Shown: positions 1 through 64,000 of the stretch, piece by piece
How positions within the stretch are numbered: position 1 is the first letter of the stretch
Layout of the letters: each line of letters begins with the position of its first letter
Source: Arthrobacter russicus
GTDB lineage: Bacteria > Actinomycetota > Actinomycetes > Actinomycetales > Micrococcaceae
Assembly: GCF_031454135.1 (NCBI RefSeq)
Contig: NZ_JAVDQF010000001.1
Span: forward strand, 1,984,001 to 2,048,000
DNA: 64,000 bases
Direction of reading: 5' to 3'
Notes under the pieces: generated by a model
What the model was told of the DNA's origin: nothing
Seen by the model: only the letters and a program-made list of their open reading frames with translations
The model's database searches: none
Translations under genes and position numbers: made by a program

Positions 1-787
1 CAAGCGGTTCAAAGCTCTTCGGGTCGATCACCTCGAAATAGTCCAAATCCACGCCGGGCACACTGCGCACCAGATCCACTGCGGATTCCAGGTCCAGGGG
101 CTCCCGGCGCTGCGCCCGGCCGACCAGCTCGCGGAGCGCCCGGGAAAGCACCAGGGACGCCTCCCGCTCCGGCGCGGAGAGGAACCGGTTCCGGCTGGAA
201 AGCGCCAATCCGTCCGCGGCCCGGACCGTCGGCACCGGGACGATTTCCACCGGGAAGTTCAAGTCCGAAACCATCCGCTGCACCAAGGCCAACTGCTGTG
301 CGTCCTTCTGCCCGAAATAGGCCCGGTAGCCGGCGCGGACCGTCGGCTGTGCCGCATGCAGGAGTTTCGAGACCACGGTGAGCGCCCCGTCGAAGTGGCC
401 CGGCCGCGAAGCCCCTTCGAAGACCTCGCCCAAGGAACCGGCGGACACCCGGACCATCGGGGCTCCGTCCGGGTACATCTCCTCCGCCGAAGGCGCGAAC
501 ACCAGGTCCACGCCCACGGATTCGAGCAGCTCGACGTCCGATTCCAGAGTCCGCGGATACCGTTCCAGGTCTTTCGCGTCCCCGAATTGCAACGGATTCA
601 CGAAAATCGAAACCACCGTAGCGGTCTCCGCCGCCACCGAAGTGGCCGCGAGCTCGGCGTGGCCGGCATGCAATGCGCCCATCGTCGGCACCAAGCCGAA
701 CGACGCTTGCCGGTCCGGAACATCGGCCAACAGTCGGGCACTTGCCGCACGCAGATCCGCTATGCTGCGGACCACGGTAATGGCCAC
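1..787 (-). CDS. panC: Pantoate--beta-alanine ligase, 3' end outside window
   Basis: Pantothenate synthetase joins pantoate and beta-alanine using ATP in the cytosol, the last step of vitamin B5 synthesis. About 262 codons are visible and the frame stays open to the left edge, so the C-terminus is missing. The nucleotide-binding motif [10 protein letters not shown] lies near residues 34-43, the FVNPLQF segment near 63-69, and the KMSKS-like [10 protein letters not shown] near 195-204. The GTG start at 785-787 directly abuts the stop of the DUF2520 gene (788-790), which implies translational coupling. It is the last visible gene of the minus-strand folate/pantothenate run. The family assignment is firm. 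Confidence 0.96.
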
Positions 788-1699
788 TTATTCCTCCACT
801 GAATCATCGTCATGCGCGGCCAGAGCCGCCTGGATCCGGCTCAATTGCGCAATCGTGAGCTTGCCCCGCTCCACAGCGCGCGCCGCGGTGATCCCCGCCA
901 TCGCGCGATAGGCGTCGAGCACCTCCGCAGAACTCTCCTGCAACGCGTCGACGTGCGCCCGGACAGTTCCGGCGTCGCCGCGGACCACGGGTCCGGTCAA
1001 AGCATTCTCGCCCGAACTCAGCGCATTCTCCAAAGCGGCCCGGAGCAATGGGCCGAGCATCCGTTCCGGATGTTCCACCCCGATGCTGCCCAGCAGCTCG
1101 GCTGATTGCGCTACCAGGGTGGCCAGGTGGTTCGCCCCGTGCGCCAGTGCCGCATGGTAGAGCGCCCGGTCGGCCTCCGCGATCGGCACCGGTTCCGCAC
1201 CCATTTCCACCACCAGCGCCTGGGCGATCGGCAACATCGCGACGTCGGCGGTGACGCCGAAACTCGAATCCGGCAAGCGTGCCAAATCCAGACTGTGCCC
1301 GGTGAAGGTCATGGCCGGGTGGATCGCCAGCGGAATCGCCCCGGCGGCCCGCGCCGGTGCCAATACGCCGACGCCGAAACGGCCCGAGGTGTGCGCCACC
1401 AGCTGGCCGGCCTGCCAGGCGTCCACCGCGGCCAGTCCGGCCACGAGCGGCTGCAGGGCATCGTCCGGAACCGCCAGCAGCACGAGTTCCGCGCGCTCCA
1501 CGATGTCCGGGATCTCCAGAATCGGAACCTGAGGGAGCAGCAGCTCGGCCCGGTCCCGGGAAGCTTCGGATACCGCGGACACCCCGACGACGGCGTGCCC
1601 GGCGGCGCGCAGGGCCGCACCGAGCACCGCGCCGACCTTTCCCGCACCGATCACGCCCACGCCCAGTCGTCCCGGCTTTCCCGATCGTTCGCTGGTCAA
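788..1699 (-). CDS. Rossmann-like, DUF2520 domain oxidoreductase
   Basis: The protein has 303 residues. An N-terminal NAD(P)-binding Rossmann fold carries GAGKVGAVLG at about residues 18-27, followed by a DUF2520-type helical C-terminal domain (about 150-290) like the substrate half of ketopantoate reductase and 6-phosphogluconate dehydrogenase-type enzymes. The substrate is unknown. The gene directly abuts panC and follows the PH-domain pair by 6 bp, so it is probably cotranscribed. Placement next to panC suggests, by inference only, a role in pantoate supply. The domain calls are from family knowledge and fit the usual length. Confidence 0.85.
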   Translation of the reverse strand: MTSERSGKPGRLGVGVIGAGKVGAVLGAALRAAGHAVVGVSAVSEASRDRAELLLPQVPILEIPDIVERAELVLLAVPDDALQPLVAGLAAVDAWQAGQLVAHTSGRFGVGVLAPARAAGAIPLAIHPAMTFTGHSLDLARLPDSSFGVTADVAMLPIAQALVVEMGAEPVPIAEADRALYHAALAHGANHLATLVAQSAELLGSIGVEHPERMLGPLLRAALENALSSGENALTGPVVRGDAGTVRAHVDALQESSAEVLDAYRAMAGITAARAVERGKLTIAQLSRIQAALAAHDDDSVEE

Positions 1700-1705
1700 T
1701 GTCGC

Positions 1706-3181
1706 TCAGTCATTTCCGCTCGGCTTTTCTGCTTGGTCATCCTGGCTTTGCATCCAACGTTCCGGTCGGGCCAGCCGTCGCGCTTTGGCGGCTCGGGCGG
1801 CTTGTGCCAAAAAGAGCTCGCGCGCTGTCGCCAAGTCCATATGGTGCACCACCGGCTTGACCGGCCCCGGGGTAGAGTGCAGCTCGAAATCCGCCAGGCC
1901 GAGCAGCCGTTGCACCGGGCCTTGGTTCAACTGCAAAGATTGGGTCCGCTCATGCGGAACCACTTGCAGATTCCGGAAGAATACGCCGTGCCGGCACAGC
2001 AAGGCTGTCTCGGTGGCCCGGAAAGCGTTGCGCCGCCAAGCGATCGGGTCGACCCAGCGGGCCCTGCCGGGCGAATGCCGGAACCCGCCGGCGGTGCCGG
2101 TGCCGCGCAGCGCGGCGGTGAACACATCGTGCGGATCCGGCACACCGGGATCGGCGAAAATCAGACCCAGCACCGCGAACACGTCTTGGAGATTGCCCAC
2201 CGGCAGGAGCGTGCTGCGGTTTTCGTGTTGCGAATCCCCGTAGCCGGCGACATTGAGGTGGATCCGGTACCAGCCGAAAATCCGCCACACCGGCCCCTGG
2301 CTGATGCCCACGGCCTGCACCCGGCCGGGCGGGATGGTCTGCGCCCGGGTTTCCAGCAGCCCGTAGTGCAGGCGCACGCCGTCCGGCGAGGTCGCGATCC
2401 GGAAATTGAAGTCTTTCGAGAAGCGCTGCCAATAACCGCCGCCCAGCGCCAGCAGAACCGGCAGCAGGCCGAACAGGGCGCCCCACCAGCCCAAGCTGGC
2501 GAGCACCACCAAACCTGCGGCCACCAGCAGCAGGACCAAGGTAAGTTCCGAAGCCACAATCGAGCCCAGGATCCGAGCCGGCGGAATCTGCAGCACTTGC
2601 TGTTCCGGTGCCTCTTCAACCGCAGTGGGGTTCTCCGGATCTACCCTGACCCCCGCAGCACGGGCCAGGATCGCTGCCCGCAACCGCTTGGCCTCGTCGA
2701 GCTTGAGGAAGGACAGCTTCATGGCGGACTTGCCGGAATCCGCGACTTCGAACTTCAGTTCGGCCAAACCGAAAATCCGGGCCAGCAGCGGCTGCACCAC
2801 GTCGATCGCCTGCACCCGGTCGATCCGGGCCTGCCGCTGCTGCCGGAAAATGAACCCGGAATTGATCCGCACATGGTCATCGGTGACCTGATAGCGGGTG
2901 AAGTACCAACTGAGCACGAAGGCGACGCCGAACACCAGGACAGCGCCCCCCACGACGAGCGCCACGATCCACCAGGGGATTCCGGCCCCACCGGCGCGGC
3001 CCGAAATGCCTTCTTGGAACAGTTGCTCAAAGAAGCTGCGGCCGAAGATCACCGCGACCGCGACCACGGCCAACCAGCCCCGGATCGCGGGAGAGGCCGG
3101 GTGCACGCGGTGCCAATCGCTCGCGCTGTCGGTATGGAATCCCGGCTGTGGCACCGCAGGGGCAGCGAGCGGATCGGTCAC
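1706..3181 (-). CDS. Membrane protein with repeated bacterial PH domains (YdbT-like)
   Basis: This 491-residue protein has hydrophobic segments near residues 33-52, 68-93 and 208-250. These are interleaved with three stretches that look like bacterial PH (bPH2) domains at about 93-190, 260-345 and 390-465. It resembles YdbT of Bacillus, a membrane-anchored protein of poorly defined envelope function. Its start overlaps the end of the upstream one-PH-domain gene by 4 bases, the usual YdbS-YdbT pairing. No catalytic residues are apparent. Function is inferred only from the pair architecture. Confidence 0.8.
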   Translation of the reverse strand: MTDPLAAPAVPQPGFHTDSASDWHRVHPASPAIRGWLAVVAVAVIFGRSFFEQLFQEGISGRAGGAGIPWWIVALVVGGAVLVFGVAFVLSWYFTRYQVTDDHVRINSGFIFRQQRQARIDRVQAIDVVQPLLARIFGLAELKFEVADSGKSAMKLSFLKLDEAKRLRAAILARAAGVRVDPENPTAVEEAPEQQVLQIPPARILGSIVASELTLVLLLVAAGLVVLASLGWWGALFGLLPVLLALGGGYWQRFSKDFNFRIATSPDGVRLHYGLLETRAQTIPPGRVQAVGISQGPVWRIFGWYRIHLNVAGYGDSQHENRSTLLPVGNLQDVFAVLGLIFADPGVPDPHDVFTAALRGTGTAGGFRHSPGRARWVDPIAWRRNAFRATETALLCRHGVFFRNLQVVPHERTQSLQLNQGPVQRLLGLADFELHSTPGPVKPVVHHMDLATARELFLAQAARAAKARRLARPERWMQSQDDQAEKPSGND

Positions 3182-3687
3182 AGCCCCGCCAATTTCGACT
3201 CGCCGAGTGCCGAAAGCTGCTCCCGCAGACGGGCTGCCTCTTCAGTCGGCAAGCCTTCGATCAAGGCATTCGTGCCAGGTGAGGCGGTGTGCAGCTTCAG
3301 CGTGGCCAAGCCCAAGGCCCGCTCCAGAGGCCCGACTCCGACGTCGACGTACTGCATCCGCCCATAAGGCACCACGAGGACCCTTTGGAAGAAAAGACCG
3401 CGGCGGATCAACAAATCGTCGTCGCGTTCCGCGAACCCGATCGCCCGGACTTGGCGCGGCACCAGCAGCAGTCGCCAGATCCGCACCGCGAAAGCCGCCA
3501 GCAGCAAAAGCCAGGCGAGCCAGATCGGGAACCCGGGCCACCAGCCGATCGCCTGGAAGAGCAGTGGAATCGCGAAAATGGCCATGACCAGCACGGTGCC
3601 CAGACCCTCGCGGAGCAAACGCAGCAACACCAGTTTCGGTGATACCCGCAACCACTGGATCCCTGTCGGATCGATCGGTTCCCGCAT
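3178..3687 (-). CDS. PH domain-containing membrane protein (YdbS-like)
   Basis: The protein has 169 residues with two membrane segments near residues 22-65 and one bacterial PH domain at about 75-160. The ATG at 3685-3687 was chosen because AAGGAG lies just upstream and the similarity-bearing sequence starts there. An in-frame ATG at 3831 would add 48 low-complexity residues and overlap the DUF3180 gene. It overlaps the three-PH-domain gene by 4 bases and probably works with it. Its role in the envelope is not established. Confidence 0.8.
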   Translation of the reverse strand: MREPIDPTGIQWLRVSPKLVLLRLLREGLGTVLVMAIFAIPLLFQAIGWWPGFPIWLAWLLLLAAFAVRIWRLLLVPRQVRAIGFAERDDDLLIRRGLFFQRVLVVPYGRMQYVDVGVGPLERALGLATLKLHTASPGTNALIEGLPTEEAARLREQLSALGESKLAGL

Positions 3688-3793
3688 GTCCCGCTCCTTC
3701 AAAAGTGCCGTGCTCCGGCCTGTTGCATCGTGTCTGGAAAATCGAGTGGTGCCGGGCCAACGCGCCGACCCCGCTAGTGCCGCAGCCGCCGGT

Positions 3794-4315
3794 TCAGCGG
3801 GCGAACTCTTCGCCCCCGGCGCCCTCTTCACCCGGGCGCCGTTCTTTGGCCGCCGGATTGCCGTCGTCCGGTGGAATCCGGCAGAACCGCTCCACTACCA
3901 AACCGACCACGACCATCGCAGCGGAGCCGCCGATCAATACCAACGGCAAAGTCAGCACCCCGGCGCCGGCCCCATAGGCGATTGCGACCATGGCGTCCAC
4001 CGCGACCCCGGCGTGCCAGCCCAACAACAAGGCACCAGCATAAGCACTGGCTTGGGCCAGCACTAGGGTCCGGGCGGCCAAAATCGGGTTGAGCTCCCGG
4101 TCCCGTTTGCCGTCCCGCCACCGGCGCACCCGCAAACCCAACACCAAAACGATCACGATGACCAGTCCCAGGGTGACCAAGGCGCTGTAGGGCAAGGCCG
4201 GCGTCGGCAAGCTGAACCGGTTGGTGAGCACCGTGGCCGACCAGCCTGCGGCAGCAGCGATCACGGCGATCACGGCGAGCCACAAGGGCCGGATAGTACG
4301 GAGCTGGGACTTCAT
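3794..4315 (-). CDS. DUF3180 family membrane protein
   Basis: This 173-residue protein has four hydrophobic segments at about residues 10-30, 42-62, 88-106 and 112-140, and a charged cytoplasmic tail. It matches the actinobacterial DUF3180 family, which typically sits directly after folK in the folate operon, as here. No enzymatic motif is visible and the function is unknown. An 81-bp gap separates it from folK and a 106-bp gap from the PH-domain pair, so an internal promoter is possible. No clear one was recognised. Confidence 0.82.
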   Translation of the reverse strand: MKSQLRTIRPLWLAVIAVIAAAAGWSATVLTNRFSLPTPALPYSALVTLGLVIVIVLVLGLRVRRWRDGKRDRELNPILAARTLVLAQASAYAGALLLGWHAGVAVDAMVAIAYGAGAGVLTLPLVLIGGSAAMVVVGLVVERFCRIPPDDGNPAAKERRPGEEGAGGEEFAR

Positions 4316-4396
4316 GGCTTCCTCGGCTTGGAATCGGCAAAGCTATTGCATCAACGGTATCAATCCGGCCGGCTCGGCCCGGTCAACCGGCTTGGT

Positions 4397-4903
4397 TCAC
4401 CCGGCATACCCGTCGAAGTCCTCGACGTCGTCCAAATCGCGGGCAGCGCCGGCCAGATCCCGGACCGGCATTCCGGACAGGGTGGCGTGCGGGTTCATCA
4501 AAAGCCACGGGACCAGCACGAAAGCACGCTCCGCGGCCCTGGGGTGCGGCAGGGTCAGTTCCGGATCGTCCTGCTGCAGATCGCCGTACACGATGATGTC
4601 CACGTCCAAGGTCCGCGGGCCCCATCGGACGACCCGCTCCCGGTGGTGTCTGGCCTCGACCGCTTGGCAGTGCGCCAGCAGCTCAACCGCAGACAATTCG
4701 GTTTCGACCTCCATCACCATGTTCAGGTAAGGAGGCTGGTCCGGCGGACCGCCGACCGCCTGGGTCTGCACCACCGGGGAGACGTCGCACAACCGCACCT
4801 GGGGATGTTCGACCAGGTCGGCCACGGCACTGGCCAGGGTTCCGGCCCGCTCGCCGAGGTTGGAGCCCAATGCGAGGATCGCGCGGACCGGCAATCCGCT
4901 CAT
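4397..4903 (-). CDS. folK: 2-amino-4-hydroxy-6-hydroxymethyldihydropteridine diphosphokinase
   Basis: HPPK transfers pyrophosphate from ATP to 6-hydroxymethyldihydropterin in folate synthesis. The 168-residue length is normal. The N-terminal LALGSNLG (about residues 10-17) and the signature RWGPRTLDVDII (93-104), with its two metal-binding aspartates, are both intact. The start ATG overlaps the folB stop in an ATGA arrangement, so folB and folK are translationally coupled. The call is secure. Confidence 0.97.
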   Translation of the reverse strand: MSGLPVRAILALGSNLGERAGTLASAVADLVEHPQVRLCDVSPVVQTQAVGGPPDQPPYLNMVMEVETELSAVELLAHCQAVEARHHRERVVRWGPRTLDVDIIVYGDLQQDDPELTLPHPRAAERAFVLVPWLLMNPHATLSGMPVRDLAGAARDLDDVEDFDGYAG

Positions 4904-5316
4904 CCCTGTTCCCGGTAAACCGTGACCGAGACATCTCCGAAGGGCACCTGGATCGGAGCTTTCGGCTTGTGCACCGTGATCTCCACTGCGGCGACCGGGA
5001 AGCCGGCCAGCAATTTCTGCGCGGTGCGCTCCGCCAAGGTCTCGATCAGGTCGAAGGGCTCGCCGGTGATCATCGCTTTGATCGCCTCGGCCACCTCGGC
5101 ATAATTCGCAGTCTGGTCCAATTCGTCATTGGCCGACGCCGGCCGGACGTCGGTGAAGAGCACTGCGTCGACGATGAACGGTTGCCCGTCGCTCTTTTCG
5201 CGTTCGAACACCCCGTGGTGGCCGATCGCGGTCACTCCACTGAGCGTGATCCGGTCCGGTCGGGCCAAGGGCGAATCTCGGACCGCAGCGGAATCCGCCG
5301 CCTGTTCTGCCGCCAC
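4900..5316 (-). CDS. folB: Dihydroneopterin aldolase
   Basis: This enzyme cleaves dihydroneopterin to hydroxymethyldihydropterin and glycolaldehyde. It has 138 residues, with an N-terminal stretch of about 20 residues that is longer than minimal family members. The motif GVTAIGHHGVFEREK (about 27-41) and the catalytic lysine region VHKPKAPI (about 114-121) are present. The GTG start at 5314-5316 shares one base with the folP stop. It lies between folP and folK in the same coupled operon. Confidence 0.96.
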   Translation of the reverse strand: MAAEQAADSAAVRDSPLARPDRITLSGVTAIGHHGVFEREKSDGQPFIVDAVLFTDVRPASANDELDQTANYAEVAEAIKAMITGEPFDLIETLAERTAQKLLAGFPVAAVEITVHKPKAPIQVPFGDVSVTVYREQG

Positions 5317-6263
5317 TAGCCCTGGCTTCCATCGCTGCTGCGGACCGCCGGGGCTGCTGCGGCGCGGACTCGGGCCGCCACTTTCGCAGCATGCAGATTG
5401 CCCACCACATCATGCACTCGGATGCCCCACACGCCCTTGCCCGCGGCAATCGCGGTGGTGGCGATGGTGGCGTGGTCCCGTTCGGTCGGTGCCGCCGCCT
5501 TGCCCGCGGTGCTCAGCAACGAACCCAGGAAACGCTTGCGGGAGGTGCCCACCAGTACCCGGTGCCCGAGCTTCCCGAGTTGCTCCAGGTTCGCCAGCAA
5601 TTCCCAATTCTGGTCCGCGGTCTTGGAAAAGCCCAGACCGGGGTCCACGATCAGCTGCTCCGGCTGAACCCCGGCCGAATAGAAGACCTGCAGTGCAGCA
5701 CCGAGCTCGGCGACCACGTCATCGATCAGATTCGCATAACGGATCAGCGAATCCATGATCTTGGCATCACCACGACGATGCATCAAAACGTAAGGCGCCT
5801 TGCGCTCGGCGACCAAGGCCACCATTTCCGGGGTCACGCTCATGCCGGAGATGTCGTTGATGATCGCCGCACCGGCGTCGAGCGCTTTGGCCGCAGTCTC
5901 GGCGTGCCGGGTGTCCACGCTGACCAGGGCGCCGGCTTTGACCATGGCTTCGATGACCGGCATGATCCGCTCCTGCTCGGTGGCCGGATCGACCTCATCG
6001 GCTCCGGGACGGGTTGATTCGCCGCCGATGTCGATCACATCGGCTCCGGCGTAGAACATCCGCAGCCCGTGCGCGATCGCGGTATCCAAGGAATTGTAGG
6101 AACCGCCGTCGCTGAACGAATCCGGAGTCACATTGAGGATGCCGAAGACCACGGCACGGTCCGTGGGCAACTTGTCGAAGCTGGCCGGTTTGCGCGGCGA
6201 GCGCAGCGTCGGCAGTGGTGATGTGGCCGGTCCGGTTCCGGGGGCGGCAGCGAGGGAGTCCAT
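5316..6263 (-). CDS. folP: Dihydropteroate synthase
   Basis: DHPS condenses hydroxymethyldihydropterin pyrophosphate with p-aminobenzoate and is the sulfonamide target. It has 315 residues. The N-terminal 30 residues are Pro/Ala-rich and probably disordered. The signature GILNVTPDSFSDGG lies near residues 41-54, and the second pterin-binding signature, with DIGGESTRPGA, lies near 77-87. The gene is 22 bp downstream of folE and overlaps folB by one base. The downstream lysine/arginine signature (GTSRKRFLG) is also intact. Confidence 0.97.
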   Translation of the reverse strand: MDSLAAAPGTGPATSPLPTLRSPRKPASFDKLPTDRAVVFGILNVTPDSFSDGGSYNSLDTAIAHGLRMFYAGADVIDIGGESTRPGADEVDPATEQERIMPVIEAMVKAGALVSVDTRHAETAAKALDAGAAIINDISGMSVTPEMVALVAERKAPYVLMHRRGDAKIMDSLIRYANLIDDVVAELGAALQVFYSAGVQPEQLIVDPGLGFSKTADQNWELLANLEQLGKLGHRVLVGTSRKRFLGSLLSTAGKAAAPTERDHATIATTAIAAGKGVWGIRVHDVVGNLHAAKVAARVRAAAAPAVRSSDGSQG

Positions 6264-6285
6264 AATTACCTTCTGTTGGATTGCG

Positions 6286-6921
6286 TCATTTGCCCAGAAT
6301 CAAGCTCATGGCTTCAGCGCGGGTTGCCGGTTCGTGCAGGATGCCGCGCACTGCCGAAGTCACCGTTTTGGCTCCGGGCTTGCGGACGCCGCGCATCGAC
6401 ATGCACATGTGTTCGCATTCGACCACGACGATCGCTCCGCGGGGCTTGAGGTGCTCCACGAGCGCATCCACGATCTGCGTGGTCAGCCGCTCCTGGACTT
6501 GCGGGCGTTTCGCGAAAACGTCGACCAGCCGGGCGAGCTTGCTCAGGCCCGTGACTTTCCCTTCCGCGGAGGGGATGTAGCCCACGTGCGCGGATCCGTG
6601 GAAGGGCACCAGATGGTGCTCACAGGTCGAGTAGAACGGAATGTCCTTGACCAGCACCAATTCCTGGTGCGAAATGTCGAAAGTCCGGGACAGGACCTGT
6701 GCCGGGTCCTGGTTCAACCCGGAAAAGACTTCGGCGTATGCCCGGGCCACCCGTTGCGGGGTTTCCGCCAGCCCGCTGCGGTCCGGATCTTCGCCGATCG
6801 CGATCAGGATCTCCCGCACCGCGGCCTCGATCCGTGGCAGATCCACGCTCGACTCGGCAGGCGGTTTCGCTTCTTCGTCGACATCACACACGAGAGAGAT
6901 CCTATCTGGAATCATCGGCAC
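6286..6921 (-). CDS. folE: GTP cyclohydrolase I
   Basis: This enzyme makes 7,8-dihydroneopterin triphosphate from GTP, the first committed step of folate synthesis. It has 211 residues from a GTG start. An ATG two codons in (6915) is an alternative and the ribosome site is weak, so the exact start is uncertain. Zinc ligands are visible as Cys100 and His103 in [10 protein letters not shown] and Cys173 in [10 protein letters not shown]. It lies 64 bp downstream of ftsH, the usual actinobacterial order. Confidence 0.96.
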
Positions 6922-6985
6922 TTCGTTCCGCGGTTACGCCCGGTCCGTTGGCCTGGGCTTGTATATCCGGGCCACCGGCAAGCCT

Positions 6986-9145
6986 TCAGCGCTCCTCTGC
7001 CGGAGCTCCGCCGTCGTGCTGCTGGCCGTTCGGACCGGAGTCATGCTGATTCGACTGCCCACCGGGGTTCGTGCCGCCAGAAGCGCCGCCGGCCGAACCC
7101 CCACCGGGGTTCCCCAGGCTGCCGCCGGTTGCCCCACCCGGCGCATCCGCGGGCCCCGGAAGGTTGGCCGAGGCCAACTGCTCCTGCGGAGTCAAGGTGT
7201 CCGGATCCGGATCACCGGCTGCCGCGGCGTCCCGGCGCTCCTTGGCGGAGACCACCGGGGGGATGTCGGAAACCGGGCGGCTGTCCGCCGAGAGCCAGAC
7301 GTCGCGCAGCTCGCGCTTGCGGATGTCATGGAAGATTTCGGCGATTTCGGCTTGGTTCAAGGTCTCGCGTTCCAGCAATTCCAGGGCCAGCCGGTCCAGC
7401 ACATCCCGATTTTCGATCAGCACCGCGTAAGCCTCGTCATGGGCTTCTTCGATCAGCCTGCGGACTTCCTCGTCGATCATCGCGGCGACCGCTTCGGAGT
7501 AATCCCGGTCCCGGCCCGCGTCGCGGCCCATGAAGGGCTCACCGCTGCCGGTGCCGAGTTTGACCGCACCGATGCGTTCGCTCATGCCGTATTCGGTCAC
7601 CATCCGGCGCGCGGTTCCGGTCGCCTTCTCGATGTCGTTCGAAGCCCCGGTCGACGGATCGTGGAAAACGATCTCCTCGGCGACCCGTCCGCCCATCGCG
7701 TAGGACATCTGGTCCAGGAGCTCATTGCGGGTGACCGAGTATTTGTCGTCTTCCGGCACCACCATGGTGTAGCCCAGCGCACGGCCGCGCGGCAGGATGG
7801 TGATCTTGGTGACCGGAGCCGAATAGCGCAATGCCGCGGCGACCAGGGCGTGTCCGCCTTCGTGGTAGGCGGTGATCTTCCGCTCGCGCTCCTTCATCAC
7901 CCGGGTGCGCTTCTGCGGGCCGGCCATCACCCGGTCGATGGCTTCGTCCAACGCTCGGTCGTCGATCAGCTGGGCATTGGAGCGTGCGGTCAGCAGCGCG
8001 GCCTCGTTGAGCACGTTCGCCAGATCCGCGCCGGTATACCCGGGGGTCTTCTTGGCCACCGCATGCAGGTCGATGCCCGGCGCCATCGGCTTGCCCTTGG
8101 CATGCACGTGCAGGATCTGTTCCCGGCCGATCCGGTCCGGCGCTTCGACTGGAATCTGCCGATCGAAGCGGCCGGGACGCAGCAGCGCCGGGTCCAGTAC
8201 ATCGGGCCGGTTGGTCGCCGCGATCAAGATCACATTGGTCTTGACGTCGAAGCCGTCCATTTCGACCAGGAGCTGGTTGAGCGTCTGCTCGCGTTCGTCG
8301 TTGCCGCCGCCGATCCCGGCACCACGGTGCCGCCCGACGGCGTCGATCTCGTCGACGAAGATGATCGCCGGCGAGTTCGCCTTGGCCTGCTCGAAGAGAT
8401 CGCGGACCCGGCTGGCACCGACGCCGACGAACATTTCCACGAAGTCCGAGCCGGAGATCGAATAGAACGGCACGCCGGCCTCGCCGGCCACCGCGCGGGC
8501 GAGCAGGGTCTTGCCGGTTCCGGGCGGTCCGTAAAGCAGCACGCCCTTGGGGATCTTCGCGCCGACCGCCTGGAATTTCTGCGGTTCGCGCAGGAACTCC
8601 TTGATCTCGTGGAGCTCCTCGACCGCCTCATCGGCACCGGCGACGTCGGCGAAGGTGACCTGCGGATTGTCTTTGGAAATCAGCTTGGCCTTGGACTTGC
8701 CGAATTGCATCACTTTCGAGCCGCCGCCCTGCATGCGGGAAAGCAGGAACCAGAAGATCGCGCCGAGGATCAGGATCGGGACGATGAGCTGCAGGAATCC
8801 GACGAAGAAGTTGTTCTGCACCGGCTGATCATCGTAATCGGCAACTTTGGCGTCATTGAGCGCGGTGATCACGGCTTGCTCGCGGGCGTCCACGACATAG
8901 AACTGGACATTCTTGCCCAGATTCTGGTTGTTTTTGGAGAAGTCTTCCTTGAGCACCAAATCGACGCGGCCCTCGGCATAGACCTTGGCCGACTGGACTT
9001 TGCCGCCGCTGATCAAGGCCATGCCGTCAGAGGTGCCCACCCGGGCAGAACCGCCGACGCCGAGCAGGGAGAATCCGATCGCTCCGATCGCGACCACGAT
9101 GATGATCCAGACGATCGGACCTTTGAGGATTTTCTTGATGTCCAT
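6986..9145 (-). CDS. ftsH: ATP-dependent zinc metalloprotease FtsH
   Basis: FtsH is a membrane-anchored AAA+ protease that degrades misfolded membrane proteins and short-lived regulators. It has 719 residues. Two membrane segments lie at about 10-30 and 112-136. Walker A GPPGTGKT is at 206-213, Walker B IIFVDEID at 261-268, and the zinc motif HEGGH at 428-432. A Gly/Pro/Asn/Gln-rich tail of about 80 residues, typical of actinobacterial FtsH, ends the protein. It is the first gene of the minus-strand fol/pan run; the promoter must lie in 9146-9491. Confidence 0.98.
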
Positions 9146-9491
9146 GTACTCCGGGGAGTGACCCCGTCCTTCCTGCTGCGTTCTTCGGCGAACCGGGTCC
9201 GTCCTTGATCTGGAATGGGCCCCATCTAGCTATACACCGTCCGCAGACATTCACGCACAACGGGCCGGCTAAGTTCCCCTCCAGGCCGCAATGTTCCCTC
9301 TCAGCAGAACGACTATTCCCGTGCGGCGGCGGCTTCCCGACCGTCGACGCCTTCGAAATTGGCTCAAGCCGGGGAAGTATCCGTGGCGTCAGCCAATTTC
9401 GACGGCGATCCCATCGCGCACCATCAAGCACTTATCCACAACTGCCGCCCAGGGCCTGGCGCGAATCGGATCCCGATGGCAGCGTCAAACC
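9146..9491. other. Divergent intergenic region between ftsH and the AbiEi-like gene
   Basis: This stretch of about 346 bases must hold the ftsH promoter on the minus strand and that of the AbiEi-like gene on the plus strand. The plus-strand frame of the AbiEi-like gene is open upstream to an ATG at 9291. The added translation is Arg-rich and unlike the family, so it is treated as non-coding. A single DnaA-box-like TTATCCACA occurs at 9432-9440. No convincing riboswitch, hairpin or operator was recognised. Confidence 0.5.
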
Positions 9492-10469
9492 ATGGACAAG
9501 CCGGTCATCTTCTACGCATCCGACGCTGCCCGCGTGGACCGAGACCCGGCCAGGTTGGCGTTTCTGGCGCAGCGCGGAGCGCTGGTCCGGATCCGGCACG
9601 GGGCCTATCTTCCGGCAGAGACCTGGACGTCGTTGAACGAATCGGAAAAATACGGGCTGCGCGCCGAAGCGCTGAGCAGGTTCACCGCATCGGCCCCGGT
9701 GTTCTGCCGCCAGTCCGCAGCAATGCTCTGGGGACTGCCGTTGATCAGGGTGCCGGAAAAGCTGCACATCGTCAACGCCTCGCCGGGACACGGCCGTTCA
9801 CGTCGCGGGATCATGGCGCACTACGGCCCACTTTGCGGCCGTGAAACCAGCATTTCCGAGTTCCGACTGACCGACAAGGCCCGAACCGCGGTGGAACTCT
9901 GCGCGCAACTGCCCTTCGCCGAAGCCCTGGGCGTCATGGACGCCGCACTGCGCGCCGAGCGGGACTCGTTTGCCGCCGGCTGGTCGGAATGGGCGCGGAC
10001 CAGTCCACGCGGACCCGCCGTCGCTCGTCCGACGCTGGAAACCCTGGCCCTGGCCTTGCCCACTCAGGCCGCCCGGCGCAGGGTGCTGAAGGTGCTTGCG
10101 CTCGCCTCGGAATACGCGGAGTCATTGGGCGAGTCGATCAGCCGGGCGCAGCTGCACCTGGCGGGGTTTCCGGCACCGTGTTTGCAGCAAGCGTTCACAC
10201 TTCCCGACGGGCGTCAGGTGCGGAGCGATTTCTTCTGGCGCGAGTTCCACCTGGTAGGCGAATTCGGCGGCAAGGAAAAGTACTTTCGCGGCGATTGGGC
10301 CAATGGCCAAACTCCCGGCGAGCGTGTGTACGCCGAAAAGCTCCGGGAAGATGGCTTGCGCGCACTCGGACTCCGGGTGGTCCGTTGGACCTGGGCGGAT
10401 GCGATCAATCCCGCTCGGCTTCGCCGCTGCCTATTGGAGTCCGGGCTGCCGCTACAGCGCACCAACTGA
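9492..10469 (+). CDS. AbiEi-like antitoxin-domain protein with DUF559/Vsr-like C-terminus
   Basis: The protein has 325 residues from the ATG at 9492. The N-terminus (about 20-90) resembles the winged-helix domain of AbiEi-type antitoxins. The C-terminal part carries a D-x(n)-E-x-x-x-K pattern (RSDFFW followed by LVGEFGGKEKY, about 240-265) and a closing EKLREDGLRALG...VVRWTW block, as in DUF559/Vsr-like PD-(D/E)XK proteins. No partner toxin (AbiEii) is adjacent. It is divergent from ftsH and followed by a strong inverted repeat. Nuclease activity is inference from the motif spacing; such proteins are common but uncharacterised in Micrococcaceae. Confidence 0.68.
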   Translation: MDKPVIFYASDAARVDRDPARLAFLAQRGALVRIRHGAYLPAETWTSLNESEKYGLRAEALSRFTASAPVFCRQSAAMLWGLPLIRVPEKLHIVNASPGHGRSRRGIMAHYGPLCGRETSISEFRLTDKARTAVELCAQLPFAEALGVMDAALRAERDSFAAGWSEWARTSPRGPAVARPTLETLALALPTQAARRRVLKVLALASEYAESLGESISRAQLHLAGFPAPCLQQAFTLPDGRQVRSDFFWREFHLVGEFGGKEKYFRGDWANGQTPGERVYAEKLREDGLRALGLRVVRWTWADAINPARLRRCLLESGLPLQRTN

Positions 10470-10529
10470 CGCCGCCGATTTTGGTCGACGCCTGCTAAAT
10501 TTCCCCGGCTTCGGCCAAAATCGGCGGCG
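10470..10529. terminator. 15-bp perfect inverted repeat after the AbiEi-like gene
   Basis: Arms at 10470-10484 and 10515-10529 are perfectly complementary (one arm reads CCAAAATCGGCGGCG) and flank a 30-base loop. It starts at the end of the AbiEi-like gene and has no T-tract. A factor-assisted terminator or REP-like element is likely. The 15-base right arm recurs exactly at 38284-38298. Confidence 0.6.
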
Positions 10530-10555
10530 CTGGAAGCCAGTAAAATCAACACTAC

Positions 10556-10572
10556 TGCGAATCATTCTTATT
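10556..10572. promoter_or_regulatory. Candidate Zur box upstream of aztD
   Basis: TGCGAATCATTCTTATT agrees at 13 of 17 positions with the mycobacterial Zur operator as I recall it (TGAAAATCATTTTCATT). It ends 19 bases before the aztD start, where it would block transcription. This fits a zinc chaperone expected to be induced by zinc limitation. The site was judged by eye. Confidence 0.55.
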
Positions 10573-10591
10573 TAGGGCTACACTGGTCGGC

Positions 10592-11851
10592 ATGCACCCT
10601 CATCGCGCTTTCATCGCCCTTGCCCCGTTTGCCGCTGGTTTGGCCCTGTTGACCGGCTGCGGAGCGCCACCGCAAGCAGCACCCACGATCACCGGCCATG
10701 AAAACGTCAAACCGGCAAACGCCAAGGAACAGGCCGGGCCTGCGCCCCGATTGGTGTTGACCACCGACCAGGGCCTGCTCACACTGGATGCCAAAACCCT
10801 GCAACCGGTCGCCGAACCGGTTCCGCTCGAAGGCTTCATCCGGGTCAATCCGGCCGGCGACGGACGCCACGTTCTGGTTTCCACCGAACGCGGGTTCGAA
10901 GCGTTCGACGCCGGCAGCTGGGAATTCCCGCACGGCGACCATTCGCACTTCTACACCGTGCCGCCGAGACTCACCGGCGCAGTCTTCCCCGCAGAGCACC
11001 CCGGCCACGTGGTCAGCCACGGGAAAACTGCCCTGTTCGCAGACGGCACCGGTGAAATCACGGTCTTCGACCCCGCCGATCTGGATCCCGGTTCGGCGGC
11101 CAACGGCCAGCCGGCATCCACCAAGACGCGCACCCCGGAGCCGCATCACGGAGTAGCCGTGCCACTGCCGGACGGCGGCCTGCTCAGCACCCGGAGCAAC
11201 GGCAAGGAGCGGGTCGGCGTCACCATCCACGGCCAGAACGGCGGCGAGACCACGAGCGCGGAGAACTGCCCGGGAACCCACGGCGAGGCAGTCGCCGGCA
11301 ATGGCGCCGTCGTCGTCGGCTGCAGCGACGGAGCGCTCGTCTACCACGGCGGCAAACTCAGCAAGGTGCAAGCACCGGACGCCTACGGCCGGATCGGCAA
11401 CCAGTCCGGCAGCAGCAACTCGCCGATCGTCCTGGGCGATTACAAAGTGGACCGGGCCGCGAAGCTGGAGCGGCCTACCCGGGTCAGCTTGATCGACACC
11501 CGTGATTCGAGCCTGAAACACGTGGATTTGGGCACCAGCTACTCATTCCGTTCCCTGGGCCGCGGGCCGGCCGGTGAGGCTTTGGTCCTGGGCACTGACG
11601 GCCGGCTCCACGTGATCGATCCGGAAACCGGAACGGTGCAGCACCGGATCCAGGTCACCCCGGCCTGGACCGAACCCGAGGTTTGGCAGGAGGCCCGGCC
11701 CGCTTTGTACGTCGACGGTGCGACCGCCTATGTCAGCGATCCTGGCACGCGGAAGATCCACGCCGTGGATCTGGCAGCCGGCCAGGTGGCGAAAACCGCT
11801 GGCCTTCCGGCCGCGCCGAACGAACTGACCGGGATCAGCGGCCGGAAATAA
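10592..11851 (+). CDS. aztD: Zinc metallochaperone AztD-like lipoprotein
   Basis: AztD is a secreted beta-propeller chaperone that passes zinc to the solute-binding protein AztC of an ABC importer. The protein has 419 residues. A lipoprotein signal ends at Cys23 (LLTGC). A histidine cluster HGDHSHFY near residues 113-120 fits metal binding, and repeated blade-like segments (VFDPADLD, LGTDGRLHVIDPETG, AVDLAAGQV) follow. The aztABC importer genes are not nearby, so it is an orphan here. A Zur-box-like site lies just upstream. It converges with hpt, 6 bp away. Confidence 0.82.
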   Translation: MHPHRAFIALAPFAAGLALLTGCGAPPQAAPTITGHENVKPANAKEQAGPAPRLVLTTDQGLLTLDAKTLQPVAEPVPLEGFIRVNPAGDGRHVLVSTERGFEAFDAGSWEFPHGDHSHFYTVPPRLTGAVFPAEHPGHVVSHGKTALFADGTGEITVFDPADLDPGSAANGQPASTKTRTPEPHHGVAVPLPDGGLLSTRSNGKERVGVTIHGQNGGETTSAENCPGTHGEAVAGNGAVVVGCSDGALVYHGGKLSKVQAPDAYGRIGNQSGSSNSPIVLGDYKVDRAAKLERPTRVSLIDTRDSSLKHVDLGTSYSFRSLGRGPAGEALVLGTDGRLHVIDPETGTVQHRIQVTPAWTEPEVWQEARPALYVDGATAYVSDPGTRKIHAVDLAAGQVAKTAGLPAAPNELTGISGRK

Positions 11852-11857
11852 CCGCTG

Positions 11858-12409
11858 CTACTCGTAGACGTGCGGAGCCAGGGTGCCGACGAAGTCCAGG
11901 TTGCGGTACTTCTCGGCGAAGTCCAGCCCATAGCCGACCACGAATTCGTTCGGGATGTCGAAGCCGACGTATTCGACGTCGATTTCGACCTTGGCGGCAT
12001 CCGGCTTGCGCAGCAGCGTGCAGATCTCCACCGAGGCCGGACCGCGGGAAATCAAATTCGCGCGCAACCAGGACAGGGTCAGCCCGGAGTCGATGATGTC
12101 TTCGACGATCAGCACGTGCTTGCCCATCAAATCGGTTTCCAGATCCTTCAGGATCCGCACTACGCCGGAGGACTGGGTGCCCGACCCATAGGAGGAAACC
12201 GCCATCCAATCCATGGTCACGTGGCTGTGCAGCGCCCTGGCCAGGTCTGCCATGATCATCACCGCGCCCTTGAGCACGCCGACCAGGAGCACGTCCCGGC
12301 CCGCATAATCCGCATCGATCTGCGCAGCGAGTTCGGTCACCCGGCTCTGAATCTGCTCTTTGGTATAGAGGACGTGCTTGAGGTCCGCTTCGACGTCGCG
12401 TGAATCCAC
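11858..12409 (-). CDS. hpt: Hypoxanthine phosphoribosyltransferase
   Basis: This enzyme salvages hypoxanthine and guanine to IMP and GMP using PRPP. Its 183 residues are normal for the family. The PRPP-binding loop [14 protein letters not shown] is at about 99-112, and the [16 protein letters not shown] segment is at 41-56. It lies 18 bp downstream of tilS and is likely cotranscribed. In most actinobacteria hpt is followed directly by ftsH; here the aztD and AbiEi-like genes intervene on the opposite strand. Confidence 0.96.
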
Positions 12410-12427
12410 CCGATGCTCCTGACTGGG

Positions 12428-13516
12428 TTAGGTTTCTTGGGACTGGGAGAGTCTTTTCAAGACTAGTTTCCCATAGCTTGGGCCGGAGTTTCGCGCCTGC
12501 CGGTATGCGCTCACTTTGCCGGCCAGCTGCACCGGGCCCGCCGAACCCTGCCTGCGCAGCAACGACTCGGCCGCACGCAGACGCTCGAAGCTCGGTTGCG
12601 CTCCGCCGAGTTCGACGACGGCGCGCGCCAGGACCCGGTGCCGCAACGCCGTCGGCAACGCGTTCAGCTCAGCCTCCGCGAGCAGTACCCGGTCGGCGCC
12701 GACTTCGGCGATCCGGGTAAATTCCCGGCCGGCCAACTGGTCGAGGAAATCCGCGTCCTGGGCCAGGATGCTCGCCGACCGGTAAAGCGACTGGGCGATT
12801 CCCGGGCCGAGCTCGGCCTCCAGGAACGGCAACACCCGATGCCGGATCCGGGACCGGGTGAAACCCGGATCGTCGTTGCTGGGGTCGTGCCACGGCTCCA
12901 GCCCCTCGACCGCGCAGATCTCCAGGGTCTCCTCGCGTCGCAAGGGCAGGAAAGGGCGCAGCAACAGCGCACCGGCGAACTCGCGGCTGGCCGGCATCCC
13001 GCTCAGCGAGCGGGTGCCCGAGCCCCGGGCCAGCCCGAGCATCACCTGTTCCGCTTGGTCGTCGAGCGTGTGCCCGAGCAGCACCGCCCGAGCGCGGTGT
13101 TCGACGGCAGCCGCCGCCAAGGCGTCGTAACGCGCTTTGCGCGCCGAATCTTCCGGCCCGCCACTACCCGGGACGACCCGCACGGTCCGGACCTCCACCG
13201 GTGCCAAGCCGAGCTGTCGGAGCGCATCCGCAGTCTGCCGGGCCACTTCGCCGCTGCCTTCCTGCAGCCCGTGGTCCACGACCACGGCACCCACCCGGAA
13301 AGCCTTCCGATGTTGGAAGAACGCCGCGACTGCGGCCAATGCCAACGAGTCCGGCCCTCCGCTGCAGGCCACCAGCACCAGGTCCGACGGCGCCAATTCC
13401 GGCAGGCTCTCGCGCAGGATGCCGCGCGCCTTGCCGACTACCGGGCGGAGCCGCCGCCGCGGCCCGGCGAAACCGGGCCGCGCGGAAACCGGGCCGATCG
13501 AATCCGCGTCCGCCAC
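12428..13516 (-). CDS. tilS: tRNA(Ile)-lysidine synthase
   Basis: TilS attaches lysine to C34 of tRNA(Ile2) so that it reads AUA. The protein has 362 residues. The PP-loop SGGPDS is at 52-57, followed by the LGHTLDDQAEQVMLGLARGSG region (about 147-167), typical of the N-type ATPase fold. The C-terminal domain is compact, as in actinobacterial members. It is preceded by the metalloprotease gene with a 4-bp gap and followed by hpt. Confidence 0.95.
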   Translation of the reverse strand: MADADSIGPVSARPGFAGPRRRLRPVVGKARGILRESLPELAPSDLVLVACSGGPDSLALAAVAAFFQHRKAFRVGAVVVDHGLQEGSGEVARQTADALRQLGLAPVEVRTVRVVPGSGGPEDSARKARYDALAAAAVEHRARAVLLGHTLDDQAEQVMLGLARGSGTRSLSGMPASREFAGALLLRPFLPLRREETLEICAVEGLEPWHDPSNDDPGFTRSRIRHRVLPFLEAELGPGIAQSLYRSASILAQDADFLDQLAGREFTRIAEVGADRVLLAEAELNALPTALRHRVLARAVVELGGAQPSFERLRAAESLLRRQGSAGPVQLAGKVSAYRQARNSGPSYGKLVLKRLSQSQET

Positions 13517-13520
13517 CCCG

Positions 13521-14630
13521 CTACAGACCCATCCGTCGGACCCAATCGGCCGGAGCGTGGATCTCCGCTTCGGTGGGCAGATGGTCCGCGGATTCCCAGA
13601 CCGCGTTGAACCCGGCCATGCCTACTTGGTCGACGACCGCTCGGACGAAGCGTGCGCCATCGGTGTACTGGCGCATTTTGGCATTGAGGCCCAGCAGGTT
13701 GCGGATGAACTTCTCCACGGCGCTCCGGTCTTTGCCGCGGGCATTGAACCGCTGCCGGATGGTCTTCACCGTGGGCACGATCGAAGCATCCACCGCGTCC
13801 ATCACCACATTCGCGTGGCCTTCCAGCAAACTCATCACCGCGGTCAGATGCGAGAGCGCCGCCTTTTCCGCCGGGTCTTGGAGCAACTCCATCAGGCCGC
13901 CGGGCTTGTTCGGCCCGGCCGGTTCGGCCGGAGTCCTCCCGGCACTGCGGACCGCTGCGGAAACCCGCTCGCCCAAGGAGTCGATATTGCCCAGCAGCAG
14001 CCCGCTGAGCTTGTCCACCTCCTGCAGCATGTGGTCCCGGAGCCAGGGCGCGGCCGCGAATTGCACCCGGTGCGTCTGTTCGTGGAGGCAGACCCACAAT
14101 CTGAAATCGCCCGGCTCCACGCCCAGCTCGCGTTCCACCGAAATGATGTTCGGAGCCACCAGCAGCAATCGGCCGGCCGGCGGAATCTGCGAACCGGCGG
14201 CCAGCGCGGCGAACGGATCGTACTGGCCCAGGACCTTGGACGAAAGGAAGGCCAGGATTCCGCCCAGCTGAGCCCCGGTCACCGTTCCGCTGATCGCCCG
14301 GGCCGTCGGCCGCAGCGCATTTTGGCCGCGCGCTTTGTCTTCCAAGTTCGCCAGGGTACCGGCCAGCATCACCGAAAAGCTCTGCGTGTTCGCCTTCGCC
14401 CAGGAAGCCCGGTCCACGATCAGCACCTGCGAGTCACGCAGATCTGCAGCCGCGTCCAAACCGGTGATCTGGTGCACGTGCGGCACTGCCCGGTCCGCCA
14501 TCCGGCGCAGATCGGCTACCGCGGCGCCGATCTCATTGCTGCTGAGCGTTGGCCCGGGCGCCGCGAGTTTGGCCGCGGTGCTGGCCGCGAGCTCCCAATT
14601 GATCAAGTTCTGCTTCTCGAGTGCGCTCAC
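13521..14630 (-). CDS. Zinc-dependent metalloprotease (DUF2342 family)
   Basis: The protein has 369 residues and no signal peptide. The metal-binding HExxH motif is HEQTH at 183-187, followed by the conserved VQF. The family is sometimes labelled as F420-biosynthesis-associated hydrolase, but its substrate is unknown. It sits between dacB and tilS, the conserved actinobacterial position, with 4 bp to tilS. The family match is strong; the physiological role is not known. Confidence 0.85.
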   Translation of the reverse strand: MSALEKQNLINWELAASTAAKLAAPGPTLSSNEIGAAVADLRRMADRAVPHVHQITGLDAAADLRDSQVLIVDRASWAKANTQSFSVMLAGTLANLEDKARGQNALRPTARAISGTVTGAQLGGILAFLSSKVLGQYDPFAALAAGSQIPPAGRLLLVAPNIISVERELGVEPGDFRLWVCLHEQTHRVQFAAAPWLRDHMLQEVDKLSGLLLGNIDSLGERVSAAVRSAGRTPAEPAGPNKPGGLMELLQDPAEKAALSHLTAVMSLLEGHANVVMDAVDASIVPTVKTIRQRFNARGKDRSAVEKFIRNLLGLNAKMRQYTDGARFVRAVVDQVGMAGFNAVWESADHLPTEAEIHAPADWVRRMGL

Positions 14631-14727
14631 CCGACCATCTCACCACAGATCGCTGTGGCGGACCCGTGCCAGTCCGCAAATATCGCCGCCAGCCGAAGTT
14701 TGCCCCGGCCGGCTCGACGGCGATCGT

Positions 14728-16134
14728 TCAGCGGCAGCCGCAACCGGCAAGCGTCGCCGCCGCCTGGTCCAATAACGGCTGGGCAACCGCGCTGCCGCCG
14801 CTGAAGTTGTTGCCCATGAAAGAAAAGACCAGTAGCCGGCCATCGGCGTCGAGCACGAAGCCGGAGAGGGTTTTGACCACATTGAGCGTTCCGGTCTTCG
14901 CCCGGACCAGACCCGATCCCGCAGCGGTTTCGGCGGTGTCGTAGCGGGATTCGAGCGTGCCGCTCAATCCGGCCACCGGGAAGCCGTCGATCGCCCTGCG
15001 GATATTGGCGTCGTCGCCGGTCACGATGAGCTTCACCAGCTGTGCGAATTGCGCGGCACTGACCTGGTTCGCCATGGCGAGGCCGCTGCTGTCAGCCAGG
15101 GTGAGCCCGGTGACGTCGACGCCCAAAGACTTCACGGTCGCCAAGGTGACCGCGGTCGCGTCTGCCGAGCTGCCGGGCCGCTGCTGCCCGGTGGCGGCGA
15201 GTCTGGCCAGCACCTCAGCCAGGAAGTTGTCGGAGTTCTGCAACATGTAGGCCACTTGCTCGGCCACCGTCGCCGACGCCACGGCGGCCAGCTGCTCGGT
15301 CGCGGCCGGATCGCCCGCGGCAACCCGGCCCACTGCGCCCTGCACCGGCACGCCGAGCTTGCCCAGGATCGAGGCGAAGAGCTGGGCCGCCGCCAACGCG
15401 CTGTCTTGCGGCCGGCTGCCGCCCTTGAGATCGGGCATCGCGGAATTGGTCGCCAACGGGAACACCGGGGCGATTTCCCCGGCCGTGACGTCTCCGGTAT
15501 CCCATTCCGGATTCAGCGCCGCACCGGTGAACACCGAATCGTCCAGCAGCAAGCGCACGCCGCCGCTGGCGGAGCCGCCCAATGCCGCCACGGTCTGTTG
15601 CGCCAGGCTGGTCAGGCCGGCATGGCCGTTGACCGCGCCTGGTGCGGAGTCGCCGGCGCCCAGCAGCACGTCGCCGCCGGCCCGCAACACCAAGGTGCCG
15701 GGCTCTGAACCGCGCAGCACCGAAGTCTGCAATCTGGTGTCCGCACCGAGGTTCTTGAGCGCGCTGACCGCGGTGAAGAGCTTCAGGTTCGACGCCGGGA
15801 CTGCTGCCGCCGTCGCCCTGCGGTCGTAGAGCACGGCGCCGGTCGCGGCGTCGAGCACCTGGCCGGTCAGGCTCCCGGCGTCCGAGGCCAGGATCGGGTT
15901 CAACAGCGCCGCGAGCCGGGCCGGGTCCGGCTGCGCGGCGTCGGCCTTGGGACTGGCCGCGACACCCATCGGAGCCAACGAGGCCGGCGGCAGTTGCGCG
16001 GCGGGAATCACCGGAGCCGGCGGGCTGGGCGGGGCGATGAACGCCGGCGCCGCGTTGATGGCCGCCGGGACTGCGAGCGCGGCCAATGCCAAGGCCAGCA
16101 GTCCAGCTTGCAGGGCGCGGGCCGTTCGGCGCAT
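14728..16134 (-). CDS. dacB: D-alanyl-D-alanine carboxypeptidase/endopeptidase (PBP4, family S13)
   Basis: This enzyme trims or cleaves peptidoglycan cross-links outside the membrane. It has 468 residues with an N-terminal signal or anchor segment (about 8-30) and a Pro/Ala-rich linker. The penicillin-binding motifs are all present: SNLK at 115-118, SDN at 301-303 and KTGT at 413-416. The C-terminus ends in CGCR, which is unusual but unexplained. It is divergent from ppa and heads the dacB-metalloprotease-tilS-hpt run. Confidence 0.93.
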
Positions 16135-16283
16135 CGGCTGGTCTCTCCTGTGCTTCCAGATCGGACCGTTCGCGGGCCGTTCTAATTCTTTCCGGCGGCT
16201 CGTGCGCCTATATCCTCATAGTAGACGGAGCCTCTGGCTCCTTTGGAATCGTCAGATTCACCAACCGTTTTGGAGGAACACCC

Positions 16284-16769
16284 ATGAAGCACGACGTCAC
16301 GATCGAGATTCCGCGCGGCTCGCGGGTCAAATACGAAGTGGACCACGAGACCGGGCAGATCCGGCTGGACCGCATCCTGTTCACCTCGATGCAGTACCCC
16401 ACGCACTATGGTTTCTTCGACAACACCTTGGGCGAGGATGGCGACCCCTTGGACGCCTTGGTCTTGCTGCAGGAGTACGATCTGCACCCCGGCGTGGTGC
16501 TGGAAGCCCGGCCGATCGCAGTCTTCAACATGACCGACGACGGCGGCGGCGACGCCAAGGTGCTCTGTGTGCTGGACGATCCGCGGTATGCGCACATCCA
16601 GGAATTGGCCGACGTCGAAGCCTCCCTGGTGCAGGAAATCGAACACTTCTTCACGCATTACAAGGACCTGGAGCCCGGCAAATGGGTCAAGGCCGAAGGC
16701 TGGGCGGACAAAGCTGCCGCCGAAGCCGAGTTGGCAGCCTCGATCAAGCGGTTCGCGGAGAACCACTGA
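16284..16769 (+). CDS. ppa: Inorganic pyrophosphatase (family I)
   Basis: This cytosolic enzyme hydrolyses pyrophosphate and drives biosynthetic reactions. It has 161 residues. The signature DGDPLDALV is at 52-60, with further acidic metal ligands in DDPRYAHI and [15 protein letters not shown]. The ATG at 16284 is preceded by GGAGGA at good spacing. An in-frame ATG at 16086 would run through the divergent promoter region and was rejected. A long nested inverted repeat follows it. Confidence 0.97.
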
Positions 16770-16786
16770 CCCCTCGTAGCACTTCC

Positions 16787-16860
16787 GCCGCCCGTCTGAT
16801 CACGGGTTTCAGTGGTCAGGGCCGTCCCTGCCCACTGAAACTTCCGATTGGACGGGCGGC
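16787..16860. terminator. Nested inverted repeat between convergent ppa and HAD genes
   Basis: Outer arms GCCGCCCGTC (16787-16796) and GACGGGCGGC (16851-16860) enclose inner arms TTTCAGTGG (16807-16815) and CCACTGAAA (16832-16840). The structure is symmetrical, so it could terminate transcription from both sides. No T-tract is present. Confidence 0.6.
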
Positions 16861-16880
16861 GTGCTTTGGGCTCAGCTGCG

Positions 16881-17726
16881 CTAGGCCAGGATGCTGCGCA
16901 ACACCCGCGCCGCGCCGTCGTCGTACACCGAGGCGGTGATTTCGCTCGCCGCGTCCTGGACGCCTTGCGGAGCCTGGCCCATGGCCACTCCACGATGCGC
17001 CCAGCGCAGCATTTCAACGTCGTTGAAGCCATCGCCGACGGCGACCGTCGAGCTGGCGTCCAAGCGCAAATCGGCACGGAGCTTTTCCAAAGCCGAGGCC
17101 TTGGTGACCCCGGCGGCGGCGATATCCAACCAGGCCGACCAACCGACCGAATAGGTCACCCCGTGCAAACCGATGCCCTGCACCGCGGCTTCGAATTCCG
17201 CGAGCGGCACCTCTTGGCTGTGCACCACCACCCGGACCGCCCGGGCGTCCAGGAGTTCTTCGAAATCCACACTGCGGGCCCGGATGCCGAAGCTGGCATC
17301 CTGGAAGCTGCTGGTGGAGAGGAATTCCCCGTCGGCCGCCTCGACCGCATACATTGCTGCCGGCAAGGTGCTGCGCAGCGCGGTCAGTGCGTCCCTGGGC
17401 GAAAAGGTCTCTTTGTGGACCACCTCGAATCCACCAGGCAGCGACGGGTCCAAGCGGACCGTGACGCCGCCGTTGCAGCAGACCCCGAAACCGGTTTGCA
17501 ATCCGATCCGTTCGATCACCGGCAGCGTCGCCTGGAGCGATCGTCCGGTAGCGATGATCACCTGGTGCCCGGCATCGACCACTGCGCGGGCGGCCTCGCG
17601 GACCTCATCGGTCATCGCGCCGTCGTGATCAACCAGAGTGCCGTCGACGTCGAGCGCGATCAATTTCTGTTCCTTATTTCTCCGGTCATCGTTGCCGGAG
17701 ACTGAATATTCAGTCATGGTTTCCAT
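16881..17726 (-). CDS. HAD superfamily IIB (Cof-type) phosphatase
   Basis: This is a predicted sugar-phosphate or nucleotide phosphatase of 281 residues from the ATG at 17726; an ATG three codons in (17717) is equally possible. HAD motif I is LDVDGTLVDHDG near residues 24-35, motif II is in IIATGRSL, and the late GDGFNDVEML motif is present with its aspartates. The IIB cap lies between. The substrate cannot be told. It converges with ppa and lies downstream of serS, separated by 229 bp containing an inverted repeat. Confidence 0.85.
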   Translation of the reverse strand: METMTEYSVSGNDDRRNKEQKLIALDVDGTLVDHDGAMTDEVREAARAVVDAGHQVIIATGRSLQATLPVIERIGLQTGFGVCCNGGVTVRLDPSLPGGFEVVHKETFSPRDALTALRSTLPAAMYAVEAADGEFLSTSSFQDASFGIRARSVDFEELLDARAVRVVVHSQEVPLAEFEAAVQGIGLHGVTYSVGWSAWLDIAAAGVTKASALEKLRADLRLDASSTVAVGDGFNDVEMLRWAHRGVAMGQAPQGVQDAASEITASVYDDGAARVLRSILA

Positions 17727-17852
17727 GATTACAGTGAAACAGATTGCGCGGAGACCGCCTAGGACGCAGCGCACAGAAGCCGTGAACTACAGGTGAATAT
17801 TCACAGGCCCATCCCCAGTGTGAATGTTAACCTTGCCGCTTCAACTGCGCCC

Positions 17853-17941
17853 AAAACCGTTACTTTATGGACACCAGCTCGCCGCCTGTCTACCTTTAGC
17901 GGATGATAAGCCAGGTTCTACTTTAATAAAGTAGCGGTTTT
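17853..17941. repeat. Long inverted repeat downstream of serS
   Basis: A 16-base arm at 17853-17868 (AAAACCGTTACTTTAT) pairs at 15 of 16 positions with 17926-17941 across 57 bases. The right arm is also part of a short near-palindrome, CTACTTTAATAAAGTAG, at 17918-17934. The left arm overlaps TCAACTGCGCCCAA (17841-17854), a 14-mer that recurs at 44197-44210. It could be a serS terminator or a repetitive element. Confidence 0.5.
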
Positions 17942-17955
17942 GAGCAGGAGCGGCC

Positions 17956-19236
17956 TCAGACCAGCTCGAACGTTTCCAAGCCGCCGAGGTAGGGGCGGAG
18001 CCTTTCCGGGACCGTGACCGTGCCGTCGGCATTTTGATGGTTCTCCAAAATCGCCACGATCCAACGCGTAGTTGCCAGGGTTCCGTTCAGGGTGGCCACC
18101 GGCCTGGTGCCTTTGGCGTCGACGCCGGGGATCCGCTCCCGGATATTGAGCCGGCGCGCCTGGAAACCCGTGCAATTCGAGGTCGAGGTCAATTCGCGGT
18201 ACTGGCCCTGACTCGGAATCCAGGCTTCGCAGTCGAATTTGCGCGCCGCGGAAAGCCCCAAATCTCCGGCGGCGGTATCGATCACCCGATACGGCACCCC
18301 GAGGTTCGCCAGCATTTCCTCTTCCCAGGCCAGCAGCCTCGCGTGTTCCGCTTCGGCTTCGTCCAAGGTGGTGTACACGAACATCTCGAGCTTGTTGAAC
18401 TGGTGTACCCGAATGATGCCCCGGGTGTCCTTGCCGGCCGAACCGGCCTCGCGGCGGTAGCAGGATGACCAACCGGCATAACGCAGCGGCCCCTTCGACA
18501 GGTCGATGATCTCATCGCCGTGGTAACCGGCCAGAGCCACCTCCGAGGTGCCGACCAGGTAGAGATCGTCCTTTTCCAGGCGGTAGATCTCGTCATCGTG
18601 CTTGACATCGAATCCGGTCCCCGCCATGGTCTCCGGGCGGACCAGGGTCGGCGTGATCATCGGAATGAAGCCATACCGCAGAGCCTGATCGAGCGCCATG
18701 TTCATGAGCGCGATTTCAAGCCTGGCCACCGGGCCTTTGAGGAAACTGAACCGGGCACCGGAGACCTTCGCGCCACGCTCCATGTCGATGCCGCCGATCA
18801 ACTCGCCGACCTCCAGATGATCCCGGGGTTCGAACCCGGCCGCCGAAAAATCCCGCGGCTCGCCCACCGTTTTGACCAGCTCGAAGTCGGCCTCGCCGCC
18901 AGTGGGCACGCCGTCGATGATCAGGTTCGGGAACGCCCTCAGCAGTTCGTCCAGCTCGGCCTGCGCCGCGTCGGCCGCCGCTGCAGCGGTTTTGACCTGA
19001 CCGGCGAGCTCCTTGACCTGGCCGAGCAACTCCTGCTTCGCTTCGCCCTTGGCCGCGGCGACCTTTTTCCCGAAGGCATTCTGTTCGGCCCGCAAGGCCT
19101 CAAAGGAGGTGATCGCGTGCTTCCGGGACTGGTCCGCGGAAATGATCGAGTCCACCAGGGATTCCTTGTCGCCGCGCGCACGCTGGCTGGCTCGGTAGAC
19201 ATCCGGATTCTCACAAAGGTCTTTGACATCGATCAT
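17956..19236 (-). CDS. serS: Serine--tRNA ligase
   Basis: Class II seryl-tRNA synthetase of 426 residues. The N-terminal coiled-coil tRNA-binding arm spans about residues 30-105. Class II motif 2 lies in [22 protein letters not shown] (two blocks near 260-280), and motif 3 lies in [16 protein letters not shown] near the C-terminus. The ATG at 19236 begins the family-like MIDVKDL. The frame is open further upstream, but only through a duplicated repeat element, and that extension is rejected. Confidence 0.97.
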
Positions 19237-19246
19237 GAAGCTAAGC

Positions 19247-19336
19247 CTATAACCCGAGGGCCCCGAGCCTCGCTTGCGAGGCTTGGGAGGGTTATCGGCG
19301 CTATAACCCGAGGGCCCCGAGCCTCGCTTGCGAGGC
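19247..19336. repeat. Duplicated 36-bp palindromic element upstream of serS
   Basis: Two exact 36-bp copies (19247-19282 and 19301-19336, period 54) begin CTATAACCCGAGGGCCCC and end in the perfect hairpin GCCTCGCTTGCGAGGC. In the first copy a downstream GGGTTAT adds an outer stem with ATAACCC. The element lies in the serS leader and the serS-lipid kinase divergent gap. If translated, it would give a repeated [11 protein letters not shown], which I regard as spurious. Confidence 0.75.
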
Positions 19337-19436
19337 AAGGGAGTGGCTGTGGACTTGCGAGGCACCCGGGACTAATTCGGCCGTCGCACGTTAATCAGGC
19401 AGCACAGCAGTTGGCACGGACTATTGTAGGAAGACT

Positions 19437-20534
19437 ATGACTCCCGCACTCTGGATCACACTGATCGCCGTCGGCGCAGTGGTCCTTTCCATCGCAAGCT
19501 GGTGGGGGGTCCGGAAGTTGGGCCGGAAGCACAACCGGAGCGCGGTCGGCGAACCGGCACAGCCCGGACCGTCCGGACCGCAGAAGGTCGCCGTGGTTTT
19601 GAACCCGGTCAAGGCCCAGGCGAACCAGGCCAGGTCGGCGATCCGGGCCGCGATCGCCGACGCCGGCTGGCCGGAGCCGCTGTTTTTGGAAACCACGGTT
19701 GCAGATCCCGGCTATGCGCAAACCCGGCAAGCCCTGAACTGGGGGGCCGACGTCGTGGTGGTCGGCGGCGGAGACGGGACCGTGCGGGTGGTCGCGGAGG
19801 TCCTCAAACACACTCCGGTGGCGATGGGTTTGGTCCCGTTGGGCACCGGGAACCTGCTGGCCCGGAACCTCGACCTGGACATCAACAACGTCGACGCCAA
19901 TGTCCGCACCGCTTTGTTCGGCTACCAACGCCGGGTGGACACCGCGACCATGGAACTGGAGAACTCGGTCTCCGGAGCACACTCGACGCACACCTTCTTG
20001 GTGATCGCCGGCATCGGCATGGACGCCGAAGTGGTCGGCGACACCAATGACGGTTTGAAGAAGTCGGTCGGCTGGCTCGCCTACAGCGAAGCCGGGGTGC
20101 GGCACCTCCCTGGGCGACGGAAAAAAGTCGCGGTCGCGCTCGACGACGCCCCCAGCCAGCAGCGCAAAGTCCGCTCGGTGCTGTTCGCCAATTGCGGACT
20201 GCTGCCGGGCGGCATCGATTTCATCCCCGGCGCGCTCATCGACGACGGGATCCTGGACGTCGTCGTGATCAGCCCGCGCAGCGCGCTGGGCTGGATCGCG
20301 ATGATGGGCAAAGTGCTGTTCAAGCACAATCGCAAGCTGCCGGTGATCGACTTCTACCGCGCCGAAACCATCGTGCTGCGCACTGCGGTGCCGGAAGAGA
20401 CCCAGCTCGACGGCGACCCGGCGGGCAAAGCCACCAAGGTCACCGTCGCCGTCGAAAAACGCGCGCTCACCGTCCGGGTGAACCCGGATCACGCCCCAGA
20501 AGAACACGGCCGTTGGGCTGCCCGGGCTTCCTGA
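19437..20534 (+). CDS. Diacylglycerol/lipid kinase family protein
   Basis: This is a predicted membrane-associated lipid kinase of 365 residues. A single N-terminal membrane segment (about 5-24) precedes the kinase domain, which carries VVLNPVKA (53-60) and the nucleotide-binding GGGDGT (110-115), plus GLVPLGTGNLLARN (about 130-143). The substrate could be diacylglycerol, undecaprenol or another lipid. It is divergent from serS and converges on a small gene, with a GC-rich hairpin between. Confidence 0.88.
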   Translation: MTPALWITLIAVGAVVLSIASWWGVRKLGRKHNRSAVGEPAQPGPSGPQKVAVVLNPVKAQANQARSAIRAAIADAGWPEPLFLETTVADPGYAQTRQALNWGADVVVVGGGDGTVRVVAEVLKHTPVAMGLVPLGTGNLLARNLDLDINNVDANVRTALFGYQRRVDTATMELENSVSGAHSTHTFLVIAGIGMDAEVVGDTNDGLKKSVGWLAYSEAGVRHLPGRRKKVAVALDDAPSQQRKVRSVLFANCGLLPGGIDFIPGALIDDGILDVVVISPRSALGWIAMMGKVLFKHNRKLPVIDFYRAETIVLRTAVPEETQLDGDPAGKATKVTVAVEKRALTVRVNPDHAPEEHGRWAARAS

Positions 20535-20538
20535 CCGG

Positions 20539-20557
20539 CAGCCGGACCGACCGGCTG
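20539..20557. terminator. Short GC-rich hairpin between convergent genes
   Basis: CAGCCGG (20539-20545) pairs with CCGGCTG (20551-20557) around a 5-base loop, just after the lipid kinase stop and before the small acidic gene on the minus strand. There is no T-tract, so termination is an inference from position. Confidence 0.45.
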
Positions 20558-20570
20558 AAACGCTCCGGAG

Positions 20571-20750
20571 CTAGTCGGCGTCCGCTTCCGGTTGCGCCTG
20601 CTGCCGGATCAAAGCTTCCTCTTCATTGAACCGCAAGTCGTTGGCCTCATCGCCGAGGTCGCCGACCGCGTCGTAGTCCAGCTCCGGATCATAAACCGCG
20701 TCCGGATTGACGATGGTGCCGTCGGCATTGCTATCGACGTTCTCAGTCAT
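20571..20750 (-). CDS. Small acidic hypothetical protein
   Basis: The protein has 59 residues, is strongly acidic, and is rich in Asp, Glu and Ala with no membrane segment. The ATG at 20750 has a near-perfect AGGAGGA site 4-5 bases upstream, which is the main evidence that the gene is real. An upstream in-frame ATG at 20816 would overlap the pheA end region and lacks such a site. It follows pheA by 69 bp on the same strand. I do not recognise a family; the function is unknown. Confidence 0.65.
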   Translation of the reverse strand: MTENVDSNADGTIVNPDAVYDPELDYDAVGDLGDEANDLRFNEEEALIRQQAQPEADAD

Positions 20751-20819
20751 GCTTCCTCCTGTTGACTCGACCACTTGCAGGAAAGCATAGACGCCCGGCC
20801 CGGGATCTGCCCGCATTGC

Positions 20820-21740
20820 CTATTCCGCGAGCAACCCGTCGAACCAGCGCTGCGCCTGGTCGAAGACCCGGTCGGTGGTGTGCGCCGGAATCTCCGGAAC
20901 TTGCGCGTCCGCTCGGGGATACGAACCCATGAACCGGATCTGCGGACTGATCCGGTGCAGGGCACGCAGCGCCTCGGCCATCCTGGCCTCGGCGATGTGC
21001 CCGTCGGCATCGATGCTGAAGAAGTAGTGGCCCAGGAACTGACCGGTCGGCCGGGACTCGATCCGGCTCAAGTTGACGCCCCGGGTGGCGAATTGGTCCA
21101 GGATTTCCATCAAGGCGCCCGGCCGGTCCTCGGGCAGCGGAATCGCCACGGTGGTTTTGTCCGCGCCAGTGGCTTCTGGCAGTGCTCCCGGCCTGGCGAC
21201 CAGGACGAATCGGGTCACCGCGCCGGAATTGTCTTCGATGTTCTCGGCCAGGATCGCCAAGCCGAGCCGCTCGGCGACCGGTCGGGCACAAATTGCCGCT
21301 TGGTAGTCCGGGGCCCCGGAAACCAGGGCATGGGCAGCTGCTCCGGTCGACGTCACCGGAATATATTCTGCATTAGGAATATTTCGGTCGGCCCAGATCC
21401 GGGTTTGCGCCCAGGCATGCGGATGGGTGCCCACCCGGACCACCGAGCCGAGGTCCACGCCGGGCTGCGCCGCGAGCACAAAACTCACCGGCACGATTAC
21501 CTCGCGGATGATCCGGAGCGCTTGGCCGCTGGCGATCGCATCGAGCGTCGCCGAAACTCCGCCTTCGACCGAATTCTCAATCGGGAGCATTGCTGCATCG
21601 CATTCACCGGACCGCACCTTCGCCAAGGCAGCCGCGGCATTCACCGATGGCACCCGCACAGCCTCGGCAGCACCAGGCACCTTGAGCAGCGCCATTTCGG
21701 TGAAGGTGCCCTCCGGCCCCAAGAATGTGTAGGTATCCAT
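20820..21740 (-). CDS. pheA: Prephenate dehydratase
   Basis: This enzyme converts prephenate to phenylpyruvate in phenylalanine synthesis. It has 306 residues and lacks a chorismate mutase domain, as is usual in actinobacteria. The catalytic region includes NSGAVTRFVL, with TRF at 176-178. The C-terminal ACT domain, with the Phe-binding ESRP motif at 228-231, provides feedback control. The ATG at 21740 follows GAGAGGAA. A longer frame upstream overlaps the rhodanese gene and was rejected. Confidence 0.95.
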   Translation of the reverse strand: MDTYTFLGPEGTFTEMALLKVPGAAEAVRVPSVNAAAALAKVRSGECDAAMLPIENSVEGGVSATLDAIASGQALRIIREVIVPVSFVLAAQPGVDLGSVVRVGTHPHAWAQTRIWADRNIPNAEYIPVTSTGAAAHALVSGAPDYQAAICARPVAERLGLAILAENIEDNSGAVTRFVLVARPGALPEATGADKTTVAIPLPEDRPGALMEILDQFATRGVNLSRIESRPTGQFLGHYFFSIDADGHIAEARMAEALRALHRISPQIRFMGSYPRADAQVPEIPAHTTDRVFDQAQRWFDGLLAE

Positions 21741-21766
21741 GCTTATATTCCTCTCGGAGAATGCAA

Positions 21767-22093
21767 CTAACGCACCTGCGGGGCCCGGCCGTTTTCCGAG
21801 ACCATGGGTTTGTCCGCATCCTGCCAGGCACCCATGCCGCCGATGACGTTGAGCGCGGAATAGCCTTGCGCGTTGAGCCACTGCACCGCTCGGAAAGACC
21901 GGCCACCGCTGCGGCAGATCACGTAAAGATCCTCGTCCGGATCGAGCTCTTCGAACCGGAGCGGCAGCTCGTCGAGCGGAATGTGCACTGCGCCCGCGAT
22001 GTGCCCCTCTTCCCATTCGTAGGCTTCGCGTACGTCCAGGATCTTCGTACCGGCGGCCAGCTCTTCGACTGAAACGCTGTCGATGTCGCTCAT
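21767..22093 (-). CDS. Single-domain rhodanese-like protein
   Basis: The protein has 108 residues. The active-site loop CRSGGRS starts at Cys60, and the LDVREAYEWEEGHI block is at 19-32. It could carry persulfide sulfur or act as a small sulfurtransferase in the cytosol; the acceptor is unknown. It lies 26 bp upstream of pheA on the same strand, so the two are probably cotranscribed. The gene is divergent from the peptidase E gene. Confidence 0.9.
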   Translation of the reverse strand: MSDIDSVSVEELAAGTKILDVREAYEWEEGHIAGAVHIPLDELPLRFEELDPDEDLYVICRSGGRSFRAVQWLNAQGYSALNVIGGMGAWQDADKPMVSENGRAPQVR

Positions 22094-22201
22094 CGGGGCA
22101 TCGTCCTTCCGTTGCTTTCCTTGCCTGCTGCACTGTCTGCGCCTCAGCTTATAGTGAGATCAATCGGGCGGTAGAACCGTTGCGGAGCAAGGGAGTAACA
22201 G

Positions 22202-22930
22202 ATGGCGGCCAGCGAACCCACGATCCTCGCCACCTCGGGCGGCTACCGGCCCGGCGCGCGCACCGAGCTGGAATTCGCACCCCTGGTGCACCACGGCGTC
22301 GAGCTCTCCGGCGTGGCCGGCCGGGCACCCAGGGTGACCCACCTCGGCACCGCTTCGGGGGATCAGCGCTGGTTCGCCGCGCAGCTGGCCGACGCCGCCC
22401 GGGTGGCGGGCTTCGAGCTGACCAACCTGAACCTCTTCGGCATGCCGAACGTGCCCGACATCGAGGCGCATCTGCTGGCCCAGGATCTGGTGTGGGTAGG
22501 CGGCGGCTCGGTGGTGAATCTGCTCGCAGTCTGGCGGGCGCACGGTCTGGACCAGATTTTCCGCCGGGTCTGGCAAGCCGGCGTCGTACTGGGCGGAGTT
22601 TCTGCCGGTTCGATCTGCTGGTTCCAAGGCGGCACCACCGATTCGTTCGGCCCGGAGCTGCGCGGTGTGGGCAACGGCTTGGCCCTGCTCCCCTACGGCA
22701 ACGGCGTGCATTACGATTCGGAGGCCCGGCGACGGCCCTTGGTCCATGCCTTGGTGGCCGCCGGCGAGTTGCCGGAGACGCATTGTTCGGACGACGGCGT
22801 CGGCCTGGTCTATCGCGGCACCAGCTTGGTGGAGGCGGTCGCCGAGCGTGCGGGGAAGGGCGGCTACATCGTGCGGAAGGTCGCTGATTCCGTCGAGGAA
22901 ACACGAATCGAGCCGCGGTTTCTCAGCTGA
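22202..22930 (+). CDS. Peptidase E-like (family S51) dipeptidase
   Basis: Peptidase E hydrolyses Asp-Xaa dipeptides in the cytosol. The protein has 242 residues. The nucleophile elbow GVSAGS places the serine at about residue 134, preceded by WVGGGSVVNLL (98-108), the usual glycine-rich oxyanion block. The start ATG at 22202 follows a GGGAG site. The gene is directly upstream of a peptide transporter, so the pair may serve peptide scavenging. It may alternatively be a broader S51 member. Confidence 0.87.
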   Translation: MAASEPTILATSGGYRPGARTELEFAPLVHHGVELSGVAGRAPRVTHLGTASGDQRWFAAQLADAARVAGFELTNLNLFGMPNVPDIEAHLLAQDLVWVGGGSVVNLLAVWRAHGLDQIFRRVWQAGVVLGGVSAGSICWFQGGTTDSFGPELRGVGNGLALLPYGNGVHYDSEARRRPLVHALVAAGELPETHCSDDGVGLVYRGTSLVEAVAERAGKGGYIVRKVADSVEETRIEPRFLS

Positions 22931-23003
22931 TTTGAAGCCGAGTGCCCGATCGGATACCGCGGCCAATATGACAGGCTCCTGACAGAGTGCAAAAATAGAG
23001 CAA

Positions 23004-24473
23004 GTGAGCATCAACACAAACCACGCCGTCACGCCTGAGAAACCAGCTGGCCGCACCTTCTTCGGCCAGCCGTTCCCGCTTTTCAACCTGTTCAGCATTG
23101 AACTGTGGGAACGCTTCTCCTACTACGGCATGCAAGCGATCCTTGCCTTCTACATCTACTTCTCGGTGACCGACGGCGGGCTCGGCATCGACAAGATCAC
23201 GGCCACCGGCCTGGTCGGTTCCTATGGCGGCGTGGTCTACCTGTCCACCATCCTCGGCGCCTGGGTGGCCGACCGGATCCTGGGTTCGGAACGGGTCCTC
23301 TTCTTCTCCGGCGGCTTGATCATGGCCGGCCACATCGCCCTCGCCTTGATCCCCGGCGCACTGGGACTCGGCATCGGCTTGCTCCTGGTCGCCGTCGGCT
23401 CCGGCGGGTTGAAGGCCAACGCCAGTTCGATCGTCGGTGCGCTGTACAGCGAAAAAGACGAACGCCGCGATGCCGGCTTCTCGATTTTCTACATGGGCAT
23501 CAACGCGGGCGGTTTCATCGGCCCGCTGGTCACCGGTTGGCTGATGAACGACTACGGATTCCACTGGGGCTTCGGAGCCGCCGCAGTGGGCATGGCGCTC
23601 GGCCTGACCCAATACGCACTGACCCGCAAATCGCTTCCGGACGAGGCCCGCGCGGTGCCCAACCCACTGCCCCGGAAGCAATTCCCGATGGTCTTCGGGA
23701 TCGGCGCTGCCGCCGTCGTGGCGATCGCGGTCGCGGTGCTCTTGGGCTGGATCACGGCACAGAACCTCAAATGGGTGGTCGTCGGAGTGGTCGTGGCCGC
23801 CACCATCGCCTATTTCAGCGTGATCCTGGGCAGCCGAAAGGTGTCCGGGCTGGAACGCAGCCGGGTCTACTCGTTCATCCCGCTGTTCCTCGCAAGCACC
23901 GCATTCTGGTCGCTCTTCCAGCAGCAGTTCACGGTCTTGCCGATCTACGCGGACCAGCGGCTGGACCGCAACCTCTTCGGTTGGGAAATGCCGGCCGCCT
24001 GGGTGCAGTCGATCAACCCGATCTTCATCATCGTCTTCGCCGGGGTGTTCGCGGCGCTGTGGACCAAGCTGGGCAGCCGGCAGCCGAGCACGCCGATCAA
24101 GTTCTCCCTGGCCTTGGTCGTGATGGGCGGAGCCTTCCTCTGCTTCCTTCCGCTGACCACCACTGCGTCGGTGCCGCTGCTGGCGCTGGCCGGAATCCTC
24201 TTCCTGTTCACCATGGCGGAACTGTTGATCTCCCCGGTAGGGCTTTCGCTGGCGACCAAACTGGCGCCGAAAGCCTTCCACACGCAAATGGTGGCGCTGT
24301 TTTTCCTTTCGCTCTCCCTGGGCACCACGCTTTCCGGAGTGCTGGCCGGTTATTACAACACCGAAAACGAGCTGCCGTACTTCCTCACCATCGGCGGCGT
24401 CGCGATCCTGCTGGGCATCGCGCTGGCAGCCTCGACCAAACCGGTCCGGAAGCTGATGGCCGGAGTGCCTTGA
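23004..24473 (+). CDS. POT/PTR2 family proton-coupled peptide transporter
   Basis: The protein has 489 residues with about 14 hydrophobic segments. The proton-coupling motif ExxER is ELWER at 33-37, and the PTR2 signature FSIFYMGINAGGFIGP lies near 158-173. It should import di- and tripeptides in symport with protons. It starts with GTG at 23004 and lies 73 bp downstream of the peptidase E gene. Its specificity is inferred from the family. Confidence 0.92.
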   Translation: MSINTNHAVTPEKPAGRTFFGQPFPLFNLFSIELWERFSYYGMQAILAFYIYFSVTDGGLGIDKITATGLVGSYGGVVYLSTILGAWVADRILGSERVLFFSGGLIMAGHIALALIPGALGLGIGLLLVAVGSGGLKANASSIVGALYSEKDERRDAGFSIFYMGINAGGFIGPLVTGWLMNDYGFHWGFGAAAVGMALGLTQYALTRKSLPDEARAVPNPLPRKQFPMVFGIGAAAVVAIAVAVLLGWITAQNLKWVVVGVVVAATIAYFSVILGSRKVSGLERSRVYSFIPLFLASTAFWSLFQQQFTVLPIYADQRLDRNLFGWEMPAAWVQSINPIFIIVFAGVFAALWTKLGSRQPSTPIKFSLALVVMGGAFLCFLPLTTTASVPLLALAGILFLFTMAELLISPVGLSLATKLAPKAFHTQMVALFFLSLSLGTTLSGVLAGYYNTENELPYFLTIGGVAILLGIALAASTKPVRKLMAGVP

Positions 24474-24528
24474 GCGGATGCCCCGGCTGGTTGATGCCGG
24501 CTGCGGCGCACTCTGGCATGCTTAGAGC

Positions 24529-26159
<1,631 letters not shown>

Positions 26160-26163
<4 letters not shown>

Positions 26164-27116
26164 GCGTGCACGCCTGATTCGTGTTCCGTGTGCTTGGCCG
26201 GCTCCAACTGGAAGGTGGAGTGTTCGATGCTGACGTCGAAATGCCCGGCGACGCATTGCTGCAATTGATCCAACATCTGCGGCGCATGGCCGTCGTGGAA
26301 ACATTCCTCTTCCACCACGATGTGCGCGGTCAGCACCGGGAGCCCGGTGGCGATCTGGGTCACGTGCAAGTCGTGCACTTCGAGCACGTGCGGCACCCCC
26401 AACAAGTGATCCCGCAGCTGCGCGACGTCGAGGCCCTTGGGCGTTGATTCGAGCAGCACGTTGATGGTCTCCCAGAGCAGTTTCACGGTGCGCGGCAAGA
26501 TCAGCATGCCGATCAGCATCGCGACCAAGGCGTCCGCCTGAACCCAGCCGGTGGTGCTGATGATGATCGCCGCGACGATCACGGCAACCGAACCGAGCGC
26601 GTCGTTGAGCACCTCAAGGAATGCCGCCCGCATATTGAAATTGGCTTTGCGCCCGGTGGCCAGCACCAGCAAGGAGACGACATTGCCCAACAGGCCGATC
26701 ACCCCGAAGACGATCATTTCATTGCTCGCGACATAGCTGGGGTTGATCAACCGGTCAATACCCTCGATCAGCACGAACAGCCCCACGCCCAACAACAACG
26801 CGGCTTGTGCGGTGGCCGCCAGCACTTCGGCCCGGGCGAATCCCCAACTCCGCTTGTCCGAAGTCGGCTTGCCCGCCAGCCAAGCCGCGATCAGCGCCAT
26901 CACCAACCCGCCGGCATCGGTGAGCACATGGGCGGAGTCGAAAAGCAAGGCCAAAGACCCCGTGATGATCGAGCCGATCACTTGGAAGACGAAGACCGCC
27001 AAAGTGATGCCGAGCGCGATGGCGATCCTGGTCCGGTGCACACCGGCACCGTGGTTATGCCCGGCGGAGCCGTGGCTGTGCGCCTGGGTTCCGTGCTGGT
27101 GGCCGTGTTCCGTCAT
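26160..27116 (-). CDS. Cation diffusion facilitator (zinc/cation exporter)
   Basis: This proton antiporter exports Zn or a similar divalent cation. It has 318 residues. The N-terminus is histidine-rich ([19 protein letters not shown]), which fits metal sensing or loading. Six membrane segments span about 28-225. The metal site has HVLTD in TM2; the TM5 counterpart reads EVLND, with Glu where many members have His. A cytoplasmic CDF C-domain follows. The ATG at 27116 was chosen over an upstream start that adds an Arg/Pro-rich stretch. Confidence 0.92.
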
Positions 27117-27171
27117 AGCAGCATCGTAGTGCGTGGCGCTGGGTCCGGATTTCACCGGTTCCGTGACCGGA

Positions 27172-28083
27172 TCAAGTCCCGATCCGGCTGCGGTACCAGG
27201 CACGCGTGGCCGGCTCCGCCAACGAAAACGACGACGGCGGCAACCCGGAGCGATTCCAGAGCGGTGCCGCATCGAGCCAGCCGTCGACGCCGATCATGCT
27301 GACCTGGTGCCGGCTGAACCCGGCGTCGCCGAGCAGCTCCTGCGCCCGCGGCAGCGAAACCGAGCCCGACAAGCCCAGTGGACCGATCTGCGACTCGATC
27401 TGCGCCACGAGTTCGGACAATCGCACCGGTTCGGGAGCGGCTGCATGGAAGATGCCGCCGATCGGGCCTTCGGCCAGCGCCAGAGCCGCCACCAACCGGC
27501 CCAGCTCGACCGAGCTGATCAGCGAAAGCCGCGCGCTGCCATGCTCGATTTGGCTGCCCAGCCTCCGGAAAAGCTTCACCACGCCCGGGATGAACCACCG
27601 GTCCGCCGGACCGTACACCAGATAAGGGCGCAGCACGGTGCCGCCGGCGTCGAGCACCATCTGATCCGCGATCGAGCGGTGGCGGCTAATCATCGACTCC
27701 GGGTTCGCCGACTGGTCCAGAACGCCGATTCCCCGGTGCGGGCCCGAGCCGTAGACCGCTGCCGTGCTCATCTGGAGGCACCGGCTGACCCCTGCCCGGG
27801 CTGCGGCGTCCAGGAGGTTGGCGGTGCCCTGGAGGTACAGCCGCTCCGCCGCCTCGGGGTCCGATCCCAGGTAGGACGTGGCGTTCACCACAATTTCGAT
27901 TCCATCCATGGCCTCTTGTAAGCTGGCCGGGTGGTTCAAGTCGCCGATGAATTGTGAATCGTCGGACCCTGCCGACCGATTCCGCAATAGCACCCGGGGC
28001 TCCGGGGTCGTGGACGCAGACCATGCGGCCAGGATCTGACGACCGATGAAACCGGTAGAACCGATCAGCAGAATCCTCGTCAT
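27172..28083 (-). CDS. NAD(P)-dependent epimerase/reductase-like protein of the butyrolactone cassette
   Basis: The protein has 303 residues. An extended-SDR Rossmann fold has GSTGFIG at about 8-14, MSTAAVYG near 106-113 and TVLRPYLVYGP near 151-161. The usual catalytic YxxxK is not visible; the position instead reads SRHRSIAD. It is divergent from the ScbR-type regulator with 74 bp between. Streptomyces butyrolactone loci often carry a reductase of this kind acting on the ketone or butenolide intermediate, so that role is proposed here. The exact reaction is inference. Confidence 0.72.
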   Translation of the reverse strand: MTRILLIGSTGFIGRQILAAWSASTTPEPRVLLRNRSAGSDDSQFIGDLNHPASLQEAMDGIEIVVNATSYLGSDPEAAERLYLQGTANLLDAAARAGVSRCLQMSTAAVYGSGPHRGIGVLDQSANPESMISRHRSIADQMVLDAGGTVLRPYLVYGPADRWFIPGVVKLFRRLGSQIEHGSARLSLISSVELGRLVAALALAEGPIGGIFHAAAPEPVRLSELVAQIESQIGPLGLSGSVSLPRAQELLGDAGFSRHQVSMIGVDGWLDAAPLWNRSGLPPSSFSLAEPATRAWYRSRIGT

Positions 28084-28157
28084 GAACGCGGGTCTCCTCG
28101 GTAAGCGAACGGGTGCGGACTTCGCTATCCCAGCCTAATTGAACGGAAATTCATACC
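28084..28157. promoter_or_regulatory. Divergent control region of the butyrolactone cassette
   Basis: These 74 bases separate the reductase-like gene (minus) from the ScbR-type regulator (plus), so both promoters must be here. This makes it the likely autoregulatory site for the receptor. GAGGAG precedes the reductase start. I could not recognise a clear autoregulator-element palindrome by eye; only a short TGAAcggaaaTTCA dyad (28139-28152) is evident. Confidence 0.4.
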
Positions 28158-28814
28158 ATGCAAGAAAGGGCGCTGGCCACCCGCTCGCTGATTCTGCTCG
28201 GCGCGGCCCGGGTATTCAACCAGTTCGGCTTCAACGGATCCAACCTCGCCTTGGCCGCGGAAGAAGCCAAGGTGACCAAGGGCGCCGTGTATTTCCACTT
28301 TTCCTCGAAACTGGAACTGGCAAAAGCCGTGATTGCCGAGCAGCACCGGTTGGTGCAGGAGAAAATCGCCGAAAACAACCGGGATGAACAACGCGCGCTG
28401 GCCGTCATGATCGCCAGCTGCCAGGAATTCGCGAATCTGCTGCAAACCGACACCGTGGTCAAAGCCGGCATCCGGTTGACCTTCGAGGGCCCGACTTTCG
28501 GCCTCGACGTCGCGGGCCCCTACATCGACTGGATTGCGGACATGACCCAGCTTGCCCTCACCGCGAAGGAGCAGGGCGACATCAATCCCGACGTCGACGC
28601 CAAGGCCTTCGCGATGTTCCTGGTCGGTTCCTTCACCGGCGTGCAAATGGTTTCGGAAATCATTTCCGACCGCCGTGAACTCAGCAAAGAGATCAAGAAC
28701 ATGTGGTGGTCGATCGGCAATACGGTCTTTTCCGAAAAGGCCCGCAGCGACGCACGGATCAGCACACTGATCGAGGGTCCGCTCGAACCGCTCACGCCTC
28801 CGGAAATGGCGTGA
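28158..28814 (+). CDS. ScbR-type TetR autoregulator receptor
   Basis: The protein has 218 residues. The TetR helix-turn-helix spans about 10-56 and includes LALAAEEAKVTKGAVYFHFSSK in two adjoining blocks, the form typical of ScbR/ArpA/BarA receptors. The C-terminal ligand domain carries FLVGSFTGVQMVSE, also characteristic of this branch. It should repress target promoters until it binds a gamma-butyrolactone. Its 3' end overlaps the converging AfsA-like gene by 23 bases. ScbR family membership rests on these blocks and on the adjacent synthase gene. Confidence 0.83.
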   Translation: MQERALATRSLILLGAARVFNQFGFNGSNLALAAEEAKVTKGAVYFHFSSKLELAKAVIAEQHRLVQEKIAENNRDEQRALAVMIASCQEFANLLQTDTVVKAGIRLTFEGPTFGLDVAGPYIDWIADMTQLALTAKEQGDINPDVDAKAFAMFLVGSFTGVQMVSEIISDRRELSKEIKNMWWSIGNTVFSEKARSDARISTLIEGPLEPLTPPEMA

Positions 28815-29766
28815 CCACAGGATCCGGAAACTCCAGGATGAGCTGAATCCGGGCCCGGACGGTGCTGTGCACCAGCACCTCCACCGACCACGGTTGCATC
28901 CGGGGCCGGCCCTGGCCGGCATCGGTCGGCACCGCCAAAAACCGCACCGGATCCCAGAGTTCGATCGGCTGCTCGAAAGTACCGCCCATCGCGACAATCC
29001 GGCTGCGGTCGAACCCGGCCGCACGTTGCGCCGCCTGTTGCGCCGCGACGAAAAGCAGCATGCCGGGCACATGGTCCAGCGGGTGGTCGAAAAAGACCGG
29101 ATGGTGGGTATCCACCACCAAGAACGGCACCGGGCTGGAATCGTCCAGGACGGTGTTTCGCTCCGGCTGCGACGGCACCCGGGGAAGCGCCGGCCGGGGC
29201 TCGGCAGCCGCGCGCAGACTCCGCGCATTCCGGCGCAATCGCCGATAGACCCGCGGTGCGACCAGTTGCGCCACGGAACTGCCACGAGCCACCAGCTCAC
29301 CGCCGACGTAAAAGGCGCTGGCCGCGTCCAGCCTGCTCAGCAGGCCATTGCGGAAGCGGACCTCGGTCGAGACCACGACCACCACATTGGTGCTGGCAGT
29401 CTCCCGCCAACCGGCTTCGGGAACCAGTTCGAGGGACATCTCCGAAAGCAGGAATTTCTGCTCGAACGGCACCTTGAGGTACCGGTGCGCGATGCAGATG
29501 GAAATCTGCCGAATCGTTTCGGCCACCAAGTGGCCGTCGTAATATCCCGCGTATCCGTCGTAAAGCAGGTGCCACCTGGGCCATTGCACGCCGATCCCGA
29601 AGCGGTCCCGGCCGAGCCGGGTGGAATCGGTGAGGAAGACCTCGCTGAGCGAATGCCGATGGACCAAGCGGCGATCGACGGTCCGCTCGAAGCTGATCGA
29701 AGACGCCGCCCGACCGACGTCGGGAATTTCGGGGAAGGTATCTTCCTGAGCGATTGGCTGATCCAC
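28792..29766 (-). CDS. AfsA/ScbA family gamma-butyrolactone synthase
   Basis: AfsA condenses a beta-ketoacyl thioester with dihydroxyacetone phosphate, the key step of gamma-butyrolactone signal synthesis. The protein has 324 residues. Two AfsA hot-dog repeats are visible. The first has VDRRLVHRHSLSEVFLTD (about 30-47) and the second has FFDHPLDHVPGMLLFVAAQQ (about 224-243), both close to the family consensus. The GTG start at 29766 lies 9 bases after a TATACT -10-like box, so the mRNA may be leaderless. It converges with the receptor gene, unlike the divergent scbA-scbR order in Streptomyces. Confidence 0.88.
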   Translation of the reverse strand: MDQPIAQEDTFPEIPDVGRAASSISFERTVDRRLVHRHSLSEVFLTDSTRLGRDRFGIGVQWPRWHLLYDGYAGYYDGHLVAETIRQISICIAHRYLKVPFEQKFLLSEMSLELVPEAGWRETASTNVVVVVSTEVRFRNGLLSRLDAASAFYVGGELVARGSSVAQLVAPRVYRRLRRNARSLRAAAEPRPALPRVPSQPERNTVLDDSSPVPFLVVDTHHPVFFDHPLDHVPGMLLFVAAQQAAQRAAGFDRSRIVAMGGTFEQPIELWDPVRFLAVPTDAGQGRPRMQPWSVEVLVHSTVRARIQLILEFPDPVVTPFPEA

Positions 29767-29775
29767 AGTTGACCC

Positions 29776-29781
29776 AGTATA
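29776..29781 (-). promoter_or_regulatory. Candidate -10 box of the AfsA-like gene
   Basis: On the minus strand TATACT lies 9 bases before the GTG start, which would place transcription initiation at or next to the start codon. A TTAATT about 9 bases further upstream is too close to be a standard -35. The site was read by eye only. Confidence 0.4.
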
Positions 29782-29825
29782 GAGCCCAAATTAACCCCGT
29801 GGAATACGGCCCAACCGGCCGGAAA

Positions 29826-30410
29826 TCACGGGGATCTGGGCTCGGAACCGGTCCGTACATGCATCCGTTCGCCCTGCAGGCCGAACAGGCTCAGGAATTC
29901 AACGGCTTCCGTTCCGGCCCGGCCGAACCAATGCGGCACTCTGGTATCGAACTCCGCGGCCTCGCCGGGGTGCAGGACCAAGTCCTGTTCGCCGAGAACC
30001 AACCGGAGCCGGCCGTTGAGCACGTACATCCAATCGAAGCCCTCATGACTGCGCGGATCCGGGACCTGCGACTCGGAGCCGGCCGGCAGCACGTGCTTAT
30101 AGGCCTGGATACCGCCGGGGTTCCGGGTCAACGGCACAATCGTGGCGCCGTGGCGTTTGATCGGTTTGAGGTGGATCCGCGGATCCCCAGTGGCCGGTGC
30201 GCCGACCAGGTCGTCCAACGGCACCGCGTACGCCCTGGCCAACGGCAAGAGCAACTCCAGGTTGGGCCGCCGCTGCCCCGACTCCAATCGGGAAAGCGTG
30301 CTGAGCGAAATCCCGGTGCTCGCTGCGACCTGGGTCAAGGTCAGTTTTCGATACTCGCGGAGATTCCGCAACCGCGGTCCCACTGAAGCCAGTAACTCAT
30401 CGGTTTCCAT
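29826..30410 (-). CDS. XRE family regulator with C-terminal cupin domain
   Basis: The protein has 194 residues. An N-terminal helix-turn-helix (about 12-65, including LTLTQVAASTGISLSTLSRLE) is joined to a cupin sensor domain (about 110-185) with SHEGFDWMYVLNGRLRLVLG. The ATG at 30410 was preferred over one at 30488 that would run through the divergent promoter. It is divergent from the flavoprotein gene, a common arrangement in actinobacteria, and probably regulates it. The ligand is unknown. Direct repeats lie in the shared gap. Confidence 0.87.
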   Translation of the reverse strand: METDELLASVGPRLRNLREYRKLTLTQVAASTGISLSTLSRLESGQRRPNLELLLPLARAYAVPLDDLVGAPATGDPRIHLKPIKRHGATIVPLTRNPGGIQAYKHVLPAGSESQVPDPRSHEGFDWMYVLNGRLRLVLGEQDLVLHPGEAAEFDTRVPHWFGRAGTEAVEFLSLFGLQGERMHVRTGSEPRSP

Positions 30411-30419
30411 GACCCAATC

Positions 30420-30446
30420 TTGCCATAACAGCAAAAAAGTTTGCCA
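30420..30446. promoter_or_regulatory. TTGCCA direct repeats in the XRE-flavoprotein gap
   Basis: Two TTGCCA hexamers at 30420-30425 and 30441-30446 are 21 bp apart, two helical turns. They lie in the 66-bp divergent gap between the XRE-cupin gene and the flavoprotein gene and are a candidate operator for the regulator. Confidence 0.4.
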
Positions 30447-30476
30447 ATCGTTTATCCCGTGGGACAAGCTGGCGAG

Positions 30477-31433
30477 ATGCAAAAACACTATGACGCAATC
30501 ATCATCGGCGGTGGCGCCGCAGGCCTGAGCGCCGCCCTGACACTCTCCCGCGCCCGTCGGAAAGTATTGCTCGTCGACGCCGGTGAGCCGCGCAATGCGC
30601 CGGCCTCAGGGGTCCACGGCCTGCTCGGCAACGAAGGCATCGCGCCGGCCGAGCTGTACCGGATCGGCCGGAACGAGGTCACCGGCTACGGCGGCACGGT
30701 CCGGCCGGGCCGGGTGCAATCCGTTCAGCAGGAACCTTCCGGCGGATTCAGCGCGACGCTTGCGGATGGAACGGCGGCCGCCGCGCGCCGGATCATCCTG
30801 GCGGTCGGCCTGGTGGACGAATTGCCGGAAATCCCCGGACTCCGCGAGCACTGGGGCCGTGCCGTGCTGCATTGCCCGTATTGCCACGGCTGGGAAGTCC
30901 GGGACCAACAGATCGGGATCATCGGCACCGGACCGTTCTCGGTGCACCAGGCGCTGCTCTTCCGGCAATGGAGCAGCAGCGTGACTTTGTTCCTCAACGA
31001 TGCCGTCGAACCGGGCGAGGACCAGTTCGACCAGCTCTCCGCGCGCGGGGTTTCAGTGGTGGACGGCGCGGTGCAACAGGTGGACAGCGAGGCCGGCCGG
31101 CTCACCGGCGTCCGGATCGACGGGCGCCACCACGCCAGCGAGGCACTCGTCGTCGGGCCCAAATTCCGGGCCAGGGCCGAGCTGGCCAAGCAGCTCGGGC
31201 TGGTCCCGGTCGAGCATCCGGCCGGAATCGGCGAATATTTCGAATCCGATCCGGACGGTTCCACTGTGGTTCCCGGAGTCTGGTTGGCTGGAAACGTGCG
31301 GAACCCGATGGGCCAGGTAGGTCTGTCCATGGCCGAAGGAGTGCTCGCCGGTGCTTCGGTGAACAACAGTTTGATGCTCGAAGACGTGGCCGACGCCGTA
31401 GCCAGCGCGAAAGAACTTGCCAGTTGGGCTTAG
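30477..31433 (+). CDS. Thioredoxin reductase-like NAD(P)/FAD-dependent oxidoreductase
   Basis: The protein has 318 residues. The FAD-binding IIIGGGAAGLSAALTLSRA is at about 8-26, and a redox-type CPYCHGWE lies near 132-139. The NAD(P) domain starts at IGIIGTGPFSV (about 145-155). The CPYC cysteines resemble thioredoxin reductase, but no thioredoxin gene is adjacent. The ATG at 30477 follows GGCGAG. It is transcribed away from the XRE-cupin regulator. The electron acceptor is unknown. Confidence 0.88.
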   Translation: MQKHYDAIIIGGGAAGLSAALTLSRARRKVLLVDAGEPRNAPASGVHGLLGNEGIAPAELYRIGRNEVTGYGGTVRPGRVQSVQQEPSGGFSATLADGTAAAARRIILAVGLVDELPEIPGLREHWGRAVLHCPYCHGWEVRDQQIGIIGTGPFSVHQALLFRQWSSSVTLFLNDAVEPGEDQFDQLSARGVSVVDGAVQQVDSEAGRLTGVRIDGRHHASEALVVGPKFRARAELAKQLGLVPVEHPAGIGEYFESDPDGSTVVPGVWLAGNVRNPMGQVGLSMAEGVLAGASVNNSLMLEDVADAVASAKELASWA

Positions 31434-31457
31434 CCGGCAGACCCAGGCAAGCGGGAA

Positions 31458-31508
31458 GGACTCGGCGGCTGAATTCCGCTGATCCGGCGGAATCGCAGCA
31501 GCGAGTCC
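31458..31508. terminator. Nested inverted repeat between convergent flavoprotein and Lrp genes
   Basis: Outer arms GGACTCG (31458-31464) and CGAGTCC (31502-31508) enclose ATTCCGC (31473-31479) and GCGGAAT (31487-31493). It sits between two convergent genes and could stop transcription from both sides. Confidence 0.5.
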
Positions 31509-31514
31509 GTCAGG

Positions 31515-31983
31515 TCAGGCCGGGGTGAGATGCCGCGAGGGGACTGGACTGGAGTAGACCACGCTAGTGGTGATACCGCCCAGCGTGGCCAGGCGCCCTG
31601 CGCTCCGTTCAAGGTCGGCCATGGATCGGGCGTGGACTTTGATCATGAAGCAGTCGACGCCGGTGACATGGTGGGCTTCCACGATCTCCGGCGTCGTATC
31701 GACAAGATCGTGGAATGGCCGGTAGTTTCCGGAGGGATAGGCCAGTCGCACGAACGCGGCAACCGGGTAGCCGAGGGCTTCCGGATCGACGGTGGCGGAA
31801 AAAGCCGGTGATGATGCCGCCTTCGGTCAGCCGTCGCACACGTTCCCCGGTCGCGCTGGCCGACAAATTGATCGCCCGCGCGAGCTGCGCGGTGCTCATT
31901 CGCCCATCACGCTGCAGCTCGTCAATGATCGCTCGGTCAGTGGCATCAAGATCCAATAATTGCTTCAACGGCATACGGGCCAT
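31515..31983 (-). pseudogene. Lrp/AsnC family regulator broken by a +1 frameshift
   Basis: The N-terminal helix-turn-helix (LDATDRAIIDELQRDGRM, then STAQLARAINLSASATGERV) is in one frame from the ATG at 31983. The ligand-binding half (GYPVAAFVRLAYPSG to the stop at 31515) is in another. The frames join at a run of five A bases (five T on the coding strand) at 31799-31803. Removing one base would give a normal product of about 155 residues, GITGFSATVDPEALGYP across the join. As written, the product ends at 31609 after 124 residues. It may be a real inactivation or an assembly error. It is divergent from a rhodanese gene. Confidence 0.8.
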
Positions 31984-31995
31984 ATTTATTAACGT

Positions 31996-32006
31996 CCGTT
32001 CAACGG
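31996..32006. promoter_or_regulatory. Small palindrome upstream of the Lrp gene
   Basis: CCGTTCAACGG is a perfect 5-bp dyad around one base. It starts 13 bases upstream of the Lrp/AsnC start in the gap shared with the rhodanese gene. It could be the regulator's operator. The evidence is position and symmetry only. Confidence 0.35.
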
Positions 32007-32071
32007 CAAATGGACCCGCATTGCGTCGGAACGCCCTTCCAGAGCCCGGACTCTGCCGCTTGACTTGAAGC

Positions 32072-32491
32072 ATGCAAACTTCGATCACCGGGGCGGACTT
32101 TTTCGCTGCGAAACTGGCCTTCCAAACCGACCCTTCCGATCTCGCCGCCGACCGGGCGAATGGCAAGGTGCCGCTGCTGCTCGATGTCAGATCGGAGCCG
32201 GCTTGGCGTCAAGGGCGGATCCCCGGGGCAATACATCTGCCGATTGCCGATCTTGCTGCCCGGGCCGCCGAGGTCGTTCCGGACAAAGCGGCCGCGATCG
32301 TTGTCTATTGTTGGGGCCCCGGCTGCAATGGGAGCACCCGGGGCGCCTTGATCCTGGCTTCACTCGGATATCCGCGGGTGCGCGAACTGATCGGCGGTTT
32401 CGAGTATTGGGCACGTGAAGGTCTGCTGGTGATCAGCGATGATGGCCGCGCACGCCAGGCACCCGACCCGCTCACGGCGCCGATTTTATGA
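32072..32491 (+). CDS. Rhodanese-like domain protein
   Basis: The protein has 139 residues with one rhodanese domain. LLLDVRSEPAWRQGRIPGAI is at about 34-53. The active-site loop is CWGPGCNGS, with the catalytic Cys near residue 85 and a second Cys four positions on. It is divergent from the frameshifted Lrp gene, and Lrp/AsnC-rhodanese pairs of this kind suggest regulation by that protein. The sulfur acceptor is unknown. Confidence 0.85.
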   Translation: MQTSITGADFFAAKLAFQTDPSDLAADRANGKVPLLLDVRSEPAWRQGRIPGAIHLPIADLAARAAEVVPDKAAAIVVYCWGPGCNGSTRGALILASLGYPRVRELIGGFEYWAREGLLVISDDGRARQAPDPLTAPIL

Positions 32492-32497
32492 GCCGCA

Positions 32498-32511
32498 CCG
32501 TCAGCTGACGG
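32498..32511. terminator. 14-bp palindrome after the rhodanese gene
   Basis: CCGTCAGCTGACGG is a perfect palindrome starting 6 bases after the rhodanese stop. It may form a terminator stem in RNA or serve as a protein-binding site. There is no T-tract. Confidence 0.4.
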
Positions 32512-32601
32512 CCTCCTCGAGCGACGTTCGCGGTATTTTTCAACCATCCTCGCTGTCTCGCGATGCACTAGATTGAAAGCCGAAGGTCGGGAAGGAGAAC
32601 C

Positions 32602-33298
32602 ATGGAGCCGGAGGTCGATTTCGCCGTGCTTTTTGCCCGCAAAAAACCGGAAATCCGGCGAACTGGCACCGGCGAGATGGTTGCCGAAGTGCTCCGGCAG
32701 CGAATTTCCGAAGGCGACCTCCCCCCCCCCCCCGGGGACCCAACTGGCTGAGGAGTCCCTCGCGGACTCGCTCCAAGTTTCCCGCAATTCGCTGCGCGAG
32801 GCCTTCCGGCTGCTCGCGCACGAACGGCTGATCAACCACGAATTGCACCGCGGGGTCTTCGTCCGCCGGCTGGACCGCGACGACGTGCTGCAGGTTTACA
32901 CCGCGCGGATATTCATCGAAGTCGCCGCGGTCGCCAACTGCCCGGCCGGGGCAGCCGAATTGCGCGCGGCCCTGGCCGCCGTCGAACAGGCAGAACTGCT
33001 GGCCCGGGAAGGCCGCTGGATGGAAGTCGCCACCTGCAATCTCGCCTTCCACCAATCCCTGGTCGACAGCGTCGGCAGCAGACGGGTCTCCGAAGTGATG
33101 CGGCAGCTGCTCGCCGAAGTCCGGCTGGCGTTCCATTCGATGGCTGATTCGCGGAATTTCCTGGAGCCCTACATCCCCAGGAACCGGCAGATCGTCCAGC
33201 TGCTTTCGGACGGCGAGGCAGAGCAGGCCGCGACGCTGATGCGGGCCTACCTCACGGACAGCCGGGAGCAGCTCTACGAAGCACTCGGCTTGCGCTGA
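32602..33298 (+). pseudogene. FadR-type GntR regulator, frameshifted at a C13 tract
   Basis: From the ATG at 32602 (GGAAGGAGAACC upstream), the N-terminal winged helix reads ...TGEMVAEVLRQRISEGDL. It then enters 13 consecutive C bases (32721-32733) and hits TGA at 32749-32751 after 49 codons. The frame that continues the family (TQLAEESLADSLQVSRNSLR, then the FCD ligand domain to 33298) is offset by one base. Twelve or nine C bases would restore a protein of about 230 residues. The long C run inside the DNA-binding domain could be phase-variable or a sequencing artefact. The uracil permease gene follows. Confidence 0.82.
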
Positions 33299-33400
33299 TC
33301 CGGCAGCAGCGTCCGGGAATGGCAGACGCCTGCTCGAACCGGGCGTTGCGGTTAGTCTTAGCTGAAACCCCTGTACGGCCTTCTTCCATCGGAGACTTTC

Positions 33401-34684
33401 ATGAGCGAAACCGGCCTCGGCTGGCGCATCCACGGCAACGGCAAGACCATCGAACCCGGCGGAGTCGTCGCCCCCGATGAACGGCTGAGCTGGCCCCGGA
33501 CCATCGGGATCGGCTTGCAGCACGTCGTGGCGATGTTCGGCGCCACCTTCCTGGTGCCGATCATCACCGGCATGCCGCCGGCCACCACGCTCTTCTTTTC
33601 CGGCATCGGCACGATCCTGTTCTTGCTGCTCACCCGAGGCAAGGTGCCCAGCTATCTGGGTTCGAGTTTCGCTTTCATCGCCCCGATCATGGCCTCGCAA
33701 AGCCAATTCGGCGTCGCCGGGGCGCTGGGCGGGGTGGTGATGGCCGGCGTCGTGCTGTTCCTGGTCGGCGCTCTGGTGCAACGCTTCGGTGCCGCCTGGA
33801 TCAACCGCTTGATGCCCCCCGCGGTGACCGGGACCATTGTCGCGCTGATCGGTTTGAACCTCGCGCCGTCGGCCAAGGACAACTTCGACCGGGCACCGCT
33901 CACCGCGTTGGTCACGCTCGTGGTGATCATCCTGGTCTCCGTGCTGTTCCGCGGCATCCTGGGCCGCTTGTCGATCCTGGTGGGCGTCGTCGTCGGCTAT
34001 CTGGTGGCGGTCGTCCAAGGCGAAGTGGATTTCTCCGCAATCGATGCGCAGGCCTGGATCGGACTGCCGCACTTCCAGTTCCCGACCTTCAATATCGCGG
34101 TGGCCGGGCTGTTCATTCCGGTGGTCCTGGTACTGATCGCGGAGAATGTGGGACACGTGAAGTCGGTGGCTTTGATGACCGGGCACAACCTGGACCCGAT
34201 GGCCGGCCGGGCACTGATGGCCGACGGCCTGGCCACCACGCTGGCCGGCTTCGGCGGCGGCTCCGGCACCACGACCTACGCGGAGAACATCGGCGTGATG
34301 GCCGCGACCAAAGTGTATTCGACCGCGGCCTACTGGGTCGCCGCGGCGACCGCCCTGCTGCTGAGCTTCTCGCCGAAGTTCGGCGCGCTGATCGCGACGG
34401 TTCCGCCCGGTGTGCTCGGCGGCGCGGCCACGATGCTGTACGGCATGATCGGCGTGCTGGGCGTGCGGATCTGGGTGCAGAACAAAGTCGACTTCGGCAA
34501 CCCGATCAACCTGACCACCGCCGCGGTGGCCCTGATCATCGGGATCGCGAACTACACCTGGACGATCGGTGATCTGCAATTCGCCGGGATCGCGCTGGGC
34601 ACCGCAGCGGCCCTGGCGATCTATCACGGCATGCATGGGCTGACCAAGCTGCGAGCCTCTTTCGCCTCCCGCACCGAGCGTTGA
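33401..34684 (+). CDS. Uracil/xanthine permease (NCS2 family)
   Basis: This is a proton or sodium symporter for nucleobases, 427 residues with about 12-14 membrane segments. The N-terminal LQHVVAMFGATFLVPIITG (about 46-64) and LGSSFAFIAPI (about 86-96), and the NCS2 signature region AENVGHVKSV...GFGGGSGTTTYAENIG (about 246-297), fit UraA-like carriers. It lies 102 bp downstream of the broken GntR gene, a plausible regulator. Its last codons form half of the bidirectional inverted repeat. Confidence 0.9.
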   Translation: MSETGLGWRIHGNGKTIEPGGVVAPDERLSWPRTIGIGLQHVVAMFGATFLVPIITGMPPATTLFFSGIGTILFLLLTRGKVPSYLGSSFAFIAPIMASQSQFGVAGALGGVVMAGVVLFLVGALVQRFGAAWINRLMPPAVTGTIVALIGLNLAPSAKDNFDRAPLTALVTLVVIILVSVLFRGILGRLSILVGVVVGYLVAVVQGEVDFSAIDAQAWIGLPHFQFPTFNIAVAGLFIPVVLVLIAENVGHVKSVALMTGHNLDPMAGRALMADGLATTLAGFGGGSGTTTYAENIGVMAATKVYSTAAYWVAAATALLLSFSPKFGALIATVPPGVLGGAATMLYGMIGVLGVRIWVQNKVDFGNPINLTTAAVALIIGIANYTWTIGDLQFAGIALGTAAALAIYHGMHGLTKLRASFASRTER

Positions 34685-34732
34685 CTTGTGTCGGTTATCC
34701 GCGCCGCTTACCCGCCACAAGTCAACGCTCGG
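34674..34732. terminator. Perfect 17-bp inverted repeat spanning two convergent stop codons
   Basis: CCGAGCGTTGACTTGTG (34674-34690) and its exact complement (34716-34732) flank 25 bases. The arms contain the last codons and stop codons of both the uracil permease and the amino-acid permease, so both proteins end in Glu-Arg-stop from mirrored DNA. It is probably a bidirectional terminator. Confidence 0.7.
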
Positions 34733-36086
34733 CGGAGGTACGTTGCCGGAACACCCCGACGCCGATGATCACCAGGGCGAGCGCGCCGGAAAGCAGCAAC
34801 TCCTGCCGGGTGCTGTCGATGAAGGCCATCCCGACGATGAGCCCGATGATCGCCGAGATCGTGGCCCAAGTCAGGTACGGGAAGAGCCACATTTTCAACG
34901 GCAGATCCCGCGCCGCGGCGCCCATCCGCTTCCGCAGCACCAATTGCGAGGCGGCGATCACCAACCAGACGAAAAGCGCGATCGCTCCGGAAGTGTTCAC
35001 CAGGAACAAGAAGACGGTGTCCGGGTAGAGGTAGTTCAACGCAACCGTGATGAAGCCGACCACGGTCGAGGCCAAAACCGCGGAACGGGGTACCCCGCTG
35101 CGCTCGATCCGGCGCAACGCCTTTGGTGCATCACCGCGCCGGGCCAAGGAAAACATCATCCGGCTGGCGGTGTACAGGCCGGAGTTCAAGCAAGACAGCA
35201 CGGAGACCAGCACCACGACGTCCATGATCGTACCGGCGCCCGGAATCCCGTACCGCTCCATCACCGCGACATAGGGGCTCTTCGCGACGCTGGCATCGTT
35301 CCAGGGCAAGAGCATGACCACGATCGCAATGGAACCGAGGTAGAAGACCAGAATCCGCCACACCGTGGAGCGGACCGCCTTCTTCACCGCAGTTGCCGGG
35401 TCCGCCGACTCCCCGGCCGCGATCGTCGCGATCTCTGCGCCGAAAAATGAGAACACCACGACCAGGATGCCGGCCAGCACGGCACCCGGACCATTCGGCA
35501 GGAACCCGCCCCGGCCGATGAGGTTGTCCAGTCCGGGTGCCGGCACGCCGGGCAGCAAACCGCAGATCGCCAAGACGCCCAGGATCAGGAAGACCACGAT
35601 CGCGGCCACTTTGATCGAGGCGAACCAGAATTCGAACTCGCCGAAGGACTTCACCGAGAACACGTTCGTCGCGGTCAGCAGCACCATCAAGATCAACGCC
35701 CAGGCCCACTGATCCACCCCGGGCACCCAACGGTGCACGATCGCCGCGCCCGCGGTGGCTTCGATGCCGAGCACGATGATCCAGAACCAGGCATAGAGCC
35801 AGCCGATGCTGAACCCCGCCCAGCGGCCGAGCGCCTTGTCCGCGTATGCGGAGAATGATCCGGTCTCCGGATTCGCGGCGGCCATTTCGCCGAGCATCCG
35901 CATCACCAGGATCACCACCAGCCCAGCCGCGGCATAGGCCAGCAGGACTCCGGGCCCGGCCTGCCGAATCGCGGCACCGGAGCCGACGAACAGGCCGGCG
36001 CCGATCACGCCGGCGATCGCGATCATCGAAAGGTGCCGCGGTTTGAGGGTTTTGGCCAGCTGGCCGTTCGGTGCGGGGACGTTCAT
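34722..36086 (-). CDS. Amino-acid permease (APC family, GABA permease-like)
   Basis: The protein has 454 residues with 12 membrane segments. The N-terminal LKPRHLSMIAIAGVIGAGLFVGSG (start near residue 15) and VMRMLGEMAAANPETGSFS (about 60-78) are characteristic of the AAT/GabP subgroup. It should import an amino acid by proton symport; the substrate cannot be assigned. The ATG at 36086 was chosen for the CAGGAG site 7 bases upstream. It converges with the uracil permease gene. Confidence 0.9.
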   Translation of the reverse strand: MNVPAPNGQLAKTLKPRHLSMIAIAGVIGAGLFVGSGAAIRQAGPGVLLAYAAAGLVVILVMRMLGEMAAANPETGSFSAYADKALGRWAGFSIGWLYAWFWIIVLGIEATAGAAIVHRWVPGVDQWAWALILMVLLTATNVFSVKSFGEFEFWFASIKVAAIVVFLILGVLAICGLLPGVPAPGLDNLIGRGGFLPNGPGAVLAGILVVVFSFFGAEIATIAAGESADPATAVKKAVRSTVWRILVFYLGSIAIVVMLLPWNDASVAKSPYVAVMERYGIPGAGTIMDVVVLVSVLSCLNSGLYTASRMMFSLARRGDAPKALRRIERSGVPRSAVLASTVVGFITVALNYLYPDTVFLFLVNTSGAIALFVWLVIAASQLVLRKRMGAAARDLPLKMWLFPYLTWATISAIIGLIVGMAFIDSTRQELLLSGALALVIIGVGVFRQRTSAER

Positions 36087-36160
36087 CGGGTTACTCCTGG
36101 GGACAACGGGTCGCAATCAGCACCCCACCCTACTCCGGCAACATGCCGGTTTCCCCAACT

Positions 36161-36217
36161 CGAGTGGTCAGATCTGCAGCTCAAAACGGACCTGTAACCT
36201 GCAGATCTGGCCACTCG
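36161..36217. terminator. 19-bp inverted repeat downstream of glycerate kinase
   Basis: CGAGTGGTCAGATCTGCAG (36161-36179) pairs at 18 of 19 positions with 36199-36217 across 19 bases. It lies between the glycerate kinase stop and the amino-acid permease start, both on the minus strand, so termination of the kinase transcript is likely. Confidence 0.6.
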
Positions 36218-36237
36218 GCGGAAGACGTGGACCGGAG

Positions 36238-37362
36238 TCAGATCCCGTTGAGCGCCTCGGCAGTGGCCAGGGCCAGATAGCGCGCCGGCTCGGCCAACGC
36301 GGCATCCGCGCCGCGTGCGACCTCGACCAGCGACGCTGCAGCCACCACGCCCAGCGCCGTCAGTTCCTCGAATCCCACGCTGATCTGCCCCGCCACGAGC
36401 ACCACCGGAACGCCGGCCTGCTGGGCTTTCCGGGCCACCGCCACGGGGGTTTTGCCGGCCAGCGACTGCGCGTCCACGCTGCCTTCTCCGGTCAACAGCA
36501 AATCCGCTGCCGCGAGTTTGGCGTCCAGGCCGACCAACTCGCCGACCAGTTGCGCGCCGGGTTCGATCCGCACCGAACCGATCTGCCGGCCGGCGAAGGC
36601 CAAGAACGACGCCGGGAAGCCGCCGGCCGCACCGGCGCCGGCGACATTCACATCGGCGCCGGCTTCTTGCCGCAGCAATGAAGCGAGATTGCGCAGGCCG
36701 ACGTCCAAGAGTTCCACGCCGGCCCCGTCGGCACCCTTCTGCGACGCGAAAACGTGTGCTGCGCCGTCCGGACCGCTCAACGGATTGTCCACGTCCACCG
36801 CGAGCCGGATCTGCACCGACGCCAAGCGCGGATCCAATCCGCTGGCATCGATCGCCACGGCATCGGCCAACGGCCCGCCGCCCAACGGCAGCAACGTGCC
36901 GTGCCGGTCCAAAAGCTGCAGGCCCAATGCGCGCAGGGCCCCGGTACCGCCGTCGGTCATCGCGCTGCCGCCAAGCCCGAGCACGATCTCGGTGGCACCG
37001 CCGTCGAGCGCCGCGGCAATCAATTGACCGCAACCGTAGCTGTGCGCACGCAAGGCGTTTTCCGGATTCTGCTCAGCCAGCAGGAAGCCGCTCGCCTGAG
37101 CGGTTTCGATCACCGCGGTAGTCCCGTTGAGCGCCCACACCGCTCCGGTCGGTTTCAGGATCGGGCCCACCACCGCGGTCAACCGTTCCTCGAACCCGGC
37201 CTCGACTGCGGCCGCCACGGTGCCCTCGCCGCCGTCGGCCATCGGAAGCAATTGGACTTGGGCGTCCGGATACACCCGGAGCACGCCTTCGGCCATCGCC
37301 TGCGCGGCTTCGAGCGCGCTGAGGGTTCCTTTGAATTTGTCCGGGGCTATCAACACCTGCAT
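36238..37362 (-). CDS. Glycerate kinase
   Basis: This enzyme phosphorylates D-glycerate, linking glycerate or glyoxylate catabolism to glycolysis. Its 374 residues are normal for the type 1 family. It opens with VLIAPDKFKGTLSALEAA (about 3-20) and has PMADGGEGTV near 41-50 and LGLGGSAMTDGGTGAL near 127-142, all typical. The closing gap to gdpD is 42 bp on the same strand, so cotranscription is possible. Confidence 0.95.
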   Translation of the reverse strand: MQVLIAPDKFKGTLSALEAAQAMAEGVLRVYPDAQVQLLPMADGGEGTVAAAVEAGFEERLTAVVGPILKPTGAVWALNGTTAVIETAQASGFLLAEQNPENALRAHSYGCGQLIAAALDGGATEIVLGLGGSAMTDGGTGALRALGLQLLDRHGTLLPLGGGPLADAVAIDASGLDPRLASVQIRLAVDVDNPLSGPDGAAHVFASQKGADGAGVELLDVGLRNLASLLRQEAGADVNVAGAGAAGGFPASFLAFAGRQIGSVRIEPGAQLVGELVGLDAKLAAADLLLTGEGSVDAQSLAGKTPVAVARKAQQAGVPVVLVAGQISVGFEELTALGVVAAASLVEVARGADAALAEPARYLALATAEALNGI

Positions 37363-37404
37363 CCCCCCATCCTGCCACCCGGGCCAGGGCGCAGTGCCAC
37401 AGAC

Positions 37405-38190
37405 TCAGTGCCAGTAGCCGCGTTCGTGCATCACCTCGGCGAGCAGATCGGCCCGGTCGGTCATCACGCCGTCCACCCCGAGATCGAACAGCCGATGCAT
37501 CTCCGGCTTGTCGTTGATCGTCCAAACGTGCAGTTTCAGGCCGAGCAGATGCGCTCGGTGCACCGATTTCCGGGTCACCACGGGCAGGATTCCGGCGCGC
37601 ACCGGCACCTGCAGGCAATCGACGTCGTGCAGCAGGCGCTTGAGCCAGCGACGCGGCGTCCAGGCGGAAAACAGCACGAAGGCCGCGATCGACCACATGC
37701 CGCCGGAGGATGCGGTGCGCTTGCGCAACCGGGAAAGCACCGAACGGCGGCGGGCATCGGAAAACGACGCCACGCAGATCCGATCATGCAGCGAAAAACG
37801 CTCGATGATTTCCACCAACGGAGCGACCCCGGCGGAATCTTTGACGTCGAAGTTGATCTTGGTCTCCGGGAACTCGGCGACGAGCTGTTCGAAACTGGGA
37901 ATCGGTTCCGCGCCGCCGATCCGCAATCGGGAGAGCTCGGCTAAAGTGTGTTCGGAAATCTTGCCGCTGCCATCGGTGGCCCGGTCCAGGGTCTCATCGT
38001 GGAAGACCATCAGCACCCCGTCCGAGCTGGTGCGCAAATCGGTTTCCAGGTAGTCGAAGCCGAGTTCGACGGCGGCCCGAAAGGCCTGCAACGAGTTCTC
38101 CACTGCACTGCCGGGCGGCGAGAAGCCGCGGTGCGCAAACGCCAGGGGCACTGCGGAATCCAAATAGGGCAACGGCTCTGCTGGGCTCAC
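37405..38190 (-). CDS. Glycerophosphodiester phosphodiesterase
   Basis: This enzyme hydrolyses deacylated phospholipids to glycerol 3-phosphate and an alcohol. It has 261 residues and no signal peptide, so it is probably cytosolic. The GDPD catalytic set is visible: His20 in AHRG, Glu49 and Asp51 in LETDL, and His64 in FHDETLDR. The upstream gap (38191-38308) carries an unusual repeat element. Confidence 0.93.
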   Translation of the reverse strand: MSPAEPLPYLDSAVPLAFAHRGFSPPGSAVENSLQAFRAAVELGFDYLETDLRTSSDGVLMVFHDETLDRATDGSGKISEHTLAELSRLRIGGAEPIPSFEQLVAEFPETKINFDVKDSAGVAPLVEIIERFSLHDRICVASFSDARRRSVLSRLRKRTASSGGMWSIAAFVLFSAWTPRRWLKRLLHDVDCLQVPVRAGILPVVTRKSVHRAHLLGLKLHVWTINDKPEMHRLFDLGVDGVMTDRADLLAEVMHERGYWH

Positions 38191-38254
38191 GCGGCTAGCG
38201 TATCAAGGCCGTCGAATTGCCGCGCTTCCGAAGCAACGCGCCTCGGTTATTGGA

Positions 38255-38309
38255 CGACGCCGGGGATATTTCGGCGGCATCAGCCAAAATCGGCGGCGTC
38301 GAATATCCC
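38255..38309. repeat. Inverted-repeat element with crossing arms
   Basis: CGACGCCG (38255-38262) is complementary to 38294-38301, and GGGATATT (38263-38270) is complementary to 38302-38309. The two pairings cross instead of nesting. The segment 38284-38298 is identical to 15 bases of the inverted repeat at 10515-10529. It lies between the HAD gene end and the GDPD gene start. Confidence 0.5.
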
Positions 38310-39112
38310 TACTGCCCGACCAGCAACCGCTCGATGACCTGGGCCACCCCGTCCTCGTCGATTCCGGGCGCGACCAGATCGGTGACCGCGAGCGCTGCTT
38401 CATGGCCGCTGGCCATCGCATAGCCCCGACCGGCCCAGGCCAACATTTCGACGTCGTTCGGCATGTCCCCGAAAGCGACCACGCCGGCAGCTCCGATGCC
38501 TCTGGCGGCCGCGAACTCGCTCAGCGTGGCGGCCTTGTTCACGCCGACCTTGGACATTTCCAGCAGCGCGATGTCCGGCGCCGAATGCGTCGCGTCCACC
38601 CACTGCGCGGCGGCTGGCCGTACCCGGGCCAGGAACTCGTCCGAGCTGCCTTCGGACGTCTTCGCCAGCAGCTTCAAAACCCCGCGTTCCTGCTGCAGCG
38701 ATTCGGACAGGAATTTCGGCTCGATCGCTTTGAGCGCCTCCGGCGCGGTCTCGGTCAGGAACCCCGGCTCGATGAAAAGCCCCTCGATGGTCTCGGCGGC
38801 GAAGGCGGCCGAAGGCACCACCGCCTTGATCGCCGCACGGGCGGCGAGCACGTCCGCGATGGACAGGCACTTGGTGCTGAGCACTTCTTCCCGGGCCAGG
38901 TCGTAGACCAGGGCGCCATTGGAACAGATCACGGTGCCGATGTGCCCGACTTGGTCGCGCAACGGATCCAGCCAACGCGGCGGGCGGCCGGTGACGAATA
39001 CGACCTCGATGCCCGCGGTGAGCGCGGATTGGAACGCGGCCACGGTGCGCTGGCTGATTTTCCCGTTGTGGCCGAGGATGGTTCCGTCGATGTCGCTCGC
39101 GATCAATTGCAT
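38309..39112 (-). CDS. HAD superfamily IIB (Cof-type) phosphatase
   Basis: The protein has 267 residues. Motif I is SDIDGTILGHNG at about 5-16, and the FVTGRPPRWL block lies near 40-49. The late motif GDMPNDVEMLAWAG carries the metal-binding aspartates. It is a second Cof-type phosphatase, distinct from the one at 16881-17726, and probably acts on sugar phosphates or FMN-like substrates. The substrate is not determinable. Confidence 0.87.
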   Translation of the reverse strand: MQLIASDIDGTILGHNGKISQRTVAAFQSALTAGIEVVFVTGRPPRWLDPLRDQVGHIGTVICSNGALVYDLAREEVLSTKCLSIADVLAARAAIKAVVPSAAFAAETIEGLFIEPGFLTETAPEALKAIEPKFLSESLQQERGVLKLLAKTSEGSSDEFLARVRPAAAQWVDATHSAPDIALLEMSKVGVNKAATLSEFAAARGIGAAGVVAFGDMPNDVEMLAWAGRGYAMASGHEAALAVTDLVAPGIDEDGVAQVIERLLVGQ

Positions 39113-39198
39113 GACTTCAGGTTATCGGTGCCCGGGGACTTTCAGCGCCGCCCTCGACCGGGCCGGTGGTCGCGGAGTTTCATCCGGGCCCTTCGCGG

Positions 39199-39729
39199 CT
39201 ATTGCGAGTAAGTGCCCGTGATCCGGGCCCGGGCGATCCCGTGGCCGAAGATGTTGAAGCCCAAGTAGGCGCAGGACCCTTCGGCTGGAACCTCGAGGGT
39301 CTCCACGTCCAAGGCGTGCACCACCAACATGTACCGGTGCGGGCCGTGCCCGGCGGGCGGTGCGGCACCCACATAACCGGGCATCCCGGCGTCGTTCTTC
39401 AAGGTCACCGCAGCTTCCGGCAGCGCGGCCGACGACGGCGAGCCGGCGCCGGCCGGCAGCGAGGTCACCGAGGCCGGGAGGTTGAAGACCGCCCAATGCC
39501 AGAATCCGCTCGCGGTCGGCGCATCCGGATCGAACACGGTGACCGCGAAGCTCTTCGTCGCAGCCGGGAAACCCGACCAGCTCAGCTGCGGCGATTCATC
39601 GGAGCCACCGGCGGCCATCACCCCGGAAACCTGGGCCTGCGGCAATCGCCCGCCGTCCTGGAACGACTCGCTGCTCAGTTCGAAGCCGGGCAATCCGGGC
39701 AAGTCCGCGTACGGGTCATAACTGGTCAT
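39199..39729 (-). CDS. YbhB/YbcL family PEBP-like protein
   Basis: The protein has 176 residues and no signal peptide. The phosphatidylethanolamine-binding fold is shown by [10 protein letters not shown] (47-56), the anion-site block FDPDAPT (66-72), HWAVFNLP (78-85) and [14 protein letters not shown] (128-141). Family function in bacteria is poorly defined. The start is 3 bp after the sugar kinase stop, so the two genes are probably cotranscribed. Confidence 0.9.
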
Positions 39730-39732
39730 GAT

Positions 39733-40671
39733 TCACCTTCCATCGTTGCTGAGTTCGGCCTTGCTCGGCGGGTTCGCACCCGCTCGGGAGACGGTGATCG
39801 CCGCAGCCCGGGCGGAGTATTCCAAGATCTCGCCGAGCAGTTCCACGGAGAGCCTCCGCAATTGGTCCCGGCGTTGGCCGCCGTCGAGTTCCCGGTCCAC
39901 CAGGGCGGACAGCAAGGCGGCCATGAATGAGTCCCCAGCGCCCACGGTGTCGGCAACCCGGACTTCGGGCGCGGCGACTGCGGTCTCGCCGGCGGCAACC
40001 GCAGCCCAGGGACCGGCCCCGCCCCGGGTCACCACCACCAGGGAAGGCCCGTTGGACCAGGAACCGCTGGCCGATCCGAGCCAGGCCCGCGCCGCGTCCA
40101 GGGGATCCAGCTCCGGGTACAACCAGGCCAGGTCTTCGTCGGAAGCCTTGACCACGTCGGCGAGCCGGACGAAAGCTTCGGCCTGCGTCCGAGCATGCGC
40201 CAGGTCCGTGATGATGCTCGGCCGGCAATTCGGGTCATAGGAAATCGTGGCGTGCCCGCGGGCCGCCAATACCGCGCGGTGTACGGCATCCGCACCGGGT
40301 TCGAGCATCGCGGCGATCGAACCGGTGTGCAGCAGGGTGCTGCCTTGAAGCTGCTCCGCCGGGATCTCCGGAAGCTGCCAGGTCAGCTCGAACTCATAGC
40401 TGGCGGCCCCGGTTCCATCGATCCGGGCTCGGGCGACGCTGGTGGGCCATTGGTCGGCACCCAGCGGAAGCAGCACCGAATTCCCGTGCAGATGCGCCGC
40501 GACCAGCGAGCCGTATTCGTCCCGGCCGTAGCGGCCCAGGAACTGTACCGGATGACCCAATCGGGCCAAGCCGACCGCCACGTTCATCGGGCTGCCGCCC
40601 ACATGCGGTTCCGGTTCCGCACCGGGGCGCAGCACCTCGTCGATCAACGCTTCACCGATGACTGTCAGCAT
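39733..40671 (-). CDS. PfkB family carbohydrate kinase (fructokinase-like)
   Basis: The protein has 312 residues. The ribokinase-fold N-terminal GGSPMNVAVGLARLG (about 25-39) and the C-terminal catalytic DTVGAGDSFMAALL (about 249-262, with the GAGD anion hole) are intact. The FLGRYGRDEYG motif near 45-55 is typical of fructokinase-like members. The sugar is not certain. It directly precedes the PEBP-like gene. Confidence 0.9.
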   Translation of the reverse strand: MLTVIGEALIDEVLRPGAEPEPHVGGSPMNVAVGLARLGHPVQFLGRYGRDEYGSLVAAHLHGNSVLLPLGADQWPTSVARARIDGTGAASYEFELTWQLPEIPAEQLQGSTLLHTGSIAAMLEPGADAVHRAVLAARGHATISYDPNCRPSIITDLAHARTQAEAFVRLADVVKASDEDLAWLYPELDPLDAARAWLGSASGSWSNGPSLVVVTRGGAGPWAAVAAGETAVAAPEVRVADTVGAGDSFMAALLSALVDRELDGGQRRDQLRRLSVELLGEILEYSARAAAITVSRAGANPPSKAELSNDGR

Positions 40672-40801
40672 GCTGCAACTCTATCTTTTGCGCCGACCGG
40701 GGTGCACGGTTGATCGCCGAATCGGCAGAAAACACCCACCGCTGACAGCCGACAGCTCGCCGGAACCCCGGACGGGCGCGTCGAACCCGGCCGGGCGATG
40801 C

Positions 40802-42022
40802 TCAATCGGACGGTTCCGCCGGGCGGCCCTGCGCGGCATCCGGTTGCCGAGTGCTCCGGGCATCGGCCAGTTCAGTCCCGCTGAGCGCGTAGGACAAGCC
40901 CCGGTTGCCCCGGCTGAACGGCACCAAGACCAAGGAAAGCCCGAGCACCAGGACGATCAGTAGCTGGAGCGGCCCGATCCACGGCGAATCCGCGAAGAGC
41001 GCGGTCAGCACCGCGCCGGCGGTCAGCAGACCCCCACCCAGGCTCGCCCTCCACAGCCTGCGCAGCAGCGGAGCACGCGGTCCGGCAGGGCCGAGCCAGA
41101 CGATCCGCTGGCCCAGCGAGGCCCCGGAACCGAAGCAAGCGGGCAGGTAGAACACCAGCAGCCCGGCCAGGATGAAGCCTTCCGCGGCCACCGGGGAGCC
41201 CGGCCCGCCCGGTTGCAGCAGGCCGGTGATGATCGACGAGTCCAGCCGTCCGGGCGCCGCGAAGCCGGCCAACCAGATCGACAGCGCAGTCGCAGCGATG
41301 ATCAAATAAGCCAGCACCAGGAACAATGCCCCGTCCAGGACCATCCCGAACCAGCGGCGACGGCTGGTCACCGGACGCGGCAGGTTCCGGCCGGCCGCGA
41401 GGCCGTCCCGGCTGGGCATCCACCACAGCAGCAACGGGGCGAGCAGGGCGCCGAGCAACGCACCGAGCGTGTTCATCAGCAGATCATCGACGTCGGCCAA
41501 CCGGTAAGCGCACTCGTACACACCCCAGATCCCGGTGTACTGGGTCGCTTCGATGGTCAACGAGACCAGGAAACCGCTGGCGACGGCGACCAGGAACCCG
41601 CGGGAGAAGTAGCGCCGCATGATGATCCCCCACGGGACGAAAAGCAGCACGTTGAAAACGACCTGGAGCGCGTAGAAGTTGCTCAGGATGCCCCATGGCG
41701 GCCCGCCGGAGAGCTCGCGCCCGACTACCTCGAGAAAATGGAACGGAACCAGCTGCGGAGTTTTGTCCGGGAGCCGACTGCACCACCCCGGAGAAGTTTG
41801 CGGCAACGGCAGCATCGTGTAGGAGACCAAAGCCGCCCCGTAAACGCCCACTGCGGCGGCGCCGACTACCCGGGCCGGGCTGGGCCGGCCGAACCTGCGG
41901 TATTGCCAGACCAGGATCGGGATGAAGCAGAGCACGAAGGCCAGCCCGCCGATCAGCAAGGCCACGCCACCCGACCAGATCCAAAAGCCCACCGTGCATC
42001 CCCCGTCTGCTGCGGCCGTCAT
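40802..42022 (-). CDS. VanZ-RDD membrane protein
   Basis: The protein has 406 residues from the ATG at 42022; a GTG nine codons upstream is an alternative. The N-terminal half (about 10-190) has VanZ-like membrane segments with LPDKTPQLVPFHFLE and LGALLGALLAPLLLW. The C-terminal half (about 215-360) is an RDD-type membrane domain. VanZ proteins can affect glycopeptide sensitivity, but this is not implied for every member. The function is unknown. Confidence 0.82.
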   Translation of the reverse strand: MTAAADGGCTVGFWIWSGGVALLIGGLAFVLCFIPILVWQYRRFGRPSPARVVGAAAVGVYGAALVSYTMLPLPQTSPGWCSRLPDKTPQLVPFHFLEVVGRELSGGPPWGILSNFYALQVVFNVLLFVPWGIIMRRYFSRGFLVAVASGFLVSLTIEATQYTGIWGVYECAYRLADVDDLLMNTLGALLGALLAPLLLWWMPSRDGLAAGRNLPRPVTSRRRWFGMVLDGALFLVLAYLIIAATALSIWLAGFAAPGRLDSSIITGLLQPGGPGSPVAAEGFILAGLLVFYLPACFGSGASLGQRIVWLGPAGPRAPLLRRLWRASLGGGLLTAGAVLTALFADSPWIGPLQLLIVLVLGLSLVLVPFSRGNRGLSYALSGTELADARSTRQPDAAQGRPAEPSD

Positions 42023-42165
42023 GTCCGCACGGTTCCTGATGCTAGTCACTGCGGGCGGCGCGGCCCAAACTCCTGCGGAAGATCCGCCCCGCGGAGGACC
42101 CGTTGGCGGACCGGTTCAACCCATGGGCCGATGTTCCCGGCCGGCCGGCGTGCCATAGTGCTGGG

Positions 42166-42660
42166 ATGAGTGTCTTTCCCGTGCCCGGAAGCCCAGTTCC
42201 GGAGCGGCAGCCGGCGAATCGCTGGTTGTCCACCACGATCATCGGCGCGGTGCTGGCCACCGGTGCGGTGTCCATCGTGGCCGGCGCGGTGTTCCTGAGC
42301 AAGCAGACCGCCAATACCTGGGCGATAACGTATGAAGTCACGGTCACCGGCCCCACGGATGATCGGCTCAGCTCGATCAGTTATGCCGCCGCACCCGCCC
42401 GCGGCGAAGACTCCGCCGACGTCAGCGAGGCCGAAGTCCGGACCGATCCCGCGGCCGGCCCCGGGGTTCCGGCGAGCTGGACCACGGAGGTCCAGATCAC
42501 CGCGCAGAAGCGCGCCGGAATCACCGCGACTGCGCAGCCGGGCAGCACCGCCAGCTGCCGGATCCTCTTGGACGCGTCGCGGGAACTGGCCCGGCAGACC
42601 GGGAGCCCGGGCGGCACAGTCAGCTGCTCCGTGGACACGCCGGCGTTTCCCGAGAAATGA
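42166..42660 (+). CDS. MmpS-like membrane-anchored protein
   Basis: The protein has 164 residues. One membrane segment at about 23-45 is followed by an extracytoplasmic domain. The pattern VTYEVT-like TYEVTVTG, then ISYAA, PASWTTEVQI, SCRILLD and VSCSV, resembles the MmpS family of transport accessory proteins in mycobacteria. No MmpL partner is adjacent. The pair of cysteines (SCRI, VSCS) could form a disulfide. The assignment is moderate. Confidence 0.6.
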   Translation: MSVFPVPGSPVPERQPANRWLSTTIIGAVLATGAVSIVAGAVFLSKQTANTWAITYEVTVTGPTDDRLSSISYAAAPARGEDSADVSEAEVRTDPAAGPGVPASWTTEVQITAQKRAGITATAQPGSTASCRILLDASRELARQTGSPGGTVSCSVDTPAFPEK

Positions 42661-42674
42661 ATCCGAAGCCATGA

Positions 42675-43631
42675 TCAGAGCTCAGCGAACCGTTCCGCTG
42701 CTGCCAGAATGAGTTCCGAGGTCTTCGAACTTCCCCGGTGGCCGGCCTCCGGGACCAGATGCAATTCCGCCCCGGGCCAGGCCCGGGCCAGCAACCAGGG
42801 CACGTCCGCCGGGCCGCTGATGTCCAAACGGCCATGGATCAACACTCCCGGGATGCCGGCGAGCCGGGGTGCGCCGTCGAGCAGCTGCTCGTCGCCGAGC
42901 CAAGCCGCATGATGGAAGTAGTGGGTGACCAGGCGGGCGAAGAGCATCCGGAAATCCGGATCTTCGAACCGCTCGTATGGCTCCGCTCCTGGCTCCAGGG
43001 ACAATAAGGCGTCTTCCCAACGGCACCAGTCCCGGGCGGCTTTGCGCTGGATCACCGGATCGCCGCTTTCGTGCAGCAACCGGTAATAGGCCGCGACCAA
43101 GTCGCCGTCGCGTTCTGCCTCCGGAACCCCGGCCCGGAAAGCGTGCCATTCCTCCGGCAGAAACCGGCCGGCCTCGTGCGCCAGCCAATGCACGTCGGAA
43201 CGCCGGGTCATGGTGACCGAGACCAGGATCATCGCCCGCACCCGTTCCGGGTAGCCCTGGGCGTAGGCGAGAGCCAAGGTGACGCCCCAGGAGCCGCCCC
43301 ACAGCACCCATTGGTCCACGCCGAGCAACTCACGCAATTGCTCCAGGTCCGCGATCAGCTTCTCGGTGGTGTTGTTGCCCAGGTCGAGGGACGGATCGCT
43401 GGCCAGCGGCCGGCTGCGGCCGCAGTTGCGCTGGTCCAACTGCACGATCCGGTATTTCTCCGGATCCCAGTTCCGCCGGCCGCCGGGGGTGCTTCCGGAA
43501 CCGGGGCCGCCATGCAGCACCAGAACGGGCCTGCCCTCCGGGTTGCCGCTGACTTCCCAATAGATCCGGTTCCCGTCGCCGGTGTCCATCATGCCGGCGT
43601 CGTACGGTTCGATGTCCGGGTAACGTTCCAT
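42675..43631 (-). CDS. pip: Proline iminopeptidase (alpha/beta hydrolase)
   Basis: This enzyme removes N-terminal proline from peptides in the cytosol. It has 318 residues. The oxyanion block LHGGPGSG is at 39-46, and the nucleophile elbow GGSWG has Ser114. The late aspartate and histidine (GRLD, PEAGH) are present. The gene is divergent from a MarR regulator across a 42-bp gap holding a clear palindrome, so MarR control is likely. Confidence 0.94.
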   Translation of the reverse strand: MERYPDIEPYDAGMMDTGDGNRIYWEVSGNPEGRPVLVLHGGPGSGSTPGGRRNWDPEKYRIVQLDQRNCGRSRPLASDPSLDLGNNTTEKLIADLEQLRELLGVDQWVLWGGSWGVTLALAYAQGYPERVRAMILVSVTMTRRSDVHWLAHEAGRFLPEEWHAFRAGVPEAERDGDLVAAYYRLLHESGDPVIQRKAARDWCRWEDALLSLEPGAEPYERFEDPDFRMLFARLVTHYFHHAAWLGDEQLLDGAPRLAGIPGVLIHGRLDISGPADVPWLLARAWPGAELHLVPEAGHRGSSKTSELILAAAERFAEL

Positions 43632-43644
43632 GGGCTCTCCTGAT

Positions 43645-43668
43645 AACTGTAACAGTGCTGTTATAGTT
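43645..43668. promoter_or_regulatory. 24-bp imperfect palindrome, probable MarR operator
   Basis: The site begins AACTGTAACAG and ends CTGTTATAGTT, with 10 of 12 symmetrical pairs matching. It fills most of the 42-bp gap between the divergent pip and marR genes, so a bound dimer could repress both. Confidence 0.68.
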
Positions 43669-43673
43669 TAGGC

Positions 43674-44147
43674 ATGGAGTCCGCAGATCTCATAGGCACT
43701 CGGCTCAAACAAGTCCAAGACCTGCTCGACGGCGGGCTGGCGGAGCTGTATTCAGACCTGGGCCTGCCGGGCTTCCGGCCACGCTACACCCCGGTGCTGA
43801 AAGTATTGGAGGCCCGGGACGGCCAGCCGATCCGGGATTTGGCAACGGCCGTCGGGGTGAGCCATTCGGCGATGAGCCAGACCGTCGCCCAGCTGTTGCG
43901 CGACGGCCTGGTCCGCAGCGAGAAAGGCACCGATGCCCGGTCCCGGATCGTGCGGCTGACTCCGGCCGCCTGGGAAATCATGCCGGTTCTGGAACGGGAA
44001 TGGCGGATGACCTCGATTCTGGCTCGGGAACTCGAGGCGGAGATGAGCGTGCCGTTGAGCCGGGTGCTGGACGAAGTTCTGGCCTTGCTGGACGCCAAGC
44101 CCTACCGCGAGCGGGCAGCAGCAGCGCTGGCTCGAATCGAATCATAA
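43674..44147 (+). CDS. MarR family transcriptional regulator
   Basis: The protein has 157 residues. The winged helix includes PIRDLATAVGVSHSAMSQTV (about 58-77) and a wing with VRSEKGTDARSRIVRLT (about 85-101). The protein probably binds the palindrome just upstream and regulates itself and the divergent proline iminopeptidase gene. The inducing ligand is unknown. A 23-bp perfect inverted repeat follows the gene. Confidence 0.92.
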   Translation: MESADLIGTRLKQVQDLLDGGLAELYSDLGLPGFRPRYTPVLKVLEARDGQPIRDLATAVGVSHSAMSQTVAQLLRDGLVRSEKGTDARSRIVRLTPAAWEIMPVLEREWRMTSILARELEAEMSVPLSRVLDEVLALLDAKPYRERAAAALARIES

Positions 44148-44153
44148 GGCGGC

Positions 44154-44212
44154 ACTTGGGCGCAGTTGAGCAGGGTCAGCAGACGAAACACCCTGCTCAA
44201 CTGCGCCCAAGT
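44154..44212. terminator. Perfect 23-bp inverted repeat between convergent genes
   Basis: Arms at 44154-44176 and 44190-44212 are exact complements around a 13-base loop; the left arm begins ACTTGGGCGCAGTTGAG. It lies between marR and the Tat lipoprotein gene. The 14-mer TCAACTGCGCCCAA in its right arm recurs at 17841-17854. Confidence 0.72.
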
Positions 44213-44239
44213 CAGTCGGAAAGCGGCACGACCGAATGA

Positions 44240-45076
44240 TTAGCGAAGCGCTGCCAGAGTCAGCTCGCGGCACTTCGCCCAGGCGGGCGTCGTAACATCG
44301 ATCAGCGCGAAGTGGTCCCCGGGCACTGCGATGAGTTCGGCAGGATCGCCGGCCGCCTGCGCTGCCGCCGCGTAATCCATGGACAATTGCGGCGGCACGG
44401 TGTCATCGGCTTCCCCATAGACCGCGTACACCGGCAGCCCCAGCGGCAGCTGCTGCATCGGGTCGGCCAGCCGGTAGCGTTCGTCATCGGGCGAGCCGCC
44501 CAGCAGGTTGCGCACCGCGCCGTCGCTCAAGTTCAATTCCCTGGCGGCTTTCAGGTCCAGCAGGCCGGATTGGCTCACCACGGCGGTTACCGGCACTTTC
44601 GGCGCGGCGCCCGGGGCCCGCCCCGGCAGCTTCCCGCGTCCAGCCGCCCAAACCGCCAGGTGGCCGCCCGCCGAATGGCCCACGAGCACCACTCGCGAGG
44701 TGTCCACGCCGAGCTCGCCCAGTTTGTCGATTCCGGCCGAAACGTCGTCGAAAGTCTGCGGCCAGCCGCCGCCGTTCCCGGCCCTGCGGTATTCCAGGTT
44801 CCACACCGTGACGCCGTGCGCCGCCAGATCAGCGGCCAGGGGACGGCCCAATTCAGCACCGTACCGGGCCCGCCAGTACCCCCCGTGGATCACCACCGCG
44901 ACGCCGGCGCGCTGCCCGGCCCCCTCGGGCGACGACAACTCGCCGTATTGGCTGGCATCCTCGCCATAACTGATTTTCCACATTCCGGACTCCTTTGCCG
45001 AGGGGCTTCCCGCGGCGCAGCCGCCGGCCGCGAGCAGCCCGGCCGAAGCCAGGAAGATCCGCCGGGATACCGTCAT
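44240..45076 (-). CDS. Tat-type lipoprotein alpha/beta hydrolase
   Basis: The protein has 278 residues. The N-terminus carries a twin-arginine signal (SRRIFLASAG) ending in a lipobox at Cys20 (AAGGC), so it should be exported folded and anchored outside the membrane. The hydrolase domain has VIHGGYWR (62-69) and the nucleophile GHSAGG with Ser135. A late DH motif (GDHFALID) supplies the histidine. It resembles arylformamidase/esterase-like enzymes; the substrate is unknown. Confidence 0.84.
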   Translation of the reverse strand: MTVSRRIFLASAGLLAAGGCAAGSPSAKESGMWKISYGEDASQYGELSSPEGAGQRAGVAVVIHGGYWRARYGAELGRPLAADLAAHGVTVWNLEYRRAGNGGGWPQTFDDVSAGIDKLGELGVDTSRVVLVGHSAGGHLAVWAAGRGKLPGRAPGAAPKVPVTAVVSQSGLLDLKAARELNLSDGAVRNLLGGSPDDERYRLADPMQQLPLGLPVYAVYGEADDTVPPQLSMDYAAAAQAAGDPAELIAVPGDHFALIDVTTPAWAKCRELTLAALR

Positions 45077-45132
45077 CGTGAAGCCCTCACGGCACTGATC
45101 CTAATCGCCGGGCCCGGTGTTAGGCTCCGAAG

Positions 45133-45420
45133 ATGGAATTCCGGGTGCTCTCGGAGCGCGATTTGACCGGCTACGACCTGCCGGACTTCGAACCTTTCCT
45201 CCCGGCTGAGACGAACACCATCCGTCGCCTGTACGCTGAGGGCAAAGTGCGCAGCATCTGGCTGCGCGGGGATGTTCGCGGGGCCTGCTTCACGCTGGAA
45301 GCCCCGGATGCGGCAGCCGCACAGGATATCGTCGATTCGCTGCCGTTGGCGAAAGCCGGGATGTCCCGGTTCCAGCTCATTCCGCTGCAGCCTTACGGCG
45401 GTTTTGCACAAGAACACTGA
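45133..45420 (+). CDS. Muconolactone isomerase/YciI-like small protein
   Basis: The protein has 95 residues with a ferredoxin-like dimeric alpha-beta barrel pattern. RRLYAEGKVRSIWLRGD (about 31-47) and CFTLEAPDAAAAQDIVDSLPL (about 56-76) resemble muconolactone delta-isomerase-like proteins that have no known ring-cleavage role. No aromatic catabolic genes are nearby, so an enzymatic role is doubtful. Confidence 0.65.
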   Translation: MEFRVLSERDLTGYDLPDFEPFLPAETNTIRRLYAEGKVRSIWLRGDVRGACFTLEAPDAAAAQDIVDSLPLAKAGMSRFQLIPLQPYGGFAQEH

Positions 45421-45472
45421 GCGGCCGGATTCCGTCCCCGGCCAGTGCTAGGCTCCGACTGAAAGGGGATCA

Positions 45473-46564
45473 GTGATGACCAACCATTGGGATCGGCTCG
45501 ACGAGCACTTGCAACTCTCGGTTGCCGCGAACGTCGCCGAATACGAGCGGGTCCGGCCTGCGCTCGAAGCCGTCACTGCGGATGTCGAGGCGCGGATCCG
45601 GGCGATGTTCGACGACGCCGAAGTGAAGCCGCTTTTCGTCTCCAGCCGCACCAAGACGGTTGAATCCTTCCGGGAAAAGGCTTCCCGGGTTTTGGAAGCC
45701 GACGGGGAGCAAACCCTGCAGTTCCCGGACCCGTTGCGGAACCTGATCGATGTGGTCGGGGTCCGGGTGATCACCACCTTGCCTAGCGAGAATGCCACCG
45801 CAGCCAATCTGATCAAGCGGCAGCGAGCGGTCTTCGATTGCCGCGGCGACCGGGAAAAGGACATCGGCTCGATCGAATCGGGCACCTACGGCTATTCGAG
45901 CCGGCATCTGATCCTGCGCACCATCCAGAATGACGCGGTGCGGGCCTATCAGGAAGCCCTGGACCCGAATGCGAAGCCCAACGGCAGCTACCTCTTCGAA
46001 TGCCAGATCCGCACGGTCTTCGCCCATGCTTGGAGCGAAATCGAGCATGACATCCGGTTCAAAGCCGAGGATCGGCGTGCCTGGAGCCCTTATTTCGACC
46101 GCCAGTTCACCGCCACCGCAGCCATGCTGGAAACCGTTGAAAGCACTTTTTCCGAACTGCACGACCGCTACGAAACGGTCACCAGCTTCTGGGACGAGGA
46201 CGGCGAAGGCGCGCTGCCGCTCAGCCCGGAACGGATCAAGGAAATCTGGCAGACGCTGCTGCCGCACGTGGACCGCAAGTCCGACGACGATTGGGGCTGG
46301 GCGGCCGAACTCCTGGCCGCGCACGGGCTGAACCGCACGGTCGACTTGGCTGCACTGCTGCAATCCGAATCGATTTCGCATGTGCGCACCGCGCTGGACC
46401 ACCGTTACTCCCCGGGGCCGGACCGGCTGCTCGACGACCTGCTGCTCTGGCGCTACGGCCCGGCGCACATCGAACTCACTGCCGCCGAAGACGAAGGCCG
46501 GCGGGAAAGCCTGCAGCGGCGGTCGCGGCAGATGCAGAGCTACCGGAATACCGCCGGTCAGTGA
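45473..46564 (+). CDS. RelA/SpoT-domain alarmone synthetase-like protein
   Basis: The protein has 363 residues with a (p)ppGpp synthetase domain and no HD hydrolase, TGS or ACT domain. The synthetase blocks RTKTVESFREKASRV (about 61-75), LIDVVGVRVITTLP (about 95-108) and FECQIRTVFAHAWSEIEHD (about 178-196) are conserved. It may be a small alarmone synthetase of the stringent response. The roughly 150-residue C-terminal extension is not recognised. Activity is inferred. Confidence 0.82.
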   Translation: MMTNHWDRLDEHLQLSVAANVAEYERVRPALEAVTADVEARIRAMFDDAEVKPLFVSSRTKTVESFREKASRVLEADGEQTLQFPDPLRNLIDVVGVRVITTLPSENATAANLIKRQRAVFDCRGDREKDIGSIESGTYGYSSRHLILRTIQNDAVRAYQEALDPNAKPNGSYLFECQIRTVFAHAWSEIEHDIRFKAEDRRAWSPYFDRQFTATAAMLETVESTFSELHDRYETVTSFWDEDGEGALPLSPERIKEIWQTLLPHVDRKSDDDWGWAAELLAAHGLNRTVDLAALLQSESISHVRTALDHRYSPGPDRLLDDLLLWRYGPAHIELTAAEDEGRRESLQRRSRQMQSYRNTAGQ

Positions 46565-46572
46565 CCACCGGG

Positions 46573-46617
46573 CTGAGCCGGTGGCCGGATGGGAACCCCG
46601 CCCGACCACCGGCTCAG
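46573..46617. terminator. 12-bp inverted repeat between convergent genes
   Basis: CTGAGCCGGTGG (46573-46584) pairs perfectly with 46606-46617 across 21 bases. It lies between the alarmone synthetase-like gene and the secreted protease gene and may terminate both transcripts. Confidence 0.55.
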
Positions 46618-46631
46618 TCCTGGCCGTCCGG

Positions 46632-48515
46632 CTACTGCTCCGCGGCCGCTTGGGCAGCTTCCGCATCGGCGGCGGCTTGCGCCCTGGCCAATCCCACCAG
46701 CAAATCGGCCTGGATCAACCCGGAACCGACCCGGCTTGCGGCATAACCGGCGTCCGCCGGAGTGGTCGCATTCCCGGAAGTGATCCAGGTCTTGATCTGC
46801 GCCGGAGTCGCCGTCGGGTAGGCCGTCAAAGCCAGCGCGATCGCGCCGGCGGTCGCCGGTGCGGCAGCGCTGGTCCCGTAGAAGGCGCTGAACCCGCTCA
46901 CCGTGGTGGCCACCCCGTCGGGGGCCATCACATCCGGCTTGTTGATCACTTCGGGGTTCGCCAAAGCAGCACCGTCCTGGTCGAAGTAGTGGGTCACCGG
47001 ACCACGCGAACTGAAAGACTCCGGAACGGTCGGCGTGGACCAGTCGGAAGCCGCTGCGGCGATCACTCCGCTGACCGAGGAGACTCCGGCATTGACCGTG
47101 ATCGCGTTGCCGAACCCGGCCACGAAATCCTTGTTCGACCGCAAGCGCAACAACGCTGGCACCGGAGTTCCACGCTTATGCGTGATCTGCGCATAGACGT
47201 CCACCGGGCGGCCGGTGTTGTTCGCGTAGCCGGCACCCTCTTGCGGGATCCCGGAGGTCACATTGTTGTCATCGCTGACCGAGGTCGTCGCCAAAGGCAC
47301 GCCTTTGGCGTTCACCAGGCGCAGACCCAGATCGCTCTGCGCTGCACCCCAGGCCTCTTTCCATTGCAGGTCGTAGTACGCCGAGCCGCCGTCCGGAACC
47401 GTCGCGATCTTCTTGGTGGTCACGCCGTTGCCGAAGTCTTCGAGTTCCGGGTTCACCGGGTGCGCCGGATCTTTTTCCGGCTTGTTCGGGTCCGCGACGA
47501 ATGCCGGCGCGGTTTCGAAAGCGGAATTTCCGCCCCGATTGCCGGCCGAGGCCACATAGACCACGCCGGCACTGATCGCGTTCTTCGCTGCAATGGCACT
47601 GGCACCGTCTTGGTAAACCGGATCAGTGATGCTGTAGATATCATCCGCGATCACCTTCACACCGGCGTTGCGCAGCCGGTTGATCGCGGCGGCTTTGCCA
47701 CCGTTCGAGGTCGAAGAAAACGCCATCTGGGTGATGCCCGGCGCCTCATCGTAGATGATCTGCGCCATCGCCTGGCCTTCATCGGTGCCGTTGGCCGGGC
47801 CTTCGTTCAGAATATTCACCGTGGCCGGCAAATCTCCCGACCCCTGTGCTGCTTCGAGCCCGGAAACGGTTTTCTTCTTCCCCGGATTGTCCGGGTCATC
47901 CACCTGGACGGTTTTGCGGTTGAAGGAATCCGAAATGACCCCCACATAGACGCCCGCGCCGTTCGCCGATACCGGCTGGGCCTCCGTGGTGGCCCGGGCT
48001 TCCGGCCCCTTGACCACGGCATCGCCCTGCGAGTCCACAGCGCCGACGTCGGTGGACTGGCCCCAGTTGGCGGGCGCGACCCTGCGCACGCCGGAGACTG
48101 CGGCGATCGCCGCGAGTTGCTGCGCGGTGGCGGTGGTCCGGATCGACGGCAATGGGCCGTCCGCAACCAGCTCCAGGTCGCCCAGGCCGAGTTTGCGCAG
48201 GCTCTGCGCGGCGTTCTGCAGCCTTCCCGGCGAAACCGAGATCTCGACCGGGACCCCGCCGTCGGCCTCGATGACCTTCGAGTTGCTGCCCAACTGCGCC
48301 CGGACATCTGCGGCGAGCGGGGACAAAGGCGACTTGGCGGCCGAAGAAACCGCGGCCAACGCCGTCGACAGGGCCGGGCTGGCGGCGCTCTCCGCGGCGA
48401 GCGCATTGGGTGTCGCATCGGCGGCGCTGGCCGCTCCGGCCCCCACACCGAGGCTTGCCGCGGACATCAGGGAAACCAAGAAAAGCGTTGCGGCCTTTCC
48501 GTGCAAATGATTCAT
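46632..48515 (-). CDS. Secreted subtilisin-fold serine peptidase, S53-like triad
   Basis: The protein has 627 residues with a signal peptide of about 31 residues (ASAADA cleavage region). Catalytic Asp196 sits in VGVISDSF. Where subtilisins have the HGTH histidine, it reads GTDEGQAMAQII, with Glu246 in the sedolisin-like position. The oxyanion region is ASAGNRG, and the serine is Ser549 in YGTSAAAP. This Asp/Glu/Ser set matches the S53-like subgroup. The N-terminal 150 residues are probably a propeptide or accessory domain. Confidence 0.82.
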   Translation of the reverse strand: MNHLHGKAATLFLVSLMSAASLGVGAGAASAADATPNALAAESAASPALSTALAAVSSAAKSPLSPLAADVRAQLGSNSKVIEADGGVPVEISVSPGRLQNAAQSLRKLGLGDLELVADGPLPSIRTTATAQQLAAIAAVSGVRRVAPANWGQSTDVGAVDSQGDAVVKGPEARATTEAQPVSANGAGVYVGVISDSFNRKTVQVDDPDNPGKKKTVSGLEAAQGSGDLPATVNILNEGPANGTDEGQAMAQIIYDEAPGITQMAFSSTSNGGKAAAINRLRNAGVKVIADDIYSITDPVYQDGASAIAAKNAISAGVVYVASAGNRGGNSAFETAPAFVADPNKPEKDPAHPVNPELEDFGNGVTTKKIATVPDGGSAYYDLQWKEAWGAAQSDLGLRLVNAKGVPLATTSVSDDNNVTSGIPQEGAGYANNTGRPVDVYAQITHKRGTPVPALLRLRSNKDFVAGFGNAITVNAGVSSVSGVIAAAASDWSTPTVPESFSSRGPVTHYFDQDGAALANPEVINKPDVMAPDGVATTVSGFSAFYGTSAAAPATAGAIALALTAYPTATPAQIKTWITSGNATTPADAGYAASRVGSGLIQADLLVGLARAQAAADAEAAQAAAEQ

Positions 48516-48869
48516 TGCGTTCCTTCAAGGAGGTTCCGGGCCGCGTTCGGCTCAAGCCGGGCCGCGGCTGGGTGGTTGGGTGGAGCAAACGCCTCCGGTT
48601 GAGCGCGTTGCAGAGATTCGATTTCATGAAACTGAAAATCTCCTGGACGCCGGACCGGATCTGAGCAGAAGTTCTTATGCTCGTTAGCGGGCAGTCGATT
48701 GCCCGCTGGAAAATTCACTGAACCGGTTAAGTCAAGCATTAGAAATGCTGTTGAATCTCCTCGCCAAACGACGAAATATGACTCCGGTCACACTTCGCGG
48801 ATCGAGGCTTCCGGGCATTTCCGCACCGGCTCCGTTCCGGAATCCTGAGCCGAGGGGCATACTGGGCAG
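48516..48869. other. Divergent gap between the secreted protease and the SRAP gene
   Basis: No gene is supported in these 354 bases. The region holds a hairpin AGCGGGCA/TGCCCGCT (48686-48693 and 48700-48707), a palindrome AACCGGTT (48721-48728) and a small AGCATT/ATGCT dyad (48735-48749). Promoters for both flanking genes must lie here; none could be fixed by eye. Confidence 0.5.
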
Positions 48870-49565
48870 ATGTGCGGAAGATATGCCATCGACGCCGAAG
48901 TGAACGACATGATCATCGAGTTCGTGCTCGCCACCGGACAATCCCCGCACGATTGGCGCCCGGGCTGGCAGGCCGAACAGGTCTTCCGACCCACCGACCC
49001 GGTACCGATCCTGATCGAGACGCTCGTGGACCGCAAAGATCCCGAAGGCCCCACGCAACGCCGGGCCGAGGCCGCGCAGTGGTGGCTCACGCCGTCGTTC
49101 GCCAAAGAGCTGCGCGGAAAACACCCGACCTTCAACGCGCGCAGCGAAACGGTCACCGAACTGGCCTCCTACCGCGGACCGGTGAAACGGCAGCGCGCAG
49201 TGCTGCCGGCCCGCGGATACTTCGAAACCCAGACCGAGGGGAAGACCAAAACCCCGCATTTCGTGCAAGCGCCGGAAGGCCCGCTCTTTTTCGCCGGGCT
49301 CTATTCCTGGTGGGCGGACCCGAGGAAACCCGAAACCGATCCGGAACGCTGGCATTTGACCACCACGATCCTGACCCGGCCCGCGATCGGCGACGTCGCG
49401 CAGATCCATCCGCGCACCCCGCTCTGCCTTCCGGCCGACTGGATCGAGGAATGGATCGACCCGAAGCAGCTGGGAACCGCTGAATTCGTCGCCAGTGCGC
49501 TTGCCGCCTCGGATCCGGTGGTCCGCGGGCTGCGCTTCGGGCCGGCCCCGGCCAACCGGGCGTAA
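48870..49565 (+). CDS. SRAP (YedK/HMCES-like) DNA-lesion-binding protein
   Basis: SRAP proteins attach covalently through Cys2 to abasic sites in single-stranded DNA and shield them. The protein has 231 residues. The mature N-terminus MCGRYA provides Cys2. FNARSET (about 91-97), LPARGYFE (about 112-119) and the later active-site region IHPRTPLCLP (about 175-184) complete the SRAP set. It is monocistronic, between the secreted protease and a transporter. Confidence 0.93.
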   Translation: MCGRYAIDAEVNDMIIEFVLATGQSPHDWRPGWQAEQVFRPTDPVPILIETLVDRKDPEGPTQRRAEAAQWWLTPSFAKELRGKHPTFNARSETVTELASYRGPVKRQRAVLPARGYFETQTEGKTKTPHFVQAPEGPLFFAGLYSWWADPRKPETDPERWHLTTTILTRPAIGDVAQIHPRTPLCLPADWIEEWIDPKQLGTAEFVASALAASDPVVRGLRFGPAPANRA

Positions 49566-49615
49566 CCTTCGGCCCGGGAGCGGCAATCGCCGCGGATCAG
49601 TGAAAACATAGGCGA

Positions 49616-50584
49616 ATGCCTGAAGCAACGACCGCCCCGAATGCCGAAGTCCGCGAACAACGCCGCGCCCGGATCGCGGTGACGGTCTTCCCGCTGCTGG
49701 TCGTCCTGGCCGGAGTGCTCGGGTTCCTGCTCCCGGGCGCTTTCACCCCGATCGCGCCGGCGGTGCCCTATCTGCTCGGTGCGGTGATGTTCTGCATGGG
49801 GCTGACCCTGACCCCGCCGGACTTCGCCTCGGTGGTCCGCCGGCCCTGGGCGGTGGCACTCGGCCTGGTGGCGCATTACGTGATCATGCCCGGTGCCGGC
49901 TGGCTGATCGCCACGGTACTGCAGTTGGACCCGATGCTGGCTGCCGGGGTGATCCTGGTCGGCTGCGCGCCGAGCGGCACCGCCTCGAACGTGATGGCCT
50001 ACCTGGCCAAAGGCGATGTCGCATTGTCGGTGGCGGTGGCCACGGTCTCCACCTTGGTGGCACCGCTGGTCACCCCGGCCCTGATGCTGCTGCTCGCCGG
50101 CTCGTTCCTGAACATCAACGCCGGCTCAATGATGCTGGACATTGCGATCACGGTGCTCTTGCCGGTGATCGCCGGGCTGCTCGTGCGGCTCTTCCTGAAG
50201 CGGTTCGTCGCCGCAGTCCTGCCGGCCCTGCCCTGGCTTTCCGCCTTGGTGATCTCGCTCATCGTGGCGGTCGTGGTGGCCGGCAGTGCAGCGAAACTGG
50301 CCAGCGCCGCAGCCGTGGTTTTCCTCGCCGTCGTGCTGCACAACGGCTTCGGCCTGAGCCTGGGCTACCTGGCCGGCAAACTCGGCGGCCTGGACGCCAA
50401 GGCCCGCCGGGCCCTGGCCTTCGAAGTCGGCATGCAGAACTCAGGGTTGGCCTCGGCCTTGGCCACCGCGCATTTCTCTCCACTGGCCGCACTGCCGGCC
50501 GCCGTGTTCTCGGTCTGGCACAACGTTTCCGGAGCCGTCGTGGCGGCCTTCATGGCCCGGCGGCCGCTACCGGACACGCACTGA
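49616..50584 (+). CDS. Bile acid:sodium symporter family protein
   Basis: The protein has 322 residues with about 9-10 membrane segments. The conserved GCAPSGTASNVMAYLAKGDVALS block (about 118-140, near the substrate site) is intact. Bacterial members transport organic anions such as pantoate, other small acids or sulfur compounds. No specific substrate can be assigned. The N-terminal Arg-rich AEVREQRRARIAV precedes the first helix. Confidence 0.9.
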   Translation: MPEATTAPNAEVREQRRARIAVTVFPLLVVLAGVLGFLLPGAFTPIAPAVPYLLGAVMFCMGLTLTPPDFASVVRRPWAVALGLVAHYVIMPGAGWLIATVLQLDPMLAAGVILVGCAPSGTASNVMAYLAKGDVALSVAVATVSTLVAPLVTPALMLLLAGSFLNINAGSMMLDIAITVLLPVIAGLLVRLFLKRFVAAVLPALPWLSALVISLIVAVVVAGSAAKLASAAAVVFLAVVLHNGFGLSLGYLAGKLGGLDAKARRALAFEVGMQNSGLASALATAHFSPLAALPAAVFSVWHNVSGAVVAAFMARRPLPDTH

Positions 50585-50782
50585 CCCCAAGCCCGGGGTT
50601 CGCCGGATGCACAGGTTTCCGGATGCACAGGCCAATCCAGGTTGCAGTCAGGGAAAACCCAGTCATCTTCCAGAGTTTTTGGATCTGGTTGAAAGGGTTA
50701 GAGTCCACCCATTAGCCCTGGAACCGGCCATGGGGAAGCAGAGTTGCTGTGCCATCGCCGGTTCCTCAGCGAAGGAATCATT

Positions 50783-51541
50783 GTGAACATCAAACGCCTG
50801 CTCGCCGGCACCGCGCTGGCCGCAACCCTTCTCGTCCCCGTGGGCGCCGCCCACGCCGCGCCGGTCACCGACGGCGGCACGGTTTCCCCGCGGATCGGCG
50901 GTGGAGCCTACGTCGACATCTCGGCCGCCCCCTATGCCGCCCAGATCTCGTTCGACAGCACCGGGACCGACATCCGCTGCACCGGAAGCCAGATCTCCGC
51001 CGAGTGGGTGATCACCGCGAAACACTGCAACAGTTCGTCCTTGAAGTCAGTCCGCTTCGATGCGACAAACCAAGGCTCCGGCGGCACCGTGCGCACGGTG
51101 GCCGCCCGCTACCCTTCGCCGACGAACAACGACGTGCTGCTGCTCAAGCTCTCCTCGGCGCACGTGGGCACATACATCGGGCTCGCCAGCAGCTTCCCGG
51201 CGACCGGGAGCGCCGCCAAGGTCTTCGGCTGGGGCGATGAAACCGAAGGCGCGAACACCGGATCGCCGCAGTTGAAGACTGCCGATGTGAAAGTCCTGGG
51301 CAAAGGCAAAGACACCTACAACGGCGTGAGCGTGACCACCCAATCGCAGAGCGGGCACACGCTCAGCGGGGATTCCGGCGGGCCGCTGGTGGTCAATGGG
51401 AAATTGGTCGGCGTGCTCTCCACCTCGAGCATCCTGCCGAAACCGAACCCTTCGGATTTCACCCGTTACCGCAATGACCACGCCTCGATCTCGGAAAACC
51501 TGAGCTGGATCACCAAGACCTCGGGCGTCGCGGGATCCTAA
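50783..51541 (+). CDS. Secreted trypsin-like serine protease
   Basis: The protein has 252 residues from the GTG at 50783, which follows GAAGGAATC. The signal peptide covers about 1-26 (AHAAP). The S1 catalytic triad is intact: His81 in ITAKHC, Asp117 in NNDVLLLKL and Ser198 in SGDSGGPL. One of the usual disulfides is supported by Cys66 and Cys82. An upstream ATG at 50744 would add 13 residues before the signal and is less likely. Confidence 0.9.
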
Positions 51542-51665
51542 GCGGCAGTTGCGGGTCTGCCGGCGGTGCGATCGGCCGCATCGCCGGCGGATCGGGTTGA
51601 ACCTGTCGGCGCTCGGGCATACTCTCGAAGGGCAAGAACCTCTCCGAGCGAAAAGGAGCATCCGC

Positions 51666-52115
51666 ATGCAAGCCTCTGAAACCCTGAGTGCGAACCTGCA
51701 AACCGTCCTCGTCGATCTGATCGAACTGCACCTCCAGGGAAAACAAGCCCACTGGAACATCGTCGGCAAGAACTTCCGCGATCTGCACCTGCAACTCGAT
51801 GAGGTCATCGCCGAAGCGCGTGAATTCTCCGACACTATCGCGGAACGGATGCGTGCCCTGCACGCGGTCCCGGACGGCCGGACGGCCACGGTTGCCGCGA
51901 GCACCTCGCTGCCCGCCTTCCCGTCTGGGCTGGTGGATACCAGCAAGGCGGTGGACTTGGTGGTCGAGCGTTTGGACGCCGTCGCGGCGACCGTGCGCCG
52001 GGTGCACGACGCCGTCGATGCTGAAGACCCCACCTCGGCAGACCTGTTGCATGCGATCACAGAGAAGGTCGAGCAATACGCCTGGATGGTCGGCGCTGAA
52101 AATATGAGCGCTTAA
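51666..52115 (+). CDS. Dps/ferritin-like DNA-protection protein
   Basis: The protein has 149 residues. The ferroxidase centre residues are in [17 protein letters not shown] (about 18-34) and [21 protein letters not shown] (about 41-61). It should form dodecamers that oxidise and store iron and protect DNA. The ATG at 51666 follows AAAAGGAGC. Its stop codon overlaps the stop of the converging LysR-type effector gene within TTAA. Confidence 0.92.
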
Positions 52116-52786
52116 CGGCGTTTGCCCGGCCGGCGTCGGGCTTGGTTCTGCGGTTTACGCTTGGCTGCCGTCGAAGACTGCCTGGCTGGCGGCTTGCGCG
52201 CCGGCTGCTTCGGAACCGGCACCGCTTGGGCGTCCCGGGAGCTGTTCGCGGTCCGGCCACGCACGATCCCGATGAATTCCTCGAGTTCGGGCTCCTCGCG
52301 TTCTTGCCGCCAGGCGATGCCCACCGGGTACTCCGGAGCATCGGTGACCGGACGGAACCGGAGTTCCTTGCGGTTGAAATGCCGCGCTTCGGACTGCGGC
52401 AAGAGATAGAGGCCGACGCCGGCAGCCACCAGATCGAGCAACGCTTCGGTGCCGCTGTGCCCCGGGACGCTGCTTGCATCGAGCATGGTCTCCTCGGCCA
52501 GGTCCGCGAGCAGCAACTCGTCGAAAACCGTCGCCGCATGGTCTTTGGGCGCGATCACCACCGCGGTTTCGAGGTAGAGCGGGATCAGGTGGAGCCCGTC
52601 TTTGAACCCGGGCAGATCCGCCGGCGGGCGCACGAAACACAGATCCGCCCGACCGTCGAACAGCACCTCGCGCTGCTCTTCGACGCGCACCGGAACCGCT
52701 TCGATCGGCGTCCGGGGATGCCGCTCGACCCAGCGCCGGAACCATTTGTCCGGGCTGACTCCGGGGACGAAAGCGACGCGCAGCAT
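52112..52786 (-). CDS. LysR substrate-binding domain protein lacking the HTH
   Basis: The protein has 224 residues. It starts at once with [18 protein letters not shown], the beginning of a LysR effector fold. The [10 protein letters not shown] (about 48-57) and [19 protein letters not shown] (about 115-133) blocks are typical. No winged-helix domain precedes it, and 55 bp upstream is the VOC gene. The C-terminal 45 residues are very basic, ending [16 protein letters not shown]. It may act as a co-regulator or DNA/RNA-interacting effector; the role is unknown. Confidence 0.78.
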
Positions 52787-52841
52787 CTTGCCAGCCTAAT
52801 GCCTCCGGGTTGCAACCTAACCTAGGCCGGACCAGCGGGCC

Positions 52842-53243
52842 TCAGAGCTCGCAGAGGCAGACGACGTGCCCATCGGCATCGCGGAGCACCGCCATCCGCT
52901 CCCCCCAGGGCTGTGCCGCCGGCGGGTCGATGACTGCGCCGCCGAGCGCAATCCAACGCCGCACCACGGCGTCCAGTCCGGTTATCCCGAAGCCGATCGA
53001 CACCGCGGCGTCGCTGGCCGCACTCGGCCGCTGGTGGAGCAGCAACTCCACCCCGTCGCCGGTTTCCAACCAGACGAAATCCCCGGACCGGCGGCGCACC
53101 GGGAGTCCCAATAGATCGCGGTAGAAAACCAGTGCCGGGTCCAGCCGGGCAACCGAGACGATCAAACGTGCGATGCCGGCCGGCCGGGTGCTGGCTGCCG
53201 GAGTGCCCGGCGGCTCATCAGGCAATGCGTCCATGGCGACCAT
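52842..53243 (-). CDS. VOC superfamily (glyoxalase-like) protein
   Basis: The protein has 133 residues. VSVARLDPALVFYRDLLGLPV (about 30-50) and VLRDADGHVVCLCEL (near the C-terminus) mark a VOC fold. The predicted metal ligands are not clearly complete, so catalysis is uncertain. A perfect palindrome lies 6 bp upstream of the start. The ATG at 53243 is used; a second ATG three codons in is possible. Confidence 0.8.
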   Translation of the reverse strand: MVAMDALPDEPPGTPAASTRPAGIARLIVSVARLDPALVFYRDLLGLPVRRRSGDFVWLETGDGVELLLHQRPSAASDAAVSIGFGITGLDAVVRRWIALGGAVIDPPAAQPWGERMAVLRDADGHVVCLCEL

Positions 53244-53249
53244 TCTGTT

Positions 53250-53275
53250 GCAATTGACAGGTATCTGTCAATTGC
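53250..53275. promoter_or_regulatory. Perfect 11-bp dyad upstream of the VOC gene
   Basis: GCAATTGACAG (53250-53260) and CTGTCAATTGC (53265-53275) flank a 4-base spacer, just upstream of the VOC gene and about 86 bp upstream of the ImuA'-like gene. The symmetry and spacing fit a dimeric repressor site; no dedicated regulator gene is adjacent. Confidence 0.5.
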
Positions 53276-53346
53276 ATTTCTGTCAGTACGGCCTGCTGGA
53301 ATGGAAGATCTACCGGTCATCCCGATTGACTTATTAGAAAATATAT

Positions 53347-53362
53347 TCGAACATGGATTCAT
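53347..53362. promoter_or_regulatory. Degenerate SOS (LexA) box upstream of the ImuA'-like gene
   Basis: TCGAACATGGATTCAT matches the actinobacterial LexA consensus TCGAAC-N4-GTTCGA in the whole first half and three of six bases of the second. It overlaps the first likely start codon, so translation may begin downstream. Confidence 0.45.
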
Positions 53363-54095
53363 GACCTCGATAGCACGTTCGGAGTATTTTCCCGGTACGA
53401 CACGCCGGGACAACACGCTATCCGTCGTGCCGCAGATCCATGATTTGCGCACCAAGATCAAACAGCTGGAAAAGTCCGGACTCGGCAGCCGTTTGCTTCC
53501 CACCTACCCGGCGCTCGGCCGGCTGCTCCCCCACGGGGGCTTGCAGCGCGGAGCCACCTACAGCGTTGCCGAATCCAGCACCCTGGCAATGGCGATGCTG
53601 GCCGGGCCTTCGGCCGCGGGAGCTTGGTGCGCCGTACTCGGAATGCCGGAATTCGGCATCGAAGCAGCAGCCCAGCTGGGCATCGATTTGGCCCGGCTGG
53701 TCCTGGTCCCCGAACCCGGGGACCAATGGCTCACGGTCTCCGCAGCCCTGGTCGACGTCGTCGGAGTACTCCTGCTCCGCGCCCCCGGCTCGGTTTCCAG
53801 CAGCCAAGCCGCGCGGCTCTCCGCCCGGATCAGGCAACGCGGATGCGTCGTGGTCGCCATGCGGGCTTGGCCACAGGCCGAGGCGGAACTGCGCCTCGGC
53901 GAAGAACGCTGGGACGGGCTCGGCGAAGGCTACGGAGTGCTGAACGGACGGGCCATGGCCGTGTCGGCCCATTGGCGCAGCGGGCAGGTCCGGCAGGGCG
54001 AGCTGCGAATCAACGCAGACCGCAACCCGGCCGACCGGCCCGATCAGCCTGCGGCGCCGGAACAGCTCGAGTTGCAAACTGCGGTGAACGCATGA
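53361..54095 (+). CDS. ImuA'-like protein of the mutagenesis cassette
   Basis: The protein has 244 residues from the ATG at 53361; an in-frame GTG at 53427 is an alternative, given the SOS-like box overlapping the first start. LPTYPALGRLLPHGGLQRGATY (about 44-65) and AAGAWCAVLGMPEFG resemble the RecA-like ImuA' proteins that act with ImuB. The Walker A is degenerate. Its stop overlaps the imuB start (ATGA), so they are coupled. Confidence 0.78.
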   Translation: MTSIARSEYFPGTTRRDNTLSVVPQIHDLRTKIKQLEKSGLGSRLLPTYPALGRLLPHGGLQRGATYSVAESSTLAMAMLAGPSAAGAWCAVLGMPEFGIEAAAQLGIDLARLVLVPEPGDQWLTVSAALVDVVGVLLLRAPGSVSSSQAARLSARIRQRGCVVVAMRAWPQAEAELRLGEERWDGLGEGYGVLNGRAMAVSAHWRSGQVRQGELRINADRNPADRPDQPAAPEQLELQTAVNA

Positions 54096-55684
54096 TCGAC
54101 GCGACCCGGGCCATGGTGCTCCAGTTTCCGGACTGGTCGGCTGCCGCCGCGGTCAACGAATACGGTGCCGAGCCCGCCGGTCCGATTGCCCTGATCCATC
54201 AAGGACAAGTTTTCGCTTGCTCCGCAGCCGCCCGCAGCTCCGGCGTGAAGACCGGCCTGCGATTGCGCGAAGCCCAGTCCCGATGCCCGGCGCTGCAGGT
54301 CTTCCCCTACGACCCAGTGGTGGACAAACGGGCGTTCGAGCCCATCATCGCCGCGGTGGAGCAGATCATGCCCGGTGTGCAGTTGCTCGATCCCGGCAGC
54401 TGCGCGATACGCGCCAAAGGGCCGGCCCGCTATTTCGGCAGTGAGCACCACGCGGCCGAGGTGCTTTTGCGCAGTGTGGAAGCCCTCGCCGCAGCATCCG
54501 GAAGAATCGGCATCGCGGATGGCATTTTCGCCGCAGAACAGGCCGCCCGGCGCACCGACCGGGTACGCATCATCCAGCCCGGCGCCTCGGCGCAATTCCT
54601 GGCCAGCATCAGTCTCGACGCCTTGCAGCAACCCGCGCTGACCATCCTGCTGGAGAATCTGGGTCTGAAGACCTTGGGGGACTTCGCCGCACTGGCTCCG
54701 CTGAACGTGCGCAACCGCTTCGGGCCCGACGGCGCCCAGGCACACCTGTTGGCCCGCGGCCTCGACCCGCGCGGCGTGGTGCCACGTGCCCCGGCGGTCC
54801 GCCTGGACGTCGCACTCGACTTCGAACCACCGCTGGAGCGTGTGGACCAGGTGGCGTTCGCGTTCAAGACTTCGGCCGAGCGCTTCATCGACGGACTCAC
54901 CGAAGCCGGCTTGGTCTGCACTGAGCTACGGGTACAGGTGCACGACGACTCCGGCGGACATGCCGAGCGGGTGTGGAAGCACCCCCGGTTTTTCGATGCC
55001 GACGACGTTCTGGACCGGGTCCGCTGGCAGCTCCAGGGCGATGCCGGCCACGCCCCTGGCAAACAGCAGTTCGGTTCCGGAATCAGCAGCCTCCGGATCA
55101 GCCCGGAGAAAACGGACAGCATCAGCCACCATGGCCAGGGGCTCTGGGGGAACGGACCGGAGGAACAAGTCCACCATGGCCTCTCCCGGGTCCAGAGCAT
55201 GCTCGGCCACGGTGCGGTGCTCACTGCGGCGCTCACCGGCGGCCGGATGCTGGCCCGGCGCAGGGTGCTCATCCCCTGGGGCGATTCACCCGAAAAGCCC
55301 TTGTCCGAACTGGCCGCAGACCACCGCAAACCCTGGCCGGGCGCGCTTCCCGGCCCGGCACCGGCGACCTTGTTCCGCGAGCCGCCCGAAGTCCAGGTGG
55401 CAGATCGGCACAATGCGGCAATCCAGGTCGATGAACGCCTGCAACTTTCTGCCGAACCTGCGTTCTTCACGCCTCCGGCAACGGACGCCGCGGAGTTCGA
55501 AAGCAAGCTCTCCGGCGTACCCCGGCTGGTCAAGGCCTGGGCCGGTCCTTGGCCGGTCCACGAACGTTGGTGGGAGCCCGCCGGCGAATGCCTGTACCGT
55601 TTCCAAGTCCTGGACAGCGCGAACGCGGCGTGGTTGCTCCTGCTCAAAGACGGCCGGTGGTCTGCGGAGGCCCGTTATGACTGA
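54092..55684 (+). CDS. imuB: Y-family-like DNA polymerase protein ImuB
   Basis: ImuB is a catalytically inactive Y-family polymerase paralogue that links DnaE2 to the sliding clamp. The protein has 530 residues. It opens with MVLQFPDWSAAAAVNEYG, where active polymerases would have acidic metal ligands. The AARSSGVKTGLRLREAQSRCPAL block (about 47-69) and a helix-hairpin-helix-like LKTLGDFAALAP (about 191-202) fit the family. It overlaps ImuA' by 4 bases and precedes dnaE2 by 38 bp. Confidence 0.87.
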   Translation: MIDATRAMVLQFPDWSAAAAVNEYGAEPAGPIALIHQGQVFACSAAARSSGVKTGLRLREAQSRCPALQVFPYDPVVDKRAFEPIIAAVEQIMPGVQLLDPGSCAIRAKGPARYFGSEHHAAEVLLRSVEALAAASGRIGIADGIFAAEQAARRTDRVRIIQPGASAQFLASISLDALQQPALTILLENLGLKTLGDFAALAPLNVRNRFGPDGAQAHLLARGLDPRGVVPRAPAVRLDVALDFEPPLERVDQVAFAFKTSAERFIDGLTEAGLVCTELRVQVHDDSGGHAERVWKHPRFFDADDVLDRVRWQLQGDAGHAPGKQQFGSGISSLRISPEKTDSISHHGQGLWGNGPEEQVHHGLSRVQSMLGHGAVLTAALTGGRMLARRRVLIPWGDSPEKPLSELAADHRKPWPGALPGPAPATLFREPPEVQVADRHNAAIQVDERLQLSAEPAFFTPPATDAAEFESKLSGVPRLVKAWAGPWPVHERWWEPAGECLYRFQVLDSANAAWLLLLKDGRWSAEARYD

Positions 55685-55722
55685 AGCGCCGAGCCCCGCA
55701 GCGGATACCGCGAGGACCTGCC

Positions 55723-58700
55723 ATGGGCTGGCATAACCCGCCCATGCACTGGGCCGACTTCAACCGGGCGCTCTCCGGCAAAGCCGGCCCGGAACCGGAG
55801 GCGAAACCCCGGATCGACGATTCGCCCACCAGTCGGAAACGCGAACGGCCGGCATCCGCACCAGTACCGCCGCCGGCCGGACCGGTCGCGCCTTACGCCG
55901 AGTTGCACGCGCATTCGAACTTCAGCTTCCTGGACGGAGCTTCCACACCCCGGGCACTGGTCCGGGAAGCCGCCAGGCTCGGGCTGCACGGCCTCGCGTT
56001 GACCGATCACGACGGCTTCTACGGCGCCGCCCAGCTGGCCGAGGCAGCAGAGGATTACCCGGAGTTGCGCACCGTTTATGGAGCCGAGCTGTCGCTCGGA
56101 CTGAGCAAACCGCAGAATGGCGAGGCCGATCCGGAAGGCGACCATTTGCTGATCCTGGCCCGCGGCACCTCCGGTTACCATCGGCTTTCCGGCGCGATCA
56201 CGCAGGGCCAGCTGGCCCACGGCGCGGAAAAAGGCCGCCCGGTCTACGACCTCGAAGCGCTTGCCGGCCAAGCCGGCGGCGACTGGTTCGTGCTCACCGG
56301 CTGCCGCAAGGGCGCAGTCCGGCGCGCGCTTGCCGAAGATTTGCGCAACGACGACGATGGCCGGGCCGCACAACGCGAGCTGGGCCGGCTCGCCGACCTC
56401 TTCGGCCAAGACCGGGTTCTGGTCGAACTCTACGACCACGGCAACCCGCAGGACAGCGGGCACAACGACCTCTTGGACCGGCTTGCCAGCCGGAATGGTT
56501 TCGCCACGATCGCCAGCAACAACGTGCATTACGCGACTCCCGCAGAACACCGGGTAGCCGCAGCACTCGCCGCGGTCCGGGCCCGCCGTTCGCTCGCCGA
56601 CATGGACGGCTGGCTGCCGGCCGGGCCGCAGGCATTCCTGCGCAGCGGCGCTGAGATGGCGCAACGCTTCGCCCGGTTCCCGGGCGCCGTCGGGCACACC
56701 GTGGAATTGGCCGACGAACTGGCCTTCCCGCTGATCAAAGCCAAACCCCGGCTGCCGAAACTCCCCTTGCCGGACGGGCATACCCAGATGAGCCACCTGC
56801 GCGAAGAAACCTGGAAAGGCGCCGCCCTCCGGTATCCGGAATTGACCGAAAAACAGCGAACCCGGATCGAAAAAGAACTCGACGTGATCGAGCAGAAAGA
56901 CTTCCCGGGCTACTTCCTGATCGTCAAAGAGCTCGTGGATTTCGCCAGGGAAAAAGGAATCCTCTGCCAGGGCCGGGGCTCGGCAGCCAGCTCCGCGGTC
57001 TGTTACGTGCTGGGCATCACCGCGATCGACCCGATTTTCTACGATTTGCCGTTCGAGCGCTTTTTGAACGTGACCCGGGACGAAGAGCCGGATATCGACG
57101 TCGATTTCGACGCCCGACGCCGCGAAGAAGTGATCCAACACGTCTACGACACCTACGGCCGGCGCAATGCCGCCCTGGTCAGCAATGTGGTCAGCTATCG
57201 GCCGAAGTTCGCGGTCCGGGACATGGCCAAAGCCCTGGGCTACTCCCCGGGCCAGCAGGACGCCTGGTCGAAACAGCTGGAAAACCCCTACGGCCAACTG
57301 CCCGGAGCCAAACCGGAGAACGACATTCCGGCCGAAGTGATGGATCTGGCCGAGCAGATTTCGAAATTCCCGCGGCACCTGGGCATCCACCCCGGCGGCA
57401 TGGTGCTCACCGATCAGCCGGTCAGCGAAATCTGTCCGATCGAAAATGCCCGGATGGACAAACGCACGGTCCTGCAATGGGACAAGGACGATTGCGCCTA
57501 TATGGGCCTGGTGAAGTTCGACCTGCTCGGCCTGGGCATGCTCGCCGCCCTGCAGTACTGCTTCGAGATGGTCAAAGAATCCTGCGGCGAAGAGTGGACC
57601 TTGGCGACTCTGCCGAAAGAGGAACCCGCGGTCTACGACCAGCTCTGCCTGGCCGATTCGATCGGCGTCTTCCAAGTGGAAAGCCGGGCCCAAATCGGCA
57701 TGCTGCCTCGGCTCAAACCGCGTGAGTTCTACGACCTGGTGGTCGAAGTGGCCCTGGTCCGGCCCGGGCCGATCCAGGGCGGAGCGGTACATCCTTATAT
57801 GCGCCGCCGAGCCGGAACCGAAGCAGAAACCTATGCCCATCCCAATTTGGTTCCGGTGCTCAAGCGCACCCTCGGGGTGCCGGTTTTCCAGGAACAGCTC
57901 ATGCAGATGGCGGTTGCCGTGGGGAACTGCGATGCCCAGGACGCCGATCTGCTGCGCCGGGCCATGGGTTCGAAACGCGGTGAGGAGAAGATCGAATCGA
58001 TCCGGGAGAAACTCTTCGCCGGGATGGCGAAGAACGGCATCGACCCGGAAACCGCACGGGGGATCTACGGCCAGATTTCCGCTTTCGCCAGTTTCGGCTT
58101 CGCGGAAAGCCATGCGCTCAGCTTCGCTTTGCTGGTCTATGCGAGCGCCTGGCTGCGATTGCATTACCCGGCGGCCTTCCTGGCGGCCTTGTTGCGCGCC
58201 CAGCCGATGGGCTTCTACTCCGCCCGGACCCTGGTGGAAGACGCCCAGCGGCACGGCGTTGAAGTCCGCGAACCGGATGTGCTGCGCTCCGGGGCGGACG
58301 CCATGCTGGAGCCGAAGGATCCAGCTGCTCAGCCGCAGCCCCGGGCAGCGTCCGGACTGGGGTCCTGTCTGCGCGAAAAGCATGACAAAGTCGAGGATTT
58401 CGACCCGGGAACGGACTTCGATTTCGCCGCCCATCGCCGGGATCCCGGCTTCGTGGTGCGACTGGGCTTGACCAGCATCAAAGCGATCGGCAAAGAGCTG
58501 GCCGAACGGATCGTGGCCGAACGCGAATCCGGCGGAGACTTCTTGGACTTGGCGGATTTGGCCCGCAGGGTGGAACCGACCGCGGCGCAATTGGAAGCAC
58601 TCGCGACGGCGGGCGCCCTCGAACCATTGGCCGAAGGCCGCCGCGCCGCACTCTGGGAAGCCGGACCTGCGGCGGCGGAGCGGCAAGACCAATTGCCGGG

Positions 58701-59154
58701 GACTGCTGCGAACTACCAGGCGCCGATGCTGCCGGCGTTCTCCGAATGGGACAAACTCGTCGCCGATCTGAACAGCACCGGGATTTCGCCGGGCGACCAC
58801 CCGATGGGCCATCTGCGTCCGGCGTTGAACCGACGAGGAGTGTTGCGTTCCAACGAACTCAAAACTGCGGAGCCCGGCCGGCGAGTCCTGGTCGGCGGAG
58901 TGGTCACCCACCGGCAACGGCCCTCGACCGCGAACAACATCACGTTCATCAACCTGGAAGACGAAACCGGGCTGGTCAATGTAGTCTGCTCGCAAGGCGC
59001 CTGGAAGCGCTTCCGCCGGATCGTCCGGGAATCCGAGGGCTTGCTGGTCCGCGGCATCCTGGAACGTTCGCCCGAGGGGGTAGTGAATCTCTTGGCGGAT
59101 CATTTCGAGCCCTTGGAGCTGATGGTTCCGATGAAATCGCGGGATTTCCAATAG
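55723..59154 (+). CDS. dnaE2: Error-prone DNA polymerase III alpha subunit
   Basis: DnaE2 performs translesion synthesis in SOS-induced mutagenesis. It has 1143 residues. The N-terminal PHP domain has ELHAHSNFSFLDGAS (about 59-73). The polymerase palm aspartates are in EPDIDVDFD near residues 455-463. The C-terminal HhH and OB-fold regions include KELAERIVAERESGGDF and GLVNVVCSQGAWKRF. It follows imuB in the same direction, the usual ImuA'-ImuB-DnaE2 arrangement of actinobacteria. Confidence 0.96.
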   Translation: MGWHNPPMHWADFNRALSGKAGPEPEAKPRIDDSPTSRKRERPASAPVPPPAGPVAPYAELHAHSNFSFLDGASTPRALVREAARLGLHGLALTDHDGFYGAAQLAEAAEDYPELRTVYGAELSLGLSKPQNGEADPEGDHLLILARGTSGYHRLSGAITQGQLAHGAEKGRPVYDLEALAGQAGGDWFVLTGCRKGAVRRALAEDLRNDDDGRAAQRELGRLADLFGQDRVLVELYDHGNPQDSGHNDLLDRLASRNGFATIASNNVHYATPAEHRVAAALAAVRARRSLADMDGWLPAGPQAFLRSGAEMAQRFARFPGAVGHTVELADELAFPLIKAKPRLPKLPLPDGHTQMSHLREETWKGAALRYPELTEKQRTRIEKELDVIEQKDFPGYFLIVKELVDFAREKGILCQGRGSAASSAVCYVLGITAIDPIFYDLPFERFLNVTRDEEPDIDVDFDARRREEVIQHVYDTYGRRNAALVSNVVSYRPKFAVRDMAKALGYSPGQQDAWSKQLENPYGQLPGAKPENDIPAEVMDLAEQISKFPRHLGIHPGGMVLTDQPVSEICPIENARMDKRTVLQWDKDDCAYMGLVKFDLLGLGMLAALQYCFEMVKESCGEEWTLATLPKEEPAVYDQLCLADSIGVFQVESRAQIGMLPRLKPREFYDLVVEVALVRPGPIQGGAVHPYMRRRAGTEAETYAHPNLVPVLKRTLGVPVFQEQLMQMAVAVGNCDAQDADLLRRAMGSKRGEEKIESIREKLFAGMAKNGIDPETARGIYGQISAFASFGFAESHALSFALLVYASAWLRLHYPAAFLAALLRAQPMGFYSARTLVEDAQRHGVEVREPDVLRSGADAMLEPKDPAAQPQPRAASGLGSCLREKHDKVEDFDPGTDFDFAAHRRDPGFVVRLGLTSIKAIGKELAERIVAERESGGDFLDLADLARRVEPTAAQLEALATAGALEPLAEGRRAALWEAGPAAAERQDQLPGTAANYQAPMLPAFSEWDKLVADLNSTGISPGDHPMGHLRPALNRRGVLRSNELKTAEPGRRVLVGGVVTHRQRPSTANNITFINLEDETGLVNVVCSQGAWKRFRRIVRESEGLLVRGILERSPEGVVNLLADHFEPLELMVPMKSRDFQ

Positions 59155-59182
59155 CCGTCCACCGCCTGCACATTTGATAAAT

Positions 59183-59200
59183 CTTCAGTGCTCATATGAT
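59183..59200. promoter_or_regulatory. SorC-site-like sequence before the polyol dehydrogenase
   Basis: CTTCAGTG followed by CTCATATGAT resembles CTTCAGTG and TACTCATTTGA near the inverted repeat at 63286-63311. It lies 42 bases before the dehydrogenase ATG and may bring this gene under the same regulator. The match was judged by eye. Confidence 0.4.
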
Positions 59201-59242
59201 ACGGTTTGTGAAAACTGACCCTTCACGCCAAGGACGGCCGCC

Positions 59243-60715
59243 ATGGTGAACCTGAATTCTGCCGCACTGGCAGACCTCCCCCCAGCACTGGCAGTACCGG
59301 AATACGACCGTTCCGCCTTGCGCACCGGCATCGTGCATTTCGGCGTGGGCGGCTTCCACCGGGCGCACCAGGCAATGTACCTGGACCGGCTGATGAACCG
59401 CGGCGAGGCCCTGGATTGGGCGATCTGCGGAGTCGGCGTGCTGCCGCACGATGCCAAGATGGCCCAAGTCATGAAAGACCAGGACTGCCTCTACACCTTG
59501 TTGCTGAAGAATCCGGACGGCACGCGCGAGGCCCGGGTCATCGGCTCGATCACCGAATACTTGTTCGCCCCGGAAGACCCGGAAAAAGTCCTGGCGAAAC
59601 TCGCCTCACCGGAAATCCGAATCGTCTCGCTCACCGTGACCGAGGGGGGCTACAACTTCCACCACGTCACCGGGGAGTTCGACGCGGAGAACCCGGATGT
59701 GCAGCACGACCTGCAGCCCGGGGCCCTGCCGAAAACCACTTTCGGCTTCGTCGTCGCGGCTTTGGCACGCCGCCGGGAACTCGGCATCGGGCCTTTCACC
59801 GTGATGTCCTGCGACAACATCCAAGGCAACGGCGACGTGGCCCGAAAGATGTTCACCGCTTTCGCCGAATTGAAAGACCCGGAACTGGCCGCCTGGATGC
59901 GGGCGGAAGTGCCCTTCCCCAATTCGATGGTGGACCGGATCACCCCGGTGACCACGGACGAAGACCGGACCGCGATCACTGCGGATTTCGGCATCACCGA
60001 CGAATGGCCGGTGGTTTGCGAACCTTTCGAACAATGGGTGCTCGAAGACCACTTCGCCGACGGCCGCCCGCCGCTGCAGGACGCCGGCGTGCAACTGGTG
60101 GACGACGTCGAGCCCTATGAACTGATGAAACTGCGCTTGCTCAACGCCAGCCATCAGGCGATCGGTTACCTCGGCTACCTCGCCGGGTACCGGTACGCGC
60201 ACGAAGTATGCCAGGATCCCGAATTCGTCGAGTTCTTGACCGGGTACATGGACCGCGAAGCCACACCGACGCTTTCCCCGGTGCCCGGGATCGACCTGCC
60301 CGCGTACAAGCGCACCCTGATCAGCCGCTTCTCCAACGAATACGTCCGGGACACCCTGGCCAGGTTGTGCGCGGAAAGCTCGGACCGGATCCCCAAATGG
60401 CTGGTGCCGGTGATTCGGATCAACCTGGCCCGGGGCGGCGACATCGAACGCAGCGCGGCGGTTGTGGCTGCCTGGGCCAGGTACGCCGAAGGCCTCGACG
60501 AACAGGGAGCACCGATCGAGGTCGTGGATGCGCTCAAGGACCGGCTGATGTCCGCTGCCGCCCGGCAACGGGAAGAGAAATTGGCTTTCCTCAGCGATCG
60601 TGAGGTTTTCGGCGACTTGGTGGACGACGCGCGGTTCGTCGCCGCGTACCGCACCGCGCTGGACAGCCTGCACGAACACGGCGCCCGGGCCACGGTACGG
60701 AGCCTGCTGGGCTGA
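59243..60715 (+). CDS. Mannitol/arabitol 2-dehydrogenase family polyol dehydrogenase
   Basis: The enzyme oxidises a polyol (mannitol, arabitol or similar) to a ketose with NAD(P). The protein has 490 residues. GIVHFGVGGFHRAHQAMYLD (about 29-48) forms the nucleotide-binding N-terminus, and MSCDNIQGNGDV and FPNSMVDRITP are typical family blocks. KLRLLNASHQAIGYLGYL carries the catalytic lysine region. It converges with the xylulokinase gene. That kinase suggests D-arabitol to xylulose chemistry, an inference. Confidence 0.9.
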   Translation: MVNLNSAALADLPPALAVPEYDRSALRTGIVHFGVGGFHRAHQAMYLDRLMNRGEALDWAICGVGVLPHDAKMAQVMKDQDCLYTLLLKNPDGTREARVIGSITEYLFAPEDPEKVLAKLASPEIRIVSLTVTEGGYNFHHVTGEFDAENPDVQHDLQPGALPKTTFGFVVAALARRRELGIGPFTVMSCDNIQGNGDVARKMFTAFAELKDPELAAWMRAEVPFPNSMVDRITPVTTDEDRTAITADFGITDEWPVVCEPFEQWVLEDHFADGRPPLQDAGVQLVDDVEPYELMKLRLLNASHQAIGYLGYLAGYRYAHEVCQDPEFVEFLTGYMDREATPTLSPVPGIDLPAYKRTLISRFSNEYVRDTLARLCAESSDRIPKWLVPVIRINLARGGDIERSAAVVAAWARYAEGLDEQGAPIEVVDALKDRLMSAAARQREEKLAFLSDREVFGDLVDDARFVAAYRTALDSLHEHGARATVRSLLG

Positions 60716-60752
60716 ACGCCGACCCGCGGTCAGGGTGCGAGGTGGCGCAGGG

Positions 60753-62156
60753 TCACACCCCGTAGCTTGCCTTGCGTGCTTCCGCATAGCGGCCGCGCAG
60801 TTCGGGACCCCACTCGCCGGAAGGCTCGAACCGCTCTTCGATCCGACGCTGCCACACCGGCAACTCACCGGTTGCCGCCCAAACCGCTTGTTTGGCAGCA
60901 CCCAGGGCGACATATTCCGCCGGAGCCGGGACTTCCACCGGAACGCCCAGTACCGGGGCCGCAGCCTGGCGCAACGCCTTCGACTTGGCACCGCCACCGA
61001 TCAGCAGCACCCGACGCACCGGAATTCCTCCGGCTTTGATCCGGGCCACCCCGTCCGCGAGCGAATTGAGCACCCCGAGCACCGAGGCCCGGGCCAGGTT
61101 CTCCGCGGTCATCGAAGCCCGACTCAGCCCGAGCAGGGTCCCGCGCGCTTCCGGCAGGTTCGGCGTCCGCTCGCCATCCAGGTAGGGCAGCAGCAGCATG
61201 CCGTCGGCATCCGCAGCGCCGGCCAATGCCAGCTCATCGAGCTCGGCCAGGGAAACCCGCAACAGCTTCGCGGCAGCGCTCATGATCCGTGCGGAATTGA
61301 TCATCGCCAACAACGGCAGATACTGCCCGGTGGCATCGGCGAAACCGGCGATCTGCCCGGACGGATCGATCGGCGGCGTTGCCGCACTGGTGAACACGGT
61401 TCCCGACGTGCCCACCGAAACCACCACATCGCCCGGTTCGATGCCCAAGCCGAGCGCCGCAGCCGCGTTGTCGCCGGCACCGGCGCCGAGCACCGCGGTC
61501 GGCAAGCCCCACTCGTCGATCAAGCGGCCGGCCGACTGGTCTGGCCGGAGCACCTCGGGCAGGTCGGGTACCGCGCCGAAGAAGCGCTGCAGGTATTCCG
61601 GCAGATAGGAATTGCTGACCGGGCTGAAATAGCCGGTGCCGGAAGCATCGCTGCGGTCCGTGCTGAAGCTTCCGGCCAACTGCAGGTTGAGCCAATCGTG
61701 CGGCAAGCAGACGCGTCGCACCTGCGACGCCGATTCCGGGTGCCGCTCGGCCAGCCAGGCGAGCTTGGTGAGCGTGAACGAAGGCACCGGAACCACCTGC
61801 GCAGTTTCCGCCCAAACCTGCGCGCCGAGCTCGGCCACCATCCGCGCCGATTGCGGTGCGCTGCGGGTGTCGTTCCACAGCAGCGCATCGAAGACCGGAC
61901 GGTTCCCCCGGTCCAGCGCCACCATTCCGTGTTGCTGCGCCGCCGCCGAAACGCCCAGCACCGATTTCCCGGCATCGGTCACCCGGGCCTGCACCCAGGC
62001 CTCACGCAACGCTTCGGTCCATACTCGCGGATCGACCACGGTACCGTCCGGGTGCGCGGCGCTGCCCTGGCTGAGCACCCGCCCGTCGGCCGCGTCCACG
62101 GTGAGCACTTTGCAGGACTGGGTCGAGGAATCGATGCCGACCGCGATCTGCGCCAT
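60753..62156 (-). CDS. xylB: Xylulokinase (FGGY family)
   Basis: The enzyme phosphorylates D-xylulose to xylulose 5-phosphate for the pentose phosphate pathway. It has 467 residues from the ATG at 62156. The N-terminal ATPase phosphate-1 region GIDSSTQSCKVLTVD is at 7-21, and the C-terminal adenosine loop RRVLLIGGGAKSKALRQ lies near 379-395. The frame extends far upstream through the regulator gene, but that is spurious. It starts 2 bases after the regulator stop. Confidence 0.93.
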   Translation of the reverse strand: MAQIAVGIDSSTQSCKVLTVDAADGRVLSQGSAAHPDGTVVDPRVWTEALREAWVQARVTDAGKSVLGVSAAAQQHGMVALDRGNRPVFDALLWNDTRSAPQSARMVAELGAQVWAETAQVVPVPSFTLTKLAWLAERHPESASQVRRVCLPHDWLNLQLAGSFSTDRSDASGTGYFSPVSNSYLPEYLQRFFGAVPDLPEVLRPDQSAGRLIDEWGLPTAVLGAGAGDNAAAALGLGIEPGDVVVSVGTSGTVFTSAATPPIDPSGQIAGFADATGQYLPLLAMINSARIMSAAAKLLRVSLAELDELALAGAADADGMLLLPYLDGERTPNLPEARGTLLGLSRASMTAENLARASVLGVLNSLADGVARIKAGGIPVRRVLLIGGGAKSKALRQAAAPVLGVPVEVPAPAEYVALGAAKQAVWAATGELPVWQRRIEERFEPSGEWGPELRGRYAEARKASYGV

Positions 62157-62158
62157 GT

Positions 62159-63154
62159 TCAGCCCGCCCCGCCGGACAGCCCGGCCCGATCCGGATGCCC
62201 CGGCTCCTCGGCCGCATTGGCCCCGCTGGAAAGCGCCGCGGCGAGTTCCTCGTCGGCGACCAGCGTACTGACGATCCCGGCGGCGATCGCGGCCCGCACA
62301 GCCGCCGCCCGGGCCGCACCCTGCGCCACCGCGATGACCGCGGGCGTCCGCTTGAGTTGGGCCAGCGTCACCGCCAGAACCCGGCCCTCCAGCTCCGAGC
62401 GCACCGACTCGCCGCGGGCGTCGACCAGCCGACCGGAACATTCCGCCACTGCGCCGGCGGCGATCCCGGCTTGCCGCACCAGGTTGTCCACCCGGTCCCA
62501 GACCGTGGAAAGCCCGGGGCTCCAGGCACCGATGGCAATCGCTGCGAGATCCAGCGAGTCGGCTTTGGTCAACGCCGTGGAAATTTCAGGTTGCTGCCGC
62601 AGCCCGGCCGCAGTTTGCGCACTGTCCACGACCAACGGCGCCCACAATGGCCAGACCTGCCCTTCGGATACCCGGCCCAAGCGCTGGATGAGTTCCAGCG
62701 GGTTCGAGTTGCCGGTTCCGGGCAACGCCCCGGCCAATTGGACGACGTCGCATTTGGGCAGCCGCGTGACATGCCGGGCCGCAACGTCCAGTGTGCGCGA
62801 CCAGGAAACGCCGACCGTCATCCCGGACCGCGTCGCCGCCATCAATTCCGCGGCAACCGCCTGGGCCAACAGATCCCGCTGCAACACCTCATCGTTGTGC
62901 GAACGCACCACCACCACCCGGGTGATGCCCAGGCGTTCGGCGAGCCGCGCCGGATCCACGGCTCCCGCCGAGCCCGGGAAGCGCACTTCGATCCGCACGA
63001 TCCCTTCTTCCCGGGCTTCGTCGAGGTACCTGGCCACCTGGAACCGGGAGATCCCGTAGCGCTGCGCAATGTCCACCTTGGACAGGTTGTCCAGGTAGTA
63101 CTCCTTGCCGATCAGCGCTAAAAGCTCTTCGTGGTCTGGCTGGATGGCGGTCAT
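62159..63154 (-). CDS. SorC/DeoR-type sugar-binding transcriptional regulator
   Basis: The protein has 331 residues. The N-terminal helix-turn-helix is in NLSKVDIAQRYGISRFQVAR (about 23-42), followed by a large sugar-phosphate-binding domain of the SorC family. It probably senses a phosphorylated intermediate of the polyol and controls xylB and the ABC transporter. An ATG at 63154 is used; a longer frame upstream crosses the operator region. The operator is the inverted repeat at 63241-63311. Confidence 0.88.
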   Translation of the reverse strand: MTAIQPDHEELLALIGKEYYLDNLSKVDIAQRYGISRFQVARYLDEAREEGIVRIEVRFPGSAGAVDPARLAERLGITRVVVVRSHNDEVLQRDLLAQAVAAELMAATRSGMTVGVSWSRTLDVAARHVTRLPKCDVVQLAGALPGTGNSNPLELIQRLGRVSEGQVWPLWAPLVVDSAQTAAGLRQQPEISTALTKADSLDLAAIAIGAWSPGLSTVWDRVDNLVRQAGIAAGAVAECSGRLVDARGESVRSELEGRVLAVTLAQLKRTPAVIAVAQGAARAAAVRAAIAAGIVSTLVADEELAAALSSGANAAEEPGHPDRAGLSGGAG

Positions 63155-63240
63155 GGCTTCCTCTGACGCGGGCGTGGAAGGTGCGACTACTGGATCGTCG
63201 CACCGAAATCGCGAATATTTCGGACGAATGAGCAGCAGGT

Positions 63241-63311
63241 CTTGCTCAAATGAGTATATATGACTAAAGTCACTTAACAAATGAGCTTCAGTGAATACTC
63301 ATTTGAGCAAG
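63241..63311. promoter_or_regulatory. 17-bp perfect inverted repeat, SorC-type operator
   Basis: CTTGCTCAAATGAGTAT (63241-63257) is the exact reverse complement of 63295-63311, with 37 bases between. Extra TGAGC half-sites occur near 63229 and 63282. The site lies in the divergent gap between the regulator and the binding-protein gene, where a tetrameric regulator could loop the DNA. Confidence 0.72.
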
Positions 63312-63329
63312 TACAGGGAAGGTAGCCCA

Positions 63330-64000
63330 ATGAAGTTCTCCCCCCGCCCGGCAGCGCAACGCCGTCGCGCCCCCGGCAAGCTCAAGGCCGCGGCAGCCGC
63401 CTTGGCAGTCCTCGCGTTGGCCTTGACCGGCTGTTCTGCGAGCGCGGGCGGGAAGACCGACATTGTGGTGGCAATCGTCGCCAATCCCCAGATGAACGAT
63501 GCGATCTCACTGCAGGACGACTTCCGCAAGGCCTATCCGGACGTGAACGTGAAGTTCGTTTCGCTGCCGGAAAACGAGGCCCGGGCAAAAATCACCGCCT
63601 CGGTGGCAACCGGCGGCGGCGAGTTCGACGTCGTGATGATCTCGAACTACGAAACCGAAATGTGGGCCAAAAACGGCTGGATCAGCAACCTCCAGCCTTA
63701 CGCGGACAAGACTCCGGGCTATGACCCGGATGATTTCATCCCCACGATCAAGGACGCGCTGAGCTACCAGGACAACCTCTACTCGGTCCCGTTCTACGGC
63801 GAGTCCTCCTTCGTGGCCTACCGCAAGGACCTCTTCGACAAAGCCGGACTGACCATGCCGGCCAATCCCACCTGGGACGACATCAAAGTGTTCGCGGCGA
63901 AGCTCGACGACAAGAAAAACGACTTCGCCGGCGTCTGCCTGCGTGGGCTGGCCGGATGGGGCGAGGTGATGGCGCCCCTGGACACCATGATCAACACTTA
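63330..64000 (+). CDS. ABC transporter sugar/polyol-binding lipoprotein, 3' end outside window
   Basis: About 223 codons are visible and the frame is open at the right edge. The lipoprotein signal (RRRAPGKLKAAAAALAVLALALTGC) ends at Cys35. ISLQDDFRKAYPDVNVKFVS, GGGEFDVVMISNYETEMWAKNGW and PFYGESSFVAYRKDLFDKAGL are typical of family 1 extracellular sugar-binding proteins. It is divergent from the SorC-type regulator and likely heads the polyol ABC importer operon. Confidence 0.92.
   Translation, partial: MKFSPRPAAQRRRAPGKLKAAAAALAVLALALTGCSASAGGKTDIVVAIVANPQMNDAISLQDDFRKAYPDVNVKFVSLPENEARAKITASVATGGGEFDVVMISNYETEMWAKNGWISNLQPYADKTPGYDPDDFIPTIKDALSYQDNLYSVPFYGESSFVAYRKDLFDKAGLTMPANPTWDDIKVFAAKLDDKKNDFAGVCLRGLAGWGEVMAPLDTMINT

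Follow-up and report, generated by a model that had tools for sequence, protein, structure and literature searches.

Three adjacent genes in the window (the whole 64,000-nucleotide stretch of Arthrobacter russicus DNA analysed here) are best explained as a gamma-butyrolactone-type autoregulator cassette of the GblA-GblR-GblE kind that one Renibacterium-like species of the Micrococcaceae has kept. We give this reading a probability of about 0.7. The open reading frames lie where the first-pass annotation had placed them, with the synthase and receptor genes convergent and overlapping, and the epimerase-like and receptor genes divergent:

27172-28083, minus strand: epimerase-like gene, 303 aa; GblE/JadW2-type NAD-epimerase-like protein (Pfam Epimerase, 3.6e-17)
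28084-28157: divergent intergenic region between the epimerase-like and receptor genes, 74 bases; the expected operator place
28158-28814, plus strand: receptor gene, 218 aa; ScbR-type TetR butyrolactone receptor by NCBIfam NF041196
28792-29766, minus strand: synthase gene, GTG start, 324 aa; ScbA/AfsA-type, two hot-dog repeats
28792-28814: tail-to-tail overlap of the synthase and receptor genes, 23 bases
29029-29091, minus strand: second-repeat motif FDHPLDHVPGMLLFVAAQQAA, synthase residues 226-246; Val240 and Gln243 stand in place of the Glu and Arg of relatives

Judged by sequence, the family matches of the cassette are far beyond chance. Pfam AfsA (PF03756) matches the synthase in two stretches, with a whole-protein E of 2.6e-27. 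The naming of an AfsA/ScbA-type synthase and a ScbR-type receptor is borne out by the NCBI equivalog cut-offs, both of which are exceeded: the synthase scores 222.2 bits against NF041195 (ScbA_BarX; cut-off 200), and the receptor 177.7 bits against NF041196 (ScbR; cut-off 150). In the tree, the synthase takes its place among Micrococcaceae synthases rather than with unrelated hot-dog proteins. The best solved relative of the receptor is AvaR1 (PDB, 1.5e-26), followed by other structure-solved butyrolactone receptors, rather than TetR proteins that do not bind butyrolactones. The receptor carries the recognition-helix motif TKGAVYFHF, and its Trp125 lies opposite a Trp of AvaR1 which we take to be a ligand-pocket residue. 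Its predicted pI is 5.1, and an acidic pI is a trait of butyrolactone receptors. Membership of the GblA-GblR-GblE kind is thus well supported, through sequence similarity and synteny.

The third protein had been called a reductase-like epimerase. It has a Rossmann motif, GSTGFIG, but the Tyr-x-x-x-Lys dyad of SDR enzymes is replaced by Ile and Arg, in agreement with alignment to solved SDRs. The dyad is absent from all 34 epimerase-like rows (34/34), which have A, T, V, I, R or L at the Tyr position and Arg at the Lys position, and the term "reductase" is therefore unproven. Next to the receptor gene, and divergent from it, relatives conserve a protein of this type, and the local epimerase profile also finds proteins at two Streptomyces loci, L095 and L096. 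The GblE/JadW2-type label is a putative one. A study of Rhodococcus (PMC5735094) calls the catalytic step of GblE unclear.

The layout of the cassette is not unusual. A scan for the synthase gave 303 relatives, from which we used the 80 that best match the window, together with the window itself and loci L022-L028. Layout was read with profiles of the three proteins, and the counts use 86 of these 88 loci, those whose synthase reaches 100 bits, L027 and L028 falling below that value; gene calls in the relatives are from a simple caller, and their start codons are approximate. Synthase and receptor are convergent in 35 of the 86 loci and in another order in 45, while 6 have no receptor above 130 bits. 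The epimerase gene is divergent from the receptor gene in 30/35 convergent loci as scored by script, and on the listing also in L041 and L046; no epimerase match occurs in L058, L073 or L083. The contrast with Streptomyces drawn in the first-pass annotation is real, with 44 of 48 Streptomycetaceae loci in another order (3 are convergent, 1 is without a receptor), but the convergent pair is common elsewhere. All 15 Micrococcaceae loci among the best 80 of 303 are convergent, as are 4 of the 5 Micrococcaceae loci from the L022-L028 set, the fifth being without a receptor. The three-gene layout is seen also in Arthrobacter, Pseudarthrobacter, Paenarthrobacter, Frigoribacterium, Micromonospora, Lentzea, Amycolatopsis and others. 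These family shares are biased towards window-like loci, since the best 80 were chosen by their match to the window, and the counts are not independent events: L024 and L041 are the same locus, as are L025 and L056, and the window and L030 belong to the same species. An overlap of the synthase and receptor genes occurs at 11 of 35 convergent loci, the window and its orthologue among them; there is thus nothing exceptional in the 23 bases shared here. Indeed, the arrangement was already known, gblE-gblR-gblA having been described in Rhodococcus by Ceniceros et al. in 2017 (PMC5735094).

The window synthase departs from its relatives in the second repeat, where they read FDHPLDHVPGMLLxEAxRQA and it reads FDHPLDHVPGMLLFVAAQQA. 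Both hot-dog repeats had been claimed for this protein; two AfsA stretches are indeed present, but the second is without two conserved residues. Against the pattern GMLLxExxRQ, whose Glu and Arg reflect near-invariance within our aligned set and not a published definition, the window synthase has Val240 and Gln243. Of the 89 aligned synthases, 84 have the Glu and 81 the Arg. If only the 84 full-length homologues (at least 190 bits) are counted, 82/84 have the Glu and 78/84 the Arg, and the only two without the Glu are the window synthase and its orthologue L030. The first-repeat ExxRQ is intact, with Glu83 and Arg86 shared by 89/89 rows and Gln87 by 88/89. In more distant AfsA-like proteins, the second Glu or Arg is missing in most cases seen, so such a loss can occur within the superfamily. 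In S. coelicolor ScbA, an arginine is reportedly needed for activity; presumably, this residue corresponds to the window's Gln243, a position held by Arg in relatives. A sequence search found no solved structure of the synthase family.

Sequencing error as the source of Val240 and Gln243 is rejected, the same residues being present in the second genome of the species. A pseudogene is likewise rejected: the frames are open in both genomes, and the synthase gene differs from that of the sister strain by 12 synonymous and 5 nonsynonymous changes (dN/dS 0.143). The corresponding dN/dS values are 0.121 for the receptor and 0.088 for the epimerase-like gene, all three resting on few changes (17 substitutions in the synthase, 7 in the receptor and 15 in the epimerase-like gene). 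Across 29 loci compared, the window synthase, with its orthologue, has the highest number of departures from conserved positions (7/49); the window receptor departs at 6/47 and the epimerase-like protein at 3/46. In trees built on these 29 loci, the stem leading to the window pair makes up 0.110 of total length for the synthase, 0.123 for the receptor and 0.042 for the epimerase. A changed product is possible, then, because synthase and receptor have diverged together and the epimerase has not. Such joint divergence is what a change of signal would be expected to leave behind, although relaxed constraint on both proteins would look similar. Most likely, the cassette is a derived member of the GblA-GblR-GblE kind that is still maintained.

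Homology predicts a synthase that condenses a fatty-acid derivative with a glycerol derivative (PMC5735094), an epimerase-like protein that acts later in the pathway, and a TetR receptor that keeps its DNA target repressed until the product is bound. On balance, we infer that the window cassette still makes a signal, by a small margin over the opposite view. The signal would probably be made via the first-repeat site, where Glu83 and Arg86 are intact, and the product has possibly changed.

The host genome, a single contig of 3.82 Mb (G000:C1) in which the window spans 1984001-2048000, contains two loci above the ScbR cut-off and two above the ScbA cut-off. The second complete set of genes, here called cassette 2, lies at:

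L022 7537-10050 (G000:C1 1177536-1180049): cassette 2, three genes in the same layout, with a 4-base convergent overlap

Cassette 2 passes both curated cut-offs and keeps the second-repeat Glu and Arg. The sister strain has this synthase too, accompanied by a receptor and by the same operon alongside. The genes of that operon all run one way and encode ATP-grasp, PLP aminotransferase, YCII, SDR, enolase-superfamily, hydrolase and GH3 proteins and an MFS transporter; this biosynthesis-like operon is a plausible target of cassette 2. The idea that cassette 2 is the "ordinary" copy holds only in part. Its receptor is the most divergent of the 29, changed at 13/45 conserved positions compared with 6/47 for the window receptor, and it is changed at 5/45 positions in the synthase (window 7/49) and 6/47 in the epimerase (window 3/46). 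In the synthase and receptor trees, cassette 2 pairs with Frigoribacterium (SH-aLRT 92 and 94), a grouping of long branches that may be false. When the genome's own two cassettes are held together, the topology is rejected for the receptor (p-AU 0.002), and not for the synthase (p-AU 0.07) or the epimerase (p-AU 0.23). That one cassette recently arose from the other by duplication is therefore not favoured. Separate origins are likely, short of proof with branches this long.

The operator consensus of butyrolactone receptors is an ACCG-N6-CGGT-type palindrome. We find no operator-type palindrome at the window cassette, the best candidate agreeing at 11 of 20 positions, as random stretches do, and no sigma-70-like promoter was called in 28084-28157. 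For comparison, 2000 random 260-base stretches drawn from the window reach at most 14. The cassettes at L023 and L024 do no better than the window (best scores 9-11), so we do not count the missing palindrome as decay. Scores of 15 occur upstream of the synthases of Paenarthrobacter L049 and Pseudarthrobacter L043. At cassette 2, the sequence AAATAATCCGTTCGATCGGTTTGTTT upstream of the synthase scores 18/20 on the operator-type string, a value that is partly circular because both the string and the pattern drawn from the site were written after the site had been seen. Independent of the string, the site has 2 mismatches to its own reverse strand. Nowhere else in the genome does the pattern derived from this site (G000:C1:1180091-1180116) match with 3 mismatches or fewer; the reversed control of that pattern has 2 matches in the genome. 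A looser pattern was too permissive, with 858 matches on both strands versus 389 for its reversed control. The AAGTATCCCGG-containing stretch common to Arthrobacter intergenic regions has no recognisable counterpart in the window. If the window cassette still makes a signal, its receptor would act on a nearby site of a different kind, or in trans.

These results lend only partial support to the proposal of a self-contained cell-density circuit. All three genes are present, intact and conserved; what weakens "self-contained" is the altered second repeat (Val240/Gln243), the lack of a recognisable operator palindrome, and the second complete cassette in the same genome. The strongest competing explanation is that the window synthase is catalytically dead or nearly so, and that the synthase and receptor together serve as a listener to the signal of cassette 2 or of other species, or are nearing loss. 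The lost Glu240 and Arg243, the long stems of synthase and receptor, the absence of a recognised operator at the window cassette and the intact residues of cassette 2 would all fit. We nonetheless consider it unlikely, if the most serious of the competitors, given that the synthase frame is open in both genomes of the species with low dN/dS and that the first-repeat residues are conserved; moreover, the missing palindrome is shared by the Micrococcaceae cassettes L023 and L024 and says little about decay. It is also conceivable, though somewhat less so, that the species runs two butyrolactone-type channels: cassette 2, and a window cassette whose single-active-site synthase makes a different lactone, sensed by a co-evolved receptor that acts on a new kind of operator or in trans on the cassette 2 palindrome.

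Another explanation is a shared regulon, in which the window receptor binds the palindrome at G000:C1:1180091-1180116 upstream of the cassette 2 synthase. The site scores 18/20 and has no second close match to its own pattern in the genome, and the window receptor keeps VTKGA-x-YFHF where the cassette 2 receptor has VTQGSVYFHF. However, the cassette 2 receptor adjoins the site and is the simpler partner, the pattern and string were written with the site in view, the reversed control returned 2 matches, and weaker operators would be missed. We regard a shared regulon as improbable. It is hardly credible that this is an unrelated hot-dog protein beside an unrelated TetR protein, each merely resembling the family: both equivalog cut-offs are passed, three-gene synteny extends over several families, and nothing was found in favour.

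The preferred reading, a maintained autoregulator cassette, concerns an accessory element. The window (65.6% G+C) is a neighbourhood of housekeeping genes, among them DNA polymerase III alpha and, by eye, folate, serS and pheA genes. In the flank comparison, the CDF and GntR genes are separated by other genes in G004 and G005, the permease gene comes immediately after the phosphoglucomutase gene in G003, and G001 has an altered gene order. No ScbA-model match was found in any of five other species of the genus (5/5). The curated ScbA model matched 8 of 148 genomes, 4 of them above the cut-off. With the window synthase as query, 26 of 395 Micrococcaceae genomes gave a match at E <=0.001; these lie in 9 of 32 genera, and 16 of them reach 100 bits or more. 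Butyrolactone-type cassettes are thus a patchy trait across the family. Among the best 80 of 303 relatives, the closest synthase, 98% identical, is that of the MAG Renibacterium sp. RGIG571 from cattle duodenum. The orthologue in the second genome of the species is 98% identical to the window's. We found no study devoted to Micrococcaceae cassettes in the open-licence literature, and predicted Arthrobacter butyrolactone clusters may well be in print already, for example via antiSMASH. With the second-repeat Glu and Arg naturally lost from a maintained synthase, the cassette lends itself to testing which of the AfsA repeats carries out the chemistry.

Among known systems, the gbl cluster of Rhodococcus shares with the window cassette the three kinds of gene, a receptor that in most Rhodococcus clusters sits centrally and runs counter to the genes on both sides, and an occurrence outside Streptomyces (PMC5735094). 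According to the same source, gblA of R. jostii RHA1 is needed for 6-dehydro SCB2, a butyrolactone, and RHA1 has a single gblA copy, whereas the window's genome has two synthases. The Rhodococcus loci in our set (L073, L083) keep the second-repeat Glu and Arg, unlike the window, and no epimerase was found beside either. S. coelicolor scbA-scbR and S. venezuelae jadW1-jadW2-jadR2 have the same synthase and receptor families, a likeness drawn by gene name from PMC5735094. There, JadW2 is described as a GblE-homologous epimerase/dehydratase essential for butyrolactone in S. venezuelae. These systems differ from the window cassette in that Streptomycetaceae loci are mostly in another gene order (44/48). 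The cassettes of Arthrobacter, Pseudarthrobacter and Paenarthrobacter (L031-L041, L043, L049, L056) have the same layout and are the nearest rows in the synthase and receptor trees. Nine of their synthases were aligned and are 30-40% identical to the window's; all 14 keep the second-repeat Glu and Arg (14/14), in contrast to the window synthase.

The Tyr-x-x-x-Lys dyad of SDR enzymes is replaced in every epimerase-like protein aligned from the cassette loci (34 rows), and its Lys has become Arg in 34 of 34. Because the dyad is replaced throughout, the alignment suggests that these proteins have either a non-redox role or an unusual chemistry.

A possible promoter element lies upstream of the window synthase, which begins at GTG.

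Window 29767-29785, (-) strand: stretch with TATACT

TATACT ends 9 bases before the GTG, a distance that would be compatible with a transcript whose leader is absent or very short. No promoter was called at this site by the promoter scan. Elsewhere in the window, a frame named by eye as an Lrp/AsnC-like regulator is broken, whereas in the sister strain it is an open frame of 127 aa.

Window 31515-31995, (-) strand, and L137 (sister strain) 2325-2708: Lrp/AsnC-like regulator frame

The second GblA-GblR-GblE cassette of this genome adjoins an operon whose genes all run in one direction, encoding ATP-grasp, PLP aminotransferase, YCII, SDR, enolase superfamily, hydrolase, GH3 and MFS proteins.

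L022 2-10050 and L144 13347-16350 (G000:C1 1168346-1180049): second cassette and adjoining operon
L022 4274-6010 (window's genome) and L175 4777-6513 (sister strain), (-) strand in both: GH3-family gene

The operon resembles a small biosynthetic cluster, one that a butyrolactone may control. In the window's genome the GH3-family gene consists of two ORFs; the sister strain has one ORF of 578 aa instead.

Further AfsA-like genes occur in Micrococcaceae genomes.

L026, about 5480-10034: AfsA-like gene with neighbours

This gene, from another Micrococcaceae genome, scores 170.6 bits, below the ScbA cut-off, and adjoins ketosynthase-like and acyl-carrier-like genes, both recognised by eye; no receptor above 130 bits was found within the L026 stretch. 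A divergent AfsA-like subfamily (L161-L164, L167, L173, L174) carries FDHFSDHLPGMLLxxA and similar motifs. The second-repeat Glu is absent from six of these seven loci and present in L163.
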